NCBI RefSeq assembly: GCF_029213205.1
Contig: NZ_JARGNH010000001.1
Location: 124,001-188,000 of the forward strand
Length of the DNA: 64,000 nt
From: Pseudooceanicola sp.
GTDB lineage: Bacteria > Pseudomonadota > Alphaproteobacteria > Rhodobacterales > Rhodobacteraceae
Direction: 5' to 3'
Made by a program: the position numbers and the translations under genes. Below, in pieces: positions 1 through 64,000 of this stretch. Below the pieces are notes generated by a model. It had not been told where the DNA came from. It was given only the letters and a program-made list of their open reading frames with translations, and ran no database searches. Every line of letters starts with the position of its first letter. Within the stretch, counting starts at the first letter, position 1.

Positions 1-66
1 CGGGATGCTCCGGCATCGGGTAACCACATGCCGGGGCGGCTTTGATCCCGGCGGGGTATCGTCGGG

Positions 67-1317
67 CTACCGTCCCTCGGCTGTCGCCAGGGCGAGCCCG
101 TCGACCACTGCGGTGAATGCTTCGGACATATGCACCGCCGCTCCCGGGCAGAGCGCGCGCATGGTTTCGGGGACCAGCTGCATCAGGCTTGAGCCGCCGA
201 CCAGGATGATGCTGCCGATCTGCTCTGCCGCGATCCCGGCGAGGGTCAGCGTCTCGGCGGCCGCGCCATGCAGGTCGTCGTGAAACCGGGCCAATGCCGC
301 CGCCATCTCGGTCGGGGACAGCGGCACCTGCAGCCCGGTTTCGATCACCCCAAGGGCAATCGCCGCATCCGCCGCGCCAGCATTGGCGGCGATCTTGCCG
401 CGCTCGACCGCAAAGGCGATGTCATGACCCAATTCGTCGCGCAGCACAGTGGCCAGCCGTTCCAGCGCCCGCCGGTCGGTCGCCAGCCGCAGCATCGCGT
501 CGACCTTGCGCCGGGTCTCGGGGGAATAAAGCAGCGGAATCCGCGCCCAGGTCGCCAGATCGGCATAGATCGCGGCGGGCACCGGCAGCAACTCGGAGCC
601 GAACTCCCGGCGCAAGGTGCCGCCGCGCCCCAGCTCTGGCATCACCTGATCGAGCGAGATCGCCCGATCGAAATCGGTGCCGCCGAGGCGGATGCCGTGG
701 CTGGCCAGAATCCGCAGTTGGCCGGACTCGACCCGGAACACCGAGAAATCCGAAGTGCCGCCGCCGATATCGACGATCAGCCCGGTGGCACCGGGCTGGC
801 TCAGGCTGTGGCTGGCCAGCGCCGCCGCCTCCGGTTCGAACAGAAAGGCGACCTCGTCAAACCCGGCGGCGAGGTAACAGGCGCGCAGATCAGCCTCGGC
901 CTGCGCATCCTTTTCCGCGTCGCGGGTGTGAAAATGCACCGGGCGGCCTGACAGGGCGCGGCGCAGCGGCTGGCCGGTGGCGGCCTCGGCGCGGCTGCGC
1001 AGGGTGGCCAGAAAGGCGGTGATCACCTCGGCGATGCTGCGTCGCTTGCCGCCGATCAGCCGCGACTCATGCAACAGCGGATCGCCCAGCACGCTTTTCA
1101 GCGCCCGCATATAGCGGCCTTCCTCCCCCTCGATCAGTGCCGTGCCGGCGGCGGCACCGATCCGCATCGCGCCCTTGTCGGCGGGAAAGAACACCGCCGT
1201 CGGCAGGGTCTGTGAGCCCGGTTCGGCGGGCAGGCGGCGCAGCTGGCCATTCTCGATCACCGCCATCGCGGAATTCGAGGTGCCAAAGTCGATGGCGAGC
1301 GTGGTGGTGGCGGTCAT
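67..1317 (-). CDS. yegD: Hsp70-family protein, YegD-like
   Basis: This is a short Hsp70-type ATPase of 416 residues. The N-terminus shows the actin-fold phosphate-1 motif DFGTSNSA, the phosphate-2 motif DIGGGTSD lies near residue 185, and the adenosine motif LVGGSS lies near residue 370. The substrate-binding domain of DnaK (about 640 residues in total) is absent, as in YegD proteins. Its client is unknown, and a cytoplasmic chaperone-like or regulatory ATPase is the family expectation. It lies downstream of the SLC13 permease gene on the same strand with a 74-base gap, so cotranscription is possible. Confidence 0.88.
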   Translation of the reverse strand: MTATTTLAIDFGTSNSAMAVIENGQLRRLPAEPGSQTLPTAVFFPADKGAMRIGAAAGTALIEGEEGRYMRALKSVLGDPLLHESRLIGGKRRSIAEVITAFLATLRSRAEAATGQPLRRALSGRPVHFHTRDAEKDAQAEADLRACYLAAGFDEVAFLFEPEAAALASHSLSQPGATGLIVDIGGGTSDFSVFRVESGQLRILASHGIRLGGTDFDRAISLDQVMPELGRGGTLRREFGSELLPVPAAIYADLATWARIPLLYSPETRRKVDAMLRLATDRRALERLATVLRDELGHDIAFAVERGKIAANAGAADAAIALGVIETGLQVPLSPTEMAAALARFHDDLHGAAAETLTLAGIAAEQIGSIILVGGSSLMQLVPETMRALCPGAAVHMSEAFTAVVDGLALATAEGR

Positions 1318-1391
1318 CTGTGGCCCTCGACCCCGACGGAAAGGCGCGCCGTGTAGCCCGCCGGTGCGGGGGGCGCAAGCGGCTGCGTCGC

Positions 1392-3164
1392 TCAGAGCGG
1401 CCAGAACACCAGGATCAACGGGATCGATACCGCAATCACCAGCAGTTCCAGCGGCAAGCCCATGCGCCAGTAATCGCCAAAGGAATAGCCACCTGGGCCC
1501 AGTACCAGGGTGTTGTTCTTATGCCCGATCGGGGTCAGGAACGCCGCCGAGGCGGCAATCGCCACCGCCATCAGGAACGGGTCCGGCGACACGCCAAGGC
1601 TCTGCGCCATCTGCACCGCAATCGGTGCCGCGATAATCGCGGTGGCGGTGTTGTTCAGCACATCCGACAGGGTCATGGTGACCACCATCAGCGCGGTCAG
1701 GATGGCCCAGGCGGGCCAGCCCGCCGAGATTGACACCAGCCCGTTGGCGATCAGCGAGGTGCCGCCCGAGGTTTCCAGCGCCACGCCCAGCGGGATCATC
1801 GATCCCAGCAGCACCACCACCGGCCATTCGATATGGGTATAAAGCTCTTGCAGCGGCAGGACGCGGAACAGCACATAGCAGATCACCACCAGCCCCAGCG
1901 CCACCGGCAGATAGACCAGCCCCAGCGAGGCCGCCAGCACTGCTGCGGCGAACAGGCCGATGGCCAGCCAGGTCTTGGAATTCTCGGTCACCGCCAGGCC
2001 ACGGTCGGCCAGCGGCAGACAGCCCATCCATTCGGCCACATCCGGGCCGCTGTCCTTGGGCACCAGCACCAGCAGGATATCGCCCGGCTCGATGATGGTC
2101 TTGCGGATCTGCGAGCGGATCGGTTGACCCTGACGCGACAACCCGAACAGCACCGCCCGCATCCGCCAGGCCAGCCCGACCGCCTGGGCGCTGCGCCCGG
2201 CCATCCGGCTTTCCGCCGGCACCACGACTTCGAGGATATCGAGCCCCTCACCGGCGGCGGTCAGCAATTCCTCACGCCGGTTGTCGGAAAACGCCAGTTT
2301 CAGCGCCGCGCGGAATTCGTCCAGCGCCTCCGGCGTTGCCTCAAGCACCAGCGCGTCGCCCGCTTTCAGGATTGCGGTGCGGGCATTGCCATAGAGGCGG
2401 CGACCATCACGGATCAGCCCGATCACTGCCACATCGGCCTTTTCCGCCACCGGCCAAAGCTCACCCAGGCGCTTGCCGATCTGTTCGTTGCCCTCGGGCA
2501 CCGTCAGTTCGGCGACATAGGCGCTCATGTCGCCGGTTTGGGCCAGCGGATCAGCGCGCTGCGGAATCAGCCGCCAGCCGACCGTGGCAACAAAGATCAG
2601 CCCGACCAGAGCGGTCAGGCCACCGACCGGCGCGAAATCGAACATGGTGAAAGGTTCACCGAGGGCATCGCCACGAAAGGTGGCAATGATGATATTCGGC
2701 GGGGTGCCGATCAGCGTCGCCATGCCGCCGAGGATGGTGGCAAAGGACAGCGGCATCAGTGACAGGCCGGGGGCACGCCCGGCCTTTCTGGCGGTCTGGA
2801 TATCGACTGGCATCAGCAGCGCCAGCGCCGCAACGTTGTTCATAAAGGCCGACAGCACCCCGCCGATGCCGCCCATCAGCACGATATGGCTGCCAAGGCT
2901 GCGGCTGGAATCGACCAGCGTCCGGGTGATCAGATAGACCGCCCCCGAGCGCACCAGCCCCGCCGACACCACCAACACCAGCGCCACCACCAGCGTCGCC
3001 GGATGGCCAAAGCCGGAAAACGCGTCCTCGGCGGGCACGACTCCCGCCACCACCGCCACCATCAGCGCCGTAAAGGCGACCAGATCATAACGCCATTTGC
3101 CCCAGAGAAGCAGGCCAAAGAATGAGGTGAACAGGGTGAAGAGGATGATTTGATCGTTGGACAT
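1392..3164 (-). CDS. SLC13-family permease with two TrkA-C domains
   Basis: This is a 590-residue inner-membrane transporter. About five hydrophobic segments come first, then a cytoplasmic insert of roughly residues 210-380 holding two RCK_C/TrkA-C domains, then a second set of membrane segments with the family-type motif SDVLNNTATA near residue 500. This arrangement is typical of bacterial DASS/SLC13 permeases, which move sulfate or dicarboxylates with sodium. The substrate cannot be read from the sequence. The TrkA-C domains suggest gating by a small ligand, which is known of the domain and not shown here. The start is the first ATG. Confidence 0.85.
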   Translation of the reverse strand: MSNDQIILFTLFTSFFGLLLWGKWRYDLVAFTALMVAVVAGVVPAEDAFSGFGHPATLVVALVLVVSAGLVRSGAVYLITRTLVDSSRSLGSHIVLMGGIGGVLSAFMNNVAALALLMPVDIQTARKAGRAPGLSLMPLSFATILGGMATLIGTPPNIIIATFRGDALGEPFTMFDFAPVGGLTALVGLIFVATVGWRLIPQRADPLAQTGDMSAYVAELTVPEGNEQIGKRLGELWPVAEKADVAVIGLIRDGRRLYGNARTAILKAGDALVLEATPEALDEFRAALKLAFSDNRREELLTAAGEGLDILEVVVPAESRMAGRSAQAVGLAWRMRAVLFGLSRQGQPIRSQIRKTIIEPGDILLVLVPKDSGPDVAEWMGCLPLADRGLAVTENSKTWLAIGLFAAAVLAASLGLVYLPVALGLVVICYVLFRVLPLQELYTHIEWPVVVLLGSMIPLGVALETSGGTSLIANGLVSISAGWPAWAILTALMVVTMTLSDVLNNTATAIIAAPIAVQMAQSLGVSPDPFLMAVAIAASAAFLTPIGHKNNTLVLGPGGYSFGDYWRMGLPLELLVIAVSIPLILVFWPL

Positions 3165-3238
3165 GATGCGCCTTTTTCTGCCCGGTCAACCAATCCGATC
3201 GGCGCGCCATGTGCAAGCCACAGGATCGCCTTTGGCGC

Positions 3239-3370
3239 TCAAGGGCCGTCGCGGACCAGCTGGAAAATCGCTTCGATCATATTGTCCACGGCCACCGCCG
3301 CCAACACCATGCCCATCACCCGGCTGACAATCGCCGCCCCGCTGCGGCGCAGCGCGGGCGGTGACAGGGG
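3239..3370 (-). pseudogene. C-terminal remnant of a MarC-family membrane protein
   Basis: Reading the minus strand from about 3370 gives LRRSGAAIVSRVMGMVLAAV followed by AVDNMIEAIFQLVRDGP and a stop at 3239-3241. This matches the last transmembrane helix of MarC/YchE-type proteins (usual pattern SRIMGLLLAAIAVQ). The other 160 or so residues of a MarC protein are missing upstream, where the next bases are unrelated, so this is a truncated gene. It lies between the SLC13 permease and yebC. Confidence 0.6.
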
Positions 3371-3523
3371 GGGATGGGGAGGAAACGCGCAGGCAAACGC
3401 ATCGGAGCGGCGCGATCAGGAAAGCCCGGCGCTGTCCATCTCAGCGGGCCGTAAATAGCAGTGAATCTGCATGGAATAGGGCGAAACGGCCGATTTTTGC
3501 GCCGCAGCCCTGGTTGCACGGGC

Positions 3524-3551
3524 TTGCGGCGCGCCTGAGGCCTGACATATA
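3524..3551 (+). promoter_or_regulatory. possible sigma-70 promoter for yebC
   Basis: TTGCGG (3524-3529) and CATATA (3546-3551) are separated by 16 bases and end about 43 bases before the yebC start codon. The match to the consensus is partial, so this is inference from hexamer similarity and position only. Confidence 0.35.
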
Positions 3552-3593
3552 GAGGCGCAACCCGAAATTCCGGACGTTCTTGAAGGAGTCACC

Positions 3594-4334
3594 ATGGCCG
3601 GCCATTCCAAATGGGCGAACATCCAGCACCGCAAGGGGCGTCAGGACGCCCTGCGCTCCAAGCTGTTTTCAAAGCTTTCCAAGGAAATCACCGTCGCCGC
3701 CAAGATGGGCGATCCCGATCCTGACAAGAACCCGCGCCTGCGCCTGGCGGTGAAAGAAGCCAAATCGCAATCGGTGCCCAAAGATGTGATCGACCGGGCG
3801 ATTAAGAAAAGCCAGATCGGCGATGGCGATGATTACGAGGAAATCCGCTATGAGGGATATGGCCCCGGCGGTGTCGCGGTGATTGTCGAGGCGATGACCG
3901 ACAACCGCAACCGGACTGCGTCGAACGTGCGTTCGACCTTCAGCAAGCATGGCGGCAACCTGGGCGAGACCGGCAGCGTCGGTTTCATGTTCGACCGCAA
4001 GGGCGAGGTGACCTATGGTGCCGAGGTTGGCGATGCCGACACGGTGATGATGGCGGCGATCGAGGCCGGGGCCGAGGATGTCGAAAGCGCCGAGGACGGC
4101 CATGTCATCCTCTGCGCCGACACCGATCTGAACGAGGTCGCCACCGCGCTTGAGGCAGAGCTGGGCGAATCCGAGTCGACCAAGCTGATCTGGAAGCCGA
4201 CCACCACCACCGAGCTTGACCTCGAGGGCATGCAAAAGCTGATGAAGCTGCTCGACTCGCTGGAAGACGACGATGACGTGCAGAATGTCACCGCCAATTT
4301 CGAAGCCTCTGACGCGGTGATGGAGGCGCTCTGA
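3594..4334 (+). CDS. yebC: YebC/PmpR family transcriptional or translational regulator
   Basis: This is a 246-residue protein of usual family length. It begins [18 protein letters not shown], the hallmark N-terminus of YebC/TACO1 proteins, followed by the three-domain cleft fold. Family members act as DNA-binding regulators (PmpR) or help ribosomes through difficult sequences (YebC, TACO1); which applies here is not visible. In many proteobacteria yebC lies beside ruvC, but here it does not. A GGAG ribosome-binding sequence precedes the ATG and a strong hairpin terminator follows the stop. Confidence 0.96.
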
Positions 4335-4371
4335 GCCGCCGCTTGCCGCGCGCTCCTTGAATGGTAAGGTG

Positions 4372-4392
4372 AGGCGGCTTCGGCCGCCTTTT
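4372..4392 (+). terminator. intrinsic terminator after yebC
   Basis: AGGCGGC and GCCGCCT form a perfect 7-base-pair stem closed by a TTCG tetraloop and followed by TTT. It lies 38 bases after the yebC stop and 13 bases before the next start codon. Confidence 0.85.
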
Positions 4393-4405
4393 CCATGGGG
4401 CCCCT

Positions 4406-4975
4406 ATGAGTGCAGATCTCACCGACCCCTGCCGCCCGCATCGGCTGACCGCCCGCCAGAACGCCCTGGCCAATCTGCGGTTGCTGAACGCCTGCGCCCG
4501 GCTGGAGCCCGGTGACTGGACGGCGCCGCGAGTCGGCTTTTTCGGGTCTTTGCAGGCAACGCTCAATCACCTTTACACGGTCGATCTGTTTTACATCGAT
4601 GCGCTGCACGGCGGTCGGGCCGGGTTCCTCCATCGCGACAATCCGCTGCCGCTGCCCGATCTGGCGCGGCTGCGCGCCGCGCAGATGCAGCTGGATCTGC
4701 GGCTGGTGGGGTTTTGTGATGCGCTGAAACCGGCGGGTCTGACCCGGATCGTCGCGGTGCAGCGCAGCGCCGGTGTTCAACACGAACCGCTGCCGGATCT
4801 GCTGTTGCACCTGGCCCTGCACGCGGTGCACCACCGGGGCCAGGCGCATACGATGCTGTCGGCCACATCGGTCGCGCCGCCGCAGCTGGATGAATTCATC
4901 TGCCGCAATGATTGCGTGGACCGCACCGCCGAAATGGCGGATCTGGGCTGGACCGAAGAGTACCTCGGTTCATGA
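4406..4975 (+). CDS. DinB-family protein
   Basis: This 189-residue protein has the four-helix-bundle pattern of the DinB/YfiT superfamily. The N-terminal stretch ARQNALANLRLLNACARL and the histidines in QATLNHLYTVD and in HAVHHRGQAH fit the usual three-histidine metal site. Many members are metal-dependent transferases or thiol-dependent enzymes, but no substrate can be named. It overlaps the next gene by four bases (ATGA), so the two are probably translated together, although a LysE exporter and a DinB protein have no obvious shared task. Confidence 0.85.
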   Translation: MSADLTDPCRPHRLTARQNALANLRLLNACARLEPGDWTAPRVGFFGSLQATLNHLYTVDLFYIDALHGGRAGFLHRDNPLPLPDLARLRAAQMQLDLRLVGFCDALKPAGLTRIVAVQRSAGVQHEPLPDLLLHLALHAVHHRGQAHTMLSATSVAPPQLDEFICRNDCVDRTAEMADLGWTEEYLGS

Positions 4976-5577
4976 GCGCTGCCGCTCTGGCCGGATTCGC
5001 CACCGGGCTGTCACTGATCCTGGCCATCGGGGCGCAGAATGCCTTTGTGCTGCGTCAGGGGCTGCGGCGCGAACATGTTGGCGCGGTGGTCGCGGTCTGC
5101 GCGCTGTCGGATGCGGTGCTGATCGGCGCCGGGGTGGCCGGGTTCGGGGCCCTGACCGCGCGGTTTGGCTGGCTCGACCCGCTGCTGCGCTATGGCGGTG
5201 CCGGGTTCCTGATCGTCTATGGCGGGATCGCGCTGCGCAGCGCCTGGATCGGCAGCAGCGCCCTGCGTGCCGCCAGCGGCCAGGCGGATCAGCCGCTGGG
5301 CCGGGTGATCGCGATCTGCCTGGCGCTGACCTGGGGCAATCCGCATGTCTATCTCGACACCTTGGTGCTGATGGGCGCGGTCAGCGCCGATTGGCCGGAC
5401 AAGCGCGCCTTTGCCCTGGGCGGGATGACGGCCAGCCTGATCTTTTTTGCCACGCTCGGCTATGGCGCCCGGGCGTTGGCGCCGCTGTTTGCCCGCCCCG
5501 CTGCCTGGCGACTGCTGGATCTGCTGGTCGCAACGATCATGTGGGCGATCGCGGCGCGGTTGCTGCTGGGGGGCTGA
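4972..5577 (+). CDS. LysE/ArgO-family amino-acid exporter
   Basis: This is a 201-residue inner-membrane protein. The start is the ATG overlapping the upstream stop as ATGA at 4972-4975. The motif IGAQNAFVLRQGLRREH near the N-terminus is the signature of LysE/ArgO exporters, and about six hydrophobic segments follow. TWGNPHVYLDT near the middle is also typical. The family exports basic amino acids such as lysine or arginine. No LysG/ArgP-type regulator is adjacent. Confidence 0.92.
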   Translation: MSAAALAGFATGLSLILAIGAQNAFVLRQGLRREHVGAVVAVCALSDAVLIGAGVAGFGALTARFGWLDPLLRYGGAGFLIVYGGIALRSAWIGSSALRAASGQADQPLGRVIAICLALTWGNPHVYLDTLVLMGAVSADWPDKRAFALGGMTASLIFFATLGYGARALAPLFARPAAWRLLDLLVATIMWAIAARLLLGG

Positions 5578-5683
5578 CTCGGGCGGCAGGCCCGGCTTGC
5601 GGCATCCGGTGCTGCCGAATCTGCAACCGTGACAATCGCCGCGCCGCTCTTGCCGCCGTGGGCACAACGTGATTGGTGGAGGC

Positions 5684-6592
5684 ATGATCGACGCACGGCC
5701 TTCGCGCCCGGTTGTTGGCATTCTGTGGATGCTGGTGTCGGGCCTTCTCTTTGTCTTTGTGAACACCGGGGTGAAATTCCTCGGGCCGCGGGTGCCCGCG
5801 CCCGAGGCGGCGTTCCTGCGCTATGCGCTGGGGCTGGTGCTGCTGATCCCGACCATCCGGCCGATCCTGGCGGCGCGGATCACCGCGCGGCAATGGCGGA
5901 TGATCGGGTTCCGTGGCGCTCTGCATGCCACTGGCGTGGCGCTGTGGTTCTTTGCGATGGCGCGGATCCCGATCGCCGATGTCACCGCGATCAACTATAT
6001 TTCGCCGATCTTTGTCGCCATTGGGGCCGCGATTTTCCTGGGCGAAAAGCTGGCGGCGCGGCGCATCGTGGCGGTGGTGATCGGGCTGATCGGCGCCCTG
6101 GTGATCCTGCGCCCCGGGCTGCGTGAGATCGAGCCTGGGCACACGATGATGGTGATCGCGGCGATGGTCTTTGCCGCGTCCTATATGTTCGCCAAACGGC
6201 TGTCGGATGAATTGCCGCCGATGGTGGTGGTGGCCTTGCTGTCGATGTCGGTGGCACTGGCGCTGGCGCCGGTGGCGCTGATGCAATGGGTGACCCCGGA
6301 CCTGACCACCCTGGCGGTGCTGTTCGCGGTCGCCTGCGTGGCGACCACCGGTCATTACACGATGACGCGGGCGCTGCAGGCGGCACCGATTTCGGTGACC
6401 CAGCCGGTGACCTTTCTGCAATTGCTCTGGGCGGTGCTGCTGGGATATTTCGTCTTTGGCGAGGCGGTCGATCCCTATGTCATCCTCGGCGGCGGCATGA
6501 TCATCGCGGCGGTCAGTTTCATCGCCTGGCGCGAATCCAAGGTGAAGCGGGACGGTATGAAGGTGCCACCGCCGCAGGCGACCAAGCTGTGA
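5684..6592 (+). CDS. EamA/DMT-family transporter
   Basis: This is a drug/metabolite-type transporter of 302 residues with ten predicted membrane helices arranged as two EamA repeats of five. The first repeat includes LFVFVNTGVKFLG and ends near LVILRPG; the second includes GHYTMTRALQAAP and ends FIAWRE. Such RhaT/RarD-like proteins usually export metabolites. The ATG at 5684 is preceded by GGTGG; a GTG at 5669 would add five residues. It follows the lysE-like gene by 106 bases on the same strand. Confidence 0.88.
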   Translation: MIDARPSRPVVGILWMLVSGLLFVFVNTGVKFLGPRVPAPEAAFLRYALGLVLLIPTIRPILAARITARQWRMIGFRGALHATGVALWFFAMARIPIADVTAINYISPIFVAIGAAIFLGEKLAARRIVAVVIGLIGALVILRPGLREIEPGHTMMVIAAMVFAASYMFAKRLSDELPPMVVVALLSMSVALALAPVALMQWVTPDLTTLAVLFAVACVATTGHYTMTRALQAAPISVTQPVTFLQLLWAVLLGYFVFGEAVDPYVILGGGMIIAAVSFIAWRESKVKRDGMKVPPPQATKL

Positions 6593-6636
6593 GCCGGGGC
6601 GGGGGTGCCGGCGCCGACGCGGGCTGATCGACCGGG

Positions 6637-6698
6637 CAGGGGGCGCTGCCCCCTCGGCCTGCGGCCTCACCCCCGGGATATTTTGAACCAGAGGAAGC
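6637..6698 (+). repeat. REP-like intergenic palindromic element, copy 1
   Basis: This is a compound element: a GGGGGC/GCCCCC hairpin, a second short hairpin (GGCC-TGC-GGCC), then CCCCGGGATATTTTGAACCA and GAGGAAGC. A clearly related copy in the same order lies at 21917-21986, with a partial inverted copy at 22000-22026. It is non-coding and lies between two genes on the plus strand. Confidence 0.65.
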
Positions 6699-6799
6699 GG
6701 GGGCAGGGTGCATTGTGGTGCCGGGTTGATCCTGGTCAAGGAGCGGCGGCGGCAAGTGGGTACACTGGGCGCAACAATTCAAGGAAAAGGAACGCTCCC

Positions 6800-7051
6800 A
6801 TGACTCATACCCCACATGAACTGCACGAGGAATTTCCCGATTTCGCCGCCGCGATCACCCTGTTGAAGACCAAGGATGCGCATTTTGCGCGGCTTGCGGC
6901 GGAATATCACGACGTCAACAACCAGATTCACCGGGCCGAGACCAATATCGACCCGATGGAAGATCTGGCGATGATCGAGCTGCGCAAGGAGCGTAGCCGC
7001 CTGAAGGACGAGGTGTTTGCGGCGCTGAAGGCGGCTCAGCCGACCACATAG
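6800..7051 (+). CDS. YdcH-family (DUF465) small protein
   Basis: This is an 83-residue, largely helical and charged protein with the DUF465 pattern (FPDFAAAITLLKTKDAHFARL, then a helix with DPMEDLAMIELRKERSRLKD). The role is unknown. The ATG at 6800 follows the purine-rich AAGGAAAAGG. Its last 16 bases overlap the 3' end of the convergent pccR gene. Confidence 0.9.
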   Translation: MTHTPHELHEEFPDFAAAITLLKTKDAHFARLAAEYHDVNNQIHRAETNIDPMEDLAMIELRKERSRLKDEVFAALKAAQPTT

Positions 7052-8433
7052 GGCAGCACGCCACGCGAATCCGGATCGATCACCAGCCGCCGTTCCAATG
7101 GCGGAACCGCGCGCTGGTGGCATTTCTCGCGCTCGCAGATTCGGCAGGAAATGCCGATTGGTTCGAATGCGCGCGGGCGGGTCAGGTCCAGATCGTCGGC
7201 ATAGACCAGCTGATCGGCATGGGCGACCTCGCAGCCCAGGGCGATGGCAAAGCGCCGGGTCGGGGCGCCAAAGGCCCCGCCGGATTTCGAGACGTCGCGG
7301 GCCAGCGAGATGTAGCGCACCCCGTCCGGCGTCTCGGCCAGTTGTCGCAAGAACCGCCCTGGCGTCTCAAAGGCGCGGTGCACGTTCCACAGCGGGCAGG
7401 CGCCGCCAAACCGGGCGAATTGCAGCCGCGTCGCTGAATGCCGTTTGGTGATCGTTCCGGCCTGATCAACGCGCACGAAAAAGAACGGCACCCCCTTGGC
7501 ACCGGGCCGTTGCAGGGTCGACAGCCGGTGCGCCACCTGTTCGATCGAGGCGCCAAACCGGGTCGCCAGCACCTCAAGATCATGGCGGGCCTCGATCGCC
7601 GCAGCCTGAAAGGCGCCATAGGGCATCAGCGCCGCCCCGGCGAAGTAATTGGCAAGGCCGATCTTGGCGATGGCGCGGGCGGCAGCGCTGTGAAACCGCG
7701 CCAGATCGAGCGTTGCCTCAAGCAGCGCGTCCTGGGTCAGCAGCGCCACCTGCAACAGCAATTGAAAGGTCTGGGTCTGCGGCGCGGCGCGCAGGGACAG
7801 GGTCAGCCGCCCGGTGTCGCGATCAAACTGGCGCAGCGTTTCGGTGTCGGCGAACTGCACCTTGACATTGTGCTGGTCCAGCTCGGACATTGCCCTGACC
7901 CGGATGGTGTCCTTACCGCGCAGCGGCTGGGCAAAATGTTCGGCGGCGCGATCGACGGCGTCGATGTAATTGTCGCAATAGTGAAAGAAATCGCGCACCT
8001 CTTCCCAGGGGCTGGCCTGGGTGCGGACGTCGTCGCGCCCCAGCGCCTCGTCCAGCGAGGCCAGTCGTTCATGGGTCTGCCGATAGGCCTGGTGCAGATG
8101 CAGAAACGCCCGTGCCAGCGCCGGGGCGTTGGAGGCGGTCAGCCGCAGATCGGCCAGTGGCGGGGTGTGTTCGGCCAGCACCGGGTCGGCCATCGCCTCG
8201 CGCATGTCCGAGACCAGCCGCTCGCTGTCGCCGATCGAAAGCTCGGTCACGTCGAAACCGAATTCATTGGCGAGGGCCAGGACAACCGTGGTCGAAACCG
8301 GGCGGTTGTTGTTTTCCATCTGGTTCAGATAGGGCAGTGACACGCCCAGCTTGGCGGCGAAATCCTTTTGTGTCAGCCCCAGCCGCTGGCGGGTTTCGCG
8401 CAGCTTGGCCCCGGCGTAAAGTTTCTGTGCCAT
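7036..8433 (-). CDS. pccR: PccR-type short-chain fatty acyl-CoA regulator (ScfR family)
   Basis: This is a 465-residue XRE-type regulator. An N-terminal helix-turn-helix (LGLTQKDFAAKLGVSLPYLN, residues about 18-37) is followed by the IrrE-like/DUF2083 central domain and a C-terminal domain with the cysteine cluster ISCRICEREKCHQRA. In Rhodobacter sphaeroides the family member PccR controls propionyl-CoA carboxylase in response to propionyl-CoA. Here the gene is one gene away from pccB, which supports the same job. The ATG at 8433 follows GGGGGCGG. TTTGCAAA boxes just upstream suggest autoregulation. Confidence 0.9.
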   Translation of the reverse strand: MAQKLYAGAKLRETRQRLGLTQKDFAAKLGVSLPYLNQMENNNRPVSTTVVLALANEFGFDVTELSIGDSERLVSDMREAMADPVLAEHTPPLADLRLTASNAPALARAFLHLHQAYRQTHERLASLDEALGRDDVRTQASPWEEVRDFFHYCDNYIDAVDRAAEHFAQPLRGKDTIRVRAMSELDQHNVKVQFADTETLRQFDRDTGRLTLSLRAAPQTQTFQLLLQVALLTQDALLEATLDLARFHSAAARAIAKIGLANYFAGAALMPYGAFQAAAIEARHDLEVLATRFGASIEQVAHRLSTLQRPGAKGVPFFFVRVDQAGTITKRHSATRLQFARFGGACPLWNVHRAFETPGRFLRQLAETPDGVRYISLARDVSKSGGAFGAPTRRFAIALGCEVAHADQLVYADDLDLTRPRAFEPIGISCRICEREKCHQRAVPPLERRLVIDPDSRGVLPYVVG

Positions 8434-8447
8434 GCCGCCCCCGTTGA

Positions 8448-8484
8448 TTTGCAAAGTTGCATATTCAATCGGTAGCTTTGCAAA
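8448..8484. promoter_or_regulatory. candidate PccR operators upstream of pccR
   Basis: Two exact TTTGCAAA palindromes lie at 8448-8455 and 8477-8484, directly upstream of the pccR start. The R. sphaeroides PccR site is, as I recall it, built from repeated TTTGCAAA units. Similar boxes lie upstream of pccB. Binding is inferred. Confidence 0.65.
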
Positions 8485-8507
8485 GCCGACTTAACAAGGG
8501 CCAAGGT

Positions 8508-9443
8508 TCAGCGTGGGGTCAGGCCCATCTGGCGTTCGCGCCGGATCACCAACAGGATCGCAACCAGCCCGGCGAGGGCGGTGCCGAACATCAGCCAGAT
8601 CAGCGGCGCCTCGTCGCGCCCGGGGCCAAGGATCAGCCCGGCGATCAGTGACAGGGTGGCGCCGCTGCCGATGGCAATGGCGCCGCCCAGCCCCGAGGCG
8701 GGCGCGCGCACCGACAGCATCCCAGATGTGGCCGAGGGCATGGTGAGACCGTTGCCCATGCCGACAAAGAACATGCCGCCGAAAAACACCGCCACCCCAC
8801 CCAAGTCGGCCAGATTGAGGATCAGGGCGGTGGCCAGCCCGGCAGCGGTGAGCGAGGTGCCGATCATCACCATCCGGTTGACCCCGAGCCGCGCGGCCAG
8901 CAGCCCGACCAGCAGCAGGAACCAGAAGGCAGCGCGCCAGCCCAGGGTTTCATCCAGCCAGCCGCCAAAGGCCGGGGCCATCATCGGCACCAGCGCCATG
9001 CCCATGGTGACATAGCCGAGCCGCGCCGCCGCCTCATCCGGTGGAAACATGTCGCGCACCACCGCCCGCCCCAGGACGAGGCCGACCGCAATTCCGGATT
9101 GGATCATCCGAAACGCCAGAAACACATAGACATTGGTGGCCAGCGCGCAGCCCAGGGTCGCCAGGCAGAAGGCCGCGACCCCCCAGAGCAGCACCGGGCG
9201 GCGGCCAAAGCGATCGGCAAACGGGCCGATGAAGATTTGCAGGATGGCATTGGTGGCCATATAGCCCGCCACCGCCAGCTGGATCAGTGCATAGGTCGCA
9301 GCAAAATCTTCGGCCATCCGCGGCAGCGACGGCAGGAACAGGGTCATCGACATCGCGCTGGCGCCGGTCAGCAGGACCAGGGTCAGCATATGCGGCGGCG
9401 ATCTGCGGTCGAGAAAGCGAACAGGCTGGTTTTGAGGCAGCAT
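8508..9443 (-). CDS. Bcr/CflA-like MFS transporter with an internal in-frame deletion
   Basis: The N-terminal half is a normal DHA1/Bcr-type drug transporter: [16 protein letters not shown], the motif A-like sequence [13 protein letters not shown], and helices 1 to 5. At FLLLVGLL the sequence jumps straight to [13 protein letters not shown], which in relatives is the start of helix 9. About 80 residues (end of helix 6, central loop, helices 7 and 8) are missing without loss of frame. The result is 311 residues instead of about 390-400 and is probably not a working 12-helix transporter. The start is uncertain; ATG codons at 9443 and 9476 are possible. Confidence 0.75.
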
Positions 9444-9491
9444 GGATCGGTAGGATCGGTGGCGGGCAAAGTCCATCGCGAGTCGCTGAGG

Positions 9492-9546
9492 TTTGCGGTT
9501 TTGCAATTTGCAAAACGCTTTCTGCATTATATTTGCAAATTTGCCC
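9492..9546. promoter_or_regulatory. candidate PccR operator cluster upstream of pccB
   Basis: The region holds TTTTGCAATTTGCAAAA (9499-9515) and ATTTGCAAATTTGC (9531-9544), with exact TTTGCAAA units at 9507-9514 and 9532-9539 and partial units at 9492 and 9540. The cluster is 165-215 bases before the pccB start codon, in the pccB/MFS intergenic region. It matches the boxes upstream of pccR. Confidence 0.7.
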
Positions 9547-9707
9547 TATTTTTCTTGTCCTGCCCCGGCTTTTCCCTATGGTCCGGGCAGATCCATTCGG
9601 CCCATGATATCCTGGTCATCAATTCGGAACAATCAGGTCCGGCGCCTGCGGTGAACGCCATCCGGCAGGGGCATCCAGTGAAGGCCATCCAGTTAAAGGA
9701 CGCAGCG

Positions 9708-11240
9708 ATGAAGGACATTCTTCAGGAACTCGACAACCGGCGCAAGGTGGCCAGTCTCGGAGGCGGTGAAGCGCGGATCGAGTCGCAGCACGCCAAGGGC
9801 AAGCTGACCGCGCGCGAACGGGTCGAGCTACTGCTCGACGCCGACAGTTTCGAAGAATTCGACATGTTCGTCAGCCACCGCTGCACCGATTTCGGCATGG
9901 AACAGCAGCGCCCCTATGGCGATGGCGTGGTCACCGGCTGGGGCACGATCAATGGCCGTATGGTCTATGTGTTCAGCCAGGATTTCACCGTCTTTGGTGG
10001 CTCTCTGTCTGAAACCCATGCGCAAAAGATCTGCAAGATCATGGATATGGCAGTGCAGAACGGCGCCCCGGTGATCGGGCTGAACGATTCCGGCGGGGCG
10101 CGGATTCAAGAGGGCGTTGCCTCGCTCGCGGGCTATGCCGATGTGTTTCAGCGCAATATCCGGGCCAGCGGTGTGGTGCCGCAGATCAGCGTGATCATGG
10201 GGCCATGTGCCGGCGGCGCGGTCTATTCTCCGGCGATGACCGATTTCATTTTCATGGTCAAAGACAGCTCTTACATGTTCGTCACCGGCCCCGACGTGGT
10301 GAAAACCGTCACCAACGAGGTGGTTACCGCCGAGGAACTGGGCGGCGCCAGCACCCATACCCGCAAATCCAGCGTCGCCGACGGCGCCTTTGAAAACGAT
10401 GTCGAGGCGATGGCCGAGGTCCGCCGCCTGGTCGATTTCCTGCCGATGAACAACCGCGAGAAACCGCCGGTGCGGCCGTTCTTTGACAGCCCTGACCGGA
10501 TCGAGAACAGCCTCGACACCCTGGTGCCGGAAAACGCCAACAGCCCCTACGACATGAAGGAGCTGATCCTGAAAGTCGCGGATGAGGCGGATTTCTATGA
10601 GATCCAGGAAGATTACGCCAAGAACATCATCACCGGTTTCATCCGCATCGAAGGTCAGACCGTCGGGGTTGTGGCCAACCAGCCGATGGTGCTGGCCGGG
10701 TGCCTGGATATCGATTCCAGCCGCAAGGCGGCGCGCTTCGTGCGCTTTTGCGACGCCTTTGAAATCCCGATCCTGACCTTTGTTGACGTGCCCGGGTTCT
10801 TGCCCGGTACCAGCCAGGAATTTGGCGGCGTCATCAAGCACGGCGCGAAACTTCTGTTCGCCTATGGCGAGGCGACGGTGCCCAAGGTGACGGTGATCAC
10901 CCGCAAAGCCTATGGCGGCGCTTATGACGTGATGAGCTCGAAACATATCGGTGCGGATTTCAACTATGCCTGGCCGACGGCGGAAATCGCGGTGATGGGC
11001 GCCAAGGGCGCGACCGAGATCATCCACCGCTCGGATCTGGGCAATGCCGAAAAGATCGCCCAGCACACCAAGGATTATGAGGATCGTTTCGCCAATCCGT
11101 TTGTCGCGGCCGAACGTGGCTTTATCGACGAGGTGATCCAGCCGCATTCGACCCGCAAGCGGGTGGCGCGGGCCTTTGCCAGCCTGCGCAACAAGCAGCT
11201 GCAGGCACCGTGGAAGAAACACGACAACATTCCTCTGTGA
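9708..11240 (+). CDS. pccB: propionyl-CoA carboxylase beta subunit
   Basis: This is the carboxyltransferase subunit that moves CO2 from biotin on PccA to propionyl-CoA, giving methylmalonyl-CoA in the cytoplasm. Its 510 residues are the family length. Both crotonase-like halves are visible, with the oxyanion-type glycines [12 protein letters not shown] in the N half and [18 protein letters not shown] in the C half. AAAGGA lies 8 bases before the ATG at 9708. The reading frame stays open far upstream, but those residues are not part of the family. A PccR box cluster lies upstream. Confidence 0.97.
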
Positions 11241-11254
11241 CAAAGGGGCCGGTG

Positions 11255-11659
11255 ATGCGTCTGCGTCTGGCGAAAATCGTCGCGGCAGGAGGGGCCCTGA
11301 CCTGGGCCGCGACCACGGCACCGGGGCAGGAGGAGGCCCCGACCGTGCCCTCCGGCATTTCGCTGACCCTGCAGGAGGTCCTGCTCGACACCCAGGTCAG
11401 CGGCGGCGCGCTGGTGCGGTTCCGCTATGTTGCTCCAGCGGTCCAGGCCGATGGCTTTGCTGCGGTCGAGGCGGATTTTCCAGCGCTCTGCACCCAGCAA
11501 GTGCTGCCCTGGGCCGCGACGCAGCCGACGCCAATCGCGCGAACGGTGATTTCGATGGCCAGCGCCGAGGTCGAGTTCGGTGTCGCATCGCCCGATGTGA
11601 TCCAGTTCTTCGAACAGTTTCAGCTGCAAAAAGACGCCTGTATCTGGGAAGGTTTTTGA
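11255..11659 (+). CDS. DUF6497-like secreted protein of the pcc locus
   Basis: This 134-residue protein has a weak signal peptide (MRLRLAKIVAAGGALTWAAT then TAPGQ) and a mature part with two cysteines (ALCTQQ and DACIW). It resembles a Rhodobacterales family of unknown function that sits after pccB in relatives; this comparison is from memory. It begins 14 bases after pccB and is probably cotranscribed. No catalytic motif is visible. A role in propionate metabolism is suggested only by position. Confidence 0.72.
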   Translation: MRLRLAKIVAAGGALTWAATTAPGQEEAPTVPSGISLTLQEVLLDTQVSGGALVRFRYVAPAVQADGFAAVEADFPALCTQQVLPWAATQPTPIARTVISMASAEVEFGVASPDVIQFFEQFQLQKDACIWEGF

Positions 11660-11873
11660 CGGTGCCACAATATGTTGCGAGAGGTTGTTCAGCCCACGCG
11701 GGTTTTGAGGCTTTCGAGTCACAAAACGCGTGGGCGATGGCGTCCCAATGTCTTTCGCGGCCACTCTCCTGTATCTTGTCGTCAGGCCGCGCCAATGCGG
11801 TCGATACGACGCAGGCCGCAAGCTGGGGCGATTTCCGGTCCGGAACGGCCTGTGACCGAGACAGGAGAAGCAG

Positions 11874-12014
11874 ATGTCGAAAACCGTTAAGAGCCTCTTC
11901 GCCTTCAGCCTGGTTGCCTTTGTGGCGGCCTGTGCAGCGAAAGAAGAAGAATACGTTGTGGTCGAGCCCGAGCCGATCAGCCAAGAACCCGTTTACACCG
12001 GCAAATACAAGTAA
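11874..12014 (+). CDS. 46-residue lipoprotein, easily missed
   Basis: An ATG at 11874 follows the strong ribosome-binding sequence ACAGGAGAAG and opens a 46-residue frame ending in TAA at 12012-12014. The N-terminus has two lysines, a hydrophobic stretch and the lipobox VAAC, with the cysteine at residue 20. The mature part is acidic and valine/proline rich (KEEEYVVVEPEPISQEPVY) and ends TGKYK. It looks like one of the tiny outer-membrane lipoproteins of Rhodobacterales. Function unknown. A 9-base-pair hairpin follows the stop. Confidence 0.8.
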   Translation: MSKTVKSLFAFSLVAFVAACAAKEEEYVVVEPEPISQEPVYTGKYK

Positions 12015-12035
12015 GCCGGATACGGTAAGACTCTG

Positions 12036-12059
12036 GGGTCCGGCCCTGGTGCCGGGCCC
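12036..12059 (+). terminator. GC hairpin after the small lipoprotein gene
   Basis: GGGTCCGGC and GCCGGGCCC form a 9-base-pair stem (one G-T pair) around CCTGGT. There is no T run after it, so it may be a weak terminator or an mRNA 3'-end stabiliser. Confidence 0.5.
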
Positions 12060-12095
12060 TAATTGCCATCTGCCCCAGGGTGCGGGGGGTGGATC

Positions 12096-12452
12096 ATGCT
12101 GAAACATCGCGGCTTTCCCAGCCGTCTTTCGGGCACAGATTTTCAATTCACCATCCGCCGTGGCAATCCGCGCGGCATCACCCCGCTGACCCGGCGCGAA
12201 CGGTATCGCGATCGCAAGGCGGTCGATCGGCTGGCCGATGCGGCATTTCTGGCGGCGCTCTGGGAACATTTCGGCGAGGCCCCGTTCGAGCGTGGCAATC
12301 TGGATGCCGGGCGGCTGAGCTGGCTGTTTGGGCGCGAGGTGGTGGCCGCCGAGGATCCCTTCGATCCGGCCAGCTACGAGGCGCTGTTGCGCGTCGATCG
12401 TCGCGCCGCCGAGGTCAGCTTTCCCGATGTTTTTGCCGGAGGATCGGCATGA
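12096..12452 (+). CDS. conserved hypothetical protein of the pcc locus
   Basis: This 118-residue basic protein has no signal peptide and no motif I recognise. The N-terminal part is rich in arginine (GITPLTRRERYRDRKAVDRL) and the C-terminal part is acidic (AAEDPFDPASYEALLRVDRR). GGGGGGTGG lies just before the ATG. It lies between pccB and pccA, facing the same way, so it may be part of the propionyl-CoA transcription unit. A terminator-like hairpin about 180 bases downstream ends the run. Confidence 0.7.
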   Translation: MLKHRGFPSRLSGTDFQFTIRRGNPRGITPLTRRERYRDRKAVDRLADAAFLAALWEHFGEAPFERGNLDAGRLSWLFGREVVAAEDPFDPASYEALLRVDRRAAEVSFPDVFAGGSA

Positions 12453-12631
12453 TTTTGCCGCCCGATCAAGGCGATGGGCGGTGCGGCGCCGAAATCGGCG
12501 GCGGCGGCGCTGTGTGCTTGGCGTCCGGCCCGGGGCGCGGCAGCATGGCGGCAGTTGGATTGTTTGGGCCTGCCTCTTTTGGTCCACCCCATGTCGATCC
12601 GGCATGTCTATACTGTTACCCTTCCACTGAA

Positions 12632-12672
12632 GGGCGGTCGATTCCCCCCCACGGGACGACCGCCCATTTTTT
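12632..12672 (+). terminator. strong intrinsic terminator in a gene-free stretch
   Basis: GGGCGGTCG (12632-12640) and CGACCGCCC (12657-12665) form a perfect 9-base-pair stem with a 16-base loop containing seven consecutive C, followed by ATTTTTT. It lies 180 bases after the previous gene and 184 bases before the next. A TATACT hexamer at 12609-12614 lies just upstream. No other gene is visible in 12453-12855; the hairpin may end the upstream mRNA or a small RNA. Confidence 0.8.
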
Positions 12673-12855
12673 CCCTGAAACCCGGCACGGGTGCCCCAGC
12701 CGCCGACCGCAAGGCCGCGTGATTCGGCGCCTTCTTGCCGAGTGCGGGTCATTCCTGGCGGCATCGCGCCCGCGGCTCAGTTCGGGCTTGCGCGTTGCCC
12801 ACAAGGCTGAGATCCTGACGCCAGGCAGTGAATGCAAAGTCAGGGGAACACAGAC

Positions 12856-13071
12856 ATGCAGATCAACACATTCAAGACCTTCGCCTTGGCGGCCGCGCTT
12901 CTTGGCGGGCTGGCGGCCTGCGGCAATACCTTTGGAGAACAGGCCGTCATCGGCGCCGGTGGCGGGGCGATCACCTCGGGCGTTCTGGGCGGCGGTATCG
13001 GCACCGGCGCGCTGGTCGGGGCGGCGGCCAACGTCGCCTATTGCCAGCATTATCCAAGCCGCTGCAACTGA
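12856..13071 (+). CDS. small glycine-zipper lipoprotein
   Basis: This 71-residue protein has a signal sequence ending in the lipobox LAAC (cysteine at residue 22), then a glycine-rich stretch (VIGAGGGAITSGVLGGGIG) like the glycine-zipper of small outer-membrane lipoproteins, and ends with a cysteine pair (YCQHYPSRCN). AGGGGA lies before the ATG at 12856. Likely an envelope lipoprotein of unknown role. It is closed by a strong terminator before pccA. Confidence 0.85.
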   Translation: MQINTFKTFALAAALLGGLAACGNTFGEQAVIGAGGGAITSGVLGGGIGTGALVGAAANVAYCQHYPSRCN

Positions 13072-13135
13072 CGCCAACCTGATCCATTTTCCGCGCCCGC
13101 ACCTTGTTGCCGGGCCGCCCGTATCATCTCACCAA

Positions 13136-13166
13136 CCGCCAAGGCCGCGCGCCTTGGCGGGTTTTT
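13136..13166 (+). terminator. intrinsic terminator upstream of pccA
   Basis: CCGCCAAGGC and GCCTTGGCGG form a perfect 10-base-pair stem around CGCGC, followed by GTTTTTGC. It separates the small lipoprotein gene from pccA, so pccA probably has its own promoter or relies on read-through. Confidence 0.88.
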
Positions 13167-13221
13167 GCATGCTTACATCGGTGGCACCCATGACCACCAA
13201 AAGACGAGAAGGGGACAGCTG

Positions 13222-15267
13222 ATGTTCGACAAGATCCTGATTGCCAACCGGGGTGAAATCGCCTGCCGGGTCATCAAGACCGCGCGCAAGATGGGGATCG
13301 CCACGGTTGCGGTCTATTCCGATGCCGACCGCAATGCGCTGCATGTCAGCATGGCGGATGAGGCAATCCATATCGGCCCCCCCGCCGCCAACCAGAGCTA
13401 TATCGTGATCGACAAGATCATGCAGGCGATCAAGGAGAGCGGCGCGCAGGCGGTGCATCCCGGCTATGGTTTTCTGTCCGAGAACCCGAAATTCGCCCAG
13501 GCGCTTGAGGCGGCAGGGGTGGCCTTCATCGGCCCGCCGGTCGGCGCGATCGAGGCGATGGGTGACAAGATCACCTCGAAAAAGCTGGCGCAGGAGGCCA
13601 ATGTTTCCACCGTGCCCGGCTACATGGGGCTGATTGATGACGCGGATCATGCGGTCGAGATTTCCGGCCAGATCGGTTATCCGGTGATGATCAAGGCCTC
13701 TGCCGGTGGCGGCGGCAAGGGCATGCGTATCGCCTGGGACGAAGCCGAGGCGCGCGAGGGCTTTCAGAGTTCCAAGAACGAGGCGGCCAGTTCCTTTGGC
13801 GATGACCGGATCTTCATCGAGAAATTCGTGACCCAGCCGCGCCATATCGAGATCCAGGTGCTCTGTGACAGCCATGGCAACGGTGTCTACCTGGGCGAGC
13901 GGGAATGTTCGATCCAGCGCCGCAACCAGAAGGTGGTCGAAGAGGCGCCCAGCCCCTTCCTCGACGAGGCCACGCGCAAGGCGATGGGCGAACAGGCGGT
14001 GGCCCTGGCGCAGGCGGTGGATTACGCCAGCGCCGGCACGGTGGAATTCATCGTCGATGGCGACAAGAACTTCTACTTCCTGGAAATGAACACAAGGTTG
14101 CAGGTGGAACACCCGGTGACCGAGCTGATTACCGGCGTCGACCTGGTCGAGCAGATGATCCGCGTTGCCGCCGGCGAAAAGCTGACGATCACCCAGGACG
14201 ACGTGAAACTGACCGGCTGGGCGATCGAGAACCGGCTCTATGCCGAAGACCCTTACCGCAACTTCCTGCCCTCGATCGGGCGGCTGACCGCCTATTGCCC
14301 GCCGGTGGAGATTGCCGCCGGGCCGTTGCAGGTGAATGGCAAATGGCAGGGCGACGCGGACACCGGACCGGTCGCCGTGCGCAATGACACCGGCGTCTAT
14401 GAGGGCGGCGAGATCAGCATGTATTACGACCCGATGATCGCCAAGCTCTGCACCTGGGCCCCGACCCGGGACCAGGCGATCGAGGCGATGCGGGTGGCGC
14501 TGGACAGTTTCGAGGTCGAGGGGATCGGCCACAACCTGCCGTTCCTGTCGGCGGTGATGGATCACCCGATCTTTATCAACGGCGAGATGACCACCGCCTT
14601 TATCGCGGAGGAATGGCCCGAAGGCTTCGAAGGCGTGACCCTGCCCGAAGCCGACCTGCGCCGTATCGCCGCCGCCTCAGTCGCGATGAACCGGATCAGC
14701 GAAATTCGCCGCACCCGGGTTTCGGGGCGGATGGACAATCACGAACGCAAGGTCGGCGACCGCTGGGTGATCACCCTGCAGGGGATGGATTTCGAGGTGA
14801 CGGTCAAGGCCGATCATGACGGATCGACGATCCTGTTTGACGATGGCACAGCACTGCGTGTCGAGGGCGATTGGGTGCCGGGGAGGACTCTGGCGCATAT
14901 GAACGTTAATGGTACGCCGCTGGTGCTGAAGGTCGGCAAAATCTCGGGCGGCTTCCGGATCCGGGCCCGCGGTGCCGATCTCAAGGTGCATGTCCGCAAT
15001 CCGCGTCAGGCGGCGCTGGCCCGGTTGATGCCGGAAAAACTGCCGCCCGATACTTCGAAACTGCTGCTCTGCCCGATGCCGGGGCTGGTGGTAAAGCTCG
15101 AGGTCGAGGTCGGCGACGAGGTCCAGGAGGGGCAGGCGCTCTGCACCATCGAGGCGATGAAGATGGAAAATATCCTGCGCGCCGAGAAAAAGGCGGTGGT
15201 GACCAAGATCAACGCCGCTGCCGGTGACAGCCTGGCGGTTGACGAAGTGATCATGGAGTTCGAATGA
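13222..15267 (+). CDS. pccA: propionyl-CoA carboxylase alpha subunit
   Basis: This is the biotin carboxylase plus biotin-carrier subunit, 681 residues. The N-terminal biotin carboxylase domain starts MFDKILIANRGEIACRVIK, has the ATP-grasp glycine loop KASAGGGGKGMRI near residue 165 and the MNTRLQVEHPVTE segment. The C-terminal carrier domain ends with EAMKMEN, whose lysine near residue 647 carries biotin. AAGGGGA precedes the ATG at 13222. With PccB it makes methylmalonyl-CoA from propionyl-CoA, bicarbonate and ATP. Confidence 0.97.
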   Translation: MFDKILIANRGEIACRVIKTARKMGIATVAVYSDADRNALHVSMADEAIHIGPPAANQSYIVIDKIMQAIKESGAQAVHPGYGFLSENPKFAQALEAAGVAFIGPPVGAIEAMGDKITSKKLAQEANVSTVPGYMGLIDDADHAVEISGQIGYPVMIKASAGGGGKGMRIAWDEAEAREGFQSSKNEAASSFGDDRIFIEKFVTQPRHIEIQVLCDSHGNGVYLGERECSIQRRNQKVVEEAPSPFLDEATRKAMGEQAVALAQAVDYASAGTVEFIVDGDKNFYFLEMNTRLQVEHPVTELITGVDLVEQMIRVAAGEKLTITQDDVKLTGWAIENRLYAEDPYRNFLPSIGRLTAYCPPVEIAAGPLQVNGKWQGDADTGPVAVRNDTGVYEGGEISMYYDPMIAKLCTWAPTRDQAIEAMRVALDSFEVEGIGHNLPFLSAVMDHPIFINGEMTTAFIAEEWPEGFEGVTLPEADLRRIAAASVAMNRISEIRRTRVSGRMDNHERKVGDRWVITLQGMDFEVTVKADHDGSTILFDDGTALRVEGDWVPGRTLAHMNVNGTPLVLKVGKISGGFRIRARGADLKVHVRNPRQAALARLMPEKLPPDTSKLLLCPMPGLVVKLEVEVGDEVQEGQALCTIEAMKMENILRAEKKAVVTKINAAAGDSLAVDEVIMEFE

Positions 15268-15330
15268 GATGACTGCGGGCGCGGCGGTCTATTCTGGCCG
15301 GGCAAGGCGGGCGGTGGTCATGCCGCGCCG

Positions 15331-15777
15331 CTACTTGCTGTCGCGCCGGTCTTCGACCTCTTGCTGGCGCTGCGGATCCTTGTCGATCACCCGGGTCAGC
15401 TCGCGCACATCCCAGGGTTGCGGTTTGCGCAGTTTTACCTGTCCGTCCTTGCCCAGCAGCACCAGCATGAAACCGCGCGGGCGCAGGGTCATCCGGATGG
15501 CGCTTTCCGCCGCCGGGTCGGTATCTGTGATCACCACCACATCGCGGTCGATCAATTCCTGCGGCAGCGCGTTGAGCACCCGCATCTGGTGGATGAACCG
15601 CGGATCGGCCGGGCTGTCGGCAAACACCACCACCGGGCGGTTCACCCAGGCGAATTCCTCAAGCGTGACATCGGCCGCATTGTGGAACAGCACCGGCTCC
15701 GCCGGTTCGGTGGCCGTCGCGGCCGCTATTGGCCAGATCAGGCCAAGGGCAAGGATCAAGGGTCTGAGTGGGATCAT
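15331..15777 (-). CDS. DUF4174 secreted protein
   Basis: This 148-residue protein has a signal peptide (MIPLRPLILALGLIWPIAAA) and a thioredoxin-like DUF4174 core (FADSPADPRFIHQMRVLNAL, then DRDVVVITDTDP and GFMLVLLGKDGQVKLRK). Thioredoxin cysteines are absent. Function unknown; in relatives it often accompanies this propionyl-CoA locus. It points towards pccA, with 63 bases between the two 3' ends. Confidence 0.8.
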   Translation of the reverse strand: MIPLRPLILALGLIWPIAAATATEPAEPVLFHNAADVTLEEFAWVNRPVVVFADSPADPRFIHQMRVLNALPQELIDRDVVVITDTDPAAESAIRMTLRPRGFMLVLLGKDGQVKLRKPQPWDVRELTRVIDKDPQRQQEVEDRRDSK

Positions 15778-15961
15778 GAATCCTCCTGTTGCCGGTAATA
15801 TAGGGCGGCGTGGTCAAGGATACACGCGAGGACCGAAAGATTTTTCGATAAATCCGAAGGTTAAGCACATCGTCACCGGGGGCTTGCGATGACTGACGCA
15901 TTGGCTCCTGTGCCGTTGCAACACGCGGCGAACCGGGCGTTCTGGCAGGGAAACCAGGCCC

Positions 15962-16275
15962 TTGGACATCATTTTGCCCATCGGGGCGCATCCCGCCGCC
16001 TCGACCTCGTTTCAGGCCTATATGCGGGCCAATGCCGATCCGCCGTCCAGTTTGGGCCTCGGAATCAGGGCGCCGCACCGGCCCGGCAACCGGGGGCACT
16101 CCGGGGGGCTGACGCGACCCGGCCCGGTCTCCAGAGCGCGGCAATTCCGGCGGCAGGAGACCTGTGCCGACGATCTGTTCGGGCTGCGCGCCGGGGCCGA
16201 CGGGCTGGCCCGGCTGGTCGAACATCAACAGAATTTCATGGGGCAGGCGGGGCCAAACCCGCCGCCAGACGATAG
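15962..16275 (+). pseudogene. truncated sulfotransferase-like gene
   Basis: The frame begins DIILPIGAHPAASTSFQAYM, which resembles the first strand and PAPS-loop-like segment of a Rhodobacterales sulfotransferase-like family. It continues LGIRAPHRPGNRGHSGGL and later [10 protein letters not shown], matching the place where relatives have a SDENMMG-like motif. There is no convincing ATG and all of the C-terminal half is missing, because methylmalonyl-CoA mutase begins at 16293. I read it as a deletion remnant of the gene that sits upstream of the mutase in relatives. Confidence 0.5.
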
Positions 16276-16292
16276 GACAAGAGGACGCCAAG

Positions 16293-18425
<2,133 letters not shown>

Positions 18426-18435
18426 GGCGGCAATC

Positions 18436-18939
18436 ATGCCCAAGCGCGGCGTCATCCTGGCCAGCATGGCCCTCGGCTTGATCTGGGGGCTGGTGCTGCT
18501 GCGGCTGGGGGCGGGCTTGCGCCTGCCGCTGCCGCCCAGCATGGCGCTGGCGCTGGCCGGGTTTCCCGCCGGGCTGATCCTGATCGTGATGGTCGGGCGG
18601 CTGGCGCAGCGGCGGTTCTTTGACGACGCCAGCATCGACGGCGCCGCCTTTGCGCCGGGCGGGGCGGCGGCGATCGATCAATCGGTGCTGACCAACACCG
18701 TCGAACAGATCGCCCTGGCGCTGACCATCTGGCCGTTTGCCGCCTATGTGCTCGGCCCTGGCGTGGTGCTGGCGTTGGCGCTGAATTTTGCCGTGGCGCG
18801 GCTGTTGTTCTGGGCGGGCTATCACCTGTCGCCACCGCTGCGCGGCTTTGGCTTTGCGGCGACGTTTTACCCGACGGGTCTGGCGGCGCTCTGGATCCTC
18901 TGGCGGCTGCTGGGCGGGGCCTTTCCCCTGCCGTTCTGA
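18436..18939 (+). CDS. MAPEG-family membrane protein
   Basis: This 167-residue inner-membrane protein has four hydrophobic segments and the MAPEG pattern: a loop with a short helix, VLTNTVEQIALALTIWP, and AVARLLFWAGYHLSPPLRGF. MAPEG proteins are glutathione- or lipid-linked membrane enzymes; the bacterial members are mostly uncharacterised. It starts 10 bases after the mutase stop and could be in the same transcript. Confidence 0.8.
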   Translation: MPKRGVILASMALGLIWGLVLLRLGAGLRLPLPPSMALALAGFPAGLILIVMVGRLAQRRFFDDASIDGAAFAPGGAAAIDQSVLTNTVEQIALALTIWPFAAYVLGPGVVLALALNFAVARLLFWAGYHLSPPLRGFGFAATFYPTGLAALWILWRLLGGAFPLPF

Positions 18940-19000
18940 TCTGCCCTTGCCTTTGCCCGGGCAATCGGAAAAATCGGCCTGACAGCACAGGCGAGCCAGC

Positions 19001-19498
19001 ATGCAGAATTTCACCATCCGCCCGGTCCGGGATGCGGATCATTCGCAGATCCTCGCGATCTGGAACCCGATCTTTCGCGACACGCTGGTGACCTTTGCCA
19101 GCGTCGAAAAGACCCCGGAGAGCCTGCGCGACTACATTGAGGCCCGGCGCGCCAATGGTCGGGAGTTTCTGGTCGCGGCCGAGGCGGATGAGGTGCTGGG
19201 CTTTGCCAGCTACGATCAGTTTCGCGGCGGCGATGGCTATGTCCATGCGATGGAACACACGGTGATCCTGGCGCAGGCGGCGCGCGGGCGCGGCATCGGG
19301 CGCGCCCTGATGCGCGCGATCGAGGATCACGCCCGGGCATCGGGCGCGCATACCATGGTGGCGGGGATCAGCGGCGGCAATCCCGGAGCGGTGCCGTTTC
19401 ACGCCGCTGTCGGTTATCAGCCCTGCGGGCGGATGCCGCAATCGGGGCGCAAGTTCGGTCAATGGTATGATCTGATCCTGATGCAGAAAACCCTGTGA
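19001..19498 (+). CDS. GNAT N-acetyltransferase (phosphinothricin/methionine sulfoximine type)
   Basis: This 165-residue GNAT-fold enzyme has the N-terminal pattern FTIRPVRDADHSQILAIWNP of the Pat/MddA group and the acetyl-CoA pyrophosphate loop ARGRGIGRALM near residue 95. GGNPGAVPFHAAVGY and GRKFGQWYDLILM are typical of the group, which acetylates glutamine-analogue amino acids such as phosphinothricin or methionine derivatives. The actual substrate is not known. Confidence 0.85.
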   Translation: MQNFTIRPVRDADHSQILAIWNPIFRDTLVTFASVEKTPESLRDYIEARRANGREFLVAAEADEVLGFASYDQFRGGDGYVHAMEHTVILAQAARGRGIGRALMRAIEDHARASGAHTMVAGISGGNPGAVPFHAAVGYQPCGRMPQSGRKFGQWYDLILMQKTL

Positions 19499-19529
19499 TT
19501 CTGCGCTGCAGCGGTTAATGTCTGCGCCC

Positions 19530-20219
19530 ATGTCGATCTGGACTCGCATCACCGAAGCGATTGCCGCCCTTGCCAAGGGCGAAGGGCTGACCGCTGTTTT
19601 CGACAAGCTGCGTGGCCCGCGTGAAAAAGGCGTCGCCTTTGCCATCGCGGTGATCGCTCTGGGGGCCAAGATGGCCAAGGCCGACGGCGTGGTCAGCCGG
19701 GTCGAGGTGCGCGCCTTTCGCGAGGTGTTCCGGATCGCGCCCGAGGACGAGGCCTCGGCGGCGCGGGTGTTCAACCTGGCCCGCCAGGATTCGGCCGGGT
19801 TCGAAGCCTATGCCAAGCGCATTGCCGGCATGTTTCGCGATGATCCCGGGGTGCTGTGCAACCTGTTGGAAGGGCTGTTTTATATTGCCATGGCCGATGG
19901 CGGATACCACCCCGAGGAAGACGCCTATCTGAAACAGGTGGCCGAGATTTTCGGTCTGGATGAGCGGGCCTTTAGCCGCCTGCGCGCCCGTTTTGTGCCC
20001 GAGGCCGAGCATGATCCCTATGACGTGCTCGACGTGGCGCATGACGCGCCGATGCCGGTGGTGCGCGCCGCCTGGCGGGCGGCGGTGCGGGCCAGCCACC
20101 CGGATCAATTGCAGGCCCAGGGTCTGCCGAAAGAATCGATCCGGATGGCAGAAAAGCGCATGGTCGACATCAACCGGGCCTGGGCCGAAATCCGCGAAGA
20201 ACGCGGCGCGGCGGCCTGA
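19530..20219 (+). CDS. TerB-DnaJ protein (DjlA-like, soluble)
   Basis: This protein of about 229 residues has an N-terminal TerB-like helical domain (acidic pair in AKMAKADGVVSRVEVRAF and IAMADGGYHPEEDAYL) and a C-terminal J domain (DPYDVLDVAHDAPMPVVRAA). The J-domain HPD tripeptide is present in ASHPDQLQAQG. It resembles DjlA without the membrane anchor. The ATG at 19530 is chosen by family length; an ATG at 19518 would add four residues. The stop overlaps the next start (TGATG). Confidence 0.82.
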   Translation: MSIWTRITEAIAALAKGEGLTAVFDKLRGPREKGVAFAIAVIALGAKMAKADGVVSRVEVRAFREVFRIAPEDEASAARVFNLARQDSAGFEAYAKRIAGMFRDDPGVLCNLLEGLFYIAMADGGYHPEEDAYLKQVAEIFGLDERAFSRLRARFVPEAEHDPYDVLDVAHDAPMPVVRAAWRAAVRASHPDQLQAQGLPKESIRMAEKRMVDINRAWAEIREERGAAA

Positions 20220-21244
20220 TGCGGATCGCCACCTGGAATGTCGAATGGTTCAATTCGCTGTTTGATGATCACGGCGCGCTGCTGCTGGATGATCGCTGGT
20301 CGGCCCGCCGCGATATCACCCGCGCGCAGCAGGCCGAAGCCATCGGCATTGTGATGACCGCGCTGGACGCCGATGCGTTGATGATCATCGAGGCGCCGGA
20401 TCACAATGATCACCAGACCACAGTGACAGCGCTGCAAGGCTTTGCCGAGGTGTTTTCGCTGCGCGCCCGAAAAACCGTGGTCGGGTTTCCCAATGGCACC
20501 CAACAGGAAATCGCGCTGATGTATGACCCGGACGTGCTCAGCGCCCGGCACGCGCCCCTGGGTGATCCGACCGGCAAGAAGGGGGCGGAGGATGCGCCGC
20601 GCTTTGACGGGGTGTTCCGCATCGACCTCGACATCGACGCGAACGAGGATCTGGTGCGGTTTTCCAAGCCGCCGCTGGAGCTGGTGATCGAAACCCGCAA
20701 GGGGGCGACGTTTCGGATGATCGGCGCGCATCTGAAATCCAAGGCGCCGCATGGCGCGCGCGACCATGACGAGGTGATGCGCCTGTCGATCACCAACCGG
20801 CGCAAGCAATTGGCCCAGGCAATCTGGCTGCGTCAACGGGTGGTGCAGCATCTGCAGGCCAAGGAGTCGCTGATCCTGCTGGGCGATTTGAACGACGGGC
20901 CGGGGCTCGATCAGTATGAAAGCCTGTTTGGCCGATCCTCGGTTGAAATCGTGATGGGTGAGTCCGGTGAGCTGGGGCTTGTTGACCCGCATGCCCGCGC
21001 CGGGCTGACCCGCAAGCTGAGCGCGGTGCCGACCAGTGCCCGGTTCTATATTGCGCCGGAAAAGCGCTATCTGCAGGCGCTGCTCGATTACATCATGATC
21101 TCGCCCGATCTGGCCGAGCTTGCGCCGAGGTGGCACATCTGGCACCCGTTCGACGATCCCGCCTGCTGGGAGGTACCGGAATTGCGCGATGCGCTGATGA
21201 CCGCCAGCGATCATTTCCCGGTGACGCTCGACATCGACTTGTGA
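20219..21244 (+). CDS. endonuclease/exonuclease/phosphatase-family protein
   Basis: This 341-residue protein has the EEP fold motifs: MRIATWNVEWFN at the start, the catalytic acid in ALMIIEAPDHND, LLGDLNDGPGLDQYE near residue 225, and SDHFPVTLDIDL at the end. Family members cut nucleic acids or phosphate esters with a metal ion. There is no signal peptide. It overlaps the DnaJ-like gene by one base and is probably translated with it. Confidence 0.85.
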   Translation: MRIATWNVEWFNSLFDDHGALLLDDRWSARRDITRAQQAEAIGIVMTALDADALMIIEAPDHNDHQTTVTALQGFAEVFSLRARKTVVGFPNGTQQEIALMYDPDVLSARHAPLGDPTGKKGAEDAPRFDGVFRIDLDIDANEDLVRFSKPPLELVIETRKGATFRMIGAHLKSKAPHGARDHDEVMRLSITNRRKQLAQAIWLRQRVVQHLQAKESLILLGDLNDGPGLDQYESLFGRSSVEIVMGESGELGLVDPHARAGLTRKLSAVPTSARFYIAPEKRYLQALLDYIMISPDLAELAPRWHIWHPFDDPACWEVPELRDALMTASDHFPVTLDIDL

Positions 21245-21280
21245 TTTGGGAATGGCGACGGCTGCGCCTATATTGACGCC

Positions 21281-21688
21281 ATGAAACACACCGGATTGAT
21301 CCTGGCCGCGCTGCTGGCCAGCGCCACACCGCTGGCCGCTGAAGACAAACGCCATGCCCCGGGCGAGGGGCTGTCGCTGATGGAACGCGGGGCGCAGATG
21401 TTTTTCCGCGGCCTGATGAGCGAGATGGAACCGGCGCTGAAGGAATTGCAGGGCTTCGCCATCGAGGTCGAACCGGCGCTGCGCAGTTTCGCCAAGGAAA
21501 TGGGCCCGGCCCTGTCGGACATCCTGCGCAAGGTCGAGGATTTCAGCGTCTATCACCCGCCGGTGATCCTGCCGAATGGTGATATCATCATGCGCCGCAA
21601 GGTGCCGTTGGAGCCTGACGCGACAGATCCGGAGGCGACGCCCGAAACACCGGATCAGGGGCCGCCTGGCAAGCAGATCGACCTCTAG
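21281..21688 (+). CDS. periplasmic protein of unknown function
   Basis: This 135-residue protein has a signal peptide with an AxA-type site (LLASATPLAAEDKR). The mature part is an amphipathic helical region with repeated Glu-Pro-Ala-Leu turns (MEPALKEL, VEPALRSF, MGPALSDI), then a short segment HPPVILPNGDIIMRRK and a proline/acidic tail. Similar proteins occur widely in Rhodobacterales next to EEP-family genes. Relatives are sometimes labelled AAA ATPase in databases, but no Walker motif is present. Confidence 0.78.
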   Translation: MKHTGLILAALLASATPLAAEDKRHAPGEGLSLMERGAQMFFRGLMSEMEPALKELQGFAIEVEPALRSFAKEMGPALSDILRKVEDFSVYHPPVILPNGDIIMRRKVPLEPDATDPEATPETPDQGPPGKQIDL

Positions 21689-21689
21689 A

Positions 21690-21880
21690 CATGTTGACAA
21701 AAGGCGCAGCCAGAGGCGGATTGAGGTGCTGTCTATGAAGCCCAGGAAACTTTCGGCAGTTTTGTCGTAGCGGGCTGCGACGCGGTGTGCGTTCTTGAGC
21801 GTGTTGAAGCACCGCTCGACCAAGTTGCGCAAGGAATCCGGCGAATGATCGGCACCGACGCGCATCTTGCGTGCTTTGCG
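21690..21880 (-). pseudogene. C-terminal fragment of an IS5-family (IS427-type) transposase
   Basis: The minus strand reads RNLVERCFNTLKNAHRVAAR then YDKTAESFLGFIDSTSIRLW, the conserved C-terminus of IS427-group transposases. The rest of the gene is missing. The IS end is probably near 21690, where ATGTTGACA occurs just after the preceding gene's stop. Confidence 0.75.
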
Positions 21881-21912
21881 CACCGGCATTCTGGGCGGAC
21901 ACTGAACCGGCA

Positions 21913-22027
21913 GCAAAAGGGGGCTGTCTGCCCCCTCGCGGCCGTTTCGGCCGCTCACCCCCGAGGATATTTTCGACCAGAGGAAGCCATGGGTGTCCCT
22001 CTGCTTCCTCTGGTGTCAAATATCCGG
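21913..22027. repeat. REP-like palindromic element, copy 2 plus inverted partial copy
   Basis: 21917-21986 repeats the order seen at 6637-6698: a GGGGGC...GCCCCC hairpin, a GGCCGTTTCGGCC hairpin, then CCCCCGAGGATATTTTCGAC and CAGAGGAAGC. Fourteen bases later, 22000-22026 carries the inverse (GCTTCCTCTGGTGTCAAATA then TCCGG). The two arms together form a long inverted repeat. Confidence 0.65.
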
Positions 22028-22178
22028 CCTTATGTATCAAACGTACCAAGAAACCGGAATCCTTGACCGCCGGTTTTAACTATCCTGCACCCATGTAGGA
22101 CAAGTCGATAGATGGTGATCTGCCACGGGATTTTTCCTCCACCGTCGATTAGAGTCCGATCCAACTTGAGGACGGACA

Positions 22179-22423
22179 ATGAGGCGGACAAGATTTACGG
22201 ACGAGCAGATCATCGGCATTCTGAACGAGCACGATGCGGGCGCGAAGTGCGCGGAGCTGTGCCGCAGGCACGGCATGTCGGAAGGCCCCTTCTACAACTG
22301 AAAGCCAAGTTCGGCGGCATGACGGTGTCGGCGGTAAAGCGTCTGAAGGCGCTCGAGGGTGAGAGCGCGAAGCTCAAGAAGCTGCTGGCCGCGATGAAAG
22401 AGCTGGTTTCAAGAAAGTGGTGA
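22179..22423 (+). pseudogene. IS3-family orfA, frameshifted and internally deleted
   Basis: The frame opens MRRTRFTDEQIIGILNEHDA, as in IS2/IS407-like orfA. One base is missing at TACAACTGAAAGCC (expected TACAACTGGAAAGCC), which creates a stop after YN; the next frame continues KAKFGGMTVSAVKRLKAL. Near the end LAAMKELVSRKW lacks the usual linker. No orfB follows. Confidence 0.8.
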
Positions 22424-22463
22424 CGCCGGCCGTGCCGGATTGTCGGGGCCGCTGCGACAGGGT

Positions 22464-22557
22464 TTTGGCCGCTCAAGAGGTGGCCTCACGACCAAGAGCC
22501 ATCTGCGCGTCAACGCAGCAGGCCTGCCCATGAGAACCGAGATCACACCGGGCCAGC
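22464..22557 (+). pseudogene. internal fragment of an IS5-family transposase
   Basis: The plus strand reads FGRSRGGLTTKSHLRVNAAG then LPMRTEITPGQ, the conserved middle of IS427-type transposases. It is fused in frame to an integrase fragment and is bounded by unrelated sequence. It may come from the same IS type as the fragment at 21690-21880. Confidence 0.7.
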
Positions 22558-22607
22558 AGATCGGCGCTCTCTTCGTTCTCGGCCTTCAGCTTCGGACCAT
22601 ACCGATA

Positions 22608-22721
22608 GCAGATCTCGCTGACCTCGAAGGTTTGTTCGTTCCGGTGAAGCCGAACGGCTCCACGCTCTGGCAGATGAAGTATCGTCTCTTTGGCAAAGAA
22701 CGTCTGTTTTCGATTGGGGTC
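22608..22721 (+). pseudogene. N-terminal fragment of a P4-type tyrosine integrase
   Basis: The plus strand reads LADLEGLFVPVKPNGSTLWQ then MKYRLFGKERLFSIGV, which is the DUF4102 arm-binding domain of integrases from genomic islands. The catalytic domain is absent. It ends 32 bases before the 3' end of the ectR-like gene, on the border of the ectoine block. Confidence 0.75.
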
Positions 22722-22752
22722 ACATCGCGACGTCCCAAGGTCGAGAGCGGTG

Positions 22753-23259
22753 TTACCCAGAGGTTTTGGCGGCTTGGATTTCACCTGTGGTCAGGACCGG
22801 GGACGCGTCGAGGTCGTCGGCGTCAAGCATCGCGGCCACCCGTTCGAGCGAGGCCACAAGCTGAGCCTGCTCCCAGTCATGCAAGGTTTCGAACGCGCGC
22901 ACAAAACGCTGCTGAAGCGCATCCGGCGCCGCCTTCACGGCGGTGCTGCCGCGCTCGGTGATTGTCACGTTGGTCTGGCGCCGGTCGGTCTCGGAGCGCT
23001 GCCGGACCACCAACCCGCCGACCACCAGTTTGTCGACCAACGCCGTCACTGTCGCCTGGGCCACGCCCATCCGCGTGGCGAGCGCCTTCGGGGTGGCGTT
23101 TTTTCCCGGCTGGCCTTGTAAAATCTGCAGCACTCGAAGCTTGGCCGGGGTCAGTCCAACCGCCTGCGCGAGGTCGCGTTCGTAAAGCTCAGTCGCGCGC
23201 AGAACACGCCGTAGCGCGATCAGACTTTCATCGATGCGATCGTGGCCTGGCTCTGTCAT
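22753..23259 (-). CDS. ectR: MarR-family regulator of the ectoine genes (EctR-like)
   Basis: This 168-residue MarR protein has a winged helix-turn-helix (LTPAKLRVLQILQGQ, then ATPKALATRMGVAQATVTAL) and the wing sequence RQRSETDRRQTNVTITERG. It is divergent from ectA with a 212-base AT-rich gap, the arrangement known for EctR1, which represses ectoine genes at low salt. The ATG at 23259 is chosen because the upstream ATG would add residues not seen in the family. Its 3' end touches integrase debris. Confidence 0.85.
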   Translation of the reverse strand: MTEPGHDRIDESLIALRRVLRATELYERDLAQAVGLTPAKLRVLQILQGQPGKNATPKALATRMGVAQATVTALVDKLVVGGLVVRQRSETDRRQTNVTITERGSTAVKAAPDALQQRFVRAFETLHDWEQAQLVASLERVAAMLDADDLDASPVLTTGEIQAAKTSG

Positions 23260-23338
23260 GGCGTCAGTATCGCATGAAGGTGCAAGCGGCTTCAATCCTC
23301 GGAAAACCCACGCCATGCTTCGCTTGTCTAAGATGTTT

Positions 23339-23369
23339 TTGTGTAGAGTGCTTCCGGTAATGTTATAAT
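23339..23369 (+). promoter_or_regulatory. probable ectA promoter
   Basis: A perfect TATAAT lies at 23364-23369 in an AT-rich stretch. The best -35 candidates are poor (TTGTGT with 19-base spacing, or TGTAGA with 16). A good -10 with a weak -35 is common for regulated osmotic-stress promoters; this is inference. Confidence 0.5.
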
Positions 23370-23422
23370 AATATGTAGAAATTTGTGGTTTTTGGGGAAT
23401 ATCCTTCGACTATTGAAGTTTT

Positions 23423-23447
23423 CCTTACAACCTATTAGTTAGTAAGG
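23423..23447. promoter_or_regulatory. candidate EctR operator (inverted repeat)
   Basis: CCTTAC (23423-23428) and GTAAGG (23442-23447) form an inverted repeat around AACCTATTAGTTA, between the likely -10 box and the ectA start. The TATTAGTTAGTAA core resembles the pseudo-palindrome reported for EctR1 of a methanotroph. Confidence 0.45.
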
Positions 23448-23471
23448 TGAAGCAATTGAGGGACGACCAAC

Positions 23472-24005
23472 ATGCCTGTGAGCACCGCAAAAACCCGAAC
23501 TCGGACGCCCCTTCTGCGCATGCCGAATGCGACGGACGGGGCCGATATCTGGGCGCTGGTGAAAAACTGCAAGCCGCTCGACGAGAATTCGATGTACTGC
23601 AACGTGATCCAGGCAGATCATTTTTCTGACACCTGCGTGGTGGCAGAACTCGATGGCGAGGTCGTTGGTTGGATTTCGGGTCACATGATCCCGACCAAAA
23701 ACGAGCTGTTCGTCTGGCAGGTCGCCGTCAGCCCCAAGGCGCGCGGCCTTGGGCTTGGCAAGTTGATGCTGCTTGAGCTGATCGAGCGCGACGCCTGCGA
23801 CGGCGCCACGCATCTGAAGACAACGATTACCGAGAGCAATGCGGCGTCGTGGGCTCTGTTTCGCGGCTTTGCCCGCGCAATCGGCGGCACGCTTGACGAT
23901 GCACCGCATTTCCAACGGCACGCGCATTTCGACGGGCGCCACCCGACCGAGCATCTGGTCTCGGTGTCGCTGCCCGACGGCAAAGAAGCCGCCCGCGCAG
24001 CCTGA
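23472..24005 (+). CDS. ectA: L-2,4-diaminobutyrate acetyltransferase
   Basis: EctA acetylates diaminobutyrate at the gamma amino group using acetyl-CoA, the second step of ectoine synthesis. Its 177 residues fit the family. The GNAT acetyl-CoA loop is SPKARGLGLGKLML near residue 90, and LDENSMYCNVIQADHFSDTC and TTITESNAASWALFRGFAR are family-specific. GAGGGACG lies before the ATG. First gene of ectABC-ask. Confidence 0.97.
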   Translation: MPVSTAKTRTRTPLLRMPNATDGADIWALVKNCKPLDENSMYCNVIQADHFSDTCVVAELDGEVVGWISGHMIPTKNELFVWQVAVSPKARGLGLGKLMLLELIERDACDGATHLKTTITESNAASWALFRGFARAIGGTLDDAPHFQRHAHFDGRHPTEHLVSVSLPDGKEAARAA

Positions 24006-24058
24006 TCGTTCTTCATCTCAGACATTCCAGCAACGCATTCTGTGCGAAAGGAACTTCC

Positions 24059-25348
24059 ATGCCGAATGACATGAACCAAGCCGATGATATCTTTCACCGC
24101 CGCGAGAGCGCGGCGCGATCGTATTGCCGCAACATGCCGACTGTTTTCACGGCGGGCCGTGGGTCTGAGTTGTTTGGCGAGAACGGCGAGCACTATATCG
24201 ACTTTCTCGCCGGGTGTTCCTCGCTCAACTACGGCCACAATGACCCGGATATGAAAGCGGCATTGATCGCGCATATCTCGGGCGACGGTATCGCCCATGG
24301 GCTCGATTTGCACACCGACGCAAAGGCGGGCTTCTTGCGCGCCTTCGAGACGCATATTCTGCAGCCTCGCGGTATGGATCACCGCGTCATGTTCACCGGA
24401 CCGACCGGCGCCAACGCTGTCGAGGCGGCGATGAAGATCGCGCGCAAGGTGACGGGCCGGAGCAACGTAATCGCGTTTACCAACGGTTTTCACGGCGTCA
24501 CCATGGGCGCGCTGGCGGCGACAGGCAACGGTTACCACCGGGGCGGCGCGGCGATGGATACCCAAGGCGTCACCCGCATGCCGTTTGATGGTTATGCCGA
24601 GGGCGTCGACAGTGCCGCGCTGCTGGATCAGATGCTGAGCGACCCGTCCGGCGGCATTGATGCCCCGGCTGCGATCTTGTTTGAGACCGTTCAAGGCGAA
24701 GGTGGGCTGAACGCCGCCAGCCCCGAGTGGGTTCGCAAGGTTGCCGATATCGCCAAGAAACACGGCGCGCTGTTGATCATCGATGATATTCAGGCGGGGG
24801 TTGGCCGCACCGGCACGTTCTTTTCGTTCGAAGAGATGGGCGTGATCCCGGATATCGTGACCTTGGCAAAGTCGATCTCTGGCTTTGGCCTGCCCTTGGC
24901 GCTGGTTCTGGTGCGCCCCGAATGTGACGTGTTCGGCCCGGCCGAGCACAACGGCACCTTTCGTGGCAATACCCATGCCTTTGTGACGGCCCGTGTGGCG
25001 ATCGAGAAATTCTGGGCCGACGCGGGGTTTCAGCGTGACCTGGCCGCAAAGTCGGTGTTCGTGACGAGCGCTTTGTCCGAAGTCGCCGCACTGGTGCCGG
25101 GGGCCAAGCTGAAGGGCCGTGGATTGATGCAAGGCGTCGATGTCGGCACCGGCGCGCTCGCCGCCGAGATTTGCGCGCGCGCTTTCGAAAAAGGGCTGAT
25201 CATCGAGACTTCGGGCAACGAAGACCAGGTGGTCAAGGTTCTCGCCCCGCTTACCACCACGACCGAAACCCTACGCGCCGGGTTCAACATCCTGCTGGCC
25301 GCCACCCGCGACGCGATCACTGACACAACCTTGCTGGCAGCGGAGTAA
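24059..25348 (+). CDS. ectB: diaminobutyrate--2-oxoglutarate transaminase
   Basis: EctB is a PLP enzyme that makes L-2,4-diaminobutyrate from aspartate semialdehyde with glutamate as amino donor. It has 429 residues with class III aminotransferase motifs: the PLP phosphate-binding GPTGANAVEAAMKIARKVTG, the ring-stacking NGFHG, the aspartate in LLIIDDIQAGVGRTG near residue 240, and the Schiff-base lysine in TLAKSISGFGLPLALV near residue 270. AAAGGAAC precedes the ATG at 24059. Confidence 0.97.
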   Translation: MPNDMNQADDIFHRRESAARSYCRNMPTVFTAGRGSELFGENGEHYIDFLAGCSSLNYGHNDPDMKAALIAHISGDGIAHGLDLHTDAKAGFLRAFETHILQPRGMDHRVMFTGPTGANAVEAAMKIARKVTGRSNVIAFTNGFHGVTMGALAATGNGYHRGGAAMDTQGVTRMPFDGYAEGVDSAALLDQMLSDPSGGIDAPAAILFETVQGEGGLNAASPEWVRKVADIAKKHGALLIIDDIQAGVGRTGTFFSFEEMGVIPDIVTLAKSISGFGLPLALVLVRPECDVFGPAEHNGTFRGNTHAFVTARVAIEKFWADAGFQRDLAAKSVFVTSALSEVAALVPGAKLKGRGLMQGVDVGTGALAAEICARAFEKGLIIETSGNEDQVVKVLAPLTTTTETLRAGFNILLAATRDAITDTTLLAAE

Positions 25349-25353
25349 TCACC

Positions 25354-25758
25354 ATGATTGTACGCGATTTCAACGACATCGTAAAAAACGACCCGAGCCG
25401 TGTTGTCACCGACGCCAAGTGGACGTCAGTGCGCATGCTGCTGGCAAACGACGGCATGGGATTTTCGTTCCATCTGACGTTTCTTGAAGCCGGTTCGGAG
25501 CACACGTTCGAATACAAGAACCATTTCGAGAGCGTTTATTGCATTCAGGGCAAGGGCTCGATCACCGATCTGGCCACCAACGAGACCCATGAGATCAAGC
25601 CGGGCGTGATGTATGCGCTGAACGAACATGACCGCCACGTGCTGCGGGCAGAAGAAGAACTGGTGATGGCCTGCGTTTTCAACCCGCCAGTCACCGGCAC
25701 CGAAGTTCACCGCGCTGATGGCTCTTACGCCGCGGCAGAGGATTTGGCAGACGCATGA
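25354..25758 (+). CDS. ectC: L-ectoine synthase
   Basis: EctC cyclises N-gamma-acetyl-diaminobutyrate to ectoine. This 134-residue cupin begins MIVRDFNDIVKNDPSRVVTD and has the metal-ligand pattern with FEYKNHFESVYCIQGKGS and LNEHDRHVLRAEEELV. It starts five bases after ectB and overlaps the aspartate kinase gene by four bases (ATGA). No ectoine hydroxylase (ectD) gene follows, so hydroxyectoine is not made from genes seen here. Confidence 0.97.
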   Translation: MIVRDFNDIVKNDPSRVVTDAKWTSVRMLLANDGMGFSFHLTFLEAGSEHTFEYKNHFESVYCIQGKGSITDLATNETHEIKPGVMYALNEHDRHVLRAEEELVMACVFNPPVTGTEVHRADGSYAAAEDLADA

Positions 25759-27179
25759 GCCATACGGTTGAGAAAATCGGCGGCACGTCGATGTCACGGC
25801 TCGCCGAGTTGCGCGATACGCTGATCATCGGCGACCGGGACGCAGCCAATATGTATGGCCGGATCTTTGTTGTCTCGGCCTTCGGCGGGATCACCAACCT
25901 ACTGCTCGACCACAAGAAGACCGGCGAGCCGGGCGTGTTTTCGGCCTTTGCCAATGATGACAACGGCCACGGCTGGCACGACCGGCTCGACCTTGTTCAG
26001 GCGGCGATGATCGACGCACACACCGGCTTGCTCGACAATTCCGCCGACAGCGAGCGCGCCGACGCCTTTGTGCGGGACCGCGTGCTTGGCGCCCGCAACT
26101 GCCTGATCGACTTGCAGAGGCTGTGTTCTTACGGGCACTTCCGGTTGTCTGAACACATGGCCCAAACCCGCGAGCTGCTGTCGGGTCTGGGCGAGGCGCA
26201 TTCGGCCTTTGTCACCACGCTGATGCTGCTACGCGCCGGGGTCAACGCCCGCTTTGTCGACCTGACCGGTTGGCGCGACGAGGGCGACGTGAGCCTTGAT
26301 GAACGGATTACCGGTGCCATGGAGGGCGTCGACCCGATGCGCGAAATGCCCATCGTCACCGGCTATGCGCAATGCGCCGAAGGGCTGATGGGGGAATATG
26401 ATCGCGGCTATTCCGAGGTCACTTTTTCGCGGCTTGCGGCGCTGACCGGCGCCCGCGAGGCGATCATCCACAAGGAATATCACCTGTCCTCGGCCGATCC
26501 GCTGCTGGTTGGCGCCGATTCTGTGCGCAAGCTCGGGCGGACCAATTACGACGTGGCCGACCAGCTGTCGAATATGGGCATGGAGGCGATCCACCCCAAG
26601 GCGGCGAAAACCATGCGCCAAGCCGATGTGCCGCTGCGTGTGACCAACGCCTTCGAACCGCAGGACCCGGGAACCTTAATCGACGATCAACCGGCTGAAA
26701 CGCCCGCCGTCGAGGTCGTGACCGGGCTCGATCTGGTGGCCTTCGAGGTGTTCGAGCAGGACATGGTCGGCGTGAAGGGCTATGACGCCGCGATCCTGGA
26801 GGTTCTGACCCGCCACAACGTGCGGATCGTTTCGAAAGTGTCGAACGCCAACACGATCACCCATTATGTCGATGCATCGCTGAAGGCGCTGCGCCGGGTC
26901 GAAAAAGACCTTGCCGCGCGCTATCCCGCGGCGGATATCTCGTCGCGCACGGTCTCGATGGCCGCGGTCATCGGGCGCGACCTGGCGGGGCTGTCGGTGT
27001 TGACGCGTGGCCTGCAGGCGATTGCCGAAGCGGGGCTCAGCGCAATCGGAGCAAGTCAGGGCCCGCGCAACGTGGACGTGCAGTTCATCCTAGATCGGGC
27101 CGATCTGAAGCAGGCCATTGTGGCGTTGCACGGGGCGCTCGTGGTGCAAACCCGAACTGGGTTAATGAAGGCCGCGTAA
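25755..27179 (+). CDS. ask_ect: ectoine-dedicated aspartate kinase
   Basis: This aspartokinase feeds aspartyl phosphate into ectoine synthesis. The 474 residues begin MSHTVEKIGGTSMSRLAELR (the usual KFGGTS-type motif), with a catalytic N-terminal domain and two C-terminal ACT-type regions (VEVVTGLDLVAFEVFEQDMV and VSMAAVIGRDLAGLSVLTRG). This specialised form is known from ectABC-ask operons and is considered insensitive to normal amino-acid feedback. Translation is coupled to ectC by the ATGA overlap. Confidence 0.94.
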   Translation: MSHTVEKIGGTSMSRLAELRDTLIIGDRDAANMYGRIFVVSAFGGITNLLLDHKKTGEPGVFSAFANDDNGHGWHDRLDLVQAAMIDAHTGLLDNSADSERADAFVRDRVLGARNCLIDLQRLCSYGHFRLSEHMAQTRELLSGLGEAHSAFVTTLMLLRAGVNARFVDLTGWRDEGDVSLDERITGAMEGVDPMREMPIVTGYAQCAEGLMGEYDRGYSEVTFSRLAALTGAREAIIHKEYHLSSADPLLVGADSVRKLGRTNYDVADQLSNMGMEAIHPKAAKTMRQADVPLRVTNAFEPQDPGTLIDDQPAETPAVEVVTGLDLVAFEVFEQDMVGVKGYDAAILEVLTRHNVRIVSKVSNANTITHYVDASLKALRRVEKDLAARYPAADISSRTVSMAAVIGRDLAGLSVLTRGLQAIAEAGLSAIGASQGPRNVDVQFILDRADLKQAIVALHGALVVQTRTGLMKAA

Positions 27180-27185
27180 ACGCGA

Positions 27186-27225
27186 CGCCAGCGCACCGGT
27201 GGACCGGCCTCTCTGGCGCGGCTTT
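27186..27225 (+). terminator. possible terminator of the ect operon
   Basis: CGCCAG (27186-27191) and CTGGCG (27213-27218) enclose an inner CCGG-TGGA-CCGG hairpin, and the T-containing CGGCTTTGCC follows. It starts six bases after the ask stop. There is no strong T run, so confidence is limited. Confidence 0.4.
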
Positions 27226-27596
27226 GCCTTTACCGGCTCCAGGCAAGGCGAGGCAATTTGAGAGCGGCCAAACCAGTCGTAAATGCCCGCTGGCGCTGCT
27301 CGGCCGCATCCCGCCCGACCGGTAGCTTTCGCGGGCGCAGCATAGGCTGGATCCGAACGGCGGGACGTGTCGTTCGGGCACCGTGGTGCCTTCCTCGCCT
27401 TGTTTGATGATGAACGCCCGCTGCGGGTTCAACGCGGCCCGAATGGGGCGCCAGTTCCTCACCCCAACATGTTGATGTAGAGGGAAAGCGTTTCTGCCTG
27501 AGGCCCACACGGCCCAAGGCTTGCGCCATCCGCTGGATCAGATGGGGCAACACACCGCTGTTCGCGGTTCCAATGGATCAGCGCTTTAGGCGTCAA
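27226..27596. other. gene-free stretch after the ectoine operon
   Basis: I see no credible gene in this 371-base stretch. Short frames on both strands lack start signals and family motifs. One minus-strand frame reads ALNPQRAFIIKQGEEG, which may be a degraded transposase piece, but I cannot assign it. Confidence 0.5.
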
Positions 27597-28700
27597 TCAC
27601 CGCCAACCGCGCTTGGCGCGATTGGCCAGCCAATGGCGCTGCTGGTCTGGCAACAGATCGAAGGGTGACTCTTCGCCAAGCGCCACGGCCGCGTGAAACG
27701 GCCAATTCGGGTCGTTCTGAGCTTCGCGTCCAACGGCAATCAAATCGGCGTCTCCGGCCTCTAGGATCTGTTCGGCATGCGCGGGGTCGATGATCAGCCC
27801 GACCGCCATGGTCTTGATCCCGGCGTCCCGACGCAGCGCGGCGGCATAGGGCACCTGATAGCCAAGCTCCAGCGGCGACCCGCCTGCGCTGCGCCCGATC
27901 CCGCCCGAGGAACAATCGATCACGTCGACACCCAGATCGGCCAGCCGCTTGCTCAGCGCGATGCTGTCGGCGACCGTCCAATTCGCATGATCCTCGACCG
28001 AAAGCCGCACGAACAGCGGCTTGTCATCGGGCCAGATCTTGCGCACCCCCTCGATGATCTCGCAGAGGAAGCGGGTGCGGTTCTCGAAACTGCCGCCATA
28101 TTCGTCGCTGCGCTGGTTGGTGACATCCGAGAGGAACTGGTTGACCAGATAGCCATGCGCCCCGTGGATTTCGAGCACTTCAAAGCCCGCCTTGCGTGCC
28201 CGGTCGGCCGCTGCAATCCAGTTGGCAATCACGGTGCGGACGCCGGCGGTATCCAGCGCCTCCGGGGTTTCATACCCATTGCCCTGGGCGATGGCGCTCG
28301 GGCCGATGATGCGCCAGCTGGGGTCCTCGGAGTCCGGCCCGGTCAGCGCCTGCCCGCCCTCCCAGGGGCGAAAACGCTTGGCCTTGCGACCGGAATGGCC
28401 AAGCTGGATGCCGGGGACCGCACCGCAGTGGCGAATGAAATCCGCCAGCCGCGTCATGCCGGGGATGAATTTGTCGTCCCAGAGTCCCAGGTCGCCCACG
28501 GTGCCGGCGCCGCGCCGTTCCACCTTGGTGCTTTCCACAAAGAACAAGCCCGGTCCGCCAGCCGCGAACCGGCCCGCGTTCATCATCGTCCAGTCAGAGA
28601 CGTGACCCTGGTCGGCGGCGTATTGGTGCATCGGTGGAATGACGATCCGATTGCGCAGGCGCACGCCGCGCAGGTCGATTGGCGAAAACAGCTTGCTCAT
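27597..28700 (-). CDS. old yellow enzyme family NAD(P)H:flavin oxidoreductase (YqjM/NamA type)
   Basis: This 367-residue FMN TIM-barrel enzyme begins SKLFSPIDLRGVRLRNRIVI and has the flavin/substrate-site sequence IQLGHSGRKAK near residue 105 and EIHGAHGYLVNQFLSDVTNQ near residue 180. These features place it with YqjM-like ene-reductases, which reduce activated C=C bonds. The physiological substrate is unknown. The ATG at 28700 is taken as start by family alignment. It lies downstream of the LuxI-type gene on the same strand, 140 bases away. Confidence 0.9.
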   Translation of the reverse strand: MSKLFSPIDLRGVRLRNRIVIPPMHQYAADQGHVSDWTMMNAGRFAAGGPGLFFVESTKVERRGAGTVGDLGLWDDKFIPGMTRLADFIRHCGAVPGIQLGHSGRKAKRFRPWEGGQALTGPDSEDPSWRIIGPSAIAQGNGYETPEALDTAGVRTVIANWIAAADRARKAGFEVLEIHGAHGYLVNQFLSDVTNQRSDEYGGSFENRTRFLCEIIEGVRKIWPDDKPLFVRLSVEDHANWTVADSIALSKRLADLGVDVIDCSSGGIGRSAGGSPLELGYQVPYAAALRRDAGIKTMAVGLIIDPAHAEQILEAGDADLIAVGREAQNDPNWPFHAAVALGEESPFDLLPDQQRHWLANRAKRGWR

Positions 28701-28840
28701 AAGGTGGCCTCGTATGTGCGAAGGGGTGCTGCTGTGATAGGGCGCAAGCCGCCCAAGTCCAAGCATTGGCCGCAAGCTGCACATGCGTGTCCAGAATTGT
28801 GGTCGTCGCTCTCACCAGGCAATGAGCCCGGCTCGGCCGC

Positions 28841-29587
28841 TCAATGCAGCCGATCACCCAGCCCGAACAACGCGGCCTGGCTCCAGGTGCCGTCGATGTT
28901 GAATTTTGGTCCGACCGGCGCGGCGTCCATACCGATGCGCTTCAGCCAACGCGAGAACACCGACGGAACGATGCCGATGACGTTGGTGGCGCCGCATTGG
29001 GCGGCGGTGGCTTGCATGGCGTTCAGCAGCAGGCGCTGGACCAATGGCCGGCGGCCAGCGTCGACGCTGTCAACGATGAACAGACGGGTGGCCTCCCAGG
29101 TGCGCTGATCGACCGGGGCCTCGAAAAACAGCACATCATCGGGAATGCCGGGCAGCAGGCCAAGCTGGGCATCGCGCAGCATATAGCTGTAATGCGCACA
29201 ATGGGCGGTGGTCGGCATCAGGCGAATACCCGCCAGCACCTGGCCATATTCATGGACCGCGACCCAGCGCGCTTCGGGGGTGTCGTATTGGTCGAATTCC
29301 AGCCCCTCGGTCTGCGGCAGGTTCCAGTGCAGCCGGTCGATGAACACCTCGTGCCGGGCGCGCATGAATTGCAGCATCAGATCGCCATATTGCGACATCG
29401 TCATCCAGGACATCGCGGTGACCTGAATGGCACCCAGTTTCGCGGTTTCTTCGCCGGTCAAAGTCGAGCGCGCGGCACCGCGTTTCAAAATGATAGGGGC
29501 GGCCTTACTGTCGGTGTCGCCCGGTTCCAATTCTGGAAATACGATGTCGGCGCGTTTGCTTAGCGCCAGCCCCCTTTGATGCTGCAT
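28841..29587 (-). CDS. LuxI-type acyl-homoserine-lactone synthase
   Basis: The core matches LuxI synthases: an arginine and phenylalanine in MRARHEVFIDRLHW, an acidic pair in EFDQYDTPEARW, and the glycine-arginine pair in GQVLAGIRLMPTT. These are the usual invariant R, F, W, E, D and R positions. The product would be an N-acyl-homoserine lactone. The frame has an N-terminal extension of about 60 residues before the core, and the true start may be an internal ATG such as that of MSWMTMSQYGDL. No luxR gene is adjacent; instead a histidine kinase and response regulator lie upstream. Confidence 0.82.
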   Translation of the reverse strand: MQHQRGLALSKRADIVFPELEPGDTDSKAAPIILKRGAARSTLTGEETAKLGAIQVTAMSWMTMSQYGDLMLQFMRARHEVFIDRLHWNLPQTEGLEFDQYDTPEARWVAVHEYGQVLAGIRLMPTTAHCAHYSYMLRDAQLGLLPGIPDDVLFFEAPVDQRTWEATRLFIVDSVDAGRRPLVQRLLLNAMQATAAQCGATNVIGIVPSVFSRWLKRIGMDAAPVGPKFNIDGTWSQAALFGLGDRLH

Positions 29588-29812
29588 GTCAGCCAGTGCC
29601 CCATTTTTCCCAAGGTCAATTTGACGGGTCGTGGGAGGGCTGTCTACTCAACTAAGTCAAGAGTGTGGCAAGAATTGGATTCCTTATGCGTGTATCGCAT
29701 TCCTGCAACAGTTTCTGGTCAATTTGCAGGCATTGGGCAGGGAAGTCTTCAGGAAAATTCGTAAAATCAGACGTTTCCCGGACATACCTCAGGTTCCTTC
29801 TGCTGGGGTCTC

Positions 29813-31363
29813 CTAGATCTGCCCCACGGATGGCATCGGAATCGTGTCGGGGTCGTTCCACGGTGCCGGGTCTTTGGGCGGCCTGCTGGCACTGGCCGCT
29901 TTTCTGGTGCCGGCCGCTTTGGCGTGTCGCGGTGTCACGGGTCTTGGTTTAACGACTTTTGCCTTGTTGGGCTTTTCTGCGACGGCGTCCTTGCTGGGTT
30001 CTGGGATCCGGTCAAAGGCAACCATGAAGGTGGTGCCGACGCCCAATTCACTGAAATAGTCGATCACCCCTTTGTGCAGCTCGACGATCTGCTTGGTGAT
30101 GTTCATACCGAGTCCGGTGCCACCAACGTCGCGCTCATCCGAACTGTCGACCTGGCTGAACTGGCCAAAGACCTTGTCCTGGCTGCCCTCGGGAATGCCG
30201 ATGCCGTTATCCTCGACAAAGACCACCACCTTGGTGTCGGCCTGTTCGCAGCGCAGGGTCACGGTTTCACCGTGATCGGAAAACTTCACCGCGTTGGAAA
30301 TCAGATTGGTCATCACCTGGGTCATCCGGCGGCTGTCGGCCGAGATAAAGGTCCGTGTTCCCGGATTGACGTAATCGAGATAGACGCCATGGGTGTCGGC
30401 AAAGCCGTGATTCATCTGCACCGCATCCTCGATCAGTTCCTCAAGGCAAAGTGGTTTGAGGTCGCTCAGGAAGTGGCCGGCCTCCATGCTTTGCACGTCC
30501 AGAATATCGTTGATCAGATCGGACAGGCGCTTGCAGTTGCGCCCGGCCAGATCGAGAACGGGCGCCAGTTCCTTGGGAAAGGTGCCAAGCGCGCCGCTGG
30601 CGATCAGATCCAGCGAGCCTTTGATCGAGGTCAGCGGAGTGCGCAATTCGTGACTGACGGTCGAGACGAAATTCGATTTCACCTTGAATGCCGACATGGT
30701 CTTGGCGTGTTCGGCCTCAAGCTTGGTGATATAGGCCTGATTTTCGCGATACATGCCGAGGAAGAGCCGCGACACGTCGAGGATGAAATACATCACGAAC
30801 ACGACGGTGAAGAACTGCAACCAGATCGGCGAGGTGATCGGTGGCATATAGCGCACCACATCTATCAGCGCGATGGTGGTAAAGCCGACCGCGTAAATCG
30901 CCAGCCGTATCACCAAGGCACCGATGATATTGTGATTGTTCATCGCACAGAACAGGGCCGCCGCGAACAGGAAGAACAACGGTGCGAAATGGTCGCCGCT
31001 GCGTTGTTCCAGGGCGACCATCAGCACGAAAAGCGTGATCGCTGTGGCGCTGAGCGCCGTGTTGAGCAGGATCTGGATAGAGAAGGCGCGTGCTTGCTTG
31101 GCGCCCGTGCCTTCCCAATTCGCGACGCGACGGGCCAGGCGCAGATCAAGCAGCTCGGTGAGCAAGACTATGGAATAGCACAGCAGGGCCTTGGGCGCGT
31201 TGATATAGGCGACGGCAAGGACCGTCGCCGCTGCAAAAATGCCTTGGCGCTGCCAGATCAACGCGCGGATGGCGGTGGTGTAATCGACAATCTGCTGACG
31301 GGTTTGGTGCAGGAATGCCCGGCGCAGGAATCGGATGTATTTTGTGTCGGTCAAAGCGGTCAT
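29813..31363 (-). CDS. membrane-bound sensor histidine kinase
   Basis: This 516-residue protein has about six N-terminal hydrophobic segments (residues about 35-205) and a short coiled linker. A HisKA domain follows with the phospho-accepting histidine in SHELRTPLTSIKGSLD near residue 245. The HATPase domain shows the N box, EDNGIGIPEG and GGTGLGMNI. The C-terminal tail of about 60 residues is rich in lysine, alanine and proline. The signal is unknown. The response regulator gene is 23 bases upstream on the same strand, so they are a likely pair. Confidence 0.92.
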   Translation of the reverse strand: MTALTDTKYIRFLRRAFLHQTRQQIVDYTTAIRALIWQRQGIFAAATVLAVAYINAPKALLCYSIVLLTELLDLRLARRVANWEGTGAKQARAFSIQILLNTALSATAITLFVLMVALEQRSGDHFAPLFFLFAAALFCAMNNHNIIGALVIRLAIYAVGFTTIALIDVVRYMPPITSPIWLQFFTVVFVMYFILDVSRLFLGMYRENQAYITKLEAEHAKTMSAFKVKSNFVSTVSHELRTPLTSIKGSLDLIASGALGTFPKELAPVLDLAGRNCKRLSDLINDILDVQSMEAGHFLSDLKPLCLEELIEDAVQMNHGFADTHGVYLDYVNPGTRTFISADSRRMTQVMTNLISNAVKFSDHGETVTLRCEQADTKVVVFVEDNGIGIPEGSQDKVFGQFSQVDSSDERDVGGTGLGMNITKQIVELHKGVIDYFSELGVGTTFMVAFDRIPEPSKDAVAEKPNKAKVVKPRPVTPRHAKAAGTRKAASASRPPKDPAPWNDPDTIPMPSVGQI

Positions 31364-31386
31364 CGCGAAGCCCCTCGAATATATGA

Positions 31387-32472
31387 TCAGCCGTTGCGCA
31401 GAGAATCGAGCAACATTTTCTCATAGGCCTTTCGGTCCGGGCGCCGCTGAGCGCGTGGAGCGTCGGGCTGGGGGGGCTGCGCCGAGGGCCGGGCCCGAAG
31501 CGCCGGTGCGGTGCGGGGCAGGGGCGCCTCGGCGATTTCCACCGGGGCGGGGTCGATGACGATCGGATCGAGGTTTTCGGATTTCTCAATCGCCGCCTGC
31601 AGCAGGTCGCCGCCCGAGGTCTCGGTAAAGGCAGACATTTCGGCATGGTCGCCGACCACGGTCTCAGGGCGGGGATGGGAAAACGCATCTGCCGCCATCG
31701 CAGTGGCAATTTTGCGCGCCAGCGCCGAGGTGTTGGTTTTGCGGCTGCCATATTCGGCGCAGAGGAAGATGCCATTGCCCTTGTAGGTCAGCAGGCTACC
31801 GTTCACCTTGGTCGCCTTGGACAGTTGCTCGGCCACCTTGAATATGGCGTTGTAGAAATCCATCGACGACACGCTGGCATTGATTGCCGCGCCATTGGTC
31901 ACCCGAACCGCAAAGGCGCAGGTGTGCGTCGCCTTGGAGCGTGACATCTGTTGCACATAGTTTTCGAACTCGGAGGCACCGATGAAGCGTTCGACCTGCG
32001 AAAAGTCGAGTCCGGTGGTGTAATCGTGCTTTTCGTGGAAAAACACCGAGCGCATCATCGCCGGATTGGCCTCGGTCGCGGAGGCAGGCGCCTTGGAGTA
32101 TTTCAGCTTGCGTGCCGCGTTCAGCCGTTGCTTGAGGTTCTCAAAGTCAAACGGCTTGGTCACATAGTCGGTGGCCCCGGCGTCAAACGCCTTTTCCACA
32201 TAGGACATCTGCGACATCGCGGTGAGCATCAGGATCGGCGCGGATTTGTAGAGGTCAGAGGCCCGGATTGCGCGGCACAATTCGATGCCGTTCATTTCGG
32301 GCATCTGAATGTCGAGCAGGAACGCATCGAACTCGCGCGGCTTGCCTTCAATCATTTCCAGCGCCTGCTTCGCAGACCTGGCTGTCTTGATTTTGTAGGT
32401 CCCCAGAGCCTTGAGCGCAACGCTCAGGAGCTCAAGGATGCTTGGTTCGTCATCTACAATTAGAAGTCGCAT
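31387..32472 (-). CDS. two-domain response regulator with degenerate cyclase-like output
   Basis: This 361-residue protein has an N-terminal receiver (LLIVDDEPSILELL, phospho-acceptor aspartate in FLLDIQMPEMNG near residue 55, lysine in YVTKPFDFENL). A region of about residues 155-280 follows (FAVRVTNGAAINASVSSMDF then LTYKGNGIFLCAEYGSRK) that looks like a nucleotide-cyclase/GGDEF fold without catalytic residues. The tail is proline-alanine rich and ends RKAYEKMLLDSLRNG. There is no DNA-binding domain. It is the first gene of a likely RR-HK-luxI-type group. Confidence 0.85.
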   Translation of the reverse strand: MRLLIVDDEPSILELLSVALKALGTYKIKTARSAKQALEMIEGKPREFDAFLLDIQMPEMNGIELCRAIRASDLYKSAPILMLTAMSQMSYVEKAFDAGATDYVTKPFDFENLKQRLNAARKLKYSKAPASATEANPAMMRSVFFHEKHDYTTGLDFSQVERFIGASEFENYVQQMSRSKATHTCAFAVRVTNGAAINASVSSMDFYNAIFKVAEQLSKATKVNGSLLTYKGNGIFLCAEYGSRKTNTSALARKIATAMAADAFSHPRPETVVGDHAEMSAFTETSGGDLLQAAIEKSENLDPIVIDPAPVEIAEAPLPRTAPALRARPSAQPPQPDAPRAQRRPDRKAYEKMLLDSLRNG

Positions 32473-32564
32473 TTCACTGTTCCATCACTGCTGCCAATAG
32501 CCTGCCCGTTCGCGCCTTCTGATGTGACCGTAGCGGATAGACTATTTTCTTTCTGGGGCCTCTC

Positions 32565-32629
32565 GCTACATGCGTAACAGCGAATTTTGTCAAAAAAGTG
32601 CCCATGGGTAATTAATTGTTCGGTACAAT
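32565..32629 (-). promoter_or_regulatory. possible promoter and palindrome upstream of the response regulator
   Basis: On the minus strand a perfect TTGACA (32588-32593) is followed after 17 bases by TGTAGC (32565-32570), about 95 bases before the start codon. Further upstream lies the inverted repeat ATTGT-ACCGA-ACAAT (32615-32629), a possible operator. The region is AT rich compared with its surroundings. Confidence 0.35.
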
Positions 32630-32791
32630 GGGCTGATAGGGCGCTTTTGGTGCTTTTTTAACTTTTATTTAACCAGATGGCAGGCTTTGGCAGTGGAGAT
32701 GGCTGTCAGACTGCAAGAGCAGGGTCTTGCTCTGGGGTTGGAGTTCCCCCGGTTCGATGGCCACTTTTCACTGATGAAGGAGAGTGTTTTC

Positions 32792-32900
32792 ATGCCGGGA
32801 ACGCGGAACCCGTAGCCTGCGGAATTCAGGGATCAGATGGTCACGCGGGTGCGCATTGGGCGCAGGGTTGAAAGTTTGGCGCGGGCGTATGAGCCTTGCG
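32792..32900 (+). pseudogene. 5' fragment of an IS3-family (IS51-type) orfA
   Basis: From an ATG at 32792 the frame reads MPGTRNP, a TAG stop, then PAEFRDQMVTRVRIGRRVES and LARAYEPC, the N-terminus of IS51-group orfA proteins. The in-frame stop and loss of homology after about 32900 show it is dead. Bases 32846-32895 occur again, inverted and with one mismatch, at the end of the window. The rest of 32473-33057 holds no gene I can support. Confidence 0.75.
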
Positions 32901-33057
32901 ACGCCAACCGGCGGCGCAAACCTGTTTTCGCGCACAGACCTCGGGCCGCGCCGTCTGCGACGTCGCGCGAGGGGCGGGCGCAGAGGGGATTGACCCTTCT
33001 GCAGCCGCAGCTTCCGGCCCGCAGCGTCCGACGATGGGCGTGAACTCCAGGAGAAGA

Positions 33058-33999
33058 TCAGGCGGCGTCGAATTCCGCGGCCATCTCGGCGACGAGTTCG
33101 GCTACGGGTCGGGGGGCGCCGACGCCCGAGACCGAATGCCCGGCGGCCCAGATGTTTTTCCAGCGTTTCGGGCGCTCATGGCCACCAGCGCCGTAGAGTT
33201 CCGAGGCCCGGGCCGGGGTCATGGTCTCGTCGAGATCGTCAAGGCCGAGGCCGGTGGACAGGATCGAAGGTTTCAGGAAATTCGCCGCCAGCCCGGTGAA
33301 GGTCTTGGTGGTGATCACCTCATCGAGGCTGCTGTCGGCCAGCATCTGTTTGTAGCCCGCTTCGGCCAGGCTTTCATCCGTGGCGATGAACCTTGTGCCG
33401 AGATAGGCGAGATCGGCGCCGAGCACCCGCGCCGCACGAATCGAGGCACCGTCGGTCAGCCCGCCCGACAGGATCACCGGCCCGTCATAAAAGCGGCGCA
33501 CCGCCCGCACAAAGGCAAAGGGGTTGGCCCAGCCGGTCTGCCCCCCGGCACCGGCCGAAAGCAGCACCAGCCCGTCGACCCCGGCTTCGACCGCGCGGCG
33601 GGCGTGATGCAGCGAGGCGATATCGGCAAAGACCAGGGCCCCGGCCTGTTTCAGCACCGGCATCACCGGCACTGGCGAGCCGACGGCGGTGATCACGATC
33701 TCGACTCCGGCCTCGGTCAGGATCGCCGCATCCTCCTGCACCCGAGGGTTGCGCATGATCAGGTTGGCGGCCCAGGGCGCGGCATTGGGAGTGAGCCCGG
33801 CGCGGATCGCGTTGACCCAGTCGCGCAGCTGATCGGTGCTGCGGGCATTCACCGTCGGAAAGGATCCGATCACCCCGGCATTGCAGCAGGCGGTCACCAG
33901 ATCGACCCCGGAAATCCGCAGCATCGGGGCCGAAACCACCGGCAGACGCAGGCGCGAGGTGATGCTGGCGGGCAGGCGGGAGGGGGGCAGGTCGCTCAT
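33058..33999 (-). CDS. nitronate monooxygenase family protein
   Basis: This FMN-dependent TIM-barrel protein of 313 residues has the opening LRLPVVSAPMLRISG, the GGLTDGASIRAARVLGADLA phosphate-binding segment and YLGTRFIATDESLA, all typical of the nitronate monooxygenase/enoyl-reductase-like family. Class and substrate cannot be fixed. It starts only four bases after the stop of the upstream SDR gene, so the two form an operon. The neighbourhood is rich in oxidoreductases and remnants of them. Confidence 0.85.
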   Translation of the reverse strand: MSDLPPSRLPASITSRLRLPVVSAPMLRISGVDLVTACCNAGVIGSFPTVNARSTDQLRDWVNAIRAGLTPNAAPWAANLIMRNPRVQEDAAILTEAGVEIVITAVGSPVPVMPVLKQAGALVFADIASLHHARRAVEAGVDGLVLLSAGAGGQTGWANPFAFVRAVRRFYDGPVILSGGLTDGASIRAARVLGADLAYLGTRFIATDESLAEAGYKQMLADSSLDEVITTKTFTGLAANFLKPSILSTGLGLDDLDETMTPARASELYGAGGHERPKRWKNIWAAGHSVSGVGAPRPVAELVAEMAAEFDAA

Positions 34000-34003
34000 C
34001 GTC

Positions 34004-34719
34004 TCATACCCCCAGATGGAAACCGCCCGAGACCGAATAGGTCTGGCCGGTGATCCATTCCGAGGCGTCCGAGGACAGGAACAATGCCATATTGGCAATA
34101 TCGGTGGGCTCACCCGGGCGGCGGACAATACGGCGGCTCATCATCTTTTTCAGCCGCTCCGGGTCGGCCTCGTATTTCTTGCGCACATCGGGCGTGGCGG
34201 TAAAGGCGATGGCGATGCAGTTCGCGGTGATGCCGTGCCGCCCCAGGGTGCGGGCGCAGCCGCGCAGGAAGCCTGCAGCCCCGGCCTTGGCCCCGGCATA
34301 AATCTCCAGCTCGCTGTCGCCGAAATGGGCCGCCTCCGAGATGATGGTGATGATCCGGCCTGGTGCCTGACGTTCGATCAGCCCCGCGATTACCGCCGAG
34401 GTGGCGTTGATTACCCAATAGAAATTCACCCCTATAAAGCTGTTCCAATCCGCGGGCCCGGTGGTCCAGAACGGGGCGCGGGCGTTGTCGGTCGGGGTGG
34501 CGCCGATATTGCCGACATTGCATTGATAGGCCAGGGCGGTGCCGCCCGCAGCGCGCACCTCTTCGGCCACGGCTTCGACGCGGTCGGCCTGGAAATCACT
34601 CACCACCACACCGGGGCAGCCATGGCTGGCCAGATGCAGGGCGATCTGGCGGCCCCCCCCTGGCCGGCGCCGGTGATCAGGGCTGGACGCCCGCCCGGGG
34701 TCAGAATATCGTCGCTCAT
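34004..34719 (-). pseudogene. SDR-family oxidoreductase with a frameshift
   Basis: The start reads MSDDILTPGGRPALITGAGQ, the Rossmann glycine motif of short-chain dehydrogenases. A run of eight G (34653-34660) then breaks the frame; relatives would continue GRQIALHLASHG, which is found one frame over. The remainder has the NVG segment, the catalytic tyrosine and lysine (IYAGAKAGAAGF) and GQTYSVSGGFHLG at the end. The gene length is one base short of a multiple of three. Either a homopolymer sequencing error or a real mutation. Confidence 0.75.
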
Positions 34720-34899
34720 GGCATGCTCCTCCGCTCGATGCTGGGCCTAGGATCGAGGCATTCTACCGCGCGGTCAATCCTTGGTCTGATCGGTTGTGGT
34801 TTGCATGCGGCATTGCAGAATCCGCTTGCATTCGGACTATGCTTGCAGGACGTAGCACCCGGCCCGCGCCAGTGGCGGGCGAGCAGACTGGAGAAACCG

Positions 34900-35793
34900 A
34901 TGAGCGACGCAGTGGCAAACCGGGCACCCCAGGGCGAGGATGAGCTGACTACAATCCTTGACGTGGAGCGGCTCGAAGACAATTTCTTTCGTGGCATCGC
35001 AACCCCGTCGGGGCGTGGCCGCAGTTTCGGCGGTCAGGTGATCGCCCAGGCGCTGATGTCCGCGACCCGCACGGTCAGCGACGACCGGGCGGCGCATTCG
35101 CTGCATGCCTATTTCATGCGCCCCGGCAATGCCGCCGAACCGGTGCTCTATCAGATCGAGCGTGACCGCGACGGTGGCAGCTTTACCACCCGTCGGGTGG
35201 TGGCGGTGCAATCGGGGCGCCCGATCCTGAACATGGCCGCGTCGTTCCAGGTGGATGAACCGGGGCTGCATCACCAGGAAGACATGCCCAAGGTGCCGCC
35301 GCCCGAAGACCTGTTGAACGAACAGGAGCTGGCCGAGGCGCATCGCGAAAACCTGGAGGATGAATATTACAAGTTCCTCAAACGCGCCCGCCCGATCGAG
35401 GTCCGCCCCTGCGAGCCACGGCCGCCGTTTGAGGAAACCGGATCGATCCTGGTGCAGCATGCATGGATGCGCGCCCGTGCGGCGATGCCGGACAGCCCGG
35501 CGCTGCATCGCACCGCTTTGGCCTATACTTCGGATATGGGTATCCTTGGCGCCTCGCTGACCCGCAACGGGGTCAGTTTCGGACGTGAGGATATGATGGT
35601 TGCCAGCCTCGACCATGCGCTGTGGATGCATGGCGATCTCCGGATGGACGAATGGCTGCTCTATGTGATGGACAGCACCTGGTCGGGTAAAGCTCGCGGC
35701 TTTACCAGGGGCCGGATTTTCACCCGTGATGGCCGCATGGTCGCCAACGTGGCGCAAGAGGGGCTGATCCGGAAAATTTCCGCCAAGACGTGA
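34900..35793 (+). CDS. tesB: acyl-CoA thioesterase II
   Basis: TesB hydrolyses acyl-CoA to free fatty acid and CoA. The 297 residues form a double hot-dog: first half with GRGRSFGGQVIAQALMSA and HSLHAYFMRPGN, second half with the catalytic aspartate in ASLDHALWMHGDLRMDEWLL and the GRIFTRDGRMVANVAQEGLI end motif. GGAG precedes the ATG at 34900. It is divergent from the SDR/nitronate monooxygenase pair and ends at a strong terminator shared with the convergent hydrolase gene. Confidence 0.95.
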   Translation: MSDAVANRAPQGEDELTTILDVERLEDNFFRGIATPSGRGRSFGGQVIAQALMSATRTVSDDRAAHSLHAYFMRPGNAAEPVLYQIERDRDGGSFTTRRVVAVQSGRPILNMAASFQVDEPGLHHQEDMPKVPPPEDLLNEQELAEAHRENLEDEYYKFLKRARPIEVRPCEPRPPFEETGSILVQHAWMRARAAMPDSPALHRTALAYTSDMGILGASLTRNGVSFGREDMMVASLDHALWMHGDLRMDEWLLYVMDSTWSGKARGFTRGRIFTRDGRMVANVAQEGLIRKISAKT

Positions 35794-35821
35794 TCGCCTG
35801 AAAACCGGCGATGGCACATGG

Positions 35822-35854
35822 CCCCGGGTCACCAGAGCGGTGGCCCGGGGTTTT
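35822..35854. terminator. bidirectional intrinsic terminator
   Basis: CCCCGGGTCACC and GGTGGCCCGGGG form a 12-base-pair stem (one G-T pair) around AGAGC, followed by TTTT. It lies 28 bases after the tesB stop and just beyond the convergent hydrolase stop. Confidence 0.85.
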
Positions 35855-35858
35855 GCGT

Positions 35859-36749
35859 TCAGACCTTGAGCGCTGCGGTTTCGATGCCGTCGATGATCCG
35901 GGGCCAGATCTCGGGGGGCATGTTGTGGCCCATGCCGTCGATCTCGATCAGGTCGGACCCTGGCACATTGGCGGCGGTGTCGCGCCCGCCCGCAATTGGC
36001 ACCAGCGGATCCTGTAGCCCGTGAATGACCACCGTCGGCAGCGTCAGCTTGTTCAGGAACGGCCGCCGGTCATAGGTGGCAAGGATCGCGGCATATTGCC
36101 GGGGAAAGCCGGTCGGATGGAACGAACGTTCGTAGTCAACCAGGATCGCGGCGCGAATATCGGCGACTGGCTGCGGCCAGGCCGGGCTGCCGATGACCTG
36201 GGCGGTGTTGACGCCATGGGCGATGAAAGCCTCCAGATCCTGGGTCGGGTCCGGGCGCGGGGTGGTCAGCGCCGCCAGTGCCTCAGGGGTGCCGTTGGGC
36301 AATTCGGGATTGCCGGTGTTCGACATGATCGAGGTCAGCGACAGCGCCTTGGCGGGATGTTCGATCGCCACCAGTTGGGCGATCATCCCGCCCATCGAAA
36401 AGCCGCAGATATGCGCCTGCGCAATCCCGAGGTGATCGAGCAACGCCGCGCAATCCCCAGCCATATCCGATAGCTGATAGGCGAGGTCGGCCTTGCGGCC
36501 CTCGGCCTTGGCTTTTGAGGCTTCCCGAAAATCGGGTATGCCGTGGTCGGTGAATTTCTGGCTCAGGCCAATGTCGCGGTTGTCCATCCGGACCACCCGA
36601 TATCCACGTCCGGCCAGCAGGTCGACAAAGCCCTGGGGGAAGCGGGTCATCTGGGTGCCGACACCGGTGATCAGCAGAATGGGTTTGCCATCATCCGGTC
36701 CTTCGACCTGATAATAGATATCGATCCCGTTGACATCGGCCTGGGGCAT
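35859..36749 (-). CDS. alpha/beta-fold hydrolase
   Basis: This 296-residue hydrolase has the nucleophile elbow CGFSMGGMIAQLVA (serine near residue 118), a GVGTQMTRFPQGF oxyanion region, the acid in HGLQDPLVPIAGG and the histidine in DGMGHNMPPEIW. It has no signal peptide. The substrate is unknown, and relatives include methylesterases and lactonases. It faces the wreck of a catabolic cluster on its 5' side. Confidence 0.88.
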   Translation of the reverse strand: MPQADVNGIDIYYQVEGPDDGKPILLITGVGTQMTRFPQGFVDLLAGRGYRVVRMDNRDIGLSQKFTDHGIPDFREASKAKAEGRKADLAYQLSDMAGDCAALLDHLGIAQAHICGFSMGGMIAQLVAIEHPAKALSLTSIMSNTGNPELPNGTPEALAALTTPRPDPTQDLEAFIAHGVNTAQVIGSPAWPQPVADIRAAILVDYERSFHPTGFPRQYAAILATYDRRPFLNKLTLPTVVIHGLQDPLVPIAGGRDTAANVPGSDLIEIDGMGHNMPPEIWPRIIDGIETAALKV

Positions 36750-36912
36750 GCGCGTGTCCTCCGTTTCACGTGATCCTCAGGTTAAGCGGGCAGGGCGGGG
36801 AAGGAAACCGGATTTCAGCGATCTGTCGAGGCGAACGAGGCGAGTTTCGGGGCCCCATTTGACCCTTTCACCGGCAGCAAGATGTAGGCTTTTAGAGAGA
36901 TGGGTATGTTGA

Positions 36913-37137
36913 ATGGCGCGGGTGAGCCTGGATCGTCTGATCTTCGGGGCAGGGTTGTCGGGTATCGGCGTGGCGCGCTATTGGGTCCGGCAATTTCCTC
37001 AAGGCGATTATTCCCGGTCAGCTTGGCGATTTCCTGACCCGCTGGAAAATCATCCTGGCCGGGGCGGCGGATACAGCGGCACTGTCGGCCACCGGTCGGT
37101 TGGATTTGGGGCGCGCAGAGACAACCATTGGCAGTGA
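36913..37137 (+). pseudogene. possible Baeyer-Villiger/flavin monooxygenase remnant
   Basis: The frame contains LDRLIFGAGLSGIGVARYWV then RQFPQGDYS, which resembles the FAD-binding GxGxxG start of Baeyer-Villiger monooxygenases (usual DVLIVGAGLSGIGAAYHL). Homology stops after about 30 residues. A neighbouring frame also looks protein-like (KAIIPGQLGDFLTRWKIIL), so two decayed pieces may be joined. The rest of 36750-37208 holds nothing else I can assign. Confidence 0.4.
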
Positions 37138-37208
37138 ATAGCAGGCGCGGGAATCGAAGTCACCGGCGCCGCATCAGGAGGGAGCGATAGGGCAGGAATA
37201 CCAGTGAT

Positions 37209-37369
37209 CTGAACGGTCAGGGCGCCATCCTCACCGGCGCGGCCTCAGGCATCGGGCGGGCGAGCGCGTGGATGCTGGCCGAACCCGGGGCGGCGCCGAA
37301 GCCGCCTGTGGCGGGCGCGACATCTTGCACGCCAATGCCGGGATCACCGGCGGCGGGGCAAGCCGCTGA
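37209..37369 (+). pseudogene. N-terminal fragment of a short-chain dehydrogenase
   Basis: The sequence reads LNGQGAILTGAASGIGRASA then WMLAEPGA, the SDR cofactor motif, and in another frame DILHANAGITGGGASR and a stop, which is the SDR NAG motif region. The active-site half is gone, and there is a deletion and frameshift between the two parts. It lies 48 bases from the 3' end of an old yellow enzyme gene. Confidence 0.65.
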
Positions 37370-37416
37370 TCCCGGCTGGTCAGGTCAAGTGCCCAGCCGG
37401 GATGCGGTTGGCTGTC

Positions 37417-38544
37417 TTAGACCAGGGTTTTCAGCGCTTCCGCGTCAAAGCCGCTGGTTTCAGCGCCGGTGCGCACCTTTTGCACCCAATCCGGGTCGCT
37501 GATCAGGATGCGGCCGACCGCGATCAGGTCGAATTCGTCGCGCTCCATCCGCTCGATCAGCTTGTCGACACCGCTGGGCCCGGCGCTACGACCCCGGAAG
37601 GCGCCGAAGTATTCGCCGTCCAGCCCGACCGAGCCGACGCTGCAGGTCAGCTTGCCGGTCAGCTTCTTGGCCCAGCCGGCAAAGTTCAGCCCGTCCTCGC
37701 CATCGAGTTCAGGGAATTCCGGCACCCAGAACCGGCGCTGCGAGCAGTGGAACACGTCGACACCGGCATCGGCCAGCGGGGTCAGCCAGGCCTCCATCTC
37801 GGCCGGGGTCGGGGCCAGGCGGGCGTCGTAATCCTGCTGTTTCCATTGGCTGAGGCGCAGGAACACCGGGTAGTCCGGGCTGACCGCGGCGCGGATCGCC
37901 TTGATGATTTCGACCAGCACCCGCGTACGCTCGGGCAGGGTCGGGCCGCCCCAGGAATCGTCACGCAGATTGGTGCCGTCCCACATGAACTGATCCAGCA
38001 GATAGCCGTGGGCGCCATGCACCTCGGTCATGTCAAAGCCGCGCGCCTCGGAATCGGCGGCGGCGCGGGCAAAGGCGGCGATCAGGTCGGCGATATCGGC
38101 ATCACTCATCACATTGCCGCGCGGCTCGCCCGGCTTGACGATGCCCGAGGGGCTTTCGACCGGGCTGTCCGGTTCCCAGCCGGCTGAGCCGCGGGTCGAT
38201 CCGGTGTGCCAGATTTGCGGCCCGATCTTGCCGCCCGCGCCATGCACGGCCTCGGCCACCTGCTGCCAGCCTGTCAGCGCGGTGTCGCCGTGGAAGAACG
38301 GCACATGCGGCAGGTTGCGCGAGGTCGGGCGATCCACCACCGTGCCTTCGGTCAGGATCAGACCGACACCACCGACGGCGCGCTTGCGATAATATTCGGC
38401 ATTGGTGTCCGCCGGGATCCCGTCCTGCGCCTTGTTGCGGGTCATCGGGGCCATGACGATCCGGTTTTTCAGGGTCATCGAGCCGATGGTGATCGGACGG
38501 AACAGGGTTTCGGTTCCGGCGGCGGGTTGGGCGTTCGATGGCAT
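37417..38544 (-). CDS. old yellow enzyme family NADH:flavin oxidoreductase
   Basis: This 375-residue FMN enzyme begins with TLFRPITIGSMTLKNRIVMA and has QIWHTGSTRG, TEVHGAHGYLLDQFMWDGTN and the C-terminal phosphate-binding part with LIAVGRILISDPDW. It differs from the first OYE of this window (27597-28700) and is closer to the 12-oxophytodienoate/NemA-like branch. Substrate unknown; family members reduce enones or nitro compounds. Confidence 0.9.
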   Translation of the reverse strand: MPSNAQPAAGTETLFRPITIGSMTLKNRIVMAPMTRNKAQDGIPADTNAEYYRKRAVGGVGLILTEGTVVDRPTSRNLPHVPFFHGDTALTGWQQVAEAVHGAGGKIGPQIWHTGSTRGSAGWEPDSPVESPSGIVKPGEPRGNVMSDADIADLIAAFARAAADSEARGFDMTEVHGAHGYLLDQFMWDGTNLRDDSWGGPTLPERTRVLVEIIKAIRAAVSPDYPVFLRLSQWKQQDYDARLAPTPAEMEAWLTPLADAGVDVFHCSQRRFWVPEFPELDGEDGLNFAGWAKKLTGKLTCSVGSVGLDGEYFGAFRGRSAGPSGVDKLIERMERDEFDLIAVGRILISDPDWVQKVRTGAETSGFDAEALKTLV

Positions 38545-38591
38545 ATTTGGTCTTTCTGTTAGATAAATGAATAGGGGGGGCGGGGCGGAGT

Positions 38592-39005
38592 CTAGACCAT
38601 GCCGCGCTCGCGCATCACCCGGTCGGCCTTCTTGCGCACCAGAACGGTGCGCAGGTCATGCATGGCCAGCAGCAGCGCGTCGGTGACCGTTTCCAGCTGT
38701 TCTTCGCTGGCGCGGGATTGGGCCCAATGGGTGGTCAGGTTCATATGGTCGATGGCGCGCAGGATGTCGTCGATGTCACGCTTGGCCAGAAGGGCAATGC
38801 GCTCTTCCATCCAGGCGGTGATCGCCGCGATATCGGCCTCGCTCAGCCCGCGGTCGCCATGCGGCTTGATCTCGCCGTTGCGGATGTTGACCACGGCGAT
38901 CTGGTCCATCTCGATCCGGCGCATCCGGTCAGCGGTGTCGATGCGATAGACAAAGGCGCCGTTTTCACGCACACGAAAATAATATGGCGGGAGGTCCTGG
39001 CTCAT
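38592..39005 (-). CDS. conserved hypothetical protein
   Basis: This 137-residue cytoplasmic protein has no recognised domain. It starts SQDLPPYYFRVRENGAFVYR, has a helical centre with GLSEADIAAITAWMEERIAL, and ends with a helix rich in lysine and arginine. The same-strand aminotransferase gene ends 52 bases upstream, so the two may share a transcript. Confidence 0.7.
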   Translation of the reverse strand: MSQDLPPYYFRVRENGAFVYRIDTADRMRRIEMDQIAVVNIRNGEIKPHGDRGLSEADIAAITAWMEERIALLAKRDIDDILRAIDHMNLTTHWAQSRASEEQLETVTDALLLAMHDLRTVLVRKKADRVMRERGMV

Positions 39006-39056
39006 CTCGGATGGCTCCTGGTTATCCTGTAGCGACGCGGTGACGCGACGGGCCGT

Positions 39057-40748
<1,692 letters not shown>

Positions 40749-40752
<4 letters not shown>

Positions 40753-41018
40753 GCGAGAGTCACGAGGATCGGCTGAAACGCCTGCGGATGCGCTCGATGC
40801 GGCGCGGGATCAAGGAAATGGATATCCTGCTCAGCCGCTTTGCCGATGCCGAGCTGGCCACGCTGTCCGAGGCCGAGCTGACCACCTATGATGCGCTGCT
40901 CTGGGAAAACGATCAGGACTTGCTGGTCTGGGTCACCGGGCAGCAGGCGGCACCGGCGCAATATCATCCGCTGATCGCGCGGATCATGGCAGGTCCTGCC
41001 GCGGCAGGCGGCGGCTGA
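40749..41018 (+). CDS. sdhE: succinate dehydrogenase assembly factor SdhE
   Basis: This 89-residue SdhE/Sdh5 protein helps attach FAD to the succinate dehydrogenase flavoprotein. The invariant RGxxE motif is RRGIKEMD near residue 20, followed by ILLSRFADAELATLSEAEL and YDALLWENDQDLLVWVTG, all typical. Translation is probably coupled to the XRE gene through the ATGA overlap. Confidence 0.92.
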
Positions 41019-41107
41019 TCACCTGCGCACGCTATCTTTACCGGTTTAACTGATTTTTCGGATTTGTCGGTCAATACCATCCCGAGCAGCTGCGGATGGA
41101 GATAGCA

Positions 41108-41608
41108 ATGAGCATTCACAATGCAATGCCTACGCGGACAGGTCCGGCGGCCTATATGGCTTCTTACCTTGACGCGCTGGCGCTGGTCGAACGGTTGCAC
41201 CGGCTGCTGCTGGACGTGATCAAGGATGAATTCGAACGGGTCGGCGTGCTGGAAATCAACGCGGTGCAGGCGCTGTTGCTGTTCAATATCGGCGACCATG
41301 AGGTCACCGCCGGTGAACTGAAATCGCGCGGCTATTACCAGGGCTCCAACGTCAGCTACAACCTCAAGAAGCTGGTCGAGATGGGCTATATGCATCATCA
41401 GCGCTGCGAGGTGGATCGCCGGTCGGTGCGGGTCAAGCTGACCTCGAAGGGGCGCGAGATCCACGATGTCGTCACCCTATTGTTCGATCGCCATGCCGAC
41501 GGGCTTGAGGCCAAGGGGGTGCTGGGCATGCAGGCCATCGACGATGTGACCACCACCCTGCGCCGGCTGGAACGCTATTGGACCGACCAGATCCGCTATA
41601 TCTACTGA
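41108..41608 (+). CDS. MarR-family regulator, LdtR-like
   Basis: This 166-residue winged-helix protein has the pattern NAVQALLLFNIGDHEVTAGE, the recognition region KSRGYYQGSNVSYNLKKLVE and the wing RCEVDRRSVRVKLTSKGREI. It resembles LdtR of Liberibacter and other alphaproteobacteria, which controls cell-wall and osmotic-stress genes. The ATG at 41108 follows GGATGGAG; an ATG at 41096 overlaps that sequence and is less likely. Confidence 0.85.
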   Translation: MSIHNAMPTRTGPAAYMASYLDALALVERLHRLLLDVIKDEFERVGVLEINAVQALLLFNIGDHEVTAGELKSRGYYQGSNVSYNLKKLVEMGYMHHQRCEVDRRSVRVKLTSKGREIHDVVTLLFDRHADGLEAKGVLGMQAIDDVTTTLRRLERYWTDQIRYIY

Positions 41609-41619
41609 CGGCTCAACCT

Positions 41620-42360
41620 TTACTGAGGGCTCAGAGGCGCGAACCGCAACGGCTCGGCGTCCGAAACTGCCAGTATCTGCAATTCGCGTTTCAACTTGCG
41701 CACCATCGCCTCCTGAAAGGCGCTGAACCCGATTGCGGTTTCGACAAAGGCTTGCGGACCACGCAGGACATAGGCGCGGAAATAGGCTGTCAGCTCGGCC
41801 AGCCCGACAGGGCGCAGTTCCGCCGGGTCGATCAGCTCACCGCCGATCGCCAGCGCGTTGATGGTCACCTGCGGCAACAACAGCACATCGCGTGGGTTCG
41901 GGCCGTTGTTCGATTTGCCATCGCCGGAAATGTCGATCACCTCGCGGTCACAGCGCGGCCCGTTCAGCAGGCTGGCGGCGGCAAAGGCCATGGCATTGCC
42001 GATTGCGGTGGAGGGTTCGGTCGGGCTGCGTTTGGTGGCGCGCAGGGTGGCGGCGACCCGCAGGATATCCTCGGCGGTTGCCAGATCGGACCAGTCGACC
42101 AGCACCCGCTGAAATCGTGGCCCGCTCCATTCGAACACGGTGAGCCCGACGGTGGCACCGGGAATCGCCAGAATGGCCTCGCTCACCTCCGGGTTCATCA
42201 GCGCATTCGCCACCCCGTCGAGCTGCAACCGGTATTCGGTGCCGCTGACCGAGCCCGAGACATCCAGTGCTAGCACCAGCGCCAGGCGACACTCGGCCAG
42301 CGCCGCCGCGCCGAGGCCCAGCCAAAGGGCCAGCGCCGTGCCGATGAGTTTGCGCATCAT
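41620..42360 (-). CDS. DUF1194 secreted protein (VWA-like), copy 1
   Basis: This 246-residue secreted protein has a signal peptide (TALALWLGLGAAALAEC). The mature part is DUF1194, a von Willebrand A-like fold with the metal-site DVSGSVSGTEY, AIGNAMAFAAASLL and VIDISGDGKSNNG. Function unknown; it is thought to act in the periplasm or outside. It starts at an ATGA overlap with the stop of a paralogous, frameshifted gene upstream. Confidence 0.88.
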   Translation of the reverse strand: MMRKLIGTALALWLGLGAAALAECRLALVLALDVSGSVSGTEYRLQLDGVANALMNPEVSEAILAIPGATVGLTVFEWSGPRFQRVLVDWSDLATAEDILRVAATLRATKRSPTEPSTAIGNAMAFAAASLLNGPRCDREVIDISGDGKSNNGPNPRDVLLLPQVTINALAIGGELIDPAELRPVGLAELTAYFRAYVLRGPQAFVETAIGFSAFQEAMVRKLKRELQILAVSDAEPLRFAPLSPQ

Positions 42361-43099
42361 CCCTGATCCTCCGACCCGGTGTCTGATAGGCTGCCAACCA
42401 CGATATCATTGATTTCGCGATAGAGCTTCTGGGTCATCGCCTCGGCGAAATCGGCAAAGCCATGGGCGGTTTCAACAAAGGCGCCTGGCCCGCGGCGCAA
42501 TTCCCGTCGATAGAACGGCAGCACCAGCGGGTCGGTGTCGATGATCACCAGCCCATTCACCGTCACCCCGTCGAGCGGGAAGTTGCGATAGGCGAGGGCG
42601 GGGCCAAAGCCCTCTTGTTGACCCCGTCGCCGGAAATATCGATCACCCGGCGCTTGCAGGTCGGCGCCCGGTGCAGCACCCCGGCGGCATAGGCCAGCGC
42701 ATAGCCGATCGCAGTGGGAAACCGCGAATAGCTGCGCTCGGCCCGGGCGATCTGCAGCACCGCCATGTCCAGCGCGGCGGGCAGGTCCATCCGGGTCCAG
42801 TCCAGCACCATCTTTTGTTGATAGCGCCCGGACCATTCGAACACCGCCAAGGTGACATAGCCGCCGGTGACATTCAGCAATGCCTCGCGCACCGGGACTG
42901 ACCCGAGGGCCGTGGCCAGCCCGTATTTCTGCAGGTCATATTCGCCGGGATCGACGGAAGAGGACACGTCGAGCCCCAGCACCAATGCCAGGCGACACTC
43001 TGCCGCCGCGCCGGTGCCAAGCGCCAGGCCAAGGCCCAGGGCAAGAACCCGCAACAGGCCCCGGGGGCGCGACCGGAAAGGCGGCAGGTCTGTCACCAA
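42357..43099 (-). pseudogene. DUF1194 protein, copy 2, with a frameshift
   Basis: This is a paralogue of the next gene: signal peptide, ALVLGLDVSSSVDPGEYDLQ, then VIDISGDGVNK. At about 42614-42620 the frame shifts; relatives read VNNEGFGPALAYRN, and the observed CAACAAGAGG lacks one base of the expected CAACAACGAGG. The other frame continues GFGPALAYRNFPLDGVTVNG to the stop at 42357. The total length is one base short of a multiple of three. Its 5' end overlaps the glyoxalase gene by seven bases. Confidence 0.8.
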
Positions 43100-43521
43100 T
43101 GACCGGTGTTCTCCATGCTGGCCCAGGGTTCGGCGGGGGCTTTTGCCTCACCGGATTGCAACAATTCAACCGAGATATTGTCGGGTGAGCGCACGAAGGC
43201 CATGCGCCCGTCACGCGGCGGTCGGTTGATGGTAACCCCGTTCTTCTGCAAATGCGCGCAGGTCGCGTAAATGTCATCGACCGCATAGGCCAGATGGCCG
43301 AAATGGCGGCTGTCCGAGGGCAGGCCGTCGTCGCCGTCCCAATTGTAGGTCAGTTCGACCGGGCAGTCCTGTTGGTCGGGCGGGGCCATGAAGACCAGGG
43401 AAAACCGCCCGGCTTCATTGTCGATGCGCCGGGTTTCGACCAGGCCCAAAAGCTCAAAGAATGCCATGGTCTTTTCCAGGTCCTTCACCCGGACCATCGT
43501 ATGCAGATAGGTGATGCCCAT
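43093..43521 (-). CDS. gloA: lactoylglutathione lyase (glyoxalase I)
   Basis: This enzyme isomerises the hemithioacetal of methylglyoxal and glutathione to S-lactoylglutathione. The 142-residue protein shows all four metal ligands of the family: H in YLHTMVRVKDLE, E in PVELTYNWD, H in FGHLAYAVDD and E in NISVELLQSG. The arrangement LHTMVRV and ELTYNWD is that of GloA rather than methylmalonyl-CoA epimerase. Confidence 0.92.
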   Translation of the reverse strand: MGITYLHTMVRVKDLEKTMAFFELLGLVETRRIDNEAGRFSLVFMAPPDQQDCPVELTYNWDGDDGLPSDSRHFGHLAYAVDDIYATCAHLQKNGVTINRPPRDGRMAFVRSPDNISVELLQSGEAKAPAEPWASMENTGHW

Positions 43522-43587
43522 TTGGTGCCTCTTCTGATGATTGCAGAAGAGACAGCTTAGCCCGGTGACGGCAAAAGTCGAGCGACC

Positions 43588-45045
43588 TCAGAACGCCGAG
43601 CGGATGCCGAAGCCGACCGAAAAGGTACGGGTTTCAAATCGGCTGACGTTGGAGGTGGTCCGGGACAGGCCGATATCCATTGTCGGAACAAAGCCGGCAT
43701 AGCCGAAATCGTCGAACACCGCCCGGGCATGCACGCCGATGGTCTTGTCCTGGCGACCGCCGGGAACCACAATGAAACCAACCATGTAGTCGGGATAGTT
43801 GGCGTAGCTGGCATTCACCCCCAGGGTCAGATGCGCCGGGCCGATCTTTTCCTCCGGGCTCCAGTCCAGCCGCGCCGACAGGCTGTGGCTGTCGCGGGTC
43901 TTGCCGGTCAGGTTGGAATTCACATAGGTCAGCCTGAGGCCGAGCTGGCTGCCATCCGGCAGTGCCTGGCTCGCCCAGAGGCCGATCTGCGCCAGGTTTT
44001 CCGTCGTCGGGCTGGCGTCGTAATCGCGGCGTTCGAAATACCCCGCGACGCCGATCCCGGTGCTCTGGCCCAGCCGGCGCGACCAGCTGGCTTCGCCCCG
44101 GAAAAACCCGAAATAGCGGCTGCCGCCATACCAGCTTTGCCCGGCGATCAGGCCGCCGCCAAGGCGGGTGCCATCCTCGGCGCTGGTGGCCAGGCGCAAT
44201 CCGGCCTCGGCCAGGATCAGGGCAAAGTCACTGTCCCGCGCCGTCGGTGCCTTGGCCCGGGCGCTGTCGGACAGATGCACCTGCTTGGTGTAGAGCCGGG
44301 CGACGGCGGTCAGCCGCCGGTCCTTGCGCAATTCACCCAGGCGGTAGCCCAGGGACAGATCGGCGGAATAGACCAGCCCGGACAGCGCCTGCGCCGTGGG
44401 GCTGAGGACGCCGACCAGCGGCACCCCGTCGATGATATTGAACTGCGAGCCGCTGCCGTTGTTCACATTTGACGAGGGCGCAACGCTGGCCGCCATCTGG
44501 AAACTGAATGGATTGATCGCCCGCAGGATCCGGTAGTCGCGGGCAATCGCCTTTCGGTCCGCCGGGTTGTCAGTGTTCTGATAGACCCGGCGCAGCCACA
44601 ATTGCGCGGTGGTGCTGCGCCCTGCCGCCTGCGCGGCGGCCGCCGCCAGCTGCGCGGCGTCGAAGCGTTGCCGTTTGCTGCCCGCCAGCCGGTAGGAGGT
44701 CCGCGCCGCGTCCAATGCCGGGACAGGGCGGCCGAGGTCCATCTCGGCCCGTGCCAGCAGGTAATGCATCTGACCATCGGCGGCCCCGGCCTGTTTCAGT
44801 CCAAAGGTCAGCAGCCGCACCGTCTCCGCATCGCCGTGCTGCGCCGCCGCCAGGGCCGCCGCGCGGGCCTGCGGCAGGGTCAGCGTGACCGAGGTCTGGG
44901 CCGGTTGCGCGGCCAGGGTTCCCGGCAGCGCCAAACCCAGCGCCAGCGCGATGGCCCGGCCCCGAGATTGCAGTCGCCGGGCCCAATGGCCCCGGCTCAA
45001 TTTACCGAATTGCAAAGGGTGGAATTGGCGCCGGTGGTGCCGCAT
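43588..45045 (-). CDS. Slam-family outer-membrane protein (type XI secretion)
   Basis: This 485-residue protein has a signal-like N-terminus (AIALALGLALPGTLAAQ) and a helical TPR-like domain of about residues 50-170. A C-terminal beta-barrel follows with alternating patterns such as GVNASYANYPDYMVGFIVVP and a terminal phenylalanine (VGFGIRSAF). This is the layout of Slam proteins, which move lipoproteins or haemophilins across the outer membrane. The gene overlaps the 3' end of a TbpB-like lipoprotein gene by 49 bases, a typical Slam-substrate pair. The exact start is uncertain because of the overlap. Confidence 0.85.
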   Translation of the reverse strand: MRHHRRQFHPLQFGKLSRGHWARRLQSRGRAIALALGLALPGTLAAQPAQTSVTLTLPQARAAALAAAQHGDAETVRLLTFGLKQAGAADGQMHYLLARAEMDLGRPVPALDAARTSYRLAGSKRQRFDAAQLAAAAAQAAGRSTTAQLWLRRVYQNTDNPADRKAIARDYRILRAINPFSFQMAASVAPSSNVNNGSGSQFNIIDGVPLVGVLSPTAQALSGLVYSADLSLGYRLGELRKDRRLTAVARLYTKQVHLSDSARAKAPTARDSDFALILAEAGLRLATSAEDGTRLGGGLIAGQSWYGGSRYFGFFRGEASWSRRLGQSTGIGVAGYFERRDYDASPTTENLAQIGLWASQALPDGSQLGLRLTYVNSNLTGKTRDSHSLSARLDWSPEEKIGPAHLTLGVNASYANYPDYMVGFIVVPGGRQDKTIGVHARAVFDDFGYAGFVPTMDIGLSRTTSNVSRFETRTFSVGFGIRSAF

Positions 45046-45998
45046 TGCTGCAGGACAAAGACGCCGTATTCCTCTTCGCCCTCATAAGTCAGGCGATCGT
45101 CCGGCCCGTCGAGTTCGGTCAGGTGCACCAGGCCACCGACCGAGGCGGAATCGGTGCCGCCGAAAATCCCGGCGTAATCGCCAATGTCATTGTCGGTGGT
45201 CGGATCGAGCCCGGCATAGGTCGGATCGGTTTGAAAGCTGTCATATTCGACCTCGCCGCTGAAGGTCCCGTCGGTGGCGATGCTGCTTGCCACCAGAACC
45301 AGTGAGGGCAGGTTCTGACCGGTGGGCACGATCGTCCGGTTGTAGATATTGCCTTCGACACTGTTGTCGCCGAAATCGGCGTTGAGAAACACATTGCCGG
45401 TGACCTGCGCCGCCCGGTAGGGCTGCAATTCGATCGGCACGGTCGGATCGACCGCAATCAGCAGCCCATCGCGGACCCCGATATTGGTCAGCCCGACATA
45501 GGATCCGGCATAGGACACCAGCCCCGAGGTTGCCGAGACATCGGGCGGATCGTAGTCGCCGTCGCGTTCGTAATAGCCACCGGCGAAATAGCGGTTGCGC
45601 GGTCCGCCGGTCGCGGCGACGCCGGCCCGCACCTGCCCGGTCTGCGCGGTGCCCTGCGATTGCAGCACCAGCGCGATGGCGTGGCGGTCCAGTGAATCGT
45701 CCTGCGAGGTAAACACCTGATAGCCGCCGAATTGCGCATCCAGCGCCGCCTGGCGCACATAGGTGCCCTCGACCGGCTTGTCGTCCAGGGTGATGCCGCT
45801 GACCACAAGGGTCTGGGCGGTGGCATCATAGGTGATCGAACTCAGATCACCGGCCACGCCCGAAGGAATCGTCGTGGTCGTCGTTGTATCGGTTGTCGTA
45901 TCGGTCGTCGTCTCGGCGGTGAACGGGTTGGTTCCGGAGCCGGAACACGCCGCCATGACCACAAGTGCCGCAACCGAAAACGTTGCCTTTCTGAACAT
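44997..45998 (-). CDS. TbpB-like surface lipoprotein, probable Slam cargo
   Basis: This 333-residue protein has the lipobox VMAAC (cysteine at residue 18), a threonine-rich linker ([14 protein letters not shown]) and a beta-rich domain. That domain carries the transferrin-binding-protein-like repeat signatures: [29 protein letters not shown] and [20 protein letters not shown]. This is the C-lobe barrel fold of Slam cargo. It likely sits on the cell surface, but a ligand cannot be named. The ATG at 45998 follows GAGGCAG. The gene is directly upstream of the Slam gene. Confidence 0.83.
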
Positions 45999-46198
45999 TG
46001 CTCTGCCTCGTTGTTCTTCCGGGCCGCTCGATTGGCGGCGGTTTCGGGCAAGATCCGTTATCCATGTCCCTGCTGTCAATCCGCCCGGTTTGGAATGCGC
46101 CAAGGTGCGGCGGAAAATCCCTACCGCATATGGCATTCAAATGTGGGCCAACTGCTATATACTGCGGCTTCGCCGTGTTGGAGCAGAAAGGATTCGCC

Positions 46199-47104
46199 AT
46201 GACCCTGACCCCTGAGGCCCAGGCAGAGATCGACGCGCAGCGCGCCCGCCCGCGCCAGACCCTGCGCGCCGTGTCCGAGGGCATGGAGGCGCATCTCTAT
46301 TCCGCCCGCCCGGTGCTGGATCACGGCTTTGTCCGGGTGATCGACTATATGGGCGATGATGCCGCCATCTGTCAGGCGGCGCGGGTCAGCTATGGCAAGG
46401 GCACCAAGTCGGTGCAGAATGACGAAGGGCTGATCCGTTACCTGATGCGGCACTGGCATTCGACGCCGTTTGAAATGTGCGAGGTCAAGCTGCATGTGAA
46501 GCTGCCGGTGTTCGTCGCCCGGCAGTGGATCCGCCACCGCACCGCCAATGTGAACGAATATTCCGCCCGCTATTCGATCCTCGACCGCGAATTCTATATC
46601 CCCGCCCCGGATGCGCTGAACGCGCAATCGGTGGTGAACAACCAGGGCCGCGGAGAGCTGCTGGAGGGCGCGGAAGCGGCGCGTGTCCTCGATTGGCTGA
46701 AAACCGATTCCATGCGCGCCTATGACCATTACGCGGCGATGATTTCCGACGAGGGTCAGCAGGGGCTGGCCCGCGAGCTGGCGCGGATGAACTTGCCGGC
46801 CAATATCTATACCCAATGGTATTGGAAGGTCGATCTGCACAACCTGTTCCATTTCCTGCGCCTGCGCGCCGATGCCCATGCGCAATACGAAATCCGGGTC
46901 TATGCCGATGCGATCTGTGAAATGGTCGCCGATTGGGTGCCCTTCGCCTATAAGGCGTTCGAGGATTACCGGCTGGGATCGGTCACCATGTCAGCGCAGA
47001 TGATGGACTGCCTGCGGCGGATGCTGAAAGGCGAAGAGGTGACCGCCGAGAATTCCGGGATGAGCAAACGCGAATGGCGGGAGTTTGAGGGGGTTTTGGG
47101 GTAG
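46199..47104 (+). CDS. thyX: FAD-dependent thymidylate synthase ThyX
   Basis: ThyX makes dTMP from dUMP using methylenetetrahydrofolate, NADPH and FAD. The 301-residue protein has the ThyX motif in the form [17 protein letters not shown] and the C-terminal region with [20 protein letters not shown] and [20 protein letters not shown]. The ATG at 46199 follows AGAAAGG. A TATACT lies about 40 bases upstream. Confidence 0.96.
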
Positions 47105-47162
47105 AATTTCGCATTGAGCCGAAGGTTGCTCGATACTTCAGTTTTTGAAAAGGCATCTCACT

Positions 47163-47245
47163 CCCGGTTCGCCTGCGAACCGGGTCGCGCCCGACCCGCC
47201 CCCAGGGCGGGCGCGAGCGCCCACCCCGGGCCGGGCGCGACCCTC
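47163..47245. repeat. cluster of GC-rich hairpins after thyX
   Basis: CCCGGTTCG-CCTG-CGAACCGGG (47163-47184) is a perfect 9-base-pair hairpin. It is followed by CCCGCCC-CCA-GGGCGGG and further GC inverted arms. There is no T run. The stretch 47105-47430 holds no gene. Confidence 0.5.
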
Positions 47246-47430
47246 TGGTCTGCGCGGATCGGATCGGGCTGTGGCATCGGCGTGGCGTTTGACTGTGGGC
47301 TTGCCCGCACAACCTCAGAATGAAACGAATTGTTTCCGTTCAGCACCTTGACCGAAACCCCGCAGCCGATACCCTGCATCCGAACAAATCCGTCCGTTGG
47401 GGGCGGGATTGCGCATTGGGGGACCATGTG

Positions 47431-47730
47431 ATGAAGAAATTCCTGTTCGGCGCCGGGCTGGCCTGCCTTGCCCTCTCCGCCGCGCCTGCGATGGCGATGG
47501 ATGCCAAGCTCTATCCCTATCAGGCCTCGGCGAATTACTGCCCTGCGGGCCTGCAACCGATCGTTCTGGGCGGCGTCATCTGCTGTGGCGTCCCGAACCA
47601 GTCGGTGTCCTATACCTCGATGAAGCAGCACCCGGTGTCGCAACGTCGGGTCTATCGGCAGAAATCGACCTGGGACGGGTCGAAATCGCCCGAGGGGTAT
47701 TGGGACGGATCGAAGTCGCCGCGCGGCTGA
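47431..47730 (+). CDS. small secreted protein with WDGSKSP repeats
   Basis: This 99-residue protein has a signal peptide ending AMAMDAKLY. The mature part has three cysteines (NYCPAG and VICCG) and two copies of a short repeat at the end (WDGSKSPEGYWDGSKSPRG). Function unknown. The ATG at 47431 is preceded by GGGGGACC. It ends at a hairpin terminator. Confidence 0.78.
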   Translation: MKKFLFGAGLACLALSAAPAMAMDAKLYPYQASANYCPAGLQPIVLGGVICCGVPNQSVSYTSMKQHPVSQRRVYRQKSTWDGSKSPEGYWDGSKSPRG

Positions 47731-47752
47731 TCGGATCGCAGTTTAACGGAAT

Positions 47753-47777
47753 ACGGGCGCCCTTGGGCGCCCGTTTA
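47753..47777 (+). terminator. intrinsic terminator after the WDGSKSP protein gene
   Basis: ACGGGCGC and GCGCCCGT form a perfect 8-base-pair stem around CCTTGG, followed by TTA. It is 22 bases after the stop codon. Confidence 0.65.
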
Positions 47778-47831
47778 CCGTTGCCGAAACCCGGTTTTCG
47801 GCAGGGCGCCCTGCCGATCTGCCTTGCCGCG

Positions 47832-48086
47832 ATGGCCACCCCGTTGCAACCGATCAGCCCGGTTGCCGAGGTGATCTGCGAGACCCGCGAGCGGTTTGCA
47901 CAGCGGTTGCCGGGGCGGATGCGCTCAGAGCGCACAGCCATCGGGCCACGCGGACCGGAACAGGTGATCAAGCTCTGGACCGGCGCGAATGACAACTGGA
48001 CGCTGGCCGTGAGCGACGCCAGCGGCACCTCGTGCATCATCGCCATGGGCGAGGAGTGGCAGGTTCTGGACCGCAATCCGGCCTGA
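47832..48086 (+). CDS. conserved hypothetical protein, possibly secreted
   Basis: This 84-residue protein from the ATG at 47832 has VICETRERFAQRLPGRMRSE and KLWTGANDNWTLAVSDASGT then SCIIAMGEEWQVLD, a pattern found in small secreted Rhodobacterales proteins. In frame upstream, a TTG at 47781 would add LPKPGFRQGALPICLAA, which looks like a signal peptide and would make the protein 101 residues. Neither start has a good ribosome-binding sequence. Confidence 0.6.
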   Translation: MATPLQPISPVAEVICETRERFAQRLPGRMRSERTAIGPRGPEQVIKLWTGANDNWTLAVSDASGTSCIIAMGEEWQVLDRNPA

Positions 48087-48102
48087 TCACCCGCGTATCT
48101 GT

Positions 48103-48309
48103 TTACAGCAGCTTGATATCGCCCGCCATTTTACGGCCGTCGCGCCCATCCAGCAGCTCGAACTGAACTTTCTGATTGTCTGCCAGCCCGGTCAGACCGG
48201 ACCTTTCCACGGCCGAGATATGCACGAACACATCCTTGCCGCCATCTTCGGGCTCAATGAACCCGAACCCTTTGGTGGTGTTAAACCATTTCACGGTGCC
48301 AACCGGCAT
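48103..48309 (-). CDS. cspA: cold-shock-domain protein
   Basis: This 68-residue single-stranded RNA/DNA-binding protein has RNP1 KGFGFI and RNP2 VFVHIS, and begins [20 protein letters not shown]. Cold-shock proteins melt mRNA structure; not all are cold induced. AGGAGAAACGG precedes the ATG. The 3' end is convergent with the small gene ending at 48086. Confidence 0.96.
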
Positions 48310-48520
48310 TCCGTTTCTCCTTCTGACTTCTGACTGCAGCCCACCGGAAATCGGGGGGCAGACACCAGCCGGATCAGGACCGCCGACTGCAAGCAGCCGG
48401 AGTGGAAACGGCCAGGGTCACCGCACCAAGATTGCAATCCCGTTGTAAAAATCAAGCAAAAGTAGGGTGCAGGCCCCAGCAATGCCCGCTATTTCTGCGA
48501 TGGCTGAAGTTGAGGGCAAT

Positions 48521-48835
48521 ATGATCATCTATGGCATCAAGACCTGCGATACTTGCCGAAAGGCACTGAAATCGCTGCAAAACGCGCGGTTGCACGACAT
48601 CCGCGCCGAGGGCTTTCCGCCGGGTCTGCTGGAGCGGGCCGAGGCGGCATTCGGCCAGGATTTGCTGAACACCCGCTCGACCACCTGGCGCGGATTGGGC
48701 ACCTCCGAACGGGCGCGGCCGCTGCGTGACTTGATCCTCGCGCATCCGACTTTGATGAAACGCCCCCTTATCGAAACCCAAGGCAGGCTCTATCTGGGAT
48801 GGGGCGCGGCGGTGCAAAAGGCGCTGCTGCCCTAG
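48521..48835 (+). CDS. ArsC/Spx-family thioredoxin-fold protein
   Basis: This 104-residue ArsC-fold protein has the CXXC motif in IYGIKTCDTCRKALKSL and the family C-terminal RPLIETQGRLYLGWG. The arginine pattern of a true arsenate reductase is not clear. It belongs with the YffB/Spx-like proteins of unknown role. The ATG at 48521 follows TGAGGG. Confidence 0.85.
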   Translation: MIIYGIKTCDTCRKALKSLQNARLHDIRAEGFPPGLLERAEAAFGQDLLNTRSTTWRGLGTSERARPLRDLILAHPTLMKRPLIETQGRLYLGWGAAVQKALLP

Positions 48836-48864
48836 AAGCTGGCGGCGGAAAGGAACACAGAGAG

Positions 48865-49233
48865 ATGCGCAATGCGGCATTGATATTGGGGCTGATCGGC
48901 GGGCTTCTGGGGCTGGTCGTCGGCATGGCCAGCTATGGCTATACCGAGGCGATTGACCGCTTTGGCGAGGTCGAGGGGCTGTTCGAACAGGTCGGCAATG
49001 TCGATCTGATCCGCGCCGCGTCGTTCCTGTCGCCGCTGCTGGCGATTGCCGGGGCCGGGATGGCCAAGGTGCGCGCGCTCTGGGGCGGGCTGTTGCTGAT
49101 CGCCTCGGCGGCGGGGATGTATGTCGGCTTCGGGGTCAATGTCTTTACCCTGTTCCCGATGGGATTCTGTGCGGTGGCCGGGCTTATGGCACTGGCCGCC
49201 GGGCGTCCGGATGAACCAAAGGCGCATTTCTGA
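48865..49233 (+). CDS. small membrane protein of unknown function
   Basis: This 122-residue protein has four hydrophobic segments (ILGLIGGLLGLVVGMASYG at the start, AASFLSPLLAIAGAGMA, LWGGLLLIASAAGMYVG and PMGFCAVAGLMALAAG). GGAAAGGAACAC lies before the ATG at 48865. The 3' end overlaps the convergent bufD gene by 50 bases. No family assigned with confidence (DUF4064-like). Confidence 0.75.
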   Translation: MRNAALILGLIGGLLGLVVGMASYGYTEAIDRFGEVEGLFEQVGNVDLIRAASFLSPLLAIAGAGMAKVRALWGGLLLIASAAGMYVGFGVNVFTLFPMGFCAVAGLMALAAGRPDEPKAHF

Positions 49234-49756
49234 ATATTGCCTGATCCAGGGCCAGCCAGCCGCCGCCCTTGATCACCAGAACGATCAGCAAGTAAATCCA
49301 CAAGGCGCGTTGATCGAGGATGGCGCTGTCCGCCGCCGGGTCGAACCAGGCACCAAAGGTTTCGAGATGAGCGAGGCCGCCATGGCCAAAGAGGTCGGTG
49401 AGGCTCTGCACGGTGATGAAACCGATCATCCCCAGCGCTGCAAGCCGGGTGAACAGGCCCAGAACCACCGCAAGGGGCAGCAGGAATTCGGCCCAGGTGC
49501 CCGCCACCACCACCGCCCAGTGAAACAGCCCAAGCTGGTCGGTGTCATAGCCGACCGCCTCCAGCTGCCGCGGGAAGATCTGCGCATAGGCACCGAGCGA
49601 GGGTTTGAAGATGCCCAGCAGCCCATCGCCGAGCTTGGTCAGGCCGGAGGCCCAGAAGTAGCGCAGCAGCACGGCGGCAAAGACAAAGCGAGCCAGGGTC
49701 GCCAGCAGCGGCTCGACCCGGGTCAGGGCTGCGGCGAATTGGTTGAAATGTCTCAT
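49184..49756 (-). CDS. bufD: DoxX-family membrane protein of the bufferin operon
   Basis: This 190-residue inner-membrane protein has four hydrophobic helices and the DoxX pattern (LLRYFWASGLTKLGDG, WAEFLLPLAVVLGLFTRLAA, GGGWLALDQAI). In bufferin operons the DoxX gene is called bufD and is thought to support redox or export of the peptide product; this is known of the family and not shown here. The ATG at 49756 overlaps the bufC stop (49753). Confidence 0.87.
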   Translation of the reverse strand: MRHFNQFAAALTRVEPLLATLARFVFAAVLLRYFWASGLTKLGDGLLGIFKPSLGAYAQIFPRQLEAVGYDTDQLGLFHWAVVVAGTWAEFLLPLAVVLGLFTRLAALGMIGFITVQSLTDLFGHGGLAHLETFGAWFDPAADSAILDQRALWIYLLIVLVIKGGGWLALDQAIFRNAPLVHPDARRPVP

Positions 49757-50502
49757 GTCTGGCTCTCCATGCCGGTGATGCATTGGTCCTGGATCAACAA
49801 CGCCAGCAGCGCCGACAGATCGAATTCGGGTGTGTCCGTGCTGGCCGCTTCAAAGGCGTCCCCCAGCGTCGCGCCGTTGAGGATCGCGGTGATGAACACG
49901 GCGCCGCCCGGCGGCAACACCCATGGAACCGGATCGAACTCTGGCCGGGTGATCAGCACCGCCTCGGCGCGGGGGGCGGGCGCCGGCCCATCGTCGTGAT
50001 TGAAGCGCCAGATCGCATGCAGCGGCCAGTCCGAGCGGATCAGCCGCAGTGCCGGGGCCAGCGTTAGCCGCGCGACGCTGAGATCGCCGGACATCAGGGT
50101 TTGCAGGGCCTCGGGCGCCAGGGCCTGCGCATCGGCGGCGTGATAGGACAGTCGCATCGCGTAATCGAGCCGCGCCACATCGGCCAGATAGCCCAGATGC
50201 TGCACCGGCGCGAAGCCGGCGAGGAAATCGGCAAAGCCGCTGCCATAGGTCATCATCAGCGGGCTCTGCGGCGGGGTGGCACGCAGGAACAGCGCGGCGA
50301 TGCCACGGAAATTCTGTTCGCCCAGCAGCTTGGCGACGGTGGGAAACCCGGTCTCCAGCGCCTCGCCCAGCGAGACCGCGACATTGTTGCGATAGACCGC
50401 AAAGCGACGTCCGGCGGCACCGCCGCGCCCGTCTTGCAGATTTGGCGGGGCAGGGCGGTCGGGATCGAGCAGCGCCATGCGAAAGTCGGTCTGGGTGCTC
50501 AT
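49753..50502 (-). CDS. bufC: BufC-type DUF2063 partner protein
   Basis: This 249-residue protein has the DUF2063 N-terminal domain ([20 protein letters not shown] then [20 protein letters not shown]) and a C-terminal partner domain. In MNIO-type RiPP pathways the protein partners the DUF692 enzyme and recruits the precursor. It overlaps bufB by four bases upstream and bufD by four bases downstream, so all three are translated together. Confidence 0.88.
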
Positions 50503-51362
50503 GCTGGCACCTTAGTCAACGGGTCCAGCGCGCGGGCGGCGCGGCTGGCCTCGGCCGCCAGCACCGGCCAGTCCGGCACGTCATTGTCCCATTCAACCAG
50601 AACCGGGCGTGGGCCGCTCAGCGCAAGAGTTTCGCCCAGCAGCGTCCAGACCGGGTCGGCGATTTCGGCGCCGTGGCTGTCGATCAACAATGGACGGCCC
50701 TGATCGTCGTGATCCTCGTCATGGCCGCCGAGGTGGATTTCACCGACCTGATCGAGCGGGAAATCGGCGATATAGGCGCGGGCGTCGAGGCCCAGGTTGG
50801 TCGCCGACACGAACACGTTGTTCACATCCAGTAGCAGTCCACAGCCGGTGCGCCGCGCCACTTCACGCAGGAAATCGGTTTCCGACCAGTGGCTTTCGGC
50901 AAAGGCCAGATAGCTTGACGGGTTTTCCAGCAGGATCCGGCGGCCCAGAACCGCCTGCAGCTCATCAACATGATCGGCAACCCGGGTCAGGGTGGCGTCC
51001 GTATAGGGCAGCGGCAGCAAGTCGTTGAGAAAGGCGCTGTCATGGGTGGACCAGGCCAGATGTTCGGAAAAACTCGCCGGGTTCAGCCAATCGCAGAGGT
51101 GTTTCAGCCGTGCCAGATGATCGGCGTCAAGCCGCCCGTCGCCGCCAATCGACAACCCGACCCCATGCACCGAGATCGGAAAGCGCTCGGCCAGGTGACG
51201 CAGCTGCGCCAACGGGCGGCCACCGTCGCCCATGTAGTTTTCGGCGTGGATTTCCAGCCAGCCAACCGGGGCGGGGTCAGCGATGATCGACGCATAATGC
51301 TGCGGCTTGTATCCGACACCCGGCAGGGCGGGCAGATCGTTTGGAAACGCGCGGTCGAGCAT
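50499..51362 (-). CDS. bufB: BufB-type MNIO (DUF692) peptide-modifying oxidase
   Basis: This 287-residue TIM-barrel multinuclear iron oxidase has the expected metal ligands: [58 protein letters not shown] and [11 protein letters not shown]. Family enzymes turn cysteines of a precursor peptide into thiooxazole or related groups. GGGGAGG precedes the ATG at 51362. The downstream gene is bufC and the upstream gene is the precursor. Confidence 0.93.
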
Positions 51363-51435
51363 GGCAGAACCTCCCCAGAAAGAAATGCAGTGTGAAATTC
51401 GGTGCGCCCCCGAGGGGAGACGCACCGAAATGACC

Positions 51436-51741
51436 TTAGCCGTTCATCGGCAGGTCGCGCTCAAGCGGTTCGAGCGATCCCATGCGGGCTTCGCCATTTT
51501 CCATCGCGGGCAGCATCATCGTGGTGCAGGTGCCGGCATCGACCAGGGTCCAGGCGTTGCCCTGGTAATTGACCTTGGAGGTGCCGGCGCAGGTGGTGCC
51601 GGGACCGGCGGCGCAATCGTTCTCGCCCGCCATCGAGACACCATAGCATTTTTCCTTCTCGGCAGCAGCAGCGGTGTGCGGCATCGAGATCAGCGCGGTG
51701 GCGAATGCGGTGGCGATCAGGGCCTTGTTGGTGGGTTTCAT
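51436..51741 (-). CDS. bufA: bufferin precursor peptide (DUF2282)
   Basis: This 101-residue precursor has a Sec signal ([20 protein letters not shown]) and a core with four cysteines: [28 protein letters not shown] and DAGTCTTM. This matches BufA1-type peptides, which bind copper after cysteine modification. AACCGGAGGAAC lies before the ATG at 51741. It is the first gene of bufABCD and is read from an ECF-like promoter shared in type with the divergent sigma gene. Confidence 0.92.
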
Positions 51742-51794
51742 AAAAAAAGTTCCTCCGGTTGGATCGGCGCCGTCGTGGCGTCCGTGCTAACCAC

Positions 51795-51820
51795 TTCGCG
51801 GCAACCGGTGGAAATGTTAC
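51795..51820 (-). promoter_or_regulatory. ECF-type promoter of bufABCD
   Basis: On the minus strand GTAACA (start at 51820) is followed after 16 bases by CGAA (51795-51798), about 54 bases before the bufA start codon. The form GTAAC-n-CGAA is what I recall for Caulobacter SigF promoters. A matching motif faces the sigma gene. Confidence 0.65.
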
Positions 51821-51867
51821 GCTGCTCACAAACAGGTGATGTATTTGCACATTTCGGATTGAAGACT

Positions 51868-51892
51868 GTAACGTTTGCGCGGCAAGCGCGAA
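51868..51892 (+). promoter_or_regulatory. ECF-type promoter of the sigma factor gene
   Basis: GTAACG (51868-51873) is followed after 15 bases by CGAA (51889-51892), 14 bases before the sigma start codon. The motif repeats that upstream of bufA, which suggests that the sigma factor activates its own gene and the buf operon. Confidence 0.6.
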
Positions 51893-51906
51893 TGGAGAGA
51901 GGCAAT

Positions 51907-52461
51907 ATGGATCGCAACGACCGCTGGGGCGATCTCCTGCGCCGGGCCAACCGGGGCGAGGGGGCAGCCTATGCGCTATTCCTGACCGAATGCGCGCCGG
52001 TGATCCGCAATGTCGTGCGTGGCCGCAGAGGCGACAGCGGCGCGGATGATATCGAAGATATCGTGCAAGAGGTCCTGCTTGCGGTGCATGCCAAGCGTCA
52101 CACCTGGCGCGAGGCGGATCCGGTGACGCCATGGCTCTACGCCATTGCCCGCTACAAGACCGCCGATGCCGGGCGCAAGCGGCGGACAGGCGGGACGCAG
52201 GTGCCGCTGGACGATGTCGCCGAGGTGCTGCCGGACGAGGCATCGGGCGAGATCATGGCGGTGCGCGATCTGGGCGTGATGCTGGACCGGATCGACGAAA
52301 GATCGGCCGGTATTGTCCGCGCCGTCGGCATTGCAGGCGAAAGCGCCGGAGAAGTCGGCGCCCGCCTGGGAATGAGTGAAGGGGCGGTGCGCGTGGCCTA
52401 TCACCGTGCCATGACCCGGCTAAAGGATCTGGCCGAAGCGAAAGACGAGACCCGCGAATGA
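51907..52461 (+). CDS. sigF: ECF sigma factor, SigF-like
   Basis: This 184-residue sigma factor has region 2 with DIEDIVQEVLLAVHAKRHTW and TPWLYAIARYKTADAGRK, and region 4 with AGESAGEVGARLGMSEGAVR then VAYHRAMTRLKDL. It resembles SigF of Caulobacter, which answers copper or oxidative stress with NrsF as anti-sigma. It overlaps the anti-sigma gene by four bases and is divergent from bufA. Confidence 0.88.
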   Translation: MDRNDRWGDLLRRANRGEGAAYALFLTECAPVIRNVVRGRRGDSGADDIEDIVQEVLLAVHAKRHTWREADPVTPWLYAIARYKTADAGRKRRTGGTQVPLDDVAEVLPDEASGEIMAVRDLGVMLDRIDERSAGIVRAVGIAGESAGEVGARLGMSEGAVRVAYHRAMTRLKDLAEAKDETRE

Positions 52462-53099
52462 AGACCGAAGACCTGATAAATGCGCTGGCGGCAGAGGCCG
52501 CCCCGGCCCCCGCTGCCTCGGTTGAGACGCGGGTGGGGCTGGCTTTGCCACTGGCAGTACTGGTGTCGGTGGTGCTGTATTTCCTCTTTCTCGGCCCGCG
52601 CCCGGATCTGGCCGAGCGCATCATTGATCCGGTGGTGGCGGCAAAAACGCTCCTGCCGCTGGGTCTTGCGATGCTGGCATTGGTGCTGGCGCTGCGCTCG
52701 GCACGGCCTGCGGTGCCGCTGGGCCTGCCCGCCCGGGTGGTCTGGCTGGTGCCGGCAATCGCTCTTGGGCTGTTCGTCTGGGCCTTTGTCACGACGGCGC
52801 CGGACAGCCGGTTCATGCTCTGGCAGGGCAAATCGATCCCGGTCTGCCTGCCGATGATCGTGATTCTGTCGCTGCCGCTGACGGCGGGCATGCTGGCGGC
52901 GATGCGGCGCGGCGCATCCGTGCGCCCCGGGTTCAGTGGCGCGCTGGCCGGGCTGGCGGCTGCGGGCCTCGCGACAACGATCTATTCAACCTTCTGCAAC
53001 GAAGATTCCCCGCTGTTCTATGCCACCTGGTATTCGCTGGGGATCCTCCTGGCGACCCTGATCGGCGCGCTGGCCGGATCGCGGCTGCTGCGCTGGTGA
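52458..53099 (+). CDS. nrsF: NrsF-like anti-sigma factor (DUF1109)
   Basis: This 213-residue membrane protein has six hydrophobic segments and the DUF1109 pattern. Cysteines lie in IPVCLPMIVIL and STFCNEDSPLFYATWY, the two positions known to matter for metal or oxidant sensing in NrsF. It starts at an ATGA overlap with the sigma gene. It would hold the sigma factor at the membrane until stress. Confidence 0.87.
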   Translation: MKTEDLINALAAEAAPAPAASVETRVGLALPLAVLVSVVLYFLFLGPRPDLAERIIDPVVAAKTLLPLGLAMLALVLALRSARPAVPLGLPARVVWLVPAIALGLFVWAFVTTAPDSRFMLWQGKSIPVCLPMIVILSLPLTAGMLAAMRRGASVRPGFSGALAGLAAAGLATTIYSTFCNEDSPLFYATWYSLGILLATLIGALAGSRLLRW

Positions 53100-53104
53100 G
53101 GGCG

Positions 53105-53134
53105 GCAAGGCGGGTGTGGCCCGCCTTGCGTTTT
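53105..53134. terminator. intrinsic terminator between nrsF and thrS
   Basis: GCAAGGCGGG and CCCGCCTTGC form a perfect 10-base-pair stem around TGTGG, followed by GTTTTG. It lies five bases after the nrsF stop and nine before the convergent thrS stop and could serve both genes. Confidence 0.82.
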
Positions 53135-53142
53135 GTTGATCC

Positions 53143-55092
53143 TCAGGCGCTCATATCGGGCGGCAGTGCCTCGTCCCGCAACCGCGCGATGATCTCGTCG
53201 AGCGTCGCCATCGCGGTCTGTTTCTCGCCCAGCCTGCGCACCGAAACGCTGCGATCCTCGACCTCGCGCTGACCGCAGGCCAGGATATAAGGCACCTTGG
53301 CGACCGAATGTTCGCGGACCTTGTAGTTGATCTTTTCGTTGCGCAGATCGGCCTCGGCGCGGATGCCGGCGGCTTTCAGCGCCGCAACCACCTCAAGGCA
53401 ATACTCATCCGCATCCGACACGATCGTGGCCACCACGACCTGGCGTGGCGCCAGCCACAGTGGCAGGTGACCGGCAGAGTTTTCGATCAGGATGCCGATG
53501 AAGCGCTCAAACGATCCCAGCACCGCGCGGTGCAGCATGAAGGGACGGTGCTTTTCGCCATCTGGGCCGATGTAATCCGCATCCAGCCGCTCAGGCAGGT
53601 TCGGATCAAGCTGCAGCGTGCCGCATTGCCAATCCCGGCCAATCGCATCGGTCAGCACGAATTCCAGCTTGGGCGCGTAAAAGGCGCCTTCGCCCTCAAA
53701 GATCTCATAGTCATATTCGGCGGCCTTGCAGGCATTGGCCAGCGCCGCCTCCATCCGGTCCCAGCTTTCTTCGGTGCCGACCCGCTTTTCGGGGCGGGTG
53801 GAGAGTTTCACCCGCCATTTGTCAAACCCGAGGTCGGAATAGATCCGGGCCAGGAATTCGATGAATTTCTTTGATTCACCCTCGATCTGGTCATCGGTGC
53901 AGAAGATATGCGCGTCATCCTGGGTAAAGCCGCGCACCCGCATGATACCGTGCAGCGCGCCCGAGGGTTCGTAACGGTTGCACGAGCCGAATTCGGCCAT
54001 GCGGATCGGCAGATCGCGATAGGATTTCAGACCGTGGTTGAAGATCTGGACATGGCAGGGGCAATTCATCGGTTTCAGCGCGTTAATGGTCTTTTCGCGC
54101 GCATGCTCCTCGTCGACTTCGACGATGAACATGTTTTCCTGATAATTGTCCCAATGGCCTGAATCCTCCCACAATTTGCGGGAGACGACCTGCGGCGTGT
54201 TCACCTCGACATAGCCATCGGCCTGTTGCCGGCGGCGCATGTAATCCTGCAACTGGGAGTAGATGGTCCAGCCATTCGGGTGCCAGAAAATCTGACCCGG
54301 CGCCTCTTCCTGCATATGGAACAGGTCCATCTCGCGGCCCAGCTTGCGGTGGTCGCGCTTGGCGGCCTCCTCCAGCATCGTCATATGCGCCTTGAGGTCG
54401 TTGCGGTTCTTGAACGCCACGCCATAGATGCGTTGCAGCATCGGCCGGGTGTTGTCGCCCAGCCAATAGGCCCCGGCGACATGGGTCAGCTTGAAGGCAT
54501 CGGCAGGCAATTGGCCCGTCGATTGCAGATGCGGGCCCCGGCACAGATCCTGCCAGTCGCCGTGCCAATACATCCGAATGTCCTGGCCTTCGGGGATCCG
54601 CGCCAGCAATTCGACCTTATAGGGCTCGTCGCTGTCCTGGTAATGTTTCAGCGCCCGGGCGCGATCCCAGACTTCGGTCCGGACCGGATCGCGGGCATTG
54701 ATGAATTCCCGCATCTTGGCCTCGATGGCGCCGAGGTCTTCGGGGGTAAATGGCTCTTCGCGGTCGAAATCATAGAACCAGCCGAAATCGCGGATCGGGC
54801 CGATGGTGACCTTGACGTCCGGCCAGATCGCCTGAACCGCGCGGGCCATGACATGGGCCAGATCGTGGCGGATCAGTTCCAGCGCCGCCGCGTCATCCTG
54901 CATCGTGTTGATGGCGATGCTGGCGTCCGCCTCGATCGGCCATTGCAGATCGTAATGGGCACCGTTCACCGTGGCGCTGATCGCCTTTTTGGCCAGCGAC
55001 GGGGCGATGCCCGCGGCCACTTCGGCCGGGGTGATTCCGGCGGGGACGGATTTGGAATTGCCATCGGGGAAGGTGAGGGTGATCTGGGACAT
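53143..55092 (-). CDS. thrS: threonyl-tRNA synthetase
   Basis: This class II synthetase attaches threonine to tRNA(Thr). Its 649 residues are the usual bacterial length: TGS domain at the start ([18 protein letters not shown]), an editing domain with [12 protein letters not shown] near residue 75, and a catalytic domain with the zinc cysteine in [11 protein letters not shown] and [22 protein letters not shown]-terminal anticodon domain is present. AGGAGGACAG precedes the ATG at 55092. Confidence 0.98.
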
Positions 55093-55333
55093 ATCTGTCC
55101 TCCTCGTCGGTTTGGCGCCCACGGAACGCCCGGTTGCGGGTTATATCGTCCGGTTTCATTGATCCGCGCGGCTGACGGTGTCAAGCGTGGCGCGCCGGGC
55201 TGCGGCCAATTGCGCGCGAGCGTGACCATAGAACGCAGGTGGCTATCGGCGGTGCCCTGCCAGCGCGCGCAACGCAGGGCTGACAATCCCGGCGGGCAAT
55301 GGCAGATATTGTCGGCAGCACAGGAGGTCGCAA

Positions 55334-56089
55334 ATGGCGGATGCAAAATACCTGACGACACCACAGGGGCGGCGTCTGGCCTATCACCTGACCGAAGGGC
55401 AGGGGCCGGTTCTGGTGTTCCTGGGCGGGTTCAAATCCGACATGGAGGGCAGCAAGGCGCTGCATCTGGAAGGCTGGGCCCGGGCCCGGGGTCAGGCGAT
55501 GCTGCGTTTTGATTATTCCGGCCATGGCCAAAGCGACGGCGCCTTTACCGAGGGCTGCATCGGCGACTGGGCCGAAGATGCCGAGGCGGCGATCGAGGCG
55601 CTGGTGAAGGGACCGGTGCTGTTGGTCGGATCGTCGATGGGCGGCTGGATCTCGCTGCTGCTGACCCGGCGGATGTCCGAGCGGATTGCGGGGCTGGTGA
55701 CCATCGCCGCCGCGCCGGATTTCACCGAAGACAGCATGTGGGCCGGGTTTGACAAGGCACAGCGGCTGGCGCTGGAAATGGTCGATCAGGTGGCGCTGCC
55801 GTCAGAGTATGGCGAACCCTATATCATCACCCGGCGGCTGATCGAGGACGGGCGCAATCATCTGGTGCTGCGCGACCCGCTGCCGCTGCCGTTCCCGGTG
55901 CATTTCCTGCAAGGCACCGCCGATGCCGATGTCGCGCTTTCGGTGGCGCTGCGGCTGATGGAGAGGGTCGAGGGGCCGGACATCCATCTGGAGCTGGTCA
56001 AGGGTGCCGATCACCGGTTCTCCAACCCTGAATGCCTGCGCCTGCTCAGCGACCGGATCGCCGAGGTGCTGACGCGCGCCAAAGGCTGA
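55334..56089 (+). CDS. alpha/beta hydrolase (ABHD10-like)
   Basis: This 251-residue hydrolase has the nucleophile elbow LLVGSSMGGWISLL (serine near residue 100), an FLGGFKSDMEGSKA oxyanion region, the acid in FLQGTADADVALS and the histidine in KGADHRFSNPECL. The pattern GGFKSDMEGSKA is that of the ABHD10/palmitoyl-thioesterase-like group. AGGAGG precedes the ATG. Substrate unknown. Confidence 0.87.
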   Translation: MADAKYLTTPQGRRLAYHLTEGQGPVLVFLGGFKSDMEGSKALHLEGWARARGQAMLRFDYSGHGQSDGAFTEGCIGDWAEDAEAAIEALVKGPVLLVGSSMGGWISLLLTRRMSERIAGLVTIAAAPDFTEDSMWAGFDKAQRLALEMVDQVALPSEYGEPYIITRRLIEDGRNHLVLRDPLPLPFPVHFLQGTADADVALSVALRLMERVEGPDIHLELVKGADHRFSNPECLRLLSDRIAEVLTRAKG

Positions 56090-56189
56090 GTCTCGTGGCG
56101 CGGGCGGCAAGGTTCCCCTTGCTTTCGAAGCGGGGATCGGCACGCTGACGCCAAAGCGCGACGCAGACGCGACAATGAGGAGGGCAGCG

Positions 56190-56900
56190 ATGACAGAACC
56201 CCTGGTGCTGATTCCAGGCATGGCCTGCGATGCGCGGCTGTTCGAGGCGCAGATCCGCGCTCTGGGCCGGGATCGGCCAGTCACCATCGCCCTGCCGACC
56301 CAGGGCGAGCGGATCGAAGAGATCGCTTCGAACCTGCTGACCCAGTTGCCGTCGAAATTCGCGCTGCTTGGTCTGTCGATGGGCGGATGTCTGGCGATGG
56401 AAATCCTGCGTCACGCGCCGGACCGGGTGCAGCGGCTGGCGCTGCTGTCGACCACGCCACTGGCTGATACGCCGCAGCAATCGGCGGCGCGCGAACCGCT
56501 GATCGTCAAGCTCCGCTCGGGCAAGCTGGACGAGGCTCTGCGCGAGGCGCTGCCGCCTTCGGCCTTTGCCGCCGGACCGGGCCGGTTCGAGGCGATCAAC
56601 CTGTTCCTGGCGATGGGCGCCGAACTGGGCCCGGCGCTGATCGAGCGGCAGATCCGGGCGCTGCAACGGCGGCGCGACCAACAGGCGACCCTGCGCCGGT
56701 TGAAGGTGCCGACGCTGGTGCTCTGCGGTGCCGAGGACGATCTGTCGCCGGTGAAACGCCATGAATTCATGGCCGACCTGATCCCGCAGAGCCATCTGGC
56801 GGTGATCGACGGGGCCGGGCATCTGCCCAGCATCGAACAGCCCGAGGCGGTAACCGAAGAATTGCGGCGCTGGCTGCGCCAGCCCTATTTGCTGAAATAG
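56190..56900 (+). CDS. alpha/beta hydrolase
   Basis: This 236-residue hydrolase has LVLIPGMACDARLFEAQI, the elbow LLGLSMGGCLAMEIL, the acid in LVLCGAEDDLSPVKRHEF and the histidine in IDGAGHLPSIEQP. The fold family is clear but the substrate is not. AGGAGGG precedes the ATG at 56190. It follows the ABHD10-like gene by 100 bases on the same strand. Confidence 0.86.
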   Translation: MTEPLVLIPGMACDARLFEAQIRALGRDRPVTIALPTQGERIEEIASNLLTQLPSKFALLGLSMGGCLAMEILRHAPDRVQRLALLSTTPLADTPQQSAAREPLIVKLRSGKLDEALREALPPSAFAAGPGRFEAINLFLAMGAELGPALIERQIRALQRRRDQQATLRRLKVPTLVLCGAEDDLSPVKRHEFMADLIPQSHLAVIDGAGHLPSIEQPEAVTEELRRWLRQPYLLK

Positions 56901-56908
56901 GCTGCCGG

Positions 56909-57607
56909 TCAGGCGCGCCGCGGCAGGGTCTGCTGCGCGACTCCGGCAAACAGCAGGTAGATCGAGCTGACCAGCAACCCCGAATGCGCCCAGCTTTCGG
57001 GGTGAAAATCAACCCAGGCGGCCCAACCGGCGAAATAGGTCCAGATCAGCGCCATCGGCAAAGTCAGCCAGCGCCAGCGTTCGGTGCGCACCGGATGCAC
57101 GAATTTCAGCGGCATGAACATCGCCGCCGCCAGCAGGCTGACCACCGCCAGAATGATCCAGAAGTTCGGCGCCAGTGCGAACAGAACCAGCACCACCATA
57201 TTCCAGCATCCGGGAAAGCCGGAGAATGAATTGTCCTTTGTCTTCATTCGCTTGTCGGCGAAATACATGGCTGAGGCAAAGGTGATGATGATGATCGCGC
57301 ACCAGCCGGTCCAGCCCGGCAGCAGGTCGGATTTGAACAGCGCAAAGGCGGGCACGAAGACATAGGTCAGATAATCGATGATCAGATCGAGCAGGGTGCC
57401 GTCGAATTCCGGCGCGTTGCTGGCCACGTCGTAGCGTCGGGCCAGCGGGCCGTCGATGCCGTCAACAAAGAACGCCACCACCAGCCACAGGAACATCAGG
57501 CTCCACTTGTCTTCGACCGCGGCCAGCATCGCCAGCATGGCAAACACCGCGCCAGAGGCGGTCAGCAGATGGATGCTCAGGGCTTTGGCGCGCAGGGTCA
57601 TTGCCAT
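56909..57607 (-). CDS. pcs: phosphatidylcholine synthase
   Basis: Pcs makes phosphatidylcholine from CDP-diacylglycerol and choline in the inner membrane, a pathway typical of alphaproteobacteria that use host or environmental choline. The 232-residue protein has the CDP-alcohol phosphotransferase motif beginning DGPLARRYD with the two further aspartates in FDGTLLDLIID, and eight hydrophobic segments. The Pcs-type NSFSGFPGCWN sequence is present. Confidence 0.93.
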   Translation of the reverse strand: MAMTLRAKALSIHLLTASGAVFAMLAMLAAVEDKWSLMFLWLVVAFFVDGIDGPLARRYDVASNAPEFDGTLLDLIIDYLTYVFVPAFALFKSDLLPGWTGWCAIIIITFASAMYFADKRMKTKDNSFSGFPGCWNMVVLVLFALAPNFWIILAVVSLLAAAMFMPLKFVHPVRTERWRWLTLPMALIWTYFAGWAAWVDFHPESWAHSGLLVSSIYLLFAGVAQQTLPRRA

Positions 57608-57648
57608 CTCATGCCTGAAAACAAATTGCGGATCAACGCGGGCGCGGG

Positions 57649-58569
57649 TCAGGCGCGCGGATGCGCGGCGGCATAGACCTGCATCAGCCGGGCGGTGTCG
57701 ACAGCGGTATAGGCCTGGGTGGTCGAGAGGCTGGCATGGCCCAGCAATTCCTGGATCGCCCGCAGGTCGCCGCCTGCATTCAGCAGATGGGTGGCAAAGG
57801 AATGGCGCATCGCATGCGGGGTGGCGGTGGCGGGCAGGCCGAGCTGGTTGCGCGCCCGTTCCATCGCCTTCTGGATGGCGCGGGCCGACAGCGGACCGCC
57901 ACGGATGGCGCGAAACAGCGGATCAGTGGCATGGCAAGGGTAGGGGCAGAGGGCGAGATAGGCCTCGACCGCCTCGCGTGCCGGGCGGATCAGCGGCACC
58001 ACCCGTTCCTTGCGGCCCTTGCCGATGATCCTGAGGGTGCCACCCAGCGGCAGATCGGCGGCGCTCAGCGACAGCGCCTCGGAGATCCGCAAGCCACAGC
58101 CGTAGAGCAGGGTCAGCACTGCCATGTCACGCGCCTGCACCCATTTCTGTTCAGACTGCAGGGCGATGGTCTCGATCATCTCGATCGCCGCATCCTCTTG
58201 TAGCGGGCGTGGCAGTTTGCGCTGATATTTCGGCGCCCGGGCCGAAAGCACCGCGGTCGGATCGAAATCCTCGCGCTCGGCCAGCCACCGGAAAAAGGTC
58301 TTCACCGCGCTCAGCTTGCGGGCCAGCGACCGGGCACCGACACCCTGGCCCCGGGTCTGCGCCATCCAGGCGCGCATGTCGGTGACGCTGATCTGTTTCA
58401 GCGGTCCCAGACCCTGCGCCGCGCCCTTGTGGGCGCCGATGAAGGCCAGGAAATCGGCCAGATCGTGGGAATAGGCGGTAATGGTGTTGTCGCTGGCGTC
58501 CTTCAGGGCCCGTTCGCTGTCGAGCCACCCTTGCAGGGCGTCACGCGCGGCGGGCGAAATCAGGCTCAC
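57649..58569 (-). CDS. xerC: tyrosine recombinase XerC
   Basis: XerC resolves chromosome dimers at dif with XerD. The 306-residue protein has the SAM-like N-terminal core-binding domain (ALQGWLDSERALKDASDNTI) and the catalytic residues R (YGCGLRISEALSL), K (GKGRKERVVPL), H and R (HAMRHSFATHLL), H (LGHASLSTTQ) and the nucleophile Y in AYTAVD. It overlaps the DUF484 gene by four bases, the usual arrangement. Confidence 0.95.
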   Translation of the reverse strand: MSLISPAARDALQGWLDSERALKDASDNTITAYSHDLADFLAFIGAHKGAAQGLGPLKQISVTDMRAWMAQTRGQGVGARSLARKLSAVKTFFRWLAEREDFDPTAVLSARAPKYQRKLPRPLQEDAAIEMIETIALQSEQKWVQARDMAVLTLLYGCGLRISEALSLSAADLPLGGTLRIIGKGRKERVVPLIRPAREAVEAYLALCPYPCHATDPLFRAIRGGPLSARAIQKAMERARNQLGLPATATPHAMRHSFATHLLNAGGDLRAIQELLGHASLSTTQAYTAVDTARLMQVYAAAHPRA

Positions 58570-59273
58570 GACAACCAGCGCCGCATCGTGCGTTCAAAGA
58601 CGCAGCCAAAGAAGGACAGGAGGTCGGTGCCGTGCTGGGGTGAAAACATATGCGGATCCTCGGATCCCATCACCAGCATGCCGGGCAGGCGGCCGGGGCC
58701 GAAATCGAGCCGCAGGCAGGCCTCGGAGCGGACCCATTCGGCATTGTCGCCATAGACATCGCCCTTGCCCTGACCGATCTGACGCAGCACCACCTGCCGC
58801 GCCGGGGCGTTGCGGTCGCGTTCGACATAATCATGGACAAAGCCAGGTTCGACCACCCGCAGCACCGCGCCCATCCGGCGCACGGCCGGGTCTTCTTCGT
58901 TCTGCAAGGTCTCCAGCACCAGATGGACGAAATCGAGCCCGAGGATTTCGGCCACTTCCCCGCCGAGGTCGCGCAGGAAGGTTTCGAAATCGCTGGGGTC
59001 CAGCATCCGCAGCACCGCGCGATGCACCTGGTTCATGCCCGCAAGGTTCTCATAGGCGGCGGCAATCACCGAACGGTGGGTGTCCTCAAGCCGGTCAAGC
59101 CGGGCCTCCAGCCGTTCCATCGCGATACCGCGCAGATCGACGACATTGCCGCCCATGGTGCGTTCATTGGCGGCCACCAGGGCGCGCATCAGGGCCTGAT
59201 CGTTCAGGATAACGTCAGGCTGGTCGATGATCTGCTCGCGCAGGTCATCGTCGATTTTCACTGGATTGGTCAT
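58566..59273 (-). CDS. DUF484-family protein
   Basis: This 235-residue protein has the DUF484 N-terminal helix region (LREQIIDQPDVILNDQALMR) and a GAF-like C-terminal part (RSEACLRLDFGPGRLPGMLV and SEDPHMFSPQHGTDLLSFF). Its place beside xerC is conserved in proteobacteria. Function unknown. It is translated with xerC through the ATGA overlap. Confidence 0.92.
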   Translation of the reverse strand: MTNPVKIDDDLREQIIDQPDVILNDQALMRALVAANERTMGGNVVDLRGIAMERLEARLDRLEDTHRSVIAAAYENLAGMNQVHRAVLRMLDPSDFETFLRDLGGEVAEILGLDFVHLVLETLQNEEDPAVRRMGAVLRVVEPGFVHDYVERDRNAPARQVVLRQIGQGKGDVYGDNAEWVRSEACLRLDFGPGRLPGMLVMGSEDPHMFSPQHGTDLLSFFGCVFERTMRRWLS

Positions 59274-59411
59274 AAACTGCCTGTCTTGATCTGCATTTTT
59301 TTGTTTGAGCAGATACTAGCAGAGCCGGACGGCAATTGCGCAGGCAAAATGGCGGCCCATCCGGAACCGGGGGCAAGTGTTGCGCCTGCGCCCCGACCAA
59401 GGGTGATAGGA

Positions 59412-60065
59412 TCAGAGAATTTTCTGACCGGTTTTTGCCCAGTCGGCCATGAAGGCCTCAAGCCCCTTGTCGGTCAGCGGATGTGCCACCATCGCCTTGA
59501 TCACGTTTGGCGGGGCGGTGGCGACATCGGCACCGATCTTGGCGGCTTCGGACATGTGATTGACGCTGCGGATCGAGGCCGCGAGGATCTGGGTCTCATA
59601 GCCGTAATTGTCATATATCACCCGGATGTCATGGATCAAATCCATGCCGTCGAGGTTGATATCGTCCAATCGTCCGATGAACGGGCTGACAAAGGTCGCG
59701 CCGGCCTTGGCCGCCAGCAGCGCCTGATTGGCGCTGAAACACAGGGTGACATTGACCATCCGGCCCTCGTCGCTGAGCGCCTTGCAGGCTTTCAGCCCGT
59801 CCCAGGTCAGCGGCACCTTGATCGCGATATTGTCGGCGATCTTGGCCAGTTCGCGGCCCTCGGCGATCATGCCCTCGGCGTCCAGCGCCACGGTTTCGGC
59901 GCTGACCGGACCATCGACCAGATCACAGATTTCCTTGGTCACTTCGCGGATGTCGCGGCCTGATTTCATGATCAGCGAGGGGTTGGTGGTGACCCCGTCG
60001 ACCATGCCCAAAGCATGCAGTTCACGGATCGCGTCGATCTCGGCGGTGTCGACAAAGAATTTCAT
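59412..60065 (-). CDS. tal: transaldolase / fructose-6-phosphate aldolase family
   Basis: This 217-residue short transaldolase has [34 protein letters not shown], the Schiff-base lysine in [15 protein letters not shown] near residue 85 and [12 protein letters not shown]. The short class includes both transaldolases and FSA aldolases. In Rhodobacterales it normally serves the pentose-phosphate pathway and lies beside priA, as here. Confidence 0.93.
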
Positions 60066-60227
60066 GAGCGGAGCCTCCGGCGGGTTGGACTTGCCCCCGT
60101 GTTAGCCGATAAGCTGAGCCTCCGAAACCCCGCACCTGTGACGGCGCCGGGAACCTAGATGCAGTAGCCAATGTTAACGATTGCCGAAGGAACATGCGCG
60201 CACATTGTCCAATTAACAAAATTATTG

Positions 60228-60548
60228 TCAGTAACCGCTATAATTGGAAAAGCCGCCGTAATTATTCGAGGGGCTAACTATGATAGGCGCTTGGGTGGCA
60301 TAGGGATTTCGGGCGCTCTGGGAACCGTATGGCGAACCGTATTGGCCGTATGGGTTGTTAATACTATCGGAACTATACGGGCTTCCATATTGTCCATATG
60401 GGTTAGCCACGCTATTTGGATCATACGGGTTGGAGTTGAGGTTCCCCAGATATTTGCCAGTTTGTGGGTCGACCAATATCAGGCTTTGGGCATGGACCGC
60501 AGTGGAGCTGATCATTGTCAGTATGAAGAGAGAAGTTATCGTGCGCAT
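60228..60548 (-). CDS. secreted Asn/Tyr-rich repeat protein
   Basis: This 106-residue protein has a signal peptide (TSLFILTMISSTAVHAQ) and a mature part with imperfect repeats: NPYGQYGSPYSSDSIN, NPYGQYGSPYGSQSA and NPYATQA. The gene is visibly richer in A and T than its neighbours. Function unknown; a surface-exposed protein with an extended structure is plausible. The ATG at 60548 is chosen because the signal peptide starts there. Confidence 0.75.
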   Translation of the reverse strand: MRTITSLFILTMISSTAVHAQSLILVDPQTGKYLGNLNSNPYDPNSVANPYGQYGSPYSSDSINNPYGQYGSPYGSQSARNPYATQAPIIVSPSNNYGGFSNYSGY

Positions 60549-60779
60549 TGGACCCTCCGAATCTAATCCGAAGAATAATAGCAGCAAAGTTAGCGCGGGG
60601 ATTGCAGAATGGGCCGAAAGCCGCAGAAAAATTTAGACATCCGTCTTGAGACGCTCTGCATGAACGACACACATTCAAGATTTTCTGAGGCTGCAAGCGT
60701 AGACATGACCCGGCGGCAGCAAGCTTGACCTTACCTCGCGGCAGGGCGAGGTAGAAGTACATAACCTTTTCCGGGTCCC

Positions 60780-62969
60780 ATGATAAACCATTTTGCTGAA
60801 GACGATCTTGTCGCCGTTCTGACCACCCAGCCGCTGGACCGGACCCTGGATTACCGGGCGCCCGAGGGCGGCTGCGCGCTGGGGGCCTTTGTGCAGGTGC
60901 CGCTGGGACCGCGCCAGGTGCTGGGGGTGGTCTGGGGGCCGGGGCGCGGCGATTTCGACCTGGCCAAGATCCGGCCGGTCACCCGGGTGCTGAATGTCGC
61001 CCCGATGCGCGACGAGATGCGCGACTTCCTGACCCGTGCCGGCGCCTATACCCTGACTCCGTTGCCGGCGATGTTGCGGCTGGCGACCCGGGCACCGGGG
61101 CTGACCGACCCGCCCTCGATGCGGGTGGTCCTGCGGCTTGGCGACGGTGAACCGGCGCGGATGACCGAGGCGCGGACCCGGGTGCTGGACGCGCTGGCCG
61201 AAAGCGGCGATGCGGCGGTGACGATGCGCGAGCTCTGCGAGGCGGCGGGCACCTCGTCCTCGGTGGTCAAGGGGCTGATCAAGGCCGGGGCAGTGCGCGA
61301 GGAAACCGCGCCGCGCGACCAGCCGTTTGCCCGGCTCGACGCGGCGCGGGCGGGCAAGCCCCTGACCGCGGATCAGACCGCCGCCGCCGCCGCGCTGGGA
61401 CGCGGCATTGAGGCCGGTGCCTATGGCACCACGCTGCTGCGTGGGGTCACCGGCTCCGGCAAGACCGAGGTCTATCTCGAAGCCGTCGCCGCCTGCCTTG
61501 CCAAGGGCCGTCAGGCGCTGGTGCTGTTGCCGGAAATCGCGCTGACGGCGGGATTCCTGACCCGGGTCGAGGCGCGCTTCGGCGCCCGCCCGGCCGAATG
61601 GCACCACGGGGTGACGATGACCGAACGCCGCCGGATCTGGAAGATGGTCGGGCAGGGCGGCGCCGAACTGGTGGTCGGCGCCCGCTCGGCGCTGTTCCTG
61701 CCGTTCCGCGACCTCGGGTTGATCGTCGTCGATGAGGAACATGACAGCTCTTACAAGCAGGAGGAGGGGGTGCATTACAACGCCCGCGACATGGCGGTGC
61801 TGCGCGCTTCGCTGACCGGCGCGCAGGTGGTGCTGGCCTCGGCGACACCGTCGCTGGAAAGCTGGGCCAATGCCGAGGCGGGCAAATACCAGCGCCTCGA
61901 TCTGGAAAGCCGGTTTGGCGGCGCGGTGCTGCCGCAGATGCACGCCATCGACATGCGCCACGAGGCGCTGGAGGCCGGACGCTGGATCTCTCCGACCCTG
62001 CGCAACGCGGTCAATGACCGGCTGCAAAAGGGCGAACAGGCCCTGCTGTTCCTGAACCGGCGCGGCTATGCGCCGGTCACCATCTGCCGCGCCTGCGGCG
62101 AAAAGATCGGCTGTGAGCAGTGCGACGCGGCCATGGTCGAACATCGGTTCCTGAAACGGCTGGTCTGCCACCAATGCGGCGAAAGCCGACCGATGCCCGA
62201 GATTTGTCCGTCGTGCCAGGCCGAGGGGCGCCTGGCCCCGGTCGGCCCCGGAGTTGAGCGGCTGACCGAAGAGGCGGCCGAGGTATTTCCCGAGGCCCGG
62301 ATTGCCACCCTGTCCTCGGATCTCTTCGGCACCGCCCGCGCGTTGAAAGAGCGGATCGAGGCGATTGCCGATGGCGGCGCCGACCTGATCATCGGCACCC
62401 AGCTGGTCGCCAAGGGCCATAACTTTCCGCTGCTCACCCTGGTCGGGGTGATCGACGCCGACCTGGGGCTGCAAGGCGCAGATCTGCGCGCCGCCGAGCG
62501 CAGTTTTCAACTGATGCGCCAGGTGTCGGGCCGGGCCGGGCGTGCCGACCGGCCGGGGACGGCCCTGATGCAGACCCACCAACCCGATCACCCGGTGATT
62601 CGCGCCATCCTGGGCGGCAAGGAAGAGGAATTCTGGCAGGCCGAGGCCGACAGCCGCCGGTCCATCGGGATGCCGCCCTTTGGCCGTCTTGCCGGGCTGG
62701 TGCTGAGTGGGCCGGAAGCCAGCCTGCCGATGCGGATCGGCGCCGATCTGGCGCGCAATGATGCGGCGCTGCGCGCCATCGGTGCCCAGGTCTTTGGCCC
62801 GGCCCCGGCGCCGATTGCCCGGGTGCGGGGACGCCACCGGGTGCGCTTGCTGGTCAAGGCCCCGAAAGGCGCACCGATCCAGGAGGCCATTGCCCGCTGG
62901 CTGGGGCCGCTGACCCTGCCCAAGGATGTGCGGCTATCGGTGGATATCGACCCGCAGAGCTTTCTTTAA
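60780..62969 (+). CDS. priA: primosomal protein N' (replication restart helicase)
   Basis: PriA reloads the replisome at stalled forks. The 729-residue protein has a 3'-DNA binding N-terminal domain, helicase Walker A GVTGSGKTEVYLEA, Walker B VVDEEHDSSYKQEE, and the eight zinc cysteines in CRACGEKIGCEQCDAA, VCHQCGE and ICPSCQAEG. The C-terminal helicase motif QLMRQVSGRAGR is intact. It is divergent from the transaldolase region, as in related genomes. Confidence 0.96.
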   Translation: MINHFAEDDLVAVLTTQPLDRTLDYRAPEGGCALGAFVQVPLGPRQVLGVVWGPGRGDFDLAKIRPVTRVLNVAPMRDEMRDFLTRAGAYTLTPLPAMLRLATRAPGLTDPPSMRVVLRLGDGEPARMTEARTRVLDALAESGDAAVTMRELCEAAGTSSSVVKGLIKAGAVREETAPRDQPFARLDAARAGKPLTADQTAAAAALGRGIEAGAYGTTLLRGVTGSGKTEVYLEAVAACLAKGRQALVLLPEIALTAGFLTRVEARFGARPAEWHHGVTMTERRRIWKMVGQGGAELVVGARSALFLPFRDLGLIVVDEEHDSSYKQEEGVHYNARDMAVLRASLTGAQVVLASATPSLESWANAEAGKYQRLDLESRFGGAVLPQMHAIDMRHEALEAGRWISPTLRNAVNDRLQKGEQALLFLNRRGYAPVTICRACGEKIGCEQCDAAMVEHRFLKRLVCHQCGESRPMPEICPSCQAEGRLAPVGPGVERLTEEAAEVFPEARIATLSSDLFGTARALKERIEAIADGGADLIIGTQLVAKGHNFPLLTLVGVIDADLGLQGADLRAAERSFQLMRQVSGRAGRADRPGTALMQTHQPDHPVIRAILGGKEEEFWQAEADSRRSIGMPPFGRLAGLVLSGPEASLPMRIGADLARNDAALRAIGAQVFGPAPAPIARVRGRHRVRLLVKAPKGAPIQEAIARWLGPLTLPKDVRLSVDIDPQSFL

Positions 62970-63080
62970 CAGGGTGCCGAAAACAGTCCCTTTTCAGGAA
63001 CGCTGTCCCCGCATCAGGGCTGTTTCGCCTGATCGCGATTCCCGCGGCTCGATATATGCCCCGTGGGCCGTCTCTCCGCG

Positions 63081-63330
63081 TCATGGGGCACGCAACCGGG
63101 GTGGCCTGGCGAGGTTGTTGGCGGCCAGGTCGAGCGAATGAACCGCGACCGGACCCGTTCGACGCCGCGATCCATGGTCCGAGCCATGCCGCCGACGGTT
63201 TTGGCCCATCCGAACGCTTCCTCGCTCTTCTTTCGGGGCTTCAGGGGCTGGGCGTGGCCCTCGTGCCGGGTGGTTCGGCCATCGATTGCTGAATGTCTCG
63301 CTTTCCGGGCGACATGCGGTGTGACGCAAA
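63081..63330 (-). pseudogene. C-terminal remnant of an IS5-family transposase
   Basis: The minus strand reads SAIDGRTTRHEGHAQ and KSEEAFGWAKTVGGMARTMD then RGVERVRSRF, the C-terminus of IS5-type transposases. One frame over it ends SLDLAANNLARPPRLRAP and a stop. The frameshift and missing N-terminus show it is dead. Confidence 0.75.
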
Positions 63331-63334
63331 GTGC

Positions 63335-63425
63335 CGCGACGCCCATGTGTTTCATCAGCGTCGCGACATGCAACCGCCCGACCTTGAAGCCCTCCCGGAC
63401 CAGCAGCCCTTGCAACATCCGGCTG
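63335..63425 (-). pseudogene. internal fragment of an IS3-family orfB
   Basis: The minus strand reads LLVREGFKVGRLHVATLMKH then MGVAAL, the conserved N-terminal part of orfB of IS2/IS407-like elements. It is fused between the IS5 remnant and the IS51 remnant. The orfA fragment at 22179-22423 is of the same general group. Confidence 0.65.
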
Positions 63426-64000
63426 CCCGCGAACCCACAGCACGTTCGGCGCATCGGCATAGAAGTTGCGGTAACCAGATCGGCGGCAGGGCGTCCCCTT
63501 GGATCGCGCTCCGTGGGGGTCACGAACTTGCGGCGACGAACGCCTCTCAAGCCGTTGGCTAGCATAGACGCTCGACACGCTTCCGGCCGACCTGGATGCC
63601 TTCATCGGCCAGCTCGGCGTGAATGCGGGGTGCCCCACAGGTCTCCTTCGACGCTTCATGGATTGCTGCGACCGGCTTGCTCAGCCTCTCGTCGGCAACC
63701 CGCCAGACGCTCGGCGGGCGGCTGTGATGGCATGGAACCCGCTGCGGGACATCCCCAGCCTGCGCGACATCATCTGGACAGAATGCGCGGCCTGGTTCGC
63801 GGTCATGAACTCGAAGACCTCCGCGATGTCACGTTGTCTTGTGCAAACCAGGCCGCGGCCTTTGAGAGGATATCGCGCTCCTGGCGAAACGGCCTCACCT
63901 CGCGTCGAAGTTGACGCAGGATGTGATCAACCGCGATCATGGCGGCGCAGGGCTCATACGCCCGCGCCAAACTATCAACCCTGCGCCCAATGCGCACCCG
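63425..64000 (-). pseudogene. IS51-type IS3 element remnant, running off the window
   Basis: From the window end the minus strand gives orfA (RVDSLARAYEPC and ERDILSKAAAWFAQD), then orfB pieces in different frames: FEFMTANQAAHSVQMMSRRL, AIHEASKETCGAPRIHAELA, NGLRGVRRRKFVTPTERDP and RNFYADAPNVLWV. At least two frameshifts and a truncation are present. Bases 63951-64000 repeat 32846-32895 in inverse orientation. Confidence 0.75.

Follow-up and report, generated by a model that had tools for sequence, protein, structure and literature searches.

A sigma-F-type bufferin operon of Pseudooceanicola with a dyad at the buf promoter and a stem-loop between bufA and bufB

A 64,000-nucleotide stretch of the genome of Pseudooceanicola sp., a member of the Rhodobacter/Roseobacter group, carries an intact bufferin operon divergent from sigF-nrsF; this stretch is called the window here. 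The explanation that we favor, with a probability of roughly 0.66, is a sigma-F bufferin operon in which a dyad on the buf promoter would bind a regulator and a stem-loop behind bufA would set the stoichiometry of the products. Bufferins are copper-buffering peptides that form a large class of recent description, and to our knowledge little is known of how their expression is induced in bacteria other than Caulobacter. The sigma-F/NrsF bufferin design itself is already known from Caulobacter work published in 2012 and 2021 (PMC3511200; PMC8224329), and sigma and NrsF genes are likewise known from Buf1 clusters (PMC12452194).

Results

An earlier note had proposed a complete bufferin locus, and bufA-bufB-bufC-doxX and the divergent sigF-nrsF are indeed all intact, as judged from profile matches and open reading frames (Table 1). 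BufA, BufB, BufC, DoxX and NrsF exceeded their Pfam cut-offs, and BufB exceeded an NCBIfam equivalog cut-off as well; the sigF product scored 175.8 bits against NF009165, under its cut-off of 198. The genome has one MNIO match and one DUF2282 match. The locus has the make-up of a Buf1 cluster, that is, an MNIO (PF05114) gene and a DUF2063 partner in an operon with a DUF2282 precursor that has four cysteines and a putative N-terminal signal, the hydrophobic N-terminus having been read by eye. The same note held that the four-cysteine core of BufA and the metal ligands of BufB are intact, and both statements stood. All four cysteines are present in the window's BufA, and the core pattern, with Ser permitted at the third cysteine, matches 102/106 BufA sequences. 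In the metal-site words of BufB the His, Asp, Glu and Asn letters at the likely ligand places agree with those of 3BWW in alignment, with the exception SEH/SDH, while the alignment to MbnB 7DZ9 reaches the later metal-site words only. The iron-binding residues of BufB are presumably those at the likely ligand places. The bufB start was taken as ATG 51362, the longest frame opening at GTG 51425; an alternative doxX start at 49756 would give an ATGA overlap with bufC. For sigF the likely start is ATG 51907, a further in-frame ATG upstream, at 51892, overlapping the -10.

Table 1. Features of the buf-sigF region, in window coordinates
Feature	Position	Strand	Remarks
doxX (bufD), DoxX-family membrane protein	49184..49783	-	PF07681, 30.4 bits, cut-off 23.6; ORF
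bufC, DUF2063 partner protein	49753..50502	-	PF09836, 88.1 bits; 4-nt overlap with bufB
bufB, MNIO/DUF692 oxidase	50499..51362	-	PF05114; NF050167 MNIO_BufB, 372.7 bits, cut-off 310
bufA-bufB stem-loop	51398..51429	-	14 bp stem, loop of 4, weak T tail; fold -28 kcal/mol, z -5.77
bufA, Buf1 (DUF2282) precursor	51436..51741	-	PF10048, 82 bits; sequence
buf promoter -10 (CGAA)	51795..51798	-	
buf promoter -35 (GTAAC)	51816..51820	-	
Dyad TCACCTGTTTGTGA, predicted site of a putative dimeric regulator	51826..51839	-	5 nt from buf -35
sigF promoter -35 (GTAAC)	51868..51872	+	
sigF promoter -10 (CGAA)	51889..51892	+	15 nt upstream of sigF start codon
sigF, ECF sigma factor, PRK12512-like	51907..52461	+	Sigma70_r2 and r4 matches
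nrsF, anti-sigma factor with Cys130 and Cys180	52458..53099	+	PF06532, 180.8 bits, cut-off 26.8
Terminator-like stem-loop 3' of nrsF, between convergent nrsF and thrS	53105..53129	+	11 pairs, 8 G-C
thrS (presumed, by recognition of its sequence)	53143..55122	-	ORF

By its sequence, the locus is a Buf1 bufferin operon of the sigma-F type known from Caulobacter, and it is chromosomal. The bufA, MNIO, DUF2063 and DoxX core is that of Buf1 clusters generally (PMC12452194), and the Caulobacter crescentus sigF-nrsF/CC3254-CC3257 unit has the same gene set and order (DUF2282, DUF692, DUF2063, DoxX), adjoining sigF-nrsF, GTAACC-N16-CGAA promoters before both units and two NrsF cysteines (PMC3511200; PMC8224329). 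In the window that promoter pattern recurs before sigF and bufA, position 6 being A or G and the spacing N16 or N15. In Caulobacter the regulon further includes another buf operon and a YedY gene (PMC3511200; PMC8224329), whereas the window's genome has the single MNIO and DUF2282 matches given above. The window differs by the dyad adjoining the promoter and the stem-loop in the bufA-bufB gap, Caulobacter being compared on these points by its published description.

The sigma and anti-sigma genes have the arrangement of ECF group 16 (group number from PMC3420878), in that an ECF sigma gene is followed by a DUF1109/NrsF gene, as judged by family match and a 4-nt gene overlap, and NrsF has two conserved cysteines. 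Among 49 aligned NrsF sequences C130 occurs in 48 and C180 in 40, and by protein position the two match Caulobacter C131/C181 and Bradyrhizobium C129/C179. The PF06532 match spans the full length of NrsF. Against the NCBIfam equivalog AntiSigF_NrsF (NF042994), NrsF reached 107.5 bits (cut-off 300), so that by its profile score it is a homologue of AntiSigF_NrsF and not an equivalog by that model.

Both promoter motifs lie where the earlier note had placed them, GTAACA-N16-CGAA on the minus strand (51795-51820) and GTAACG-N15-CGAA on the plus strand (51868-51892). By count alone the pair is weak evidence, because with 0.77 GTAAC-N14-20-CGAA matches expected per shuffled window, 19 of 100 shuffles contained two or more. 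The pair is convincing because of its position and its conservation across relatives, for which a slightly wider pattern, GTAAC-N16-17-CG[AT][AC], was used. With this pattern the buf-side motif was found in 25/25 distinct divergent loci (the window included), the sigF-side motif in 19/25 and both in 19/25; dinucleotide-shuffled versions of these intergenic regions gave 0.40% for the buf side, 0.32% for the sigF side and 0/5000 for both. The sigF leader must be very short, because the -10 stands so close to the start codon (Table 1).

For the family comparison 90 loci were used, 22 with sigF-nrsF and 68 without. The BufA loci were drawn from the better-scoring part of the DUF2282 matches listed, and "with sigF" means within the fetched stretch, so that three loci (L103, L105, L152) may carry sigF elsewhere. 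Dropped were L031 (the same locus as L035), L133 (contig ending before bufB), L177 and L178 (outside the script's range, both with stems of at least 8 bp), and L032, L033, L038, L046-L048 and L050, which gave no bufA-bufB pair with the window's proteins as queries. The motif stands upstream of bufA in 21/22 loci with sigF-nrsF and in 3/68 without (Fisher p 2.5e-16). Eight independent tree pairs gave a mean of 6.9 as expected and none against, with a median p of 0.016. These counts support the view that the buf promoter motif, as a sequence feature, goes together with sigF-nrsF. Mapped on the BufB tree, the sigF label switches 10 times, and well-supported branches force 8 of these changes. Since 279/394 family genomes have a DUF2282 gene and 18/120 an NrsF gene, many such operons must run without sigma-F.

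A wider regulon read from the 21 genomic GTAAC-N15-18-CGAA sites was rejected, the reversed pattern being commoner (52 + 47 vs 9 + 12, two strands). Beyond the window pair, 17 of 19 sites fall within open frames of at least 120 codons, the exceptions being L004 and L083.

The two promoters had been described as matched. Both have the motif, but they are not equivalent, the dyad being solely on the buf side. Among family promoters it stands 4-6 nt from the -35 in 18/21 on the buf side and in 0/19 on the sigF side (control 0.10%). In the window the right half reads TGTGA instead of CGTGA, and a match to the dyad pattern by itself would be expected roughly every 3 kb. The dyad is often gained or lost, because its presence requires 16 changes on the BufB tree and it is missing from 13/16 distinct GTAAC promoters outside the family. 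Sigma-F-less family loci also have a dyad of this kind, CAC-N6-GTGA, in 49/68 (control 1.2%), and in 29 of these 49 a sigma-70-like -10, TANNNT, follows 28-29 nt after the start of GTGA (3.2% for a random 18-nt stretch). Such sigma-70-like dyad promoters occur in 29/68 loci without sigF and 0/22 with it; the association with sigF absence was not significant in 8 tree pairs (on average 1.7 agreed with expectation and 6.3 showed no difference; median p 0.5).

Pattern searches of 5, 30 and 295 genomes confirmed no further dyad targets beyond the buf promoters. The tandem pattern with at most one mismatch, run on 30 genomes, matched buf promoters and scattered other places. A recurrent near-identical match away from bufA (G592, G617, G524, G107) was set aside because, in the three cases inspected, it falls within an open frame some 200 codons long or longer and resembles conserved protein sequence. 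With a longer pattern and at most two mismatches in 295 genomes, four of the five exact matches among those listed lie directly upstream of bufA; for the fifth (G579) the bufA place is not among the matches listed. Perfect TCACG-N4-CGTGA occurs at 12 sites in five genomes (7 for the reversed pattern; 2 vs 2 in the window's own genome), and tblastx, or blastp of open frames, found no gene common to the 12 loci. Among gene families adjoining bufA in the family loci none fits as the dyad's regulator. The recurrent neighbor, and the commonest one upstream of bufA in these loci, is thrS, a homologue of which lies upstream of and co-directional with bufA in 53/68 sigF-less and 5/22 sigF loci.

A stem of at least 8 bp is present between bufA and bufB in 84/90 family loci (6/90 lack one), compared with 9.5% of 3600 random segments, and the sequence differs among loci while the stem persists. 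The stem-loop starts a median of 9 nt past the bufA stop; the bufB-bufC and bufC-doxX junctions mostly overlap (median gaps -4 and -16). Termination is unlikely for most stems because few have T-runs: at least 4 T in 8 nt follow 22/84 stems (5.1% at random). A plain terminator reading of the window's stem-loop, with its weak T tail, is thus not favored. The stem-loop stands where a puf-type stabilizer would, at the 3' end of the cistron for the abundant product, and by analogy with the Rhodobacter puf hairpin we read it as a device that would give much peptide and little enzyme. In either case the hairpin follows the cistron whose product is abundant, the bacteria belong to one group, and a single operon gives unequal output (PMC10253847), the function being demonstrated for puf and predicted for bufA-bufB. 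Another inverted repeat, 51745-51761/51802-51818, was rejected: its second arm lies inside the promoter, so it cannot form in bufA mRNA. We found no published description of the dyad or the bufA-bufB stem-loop, and the words hairpin, terminator, stem-loop, operator and promoter are absent from the main text of the Buf1 survey, which treats gene content (PMC12452194).

Discussion

The sequence itself shows the genes, the promoter motifs, the dyad and the stem-loop, as well as their conservation; the remaining steps of our explanation we infer. Periplasmic metal stress would act on the two conserved cysteines of NrsF, and the SigF thereby freed would start both divergent transcripts. BufB with BufC would oxidize the cysteines of BufA, and the exported product would hold copper, a chemistry known from published work on the family. 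At the buf promoter, and not at that of sigF, a putative dimeric regulator on the dyad, centered near -44 and touching the -35, would aid or gate SigF; a like dyad may serve sigma-70-like promoters in many sigF-less relatives. The stem-loop would protect or partly end the bufA message, yielding much precursor and little enzyme, and suggests how one operon could supply a chelator in stoichiometric amounts alongside an enzyme needed in catalytic amounts.

The unit had been proposed to be autoregulated and to respond to copper or oxidants. The sigF-side motif would permit autoregulation, a term to be used with caution; Caulobacter sigF is only weakly autoregulated under dichromate (PMC3511200; PMC8224329), but its mRNA rises strongly with copper. 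Metal is the better-founded signal: Caulobacter sigma-F/NrsF, in which C131/C181 are the functional cysteines, is induced by copper, chromium and cadmium, whereas four oxidants raised the regulon no more than twofold (PMC3511200; PMC8224329). Copper induces the same genes there, and a sigF mutant is copper-sensitive. By analogy, metal control of the buf unit is likely and oxidant control less likely. We take the metal signal over from Caulobacter; in Bradyrhizobium it is H2O2 to which EcfF responds.

That Bradyrhizobium system is the model for an oxidant-responsive unit, in which H2O2 or singlet oxygen would be sensed at the second NrsF cysteine. EcfF-OsrA (PMC3420878) is likewise a group-16 ECF with a DUF1109/NrsF anti-sigma factor; its promoter, GTAAC(g,a)-N14-15-(c,t)CG(t,a), is similarly spaced, its transcript starts very near the gene so that a downstream start codon is used, as is likely in the window, and OsrA C179 is required for the H2O2 response. 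A Caulobacter sigF mutant is also impaired in stationary-phase oxidative stress resistance. The EcfF regulon, however, includes methionine sulfoxide reductases, with no bufferin operon named in the part available, while in the window the operon targeted is linked to copper. The bufferin-linked Caulobacter system was induced by copper and not above twofold by the four oxidants. Further, contig C29, with the genome's only PF00174 (sulfite oxidase/MsrP-type) match, has no GTAAC-N15-18-CGAA site. We consider an oxidant-responsive unit improbable.

It is rather unlikely, in our estimate, that the locus is a plain Caulobacter-type unit, with SigF and NrsF sufficing, the dyad being an extended promoter part or unbound, and the stem-loop incidental. 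Genes and promoters agree with the published unit, and the dyad's many changes on the BufB tree and its absence from most outside-family GTAAC promoters would fit; but family promoters of the same sigma factor mostly have the dyad on the buf side and in none of 19 cases on the sigF side, sigma-70-like promoters that have no sigF close by show a similar dyad, and the stem persists despite differing sequence. The dyad offers a concrete handle, by DNA-affinity pull-down, on the predicted regulator. More tentatively, one undescribed dimeric regulator at about -44 may run most bufferin operons of the family with an exchangeable polymerase partner, using a GTAAC-type promoter where sigF-nrsF is present and, in many loci without sigF, a sigma-70-like promoter that bears the dyad, partly in doubled form, and often lies beside thrS. 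If true, a regulator site built into an ECF promoter and exchanged with it as a module would be unusual. As to the stem-loop, we give little credence to a true terminator with bufBCD transcribed mainly from their own promoter. The excess of T-runs over random speaks for it, as do runs of five in a few relatives; but the window's tail is TTTCACAC, a search of 48800-53400 for promoters of the sigma-70-like type detected none, and in the median locus about 27 nt separate the stem from bufB.

Gene content and divergent promoters

The earlier note had described a complete bufferin locus, and every gene it claimed was found, undamaged, within 49184-53099. In the window, bufB (the MNIO oxidase gene) overlaps bufC (the DUF2063 partner gene) by 4 nt, and sigF (ECF sigma) overlaps nrsF (anti-sigma) by the same length. 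The doxX start is probably 49756, giving an ATGA overlap, and the sole gap in the buf operon is the 73 nt between bufA, the DUF2282 (Buf1) precursor gene, and bufB. The window's genome, 95.6% complete, has one MNIO match and one DUF2282 match.

Features of the bufferin locus and its surroundings in the window
Feature	Position	Strand or place	Remarks
bufA, bufB, bufC, doxX	within 49184-53099	minus strand	
sigF, nrsF	within 49184-53099	plus strand	
Stem-loop	51398-51429	downstream of bufA	14-bp stem, -28 kcal/mol, z -5.77
Dyad TCACCTGTTTGTGA	51826-51839	buf promoter	match to the fixed pattern
thrS homologue	53143-55122		commonest upstream neighbour of bufA in the family loci examined, with or without sigF-nrsF between

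Both GTAAC...CGAA motifs claimed for the bufA-sigF intergenic region lie exactly where they had been placed (51795-51820 and 51868-51892). Their number in the window is unremarkable (0.77 expected; at least two in 19 of 100 shuffles), and it is comparison among loci, not the window count, that puts them beyond chance. A search for NrsF genes was positive in 18 of 120 Rhodobacteraceae genomes and in 56 of 289 genomes of the class, and 25 distinct divergent bufA-sigF loci were compared, counting the window and leaving out L031, a duplicate. The pattern GTAAC-N16-17-CG[AT][AC] was present on the buf side in 25/25, on the sigF side in 19/25 and on both in 19/25; the shuffle control gave 0.40%, 0.32% and 0/5000, respectively. 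Among the loci listed, spacers of 15 and 16 were equally frequent on the sigF side and 16 predominated on the buf side, so the unequal spacing seen in the window is ordinary. Bradyrhizobium EcfF also accepts two spacings (excerpts of PMC3420878).

Association of the motif with sigF-nrsF

A DUF2282 gene was present in 279 of 394 family genomes, which makes it far commoner than NrsF. Ninety family loci with bufA and bufB were taken from stretches around the listed DUF2282 matches and from the NrsF loci; 22 have sigF and 68 lack it. The motif was upstream of bufA in 21 of the 22 loci with sigF-nrsF but in 3 of the 68 without (Fisher p 2.5e-16). On the BufB tree the presence or absence of sigF switches 10 times, and well-supported branches force 8 of these switches, the bootstrap not being settled. 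Across 8 independent pairs, a mean of 6.9 had the motif going with sigF, and the opposite direction was never seen (median p 0.016). The pairs test and the locus comparison are the strongest evidence for the prediction that SigF reads the motif.

Three loci, L103, L105 and L152, have the GTAAC motif with no sigF within the stretch examined; SigF may be elsewhere in their genomes. The nearest BufB on the tree to those of L103 and L105 is that of L040, a locus with sigF. A GTAACC-N15-CGAA site in the window's own genome (L004, G000:C11:12102-12126) lies 82 nt before an ORF with a presumed resemblance to RpoD, the primary sigma factor. The site is not spanned by any open frame of 120 codons and may have arisen by chance.

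Excerpts of PMC3511200 describe the same operon with sigF-nrsF in Caulobacter crescentus, with GTAACC-N16-CGAA promoters on both. There, dichromate and cadmium induce and four oxidants do not, autoregulation of sigF is not strong, and two cysteines of NrsF matter. According to portions of PMC8224329, copper induces the Caulobacter regulon, sigF included, and sigF mutation makes cells copper-sensitive; weakened resistance of a sigF mutant to oxidative stress in stationary phase is cited there. That Buf1 clusters can include sigma and NrsF genes has also been reported (PMC12452194, in part). Given these precedents, the central claim of the earlier note is a fresh member of an already published design. 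Its interpretation, one autoregulated copper- or oxidant-responsive unit, is supported in part: motif and sigF-nrsF go together and control by metal is likely, whereas control by oxidants is less so given their inactivity in Caulobacter, and autoregulation is to be read with care. The locus is a known kind of system plus a family-specific control layer, and this layer merits experiment.

A dyad at the buf promoter

The dyad was recognised by listing sequences upstream of GTAAC; the fixed pattern is CAC-N5-[CT]G[CT]G[AT], and its end lies 3-7 nt ahead of GTAAC. It is present in 18 of 21 buf-side family promoters (L102, the 22nd sigF locus, has no exact GTAAC and was left out), a descriptive count because these loci were also the source of the pattern, with the sigF side of those loci (0/19) and random positions (0.10%) as controls. 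Of 16 distinct GTAAC promoters from other families, 3 carry it.

Among the 68 sigF-less family operons, 49 show CAC-N6-GTGA in the stretch from 50 to 140 nt ahead of bufA (control 1.2%), with a -10-like TANNNT 28 or 29 nt after the GTGA start in 29 of the 49. In 24/68 sigF-less loci the dyad is preceded, at a distance of three bases, by an extra half-site, CGTG, versus 96/18000 random 120-nt stretches. If transcription starts 6 nt past the -10, as mapped for EcfF (PMC3420878, in part), the dyad is centred at about -44 in both promoter kinds. The simplest reading is a predicted site for a dimeric activator adjoining polymerase; a repressor site is possible. No protein for the dyad could be named from the bufA neighbours or from further dyad-like sites in family genomes. 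The literature searched, including term searches of PMC12452194, PMC13097082 and PMC12538549, gave no mention of the dyad or of the stem-loop described below, either of which may be in print elsewhere.

The sigma-70-like dyad promoter is found in 29/68 sigF-less versus 0/22 sigF loci. Against a neat promoter swap count the independent tree pairs, in which this promoter's association with sigF absence was not significant (median p 0.5), and the 16 changes of the dyad on the BufB tree. At 53/68 sigF-less loci (median aligned gap 301 nt) and at 5/22 sigF loci, including the window, bufA has a thrS homologue upstream of it in the same orientation; in the five, sigF-nrsF occupies the interval. With this neighbour common to loci of both kinds, the buf operon has stayed put as sigF-nrsF was either acquired or lost at the site.

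A stem-loop behind bufA

Stems with 8 or more base pairs, including 5 or more G-C pairs, follow bufA in 84 of the 90 family loci versus 341/3600 random equal-length segments of the same loci; for stems of at least 10 bp the counts are 70/90 and 111/3600. The stem begins a median of 9 nt past the bufA stop, and its sequence varies among loci. At bufB-bufC and bufC-doxX, where the genes overlap in most family loci, gaps of at least 15 nt (n=7 and n=5) held no such stem. Such a stem is present in 3 of 13 loci from other families, and further class-level loci are mixed. Of the 84 stems, 22 are followed by a T-run of at least 4 T in 8 (5.1% at random), so most resemble 3' stabilisers rather than terminators. 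Deletion of the puf hairpin changes the ratio of photosynthetic complexes (PMC10253847, in part), a logic that also suits an operon for bulk peptide and small amounts of enzymes; by analogy, we infer that the stem-loop may set much peptide against little enzyme.

The BufA C-terminus (51436-51480) has a similar tail in 5 of 6 family BufA sequences compared, the window's included, and just its beginning in the class-level BufA of L057; the tail is possibly family-specific. Two genomes, G007 (L145) and G491 (L147), have two DUF2282 matches each, and in both loci the chosen bufA is separated from bufB by over 400 nt; in L145 the second match sits in the interval and accounts for the distance. At L206 (G214:C9) a long C run and then a long G run, possibly an assembly artefact, lie downstream of bufA close to the contig end.
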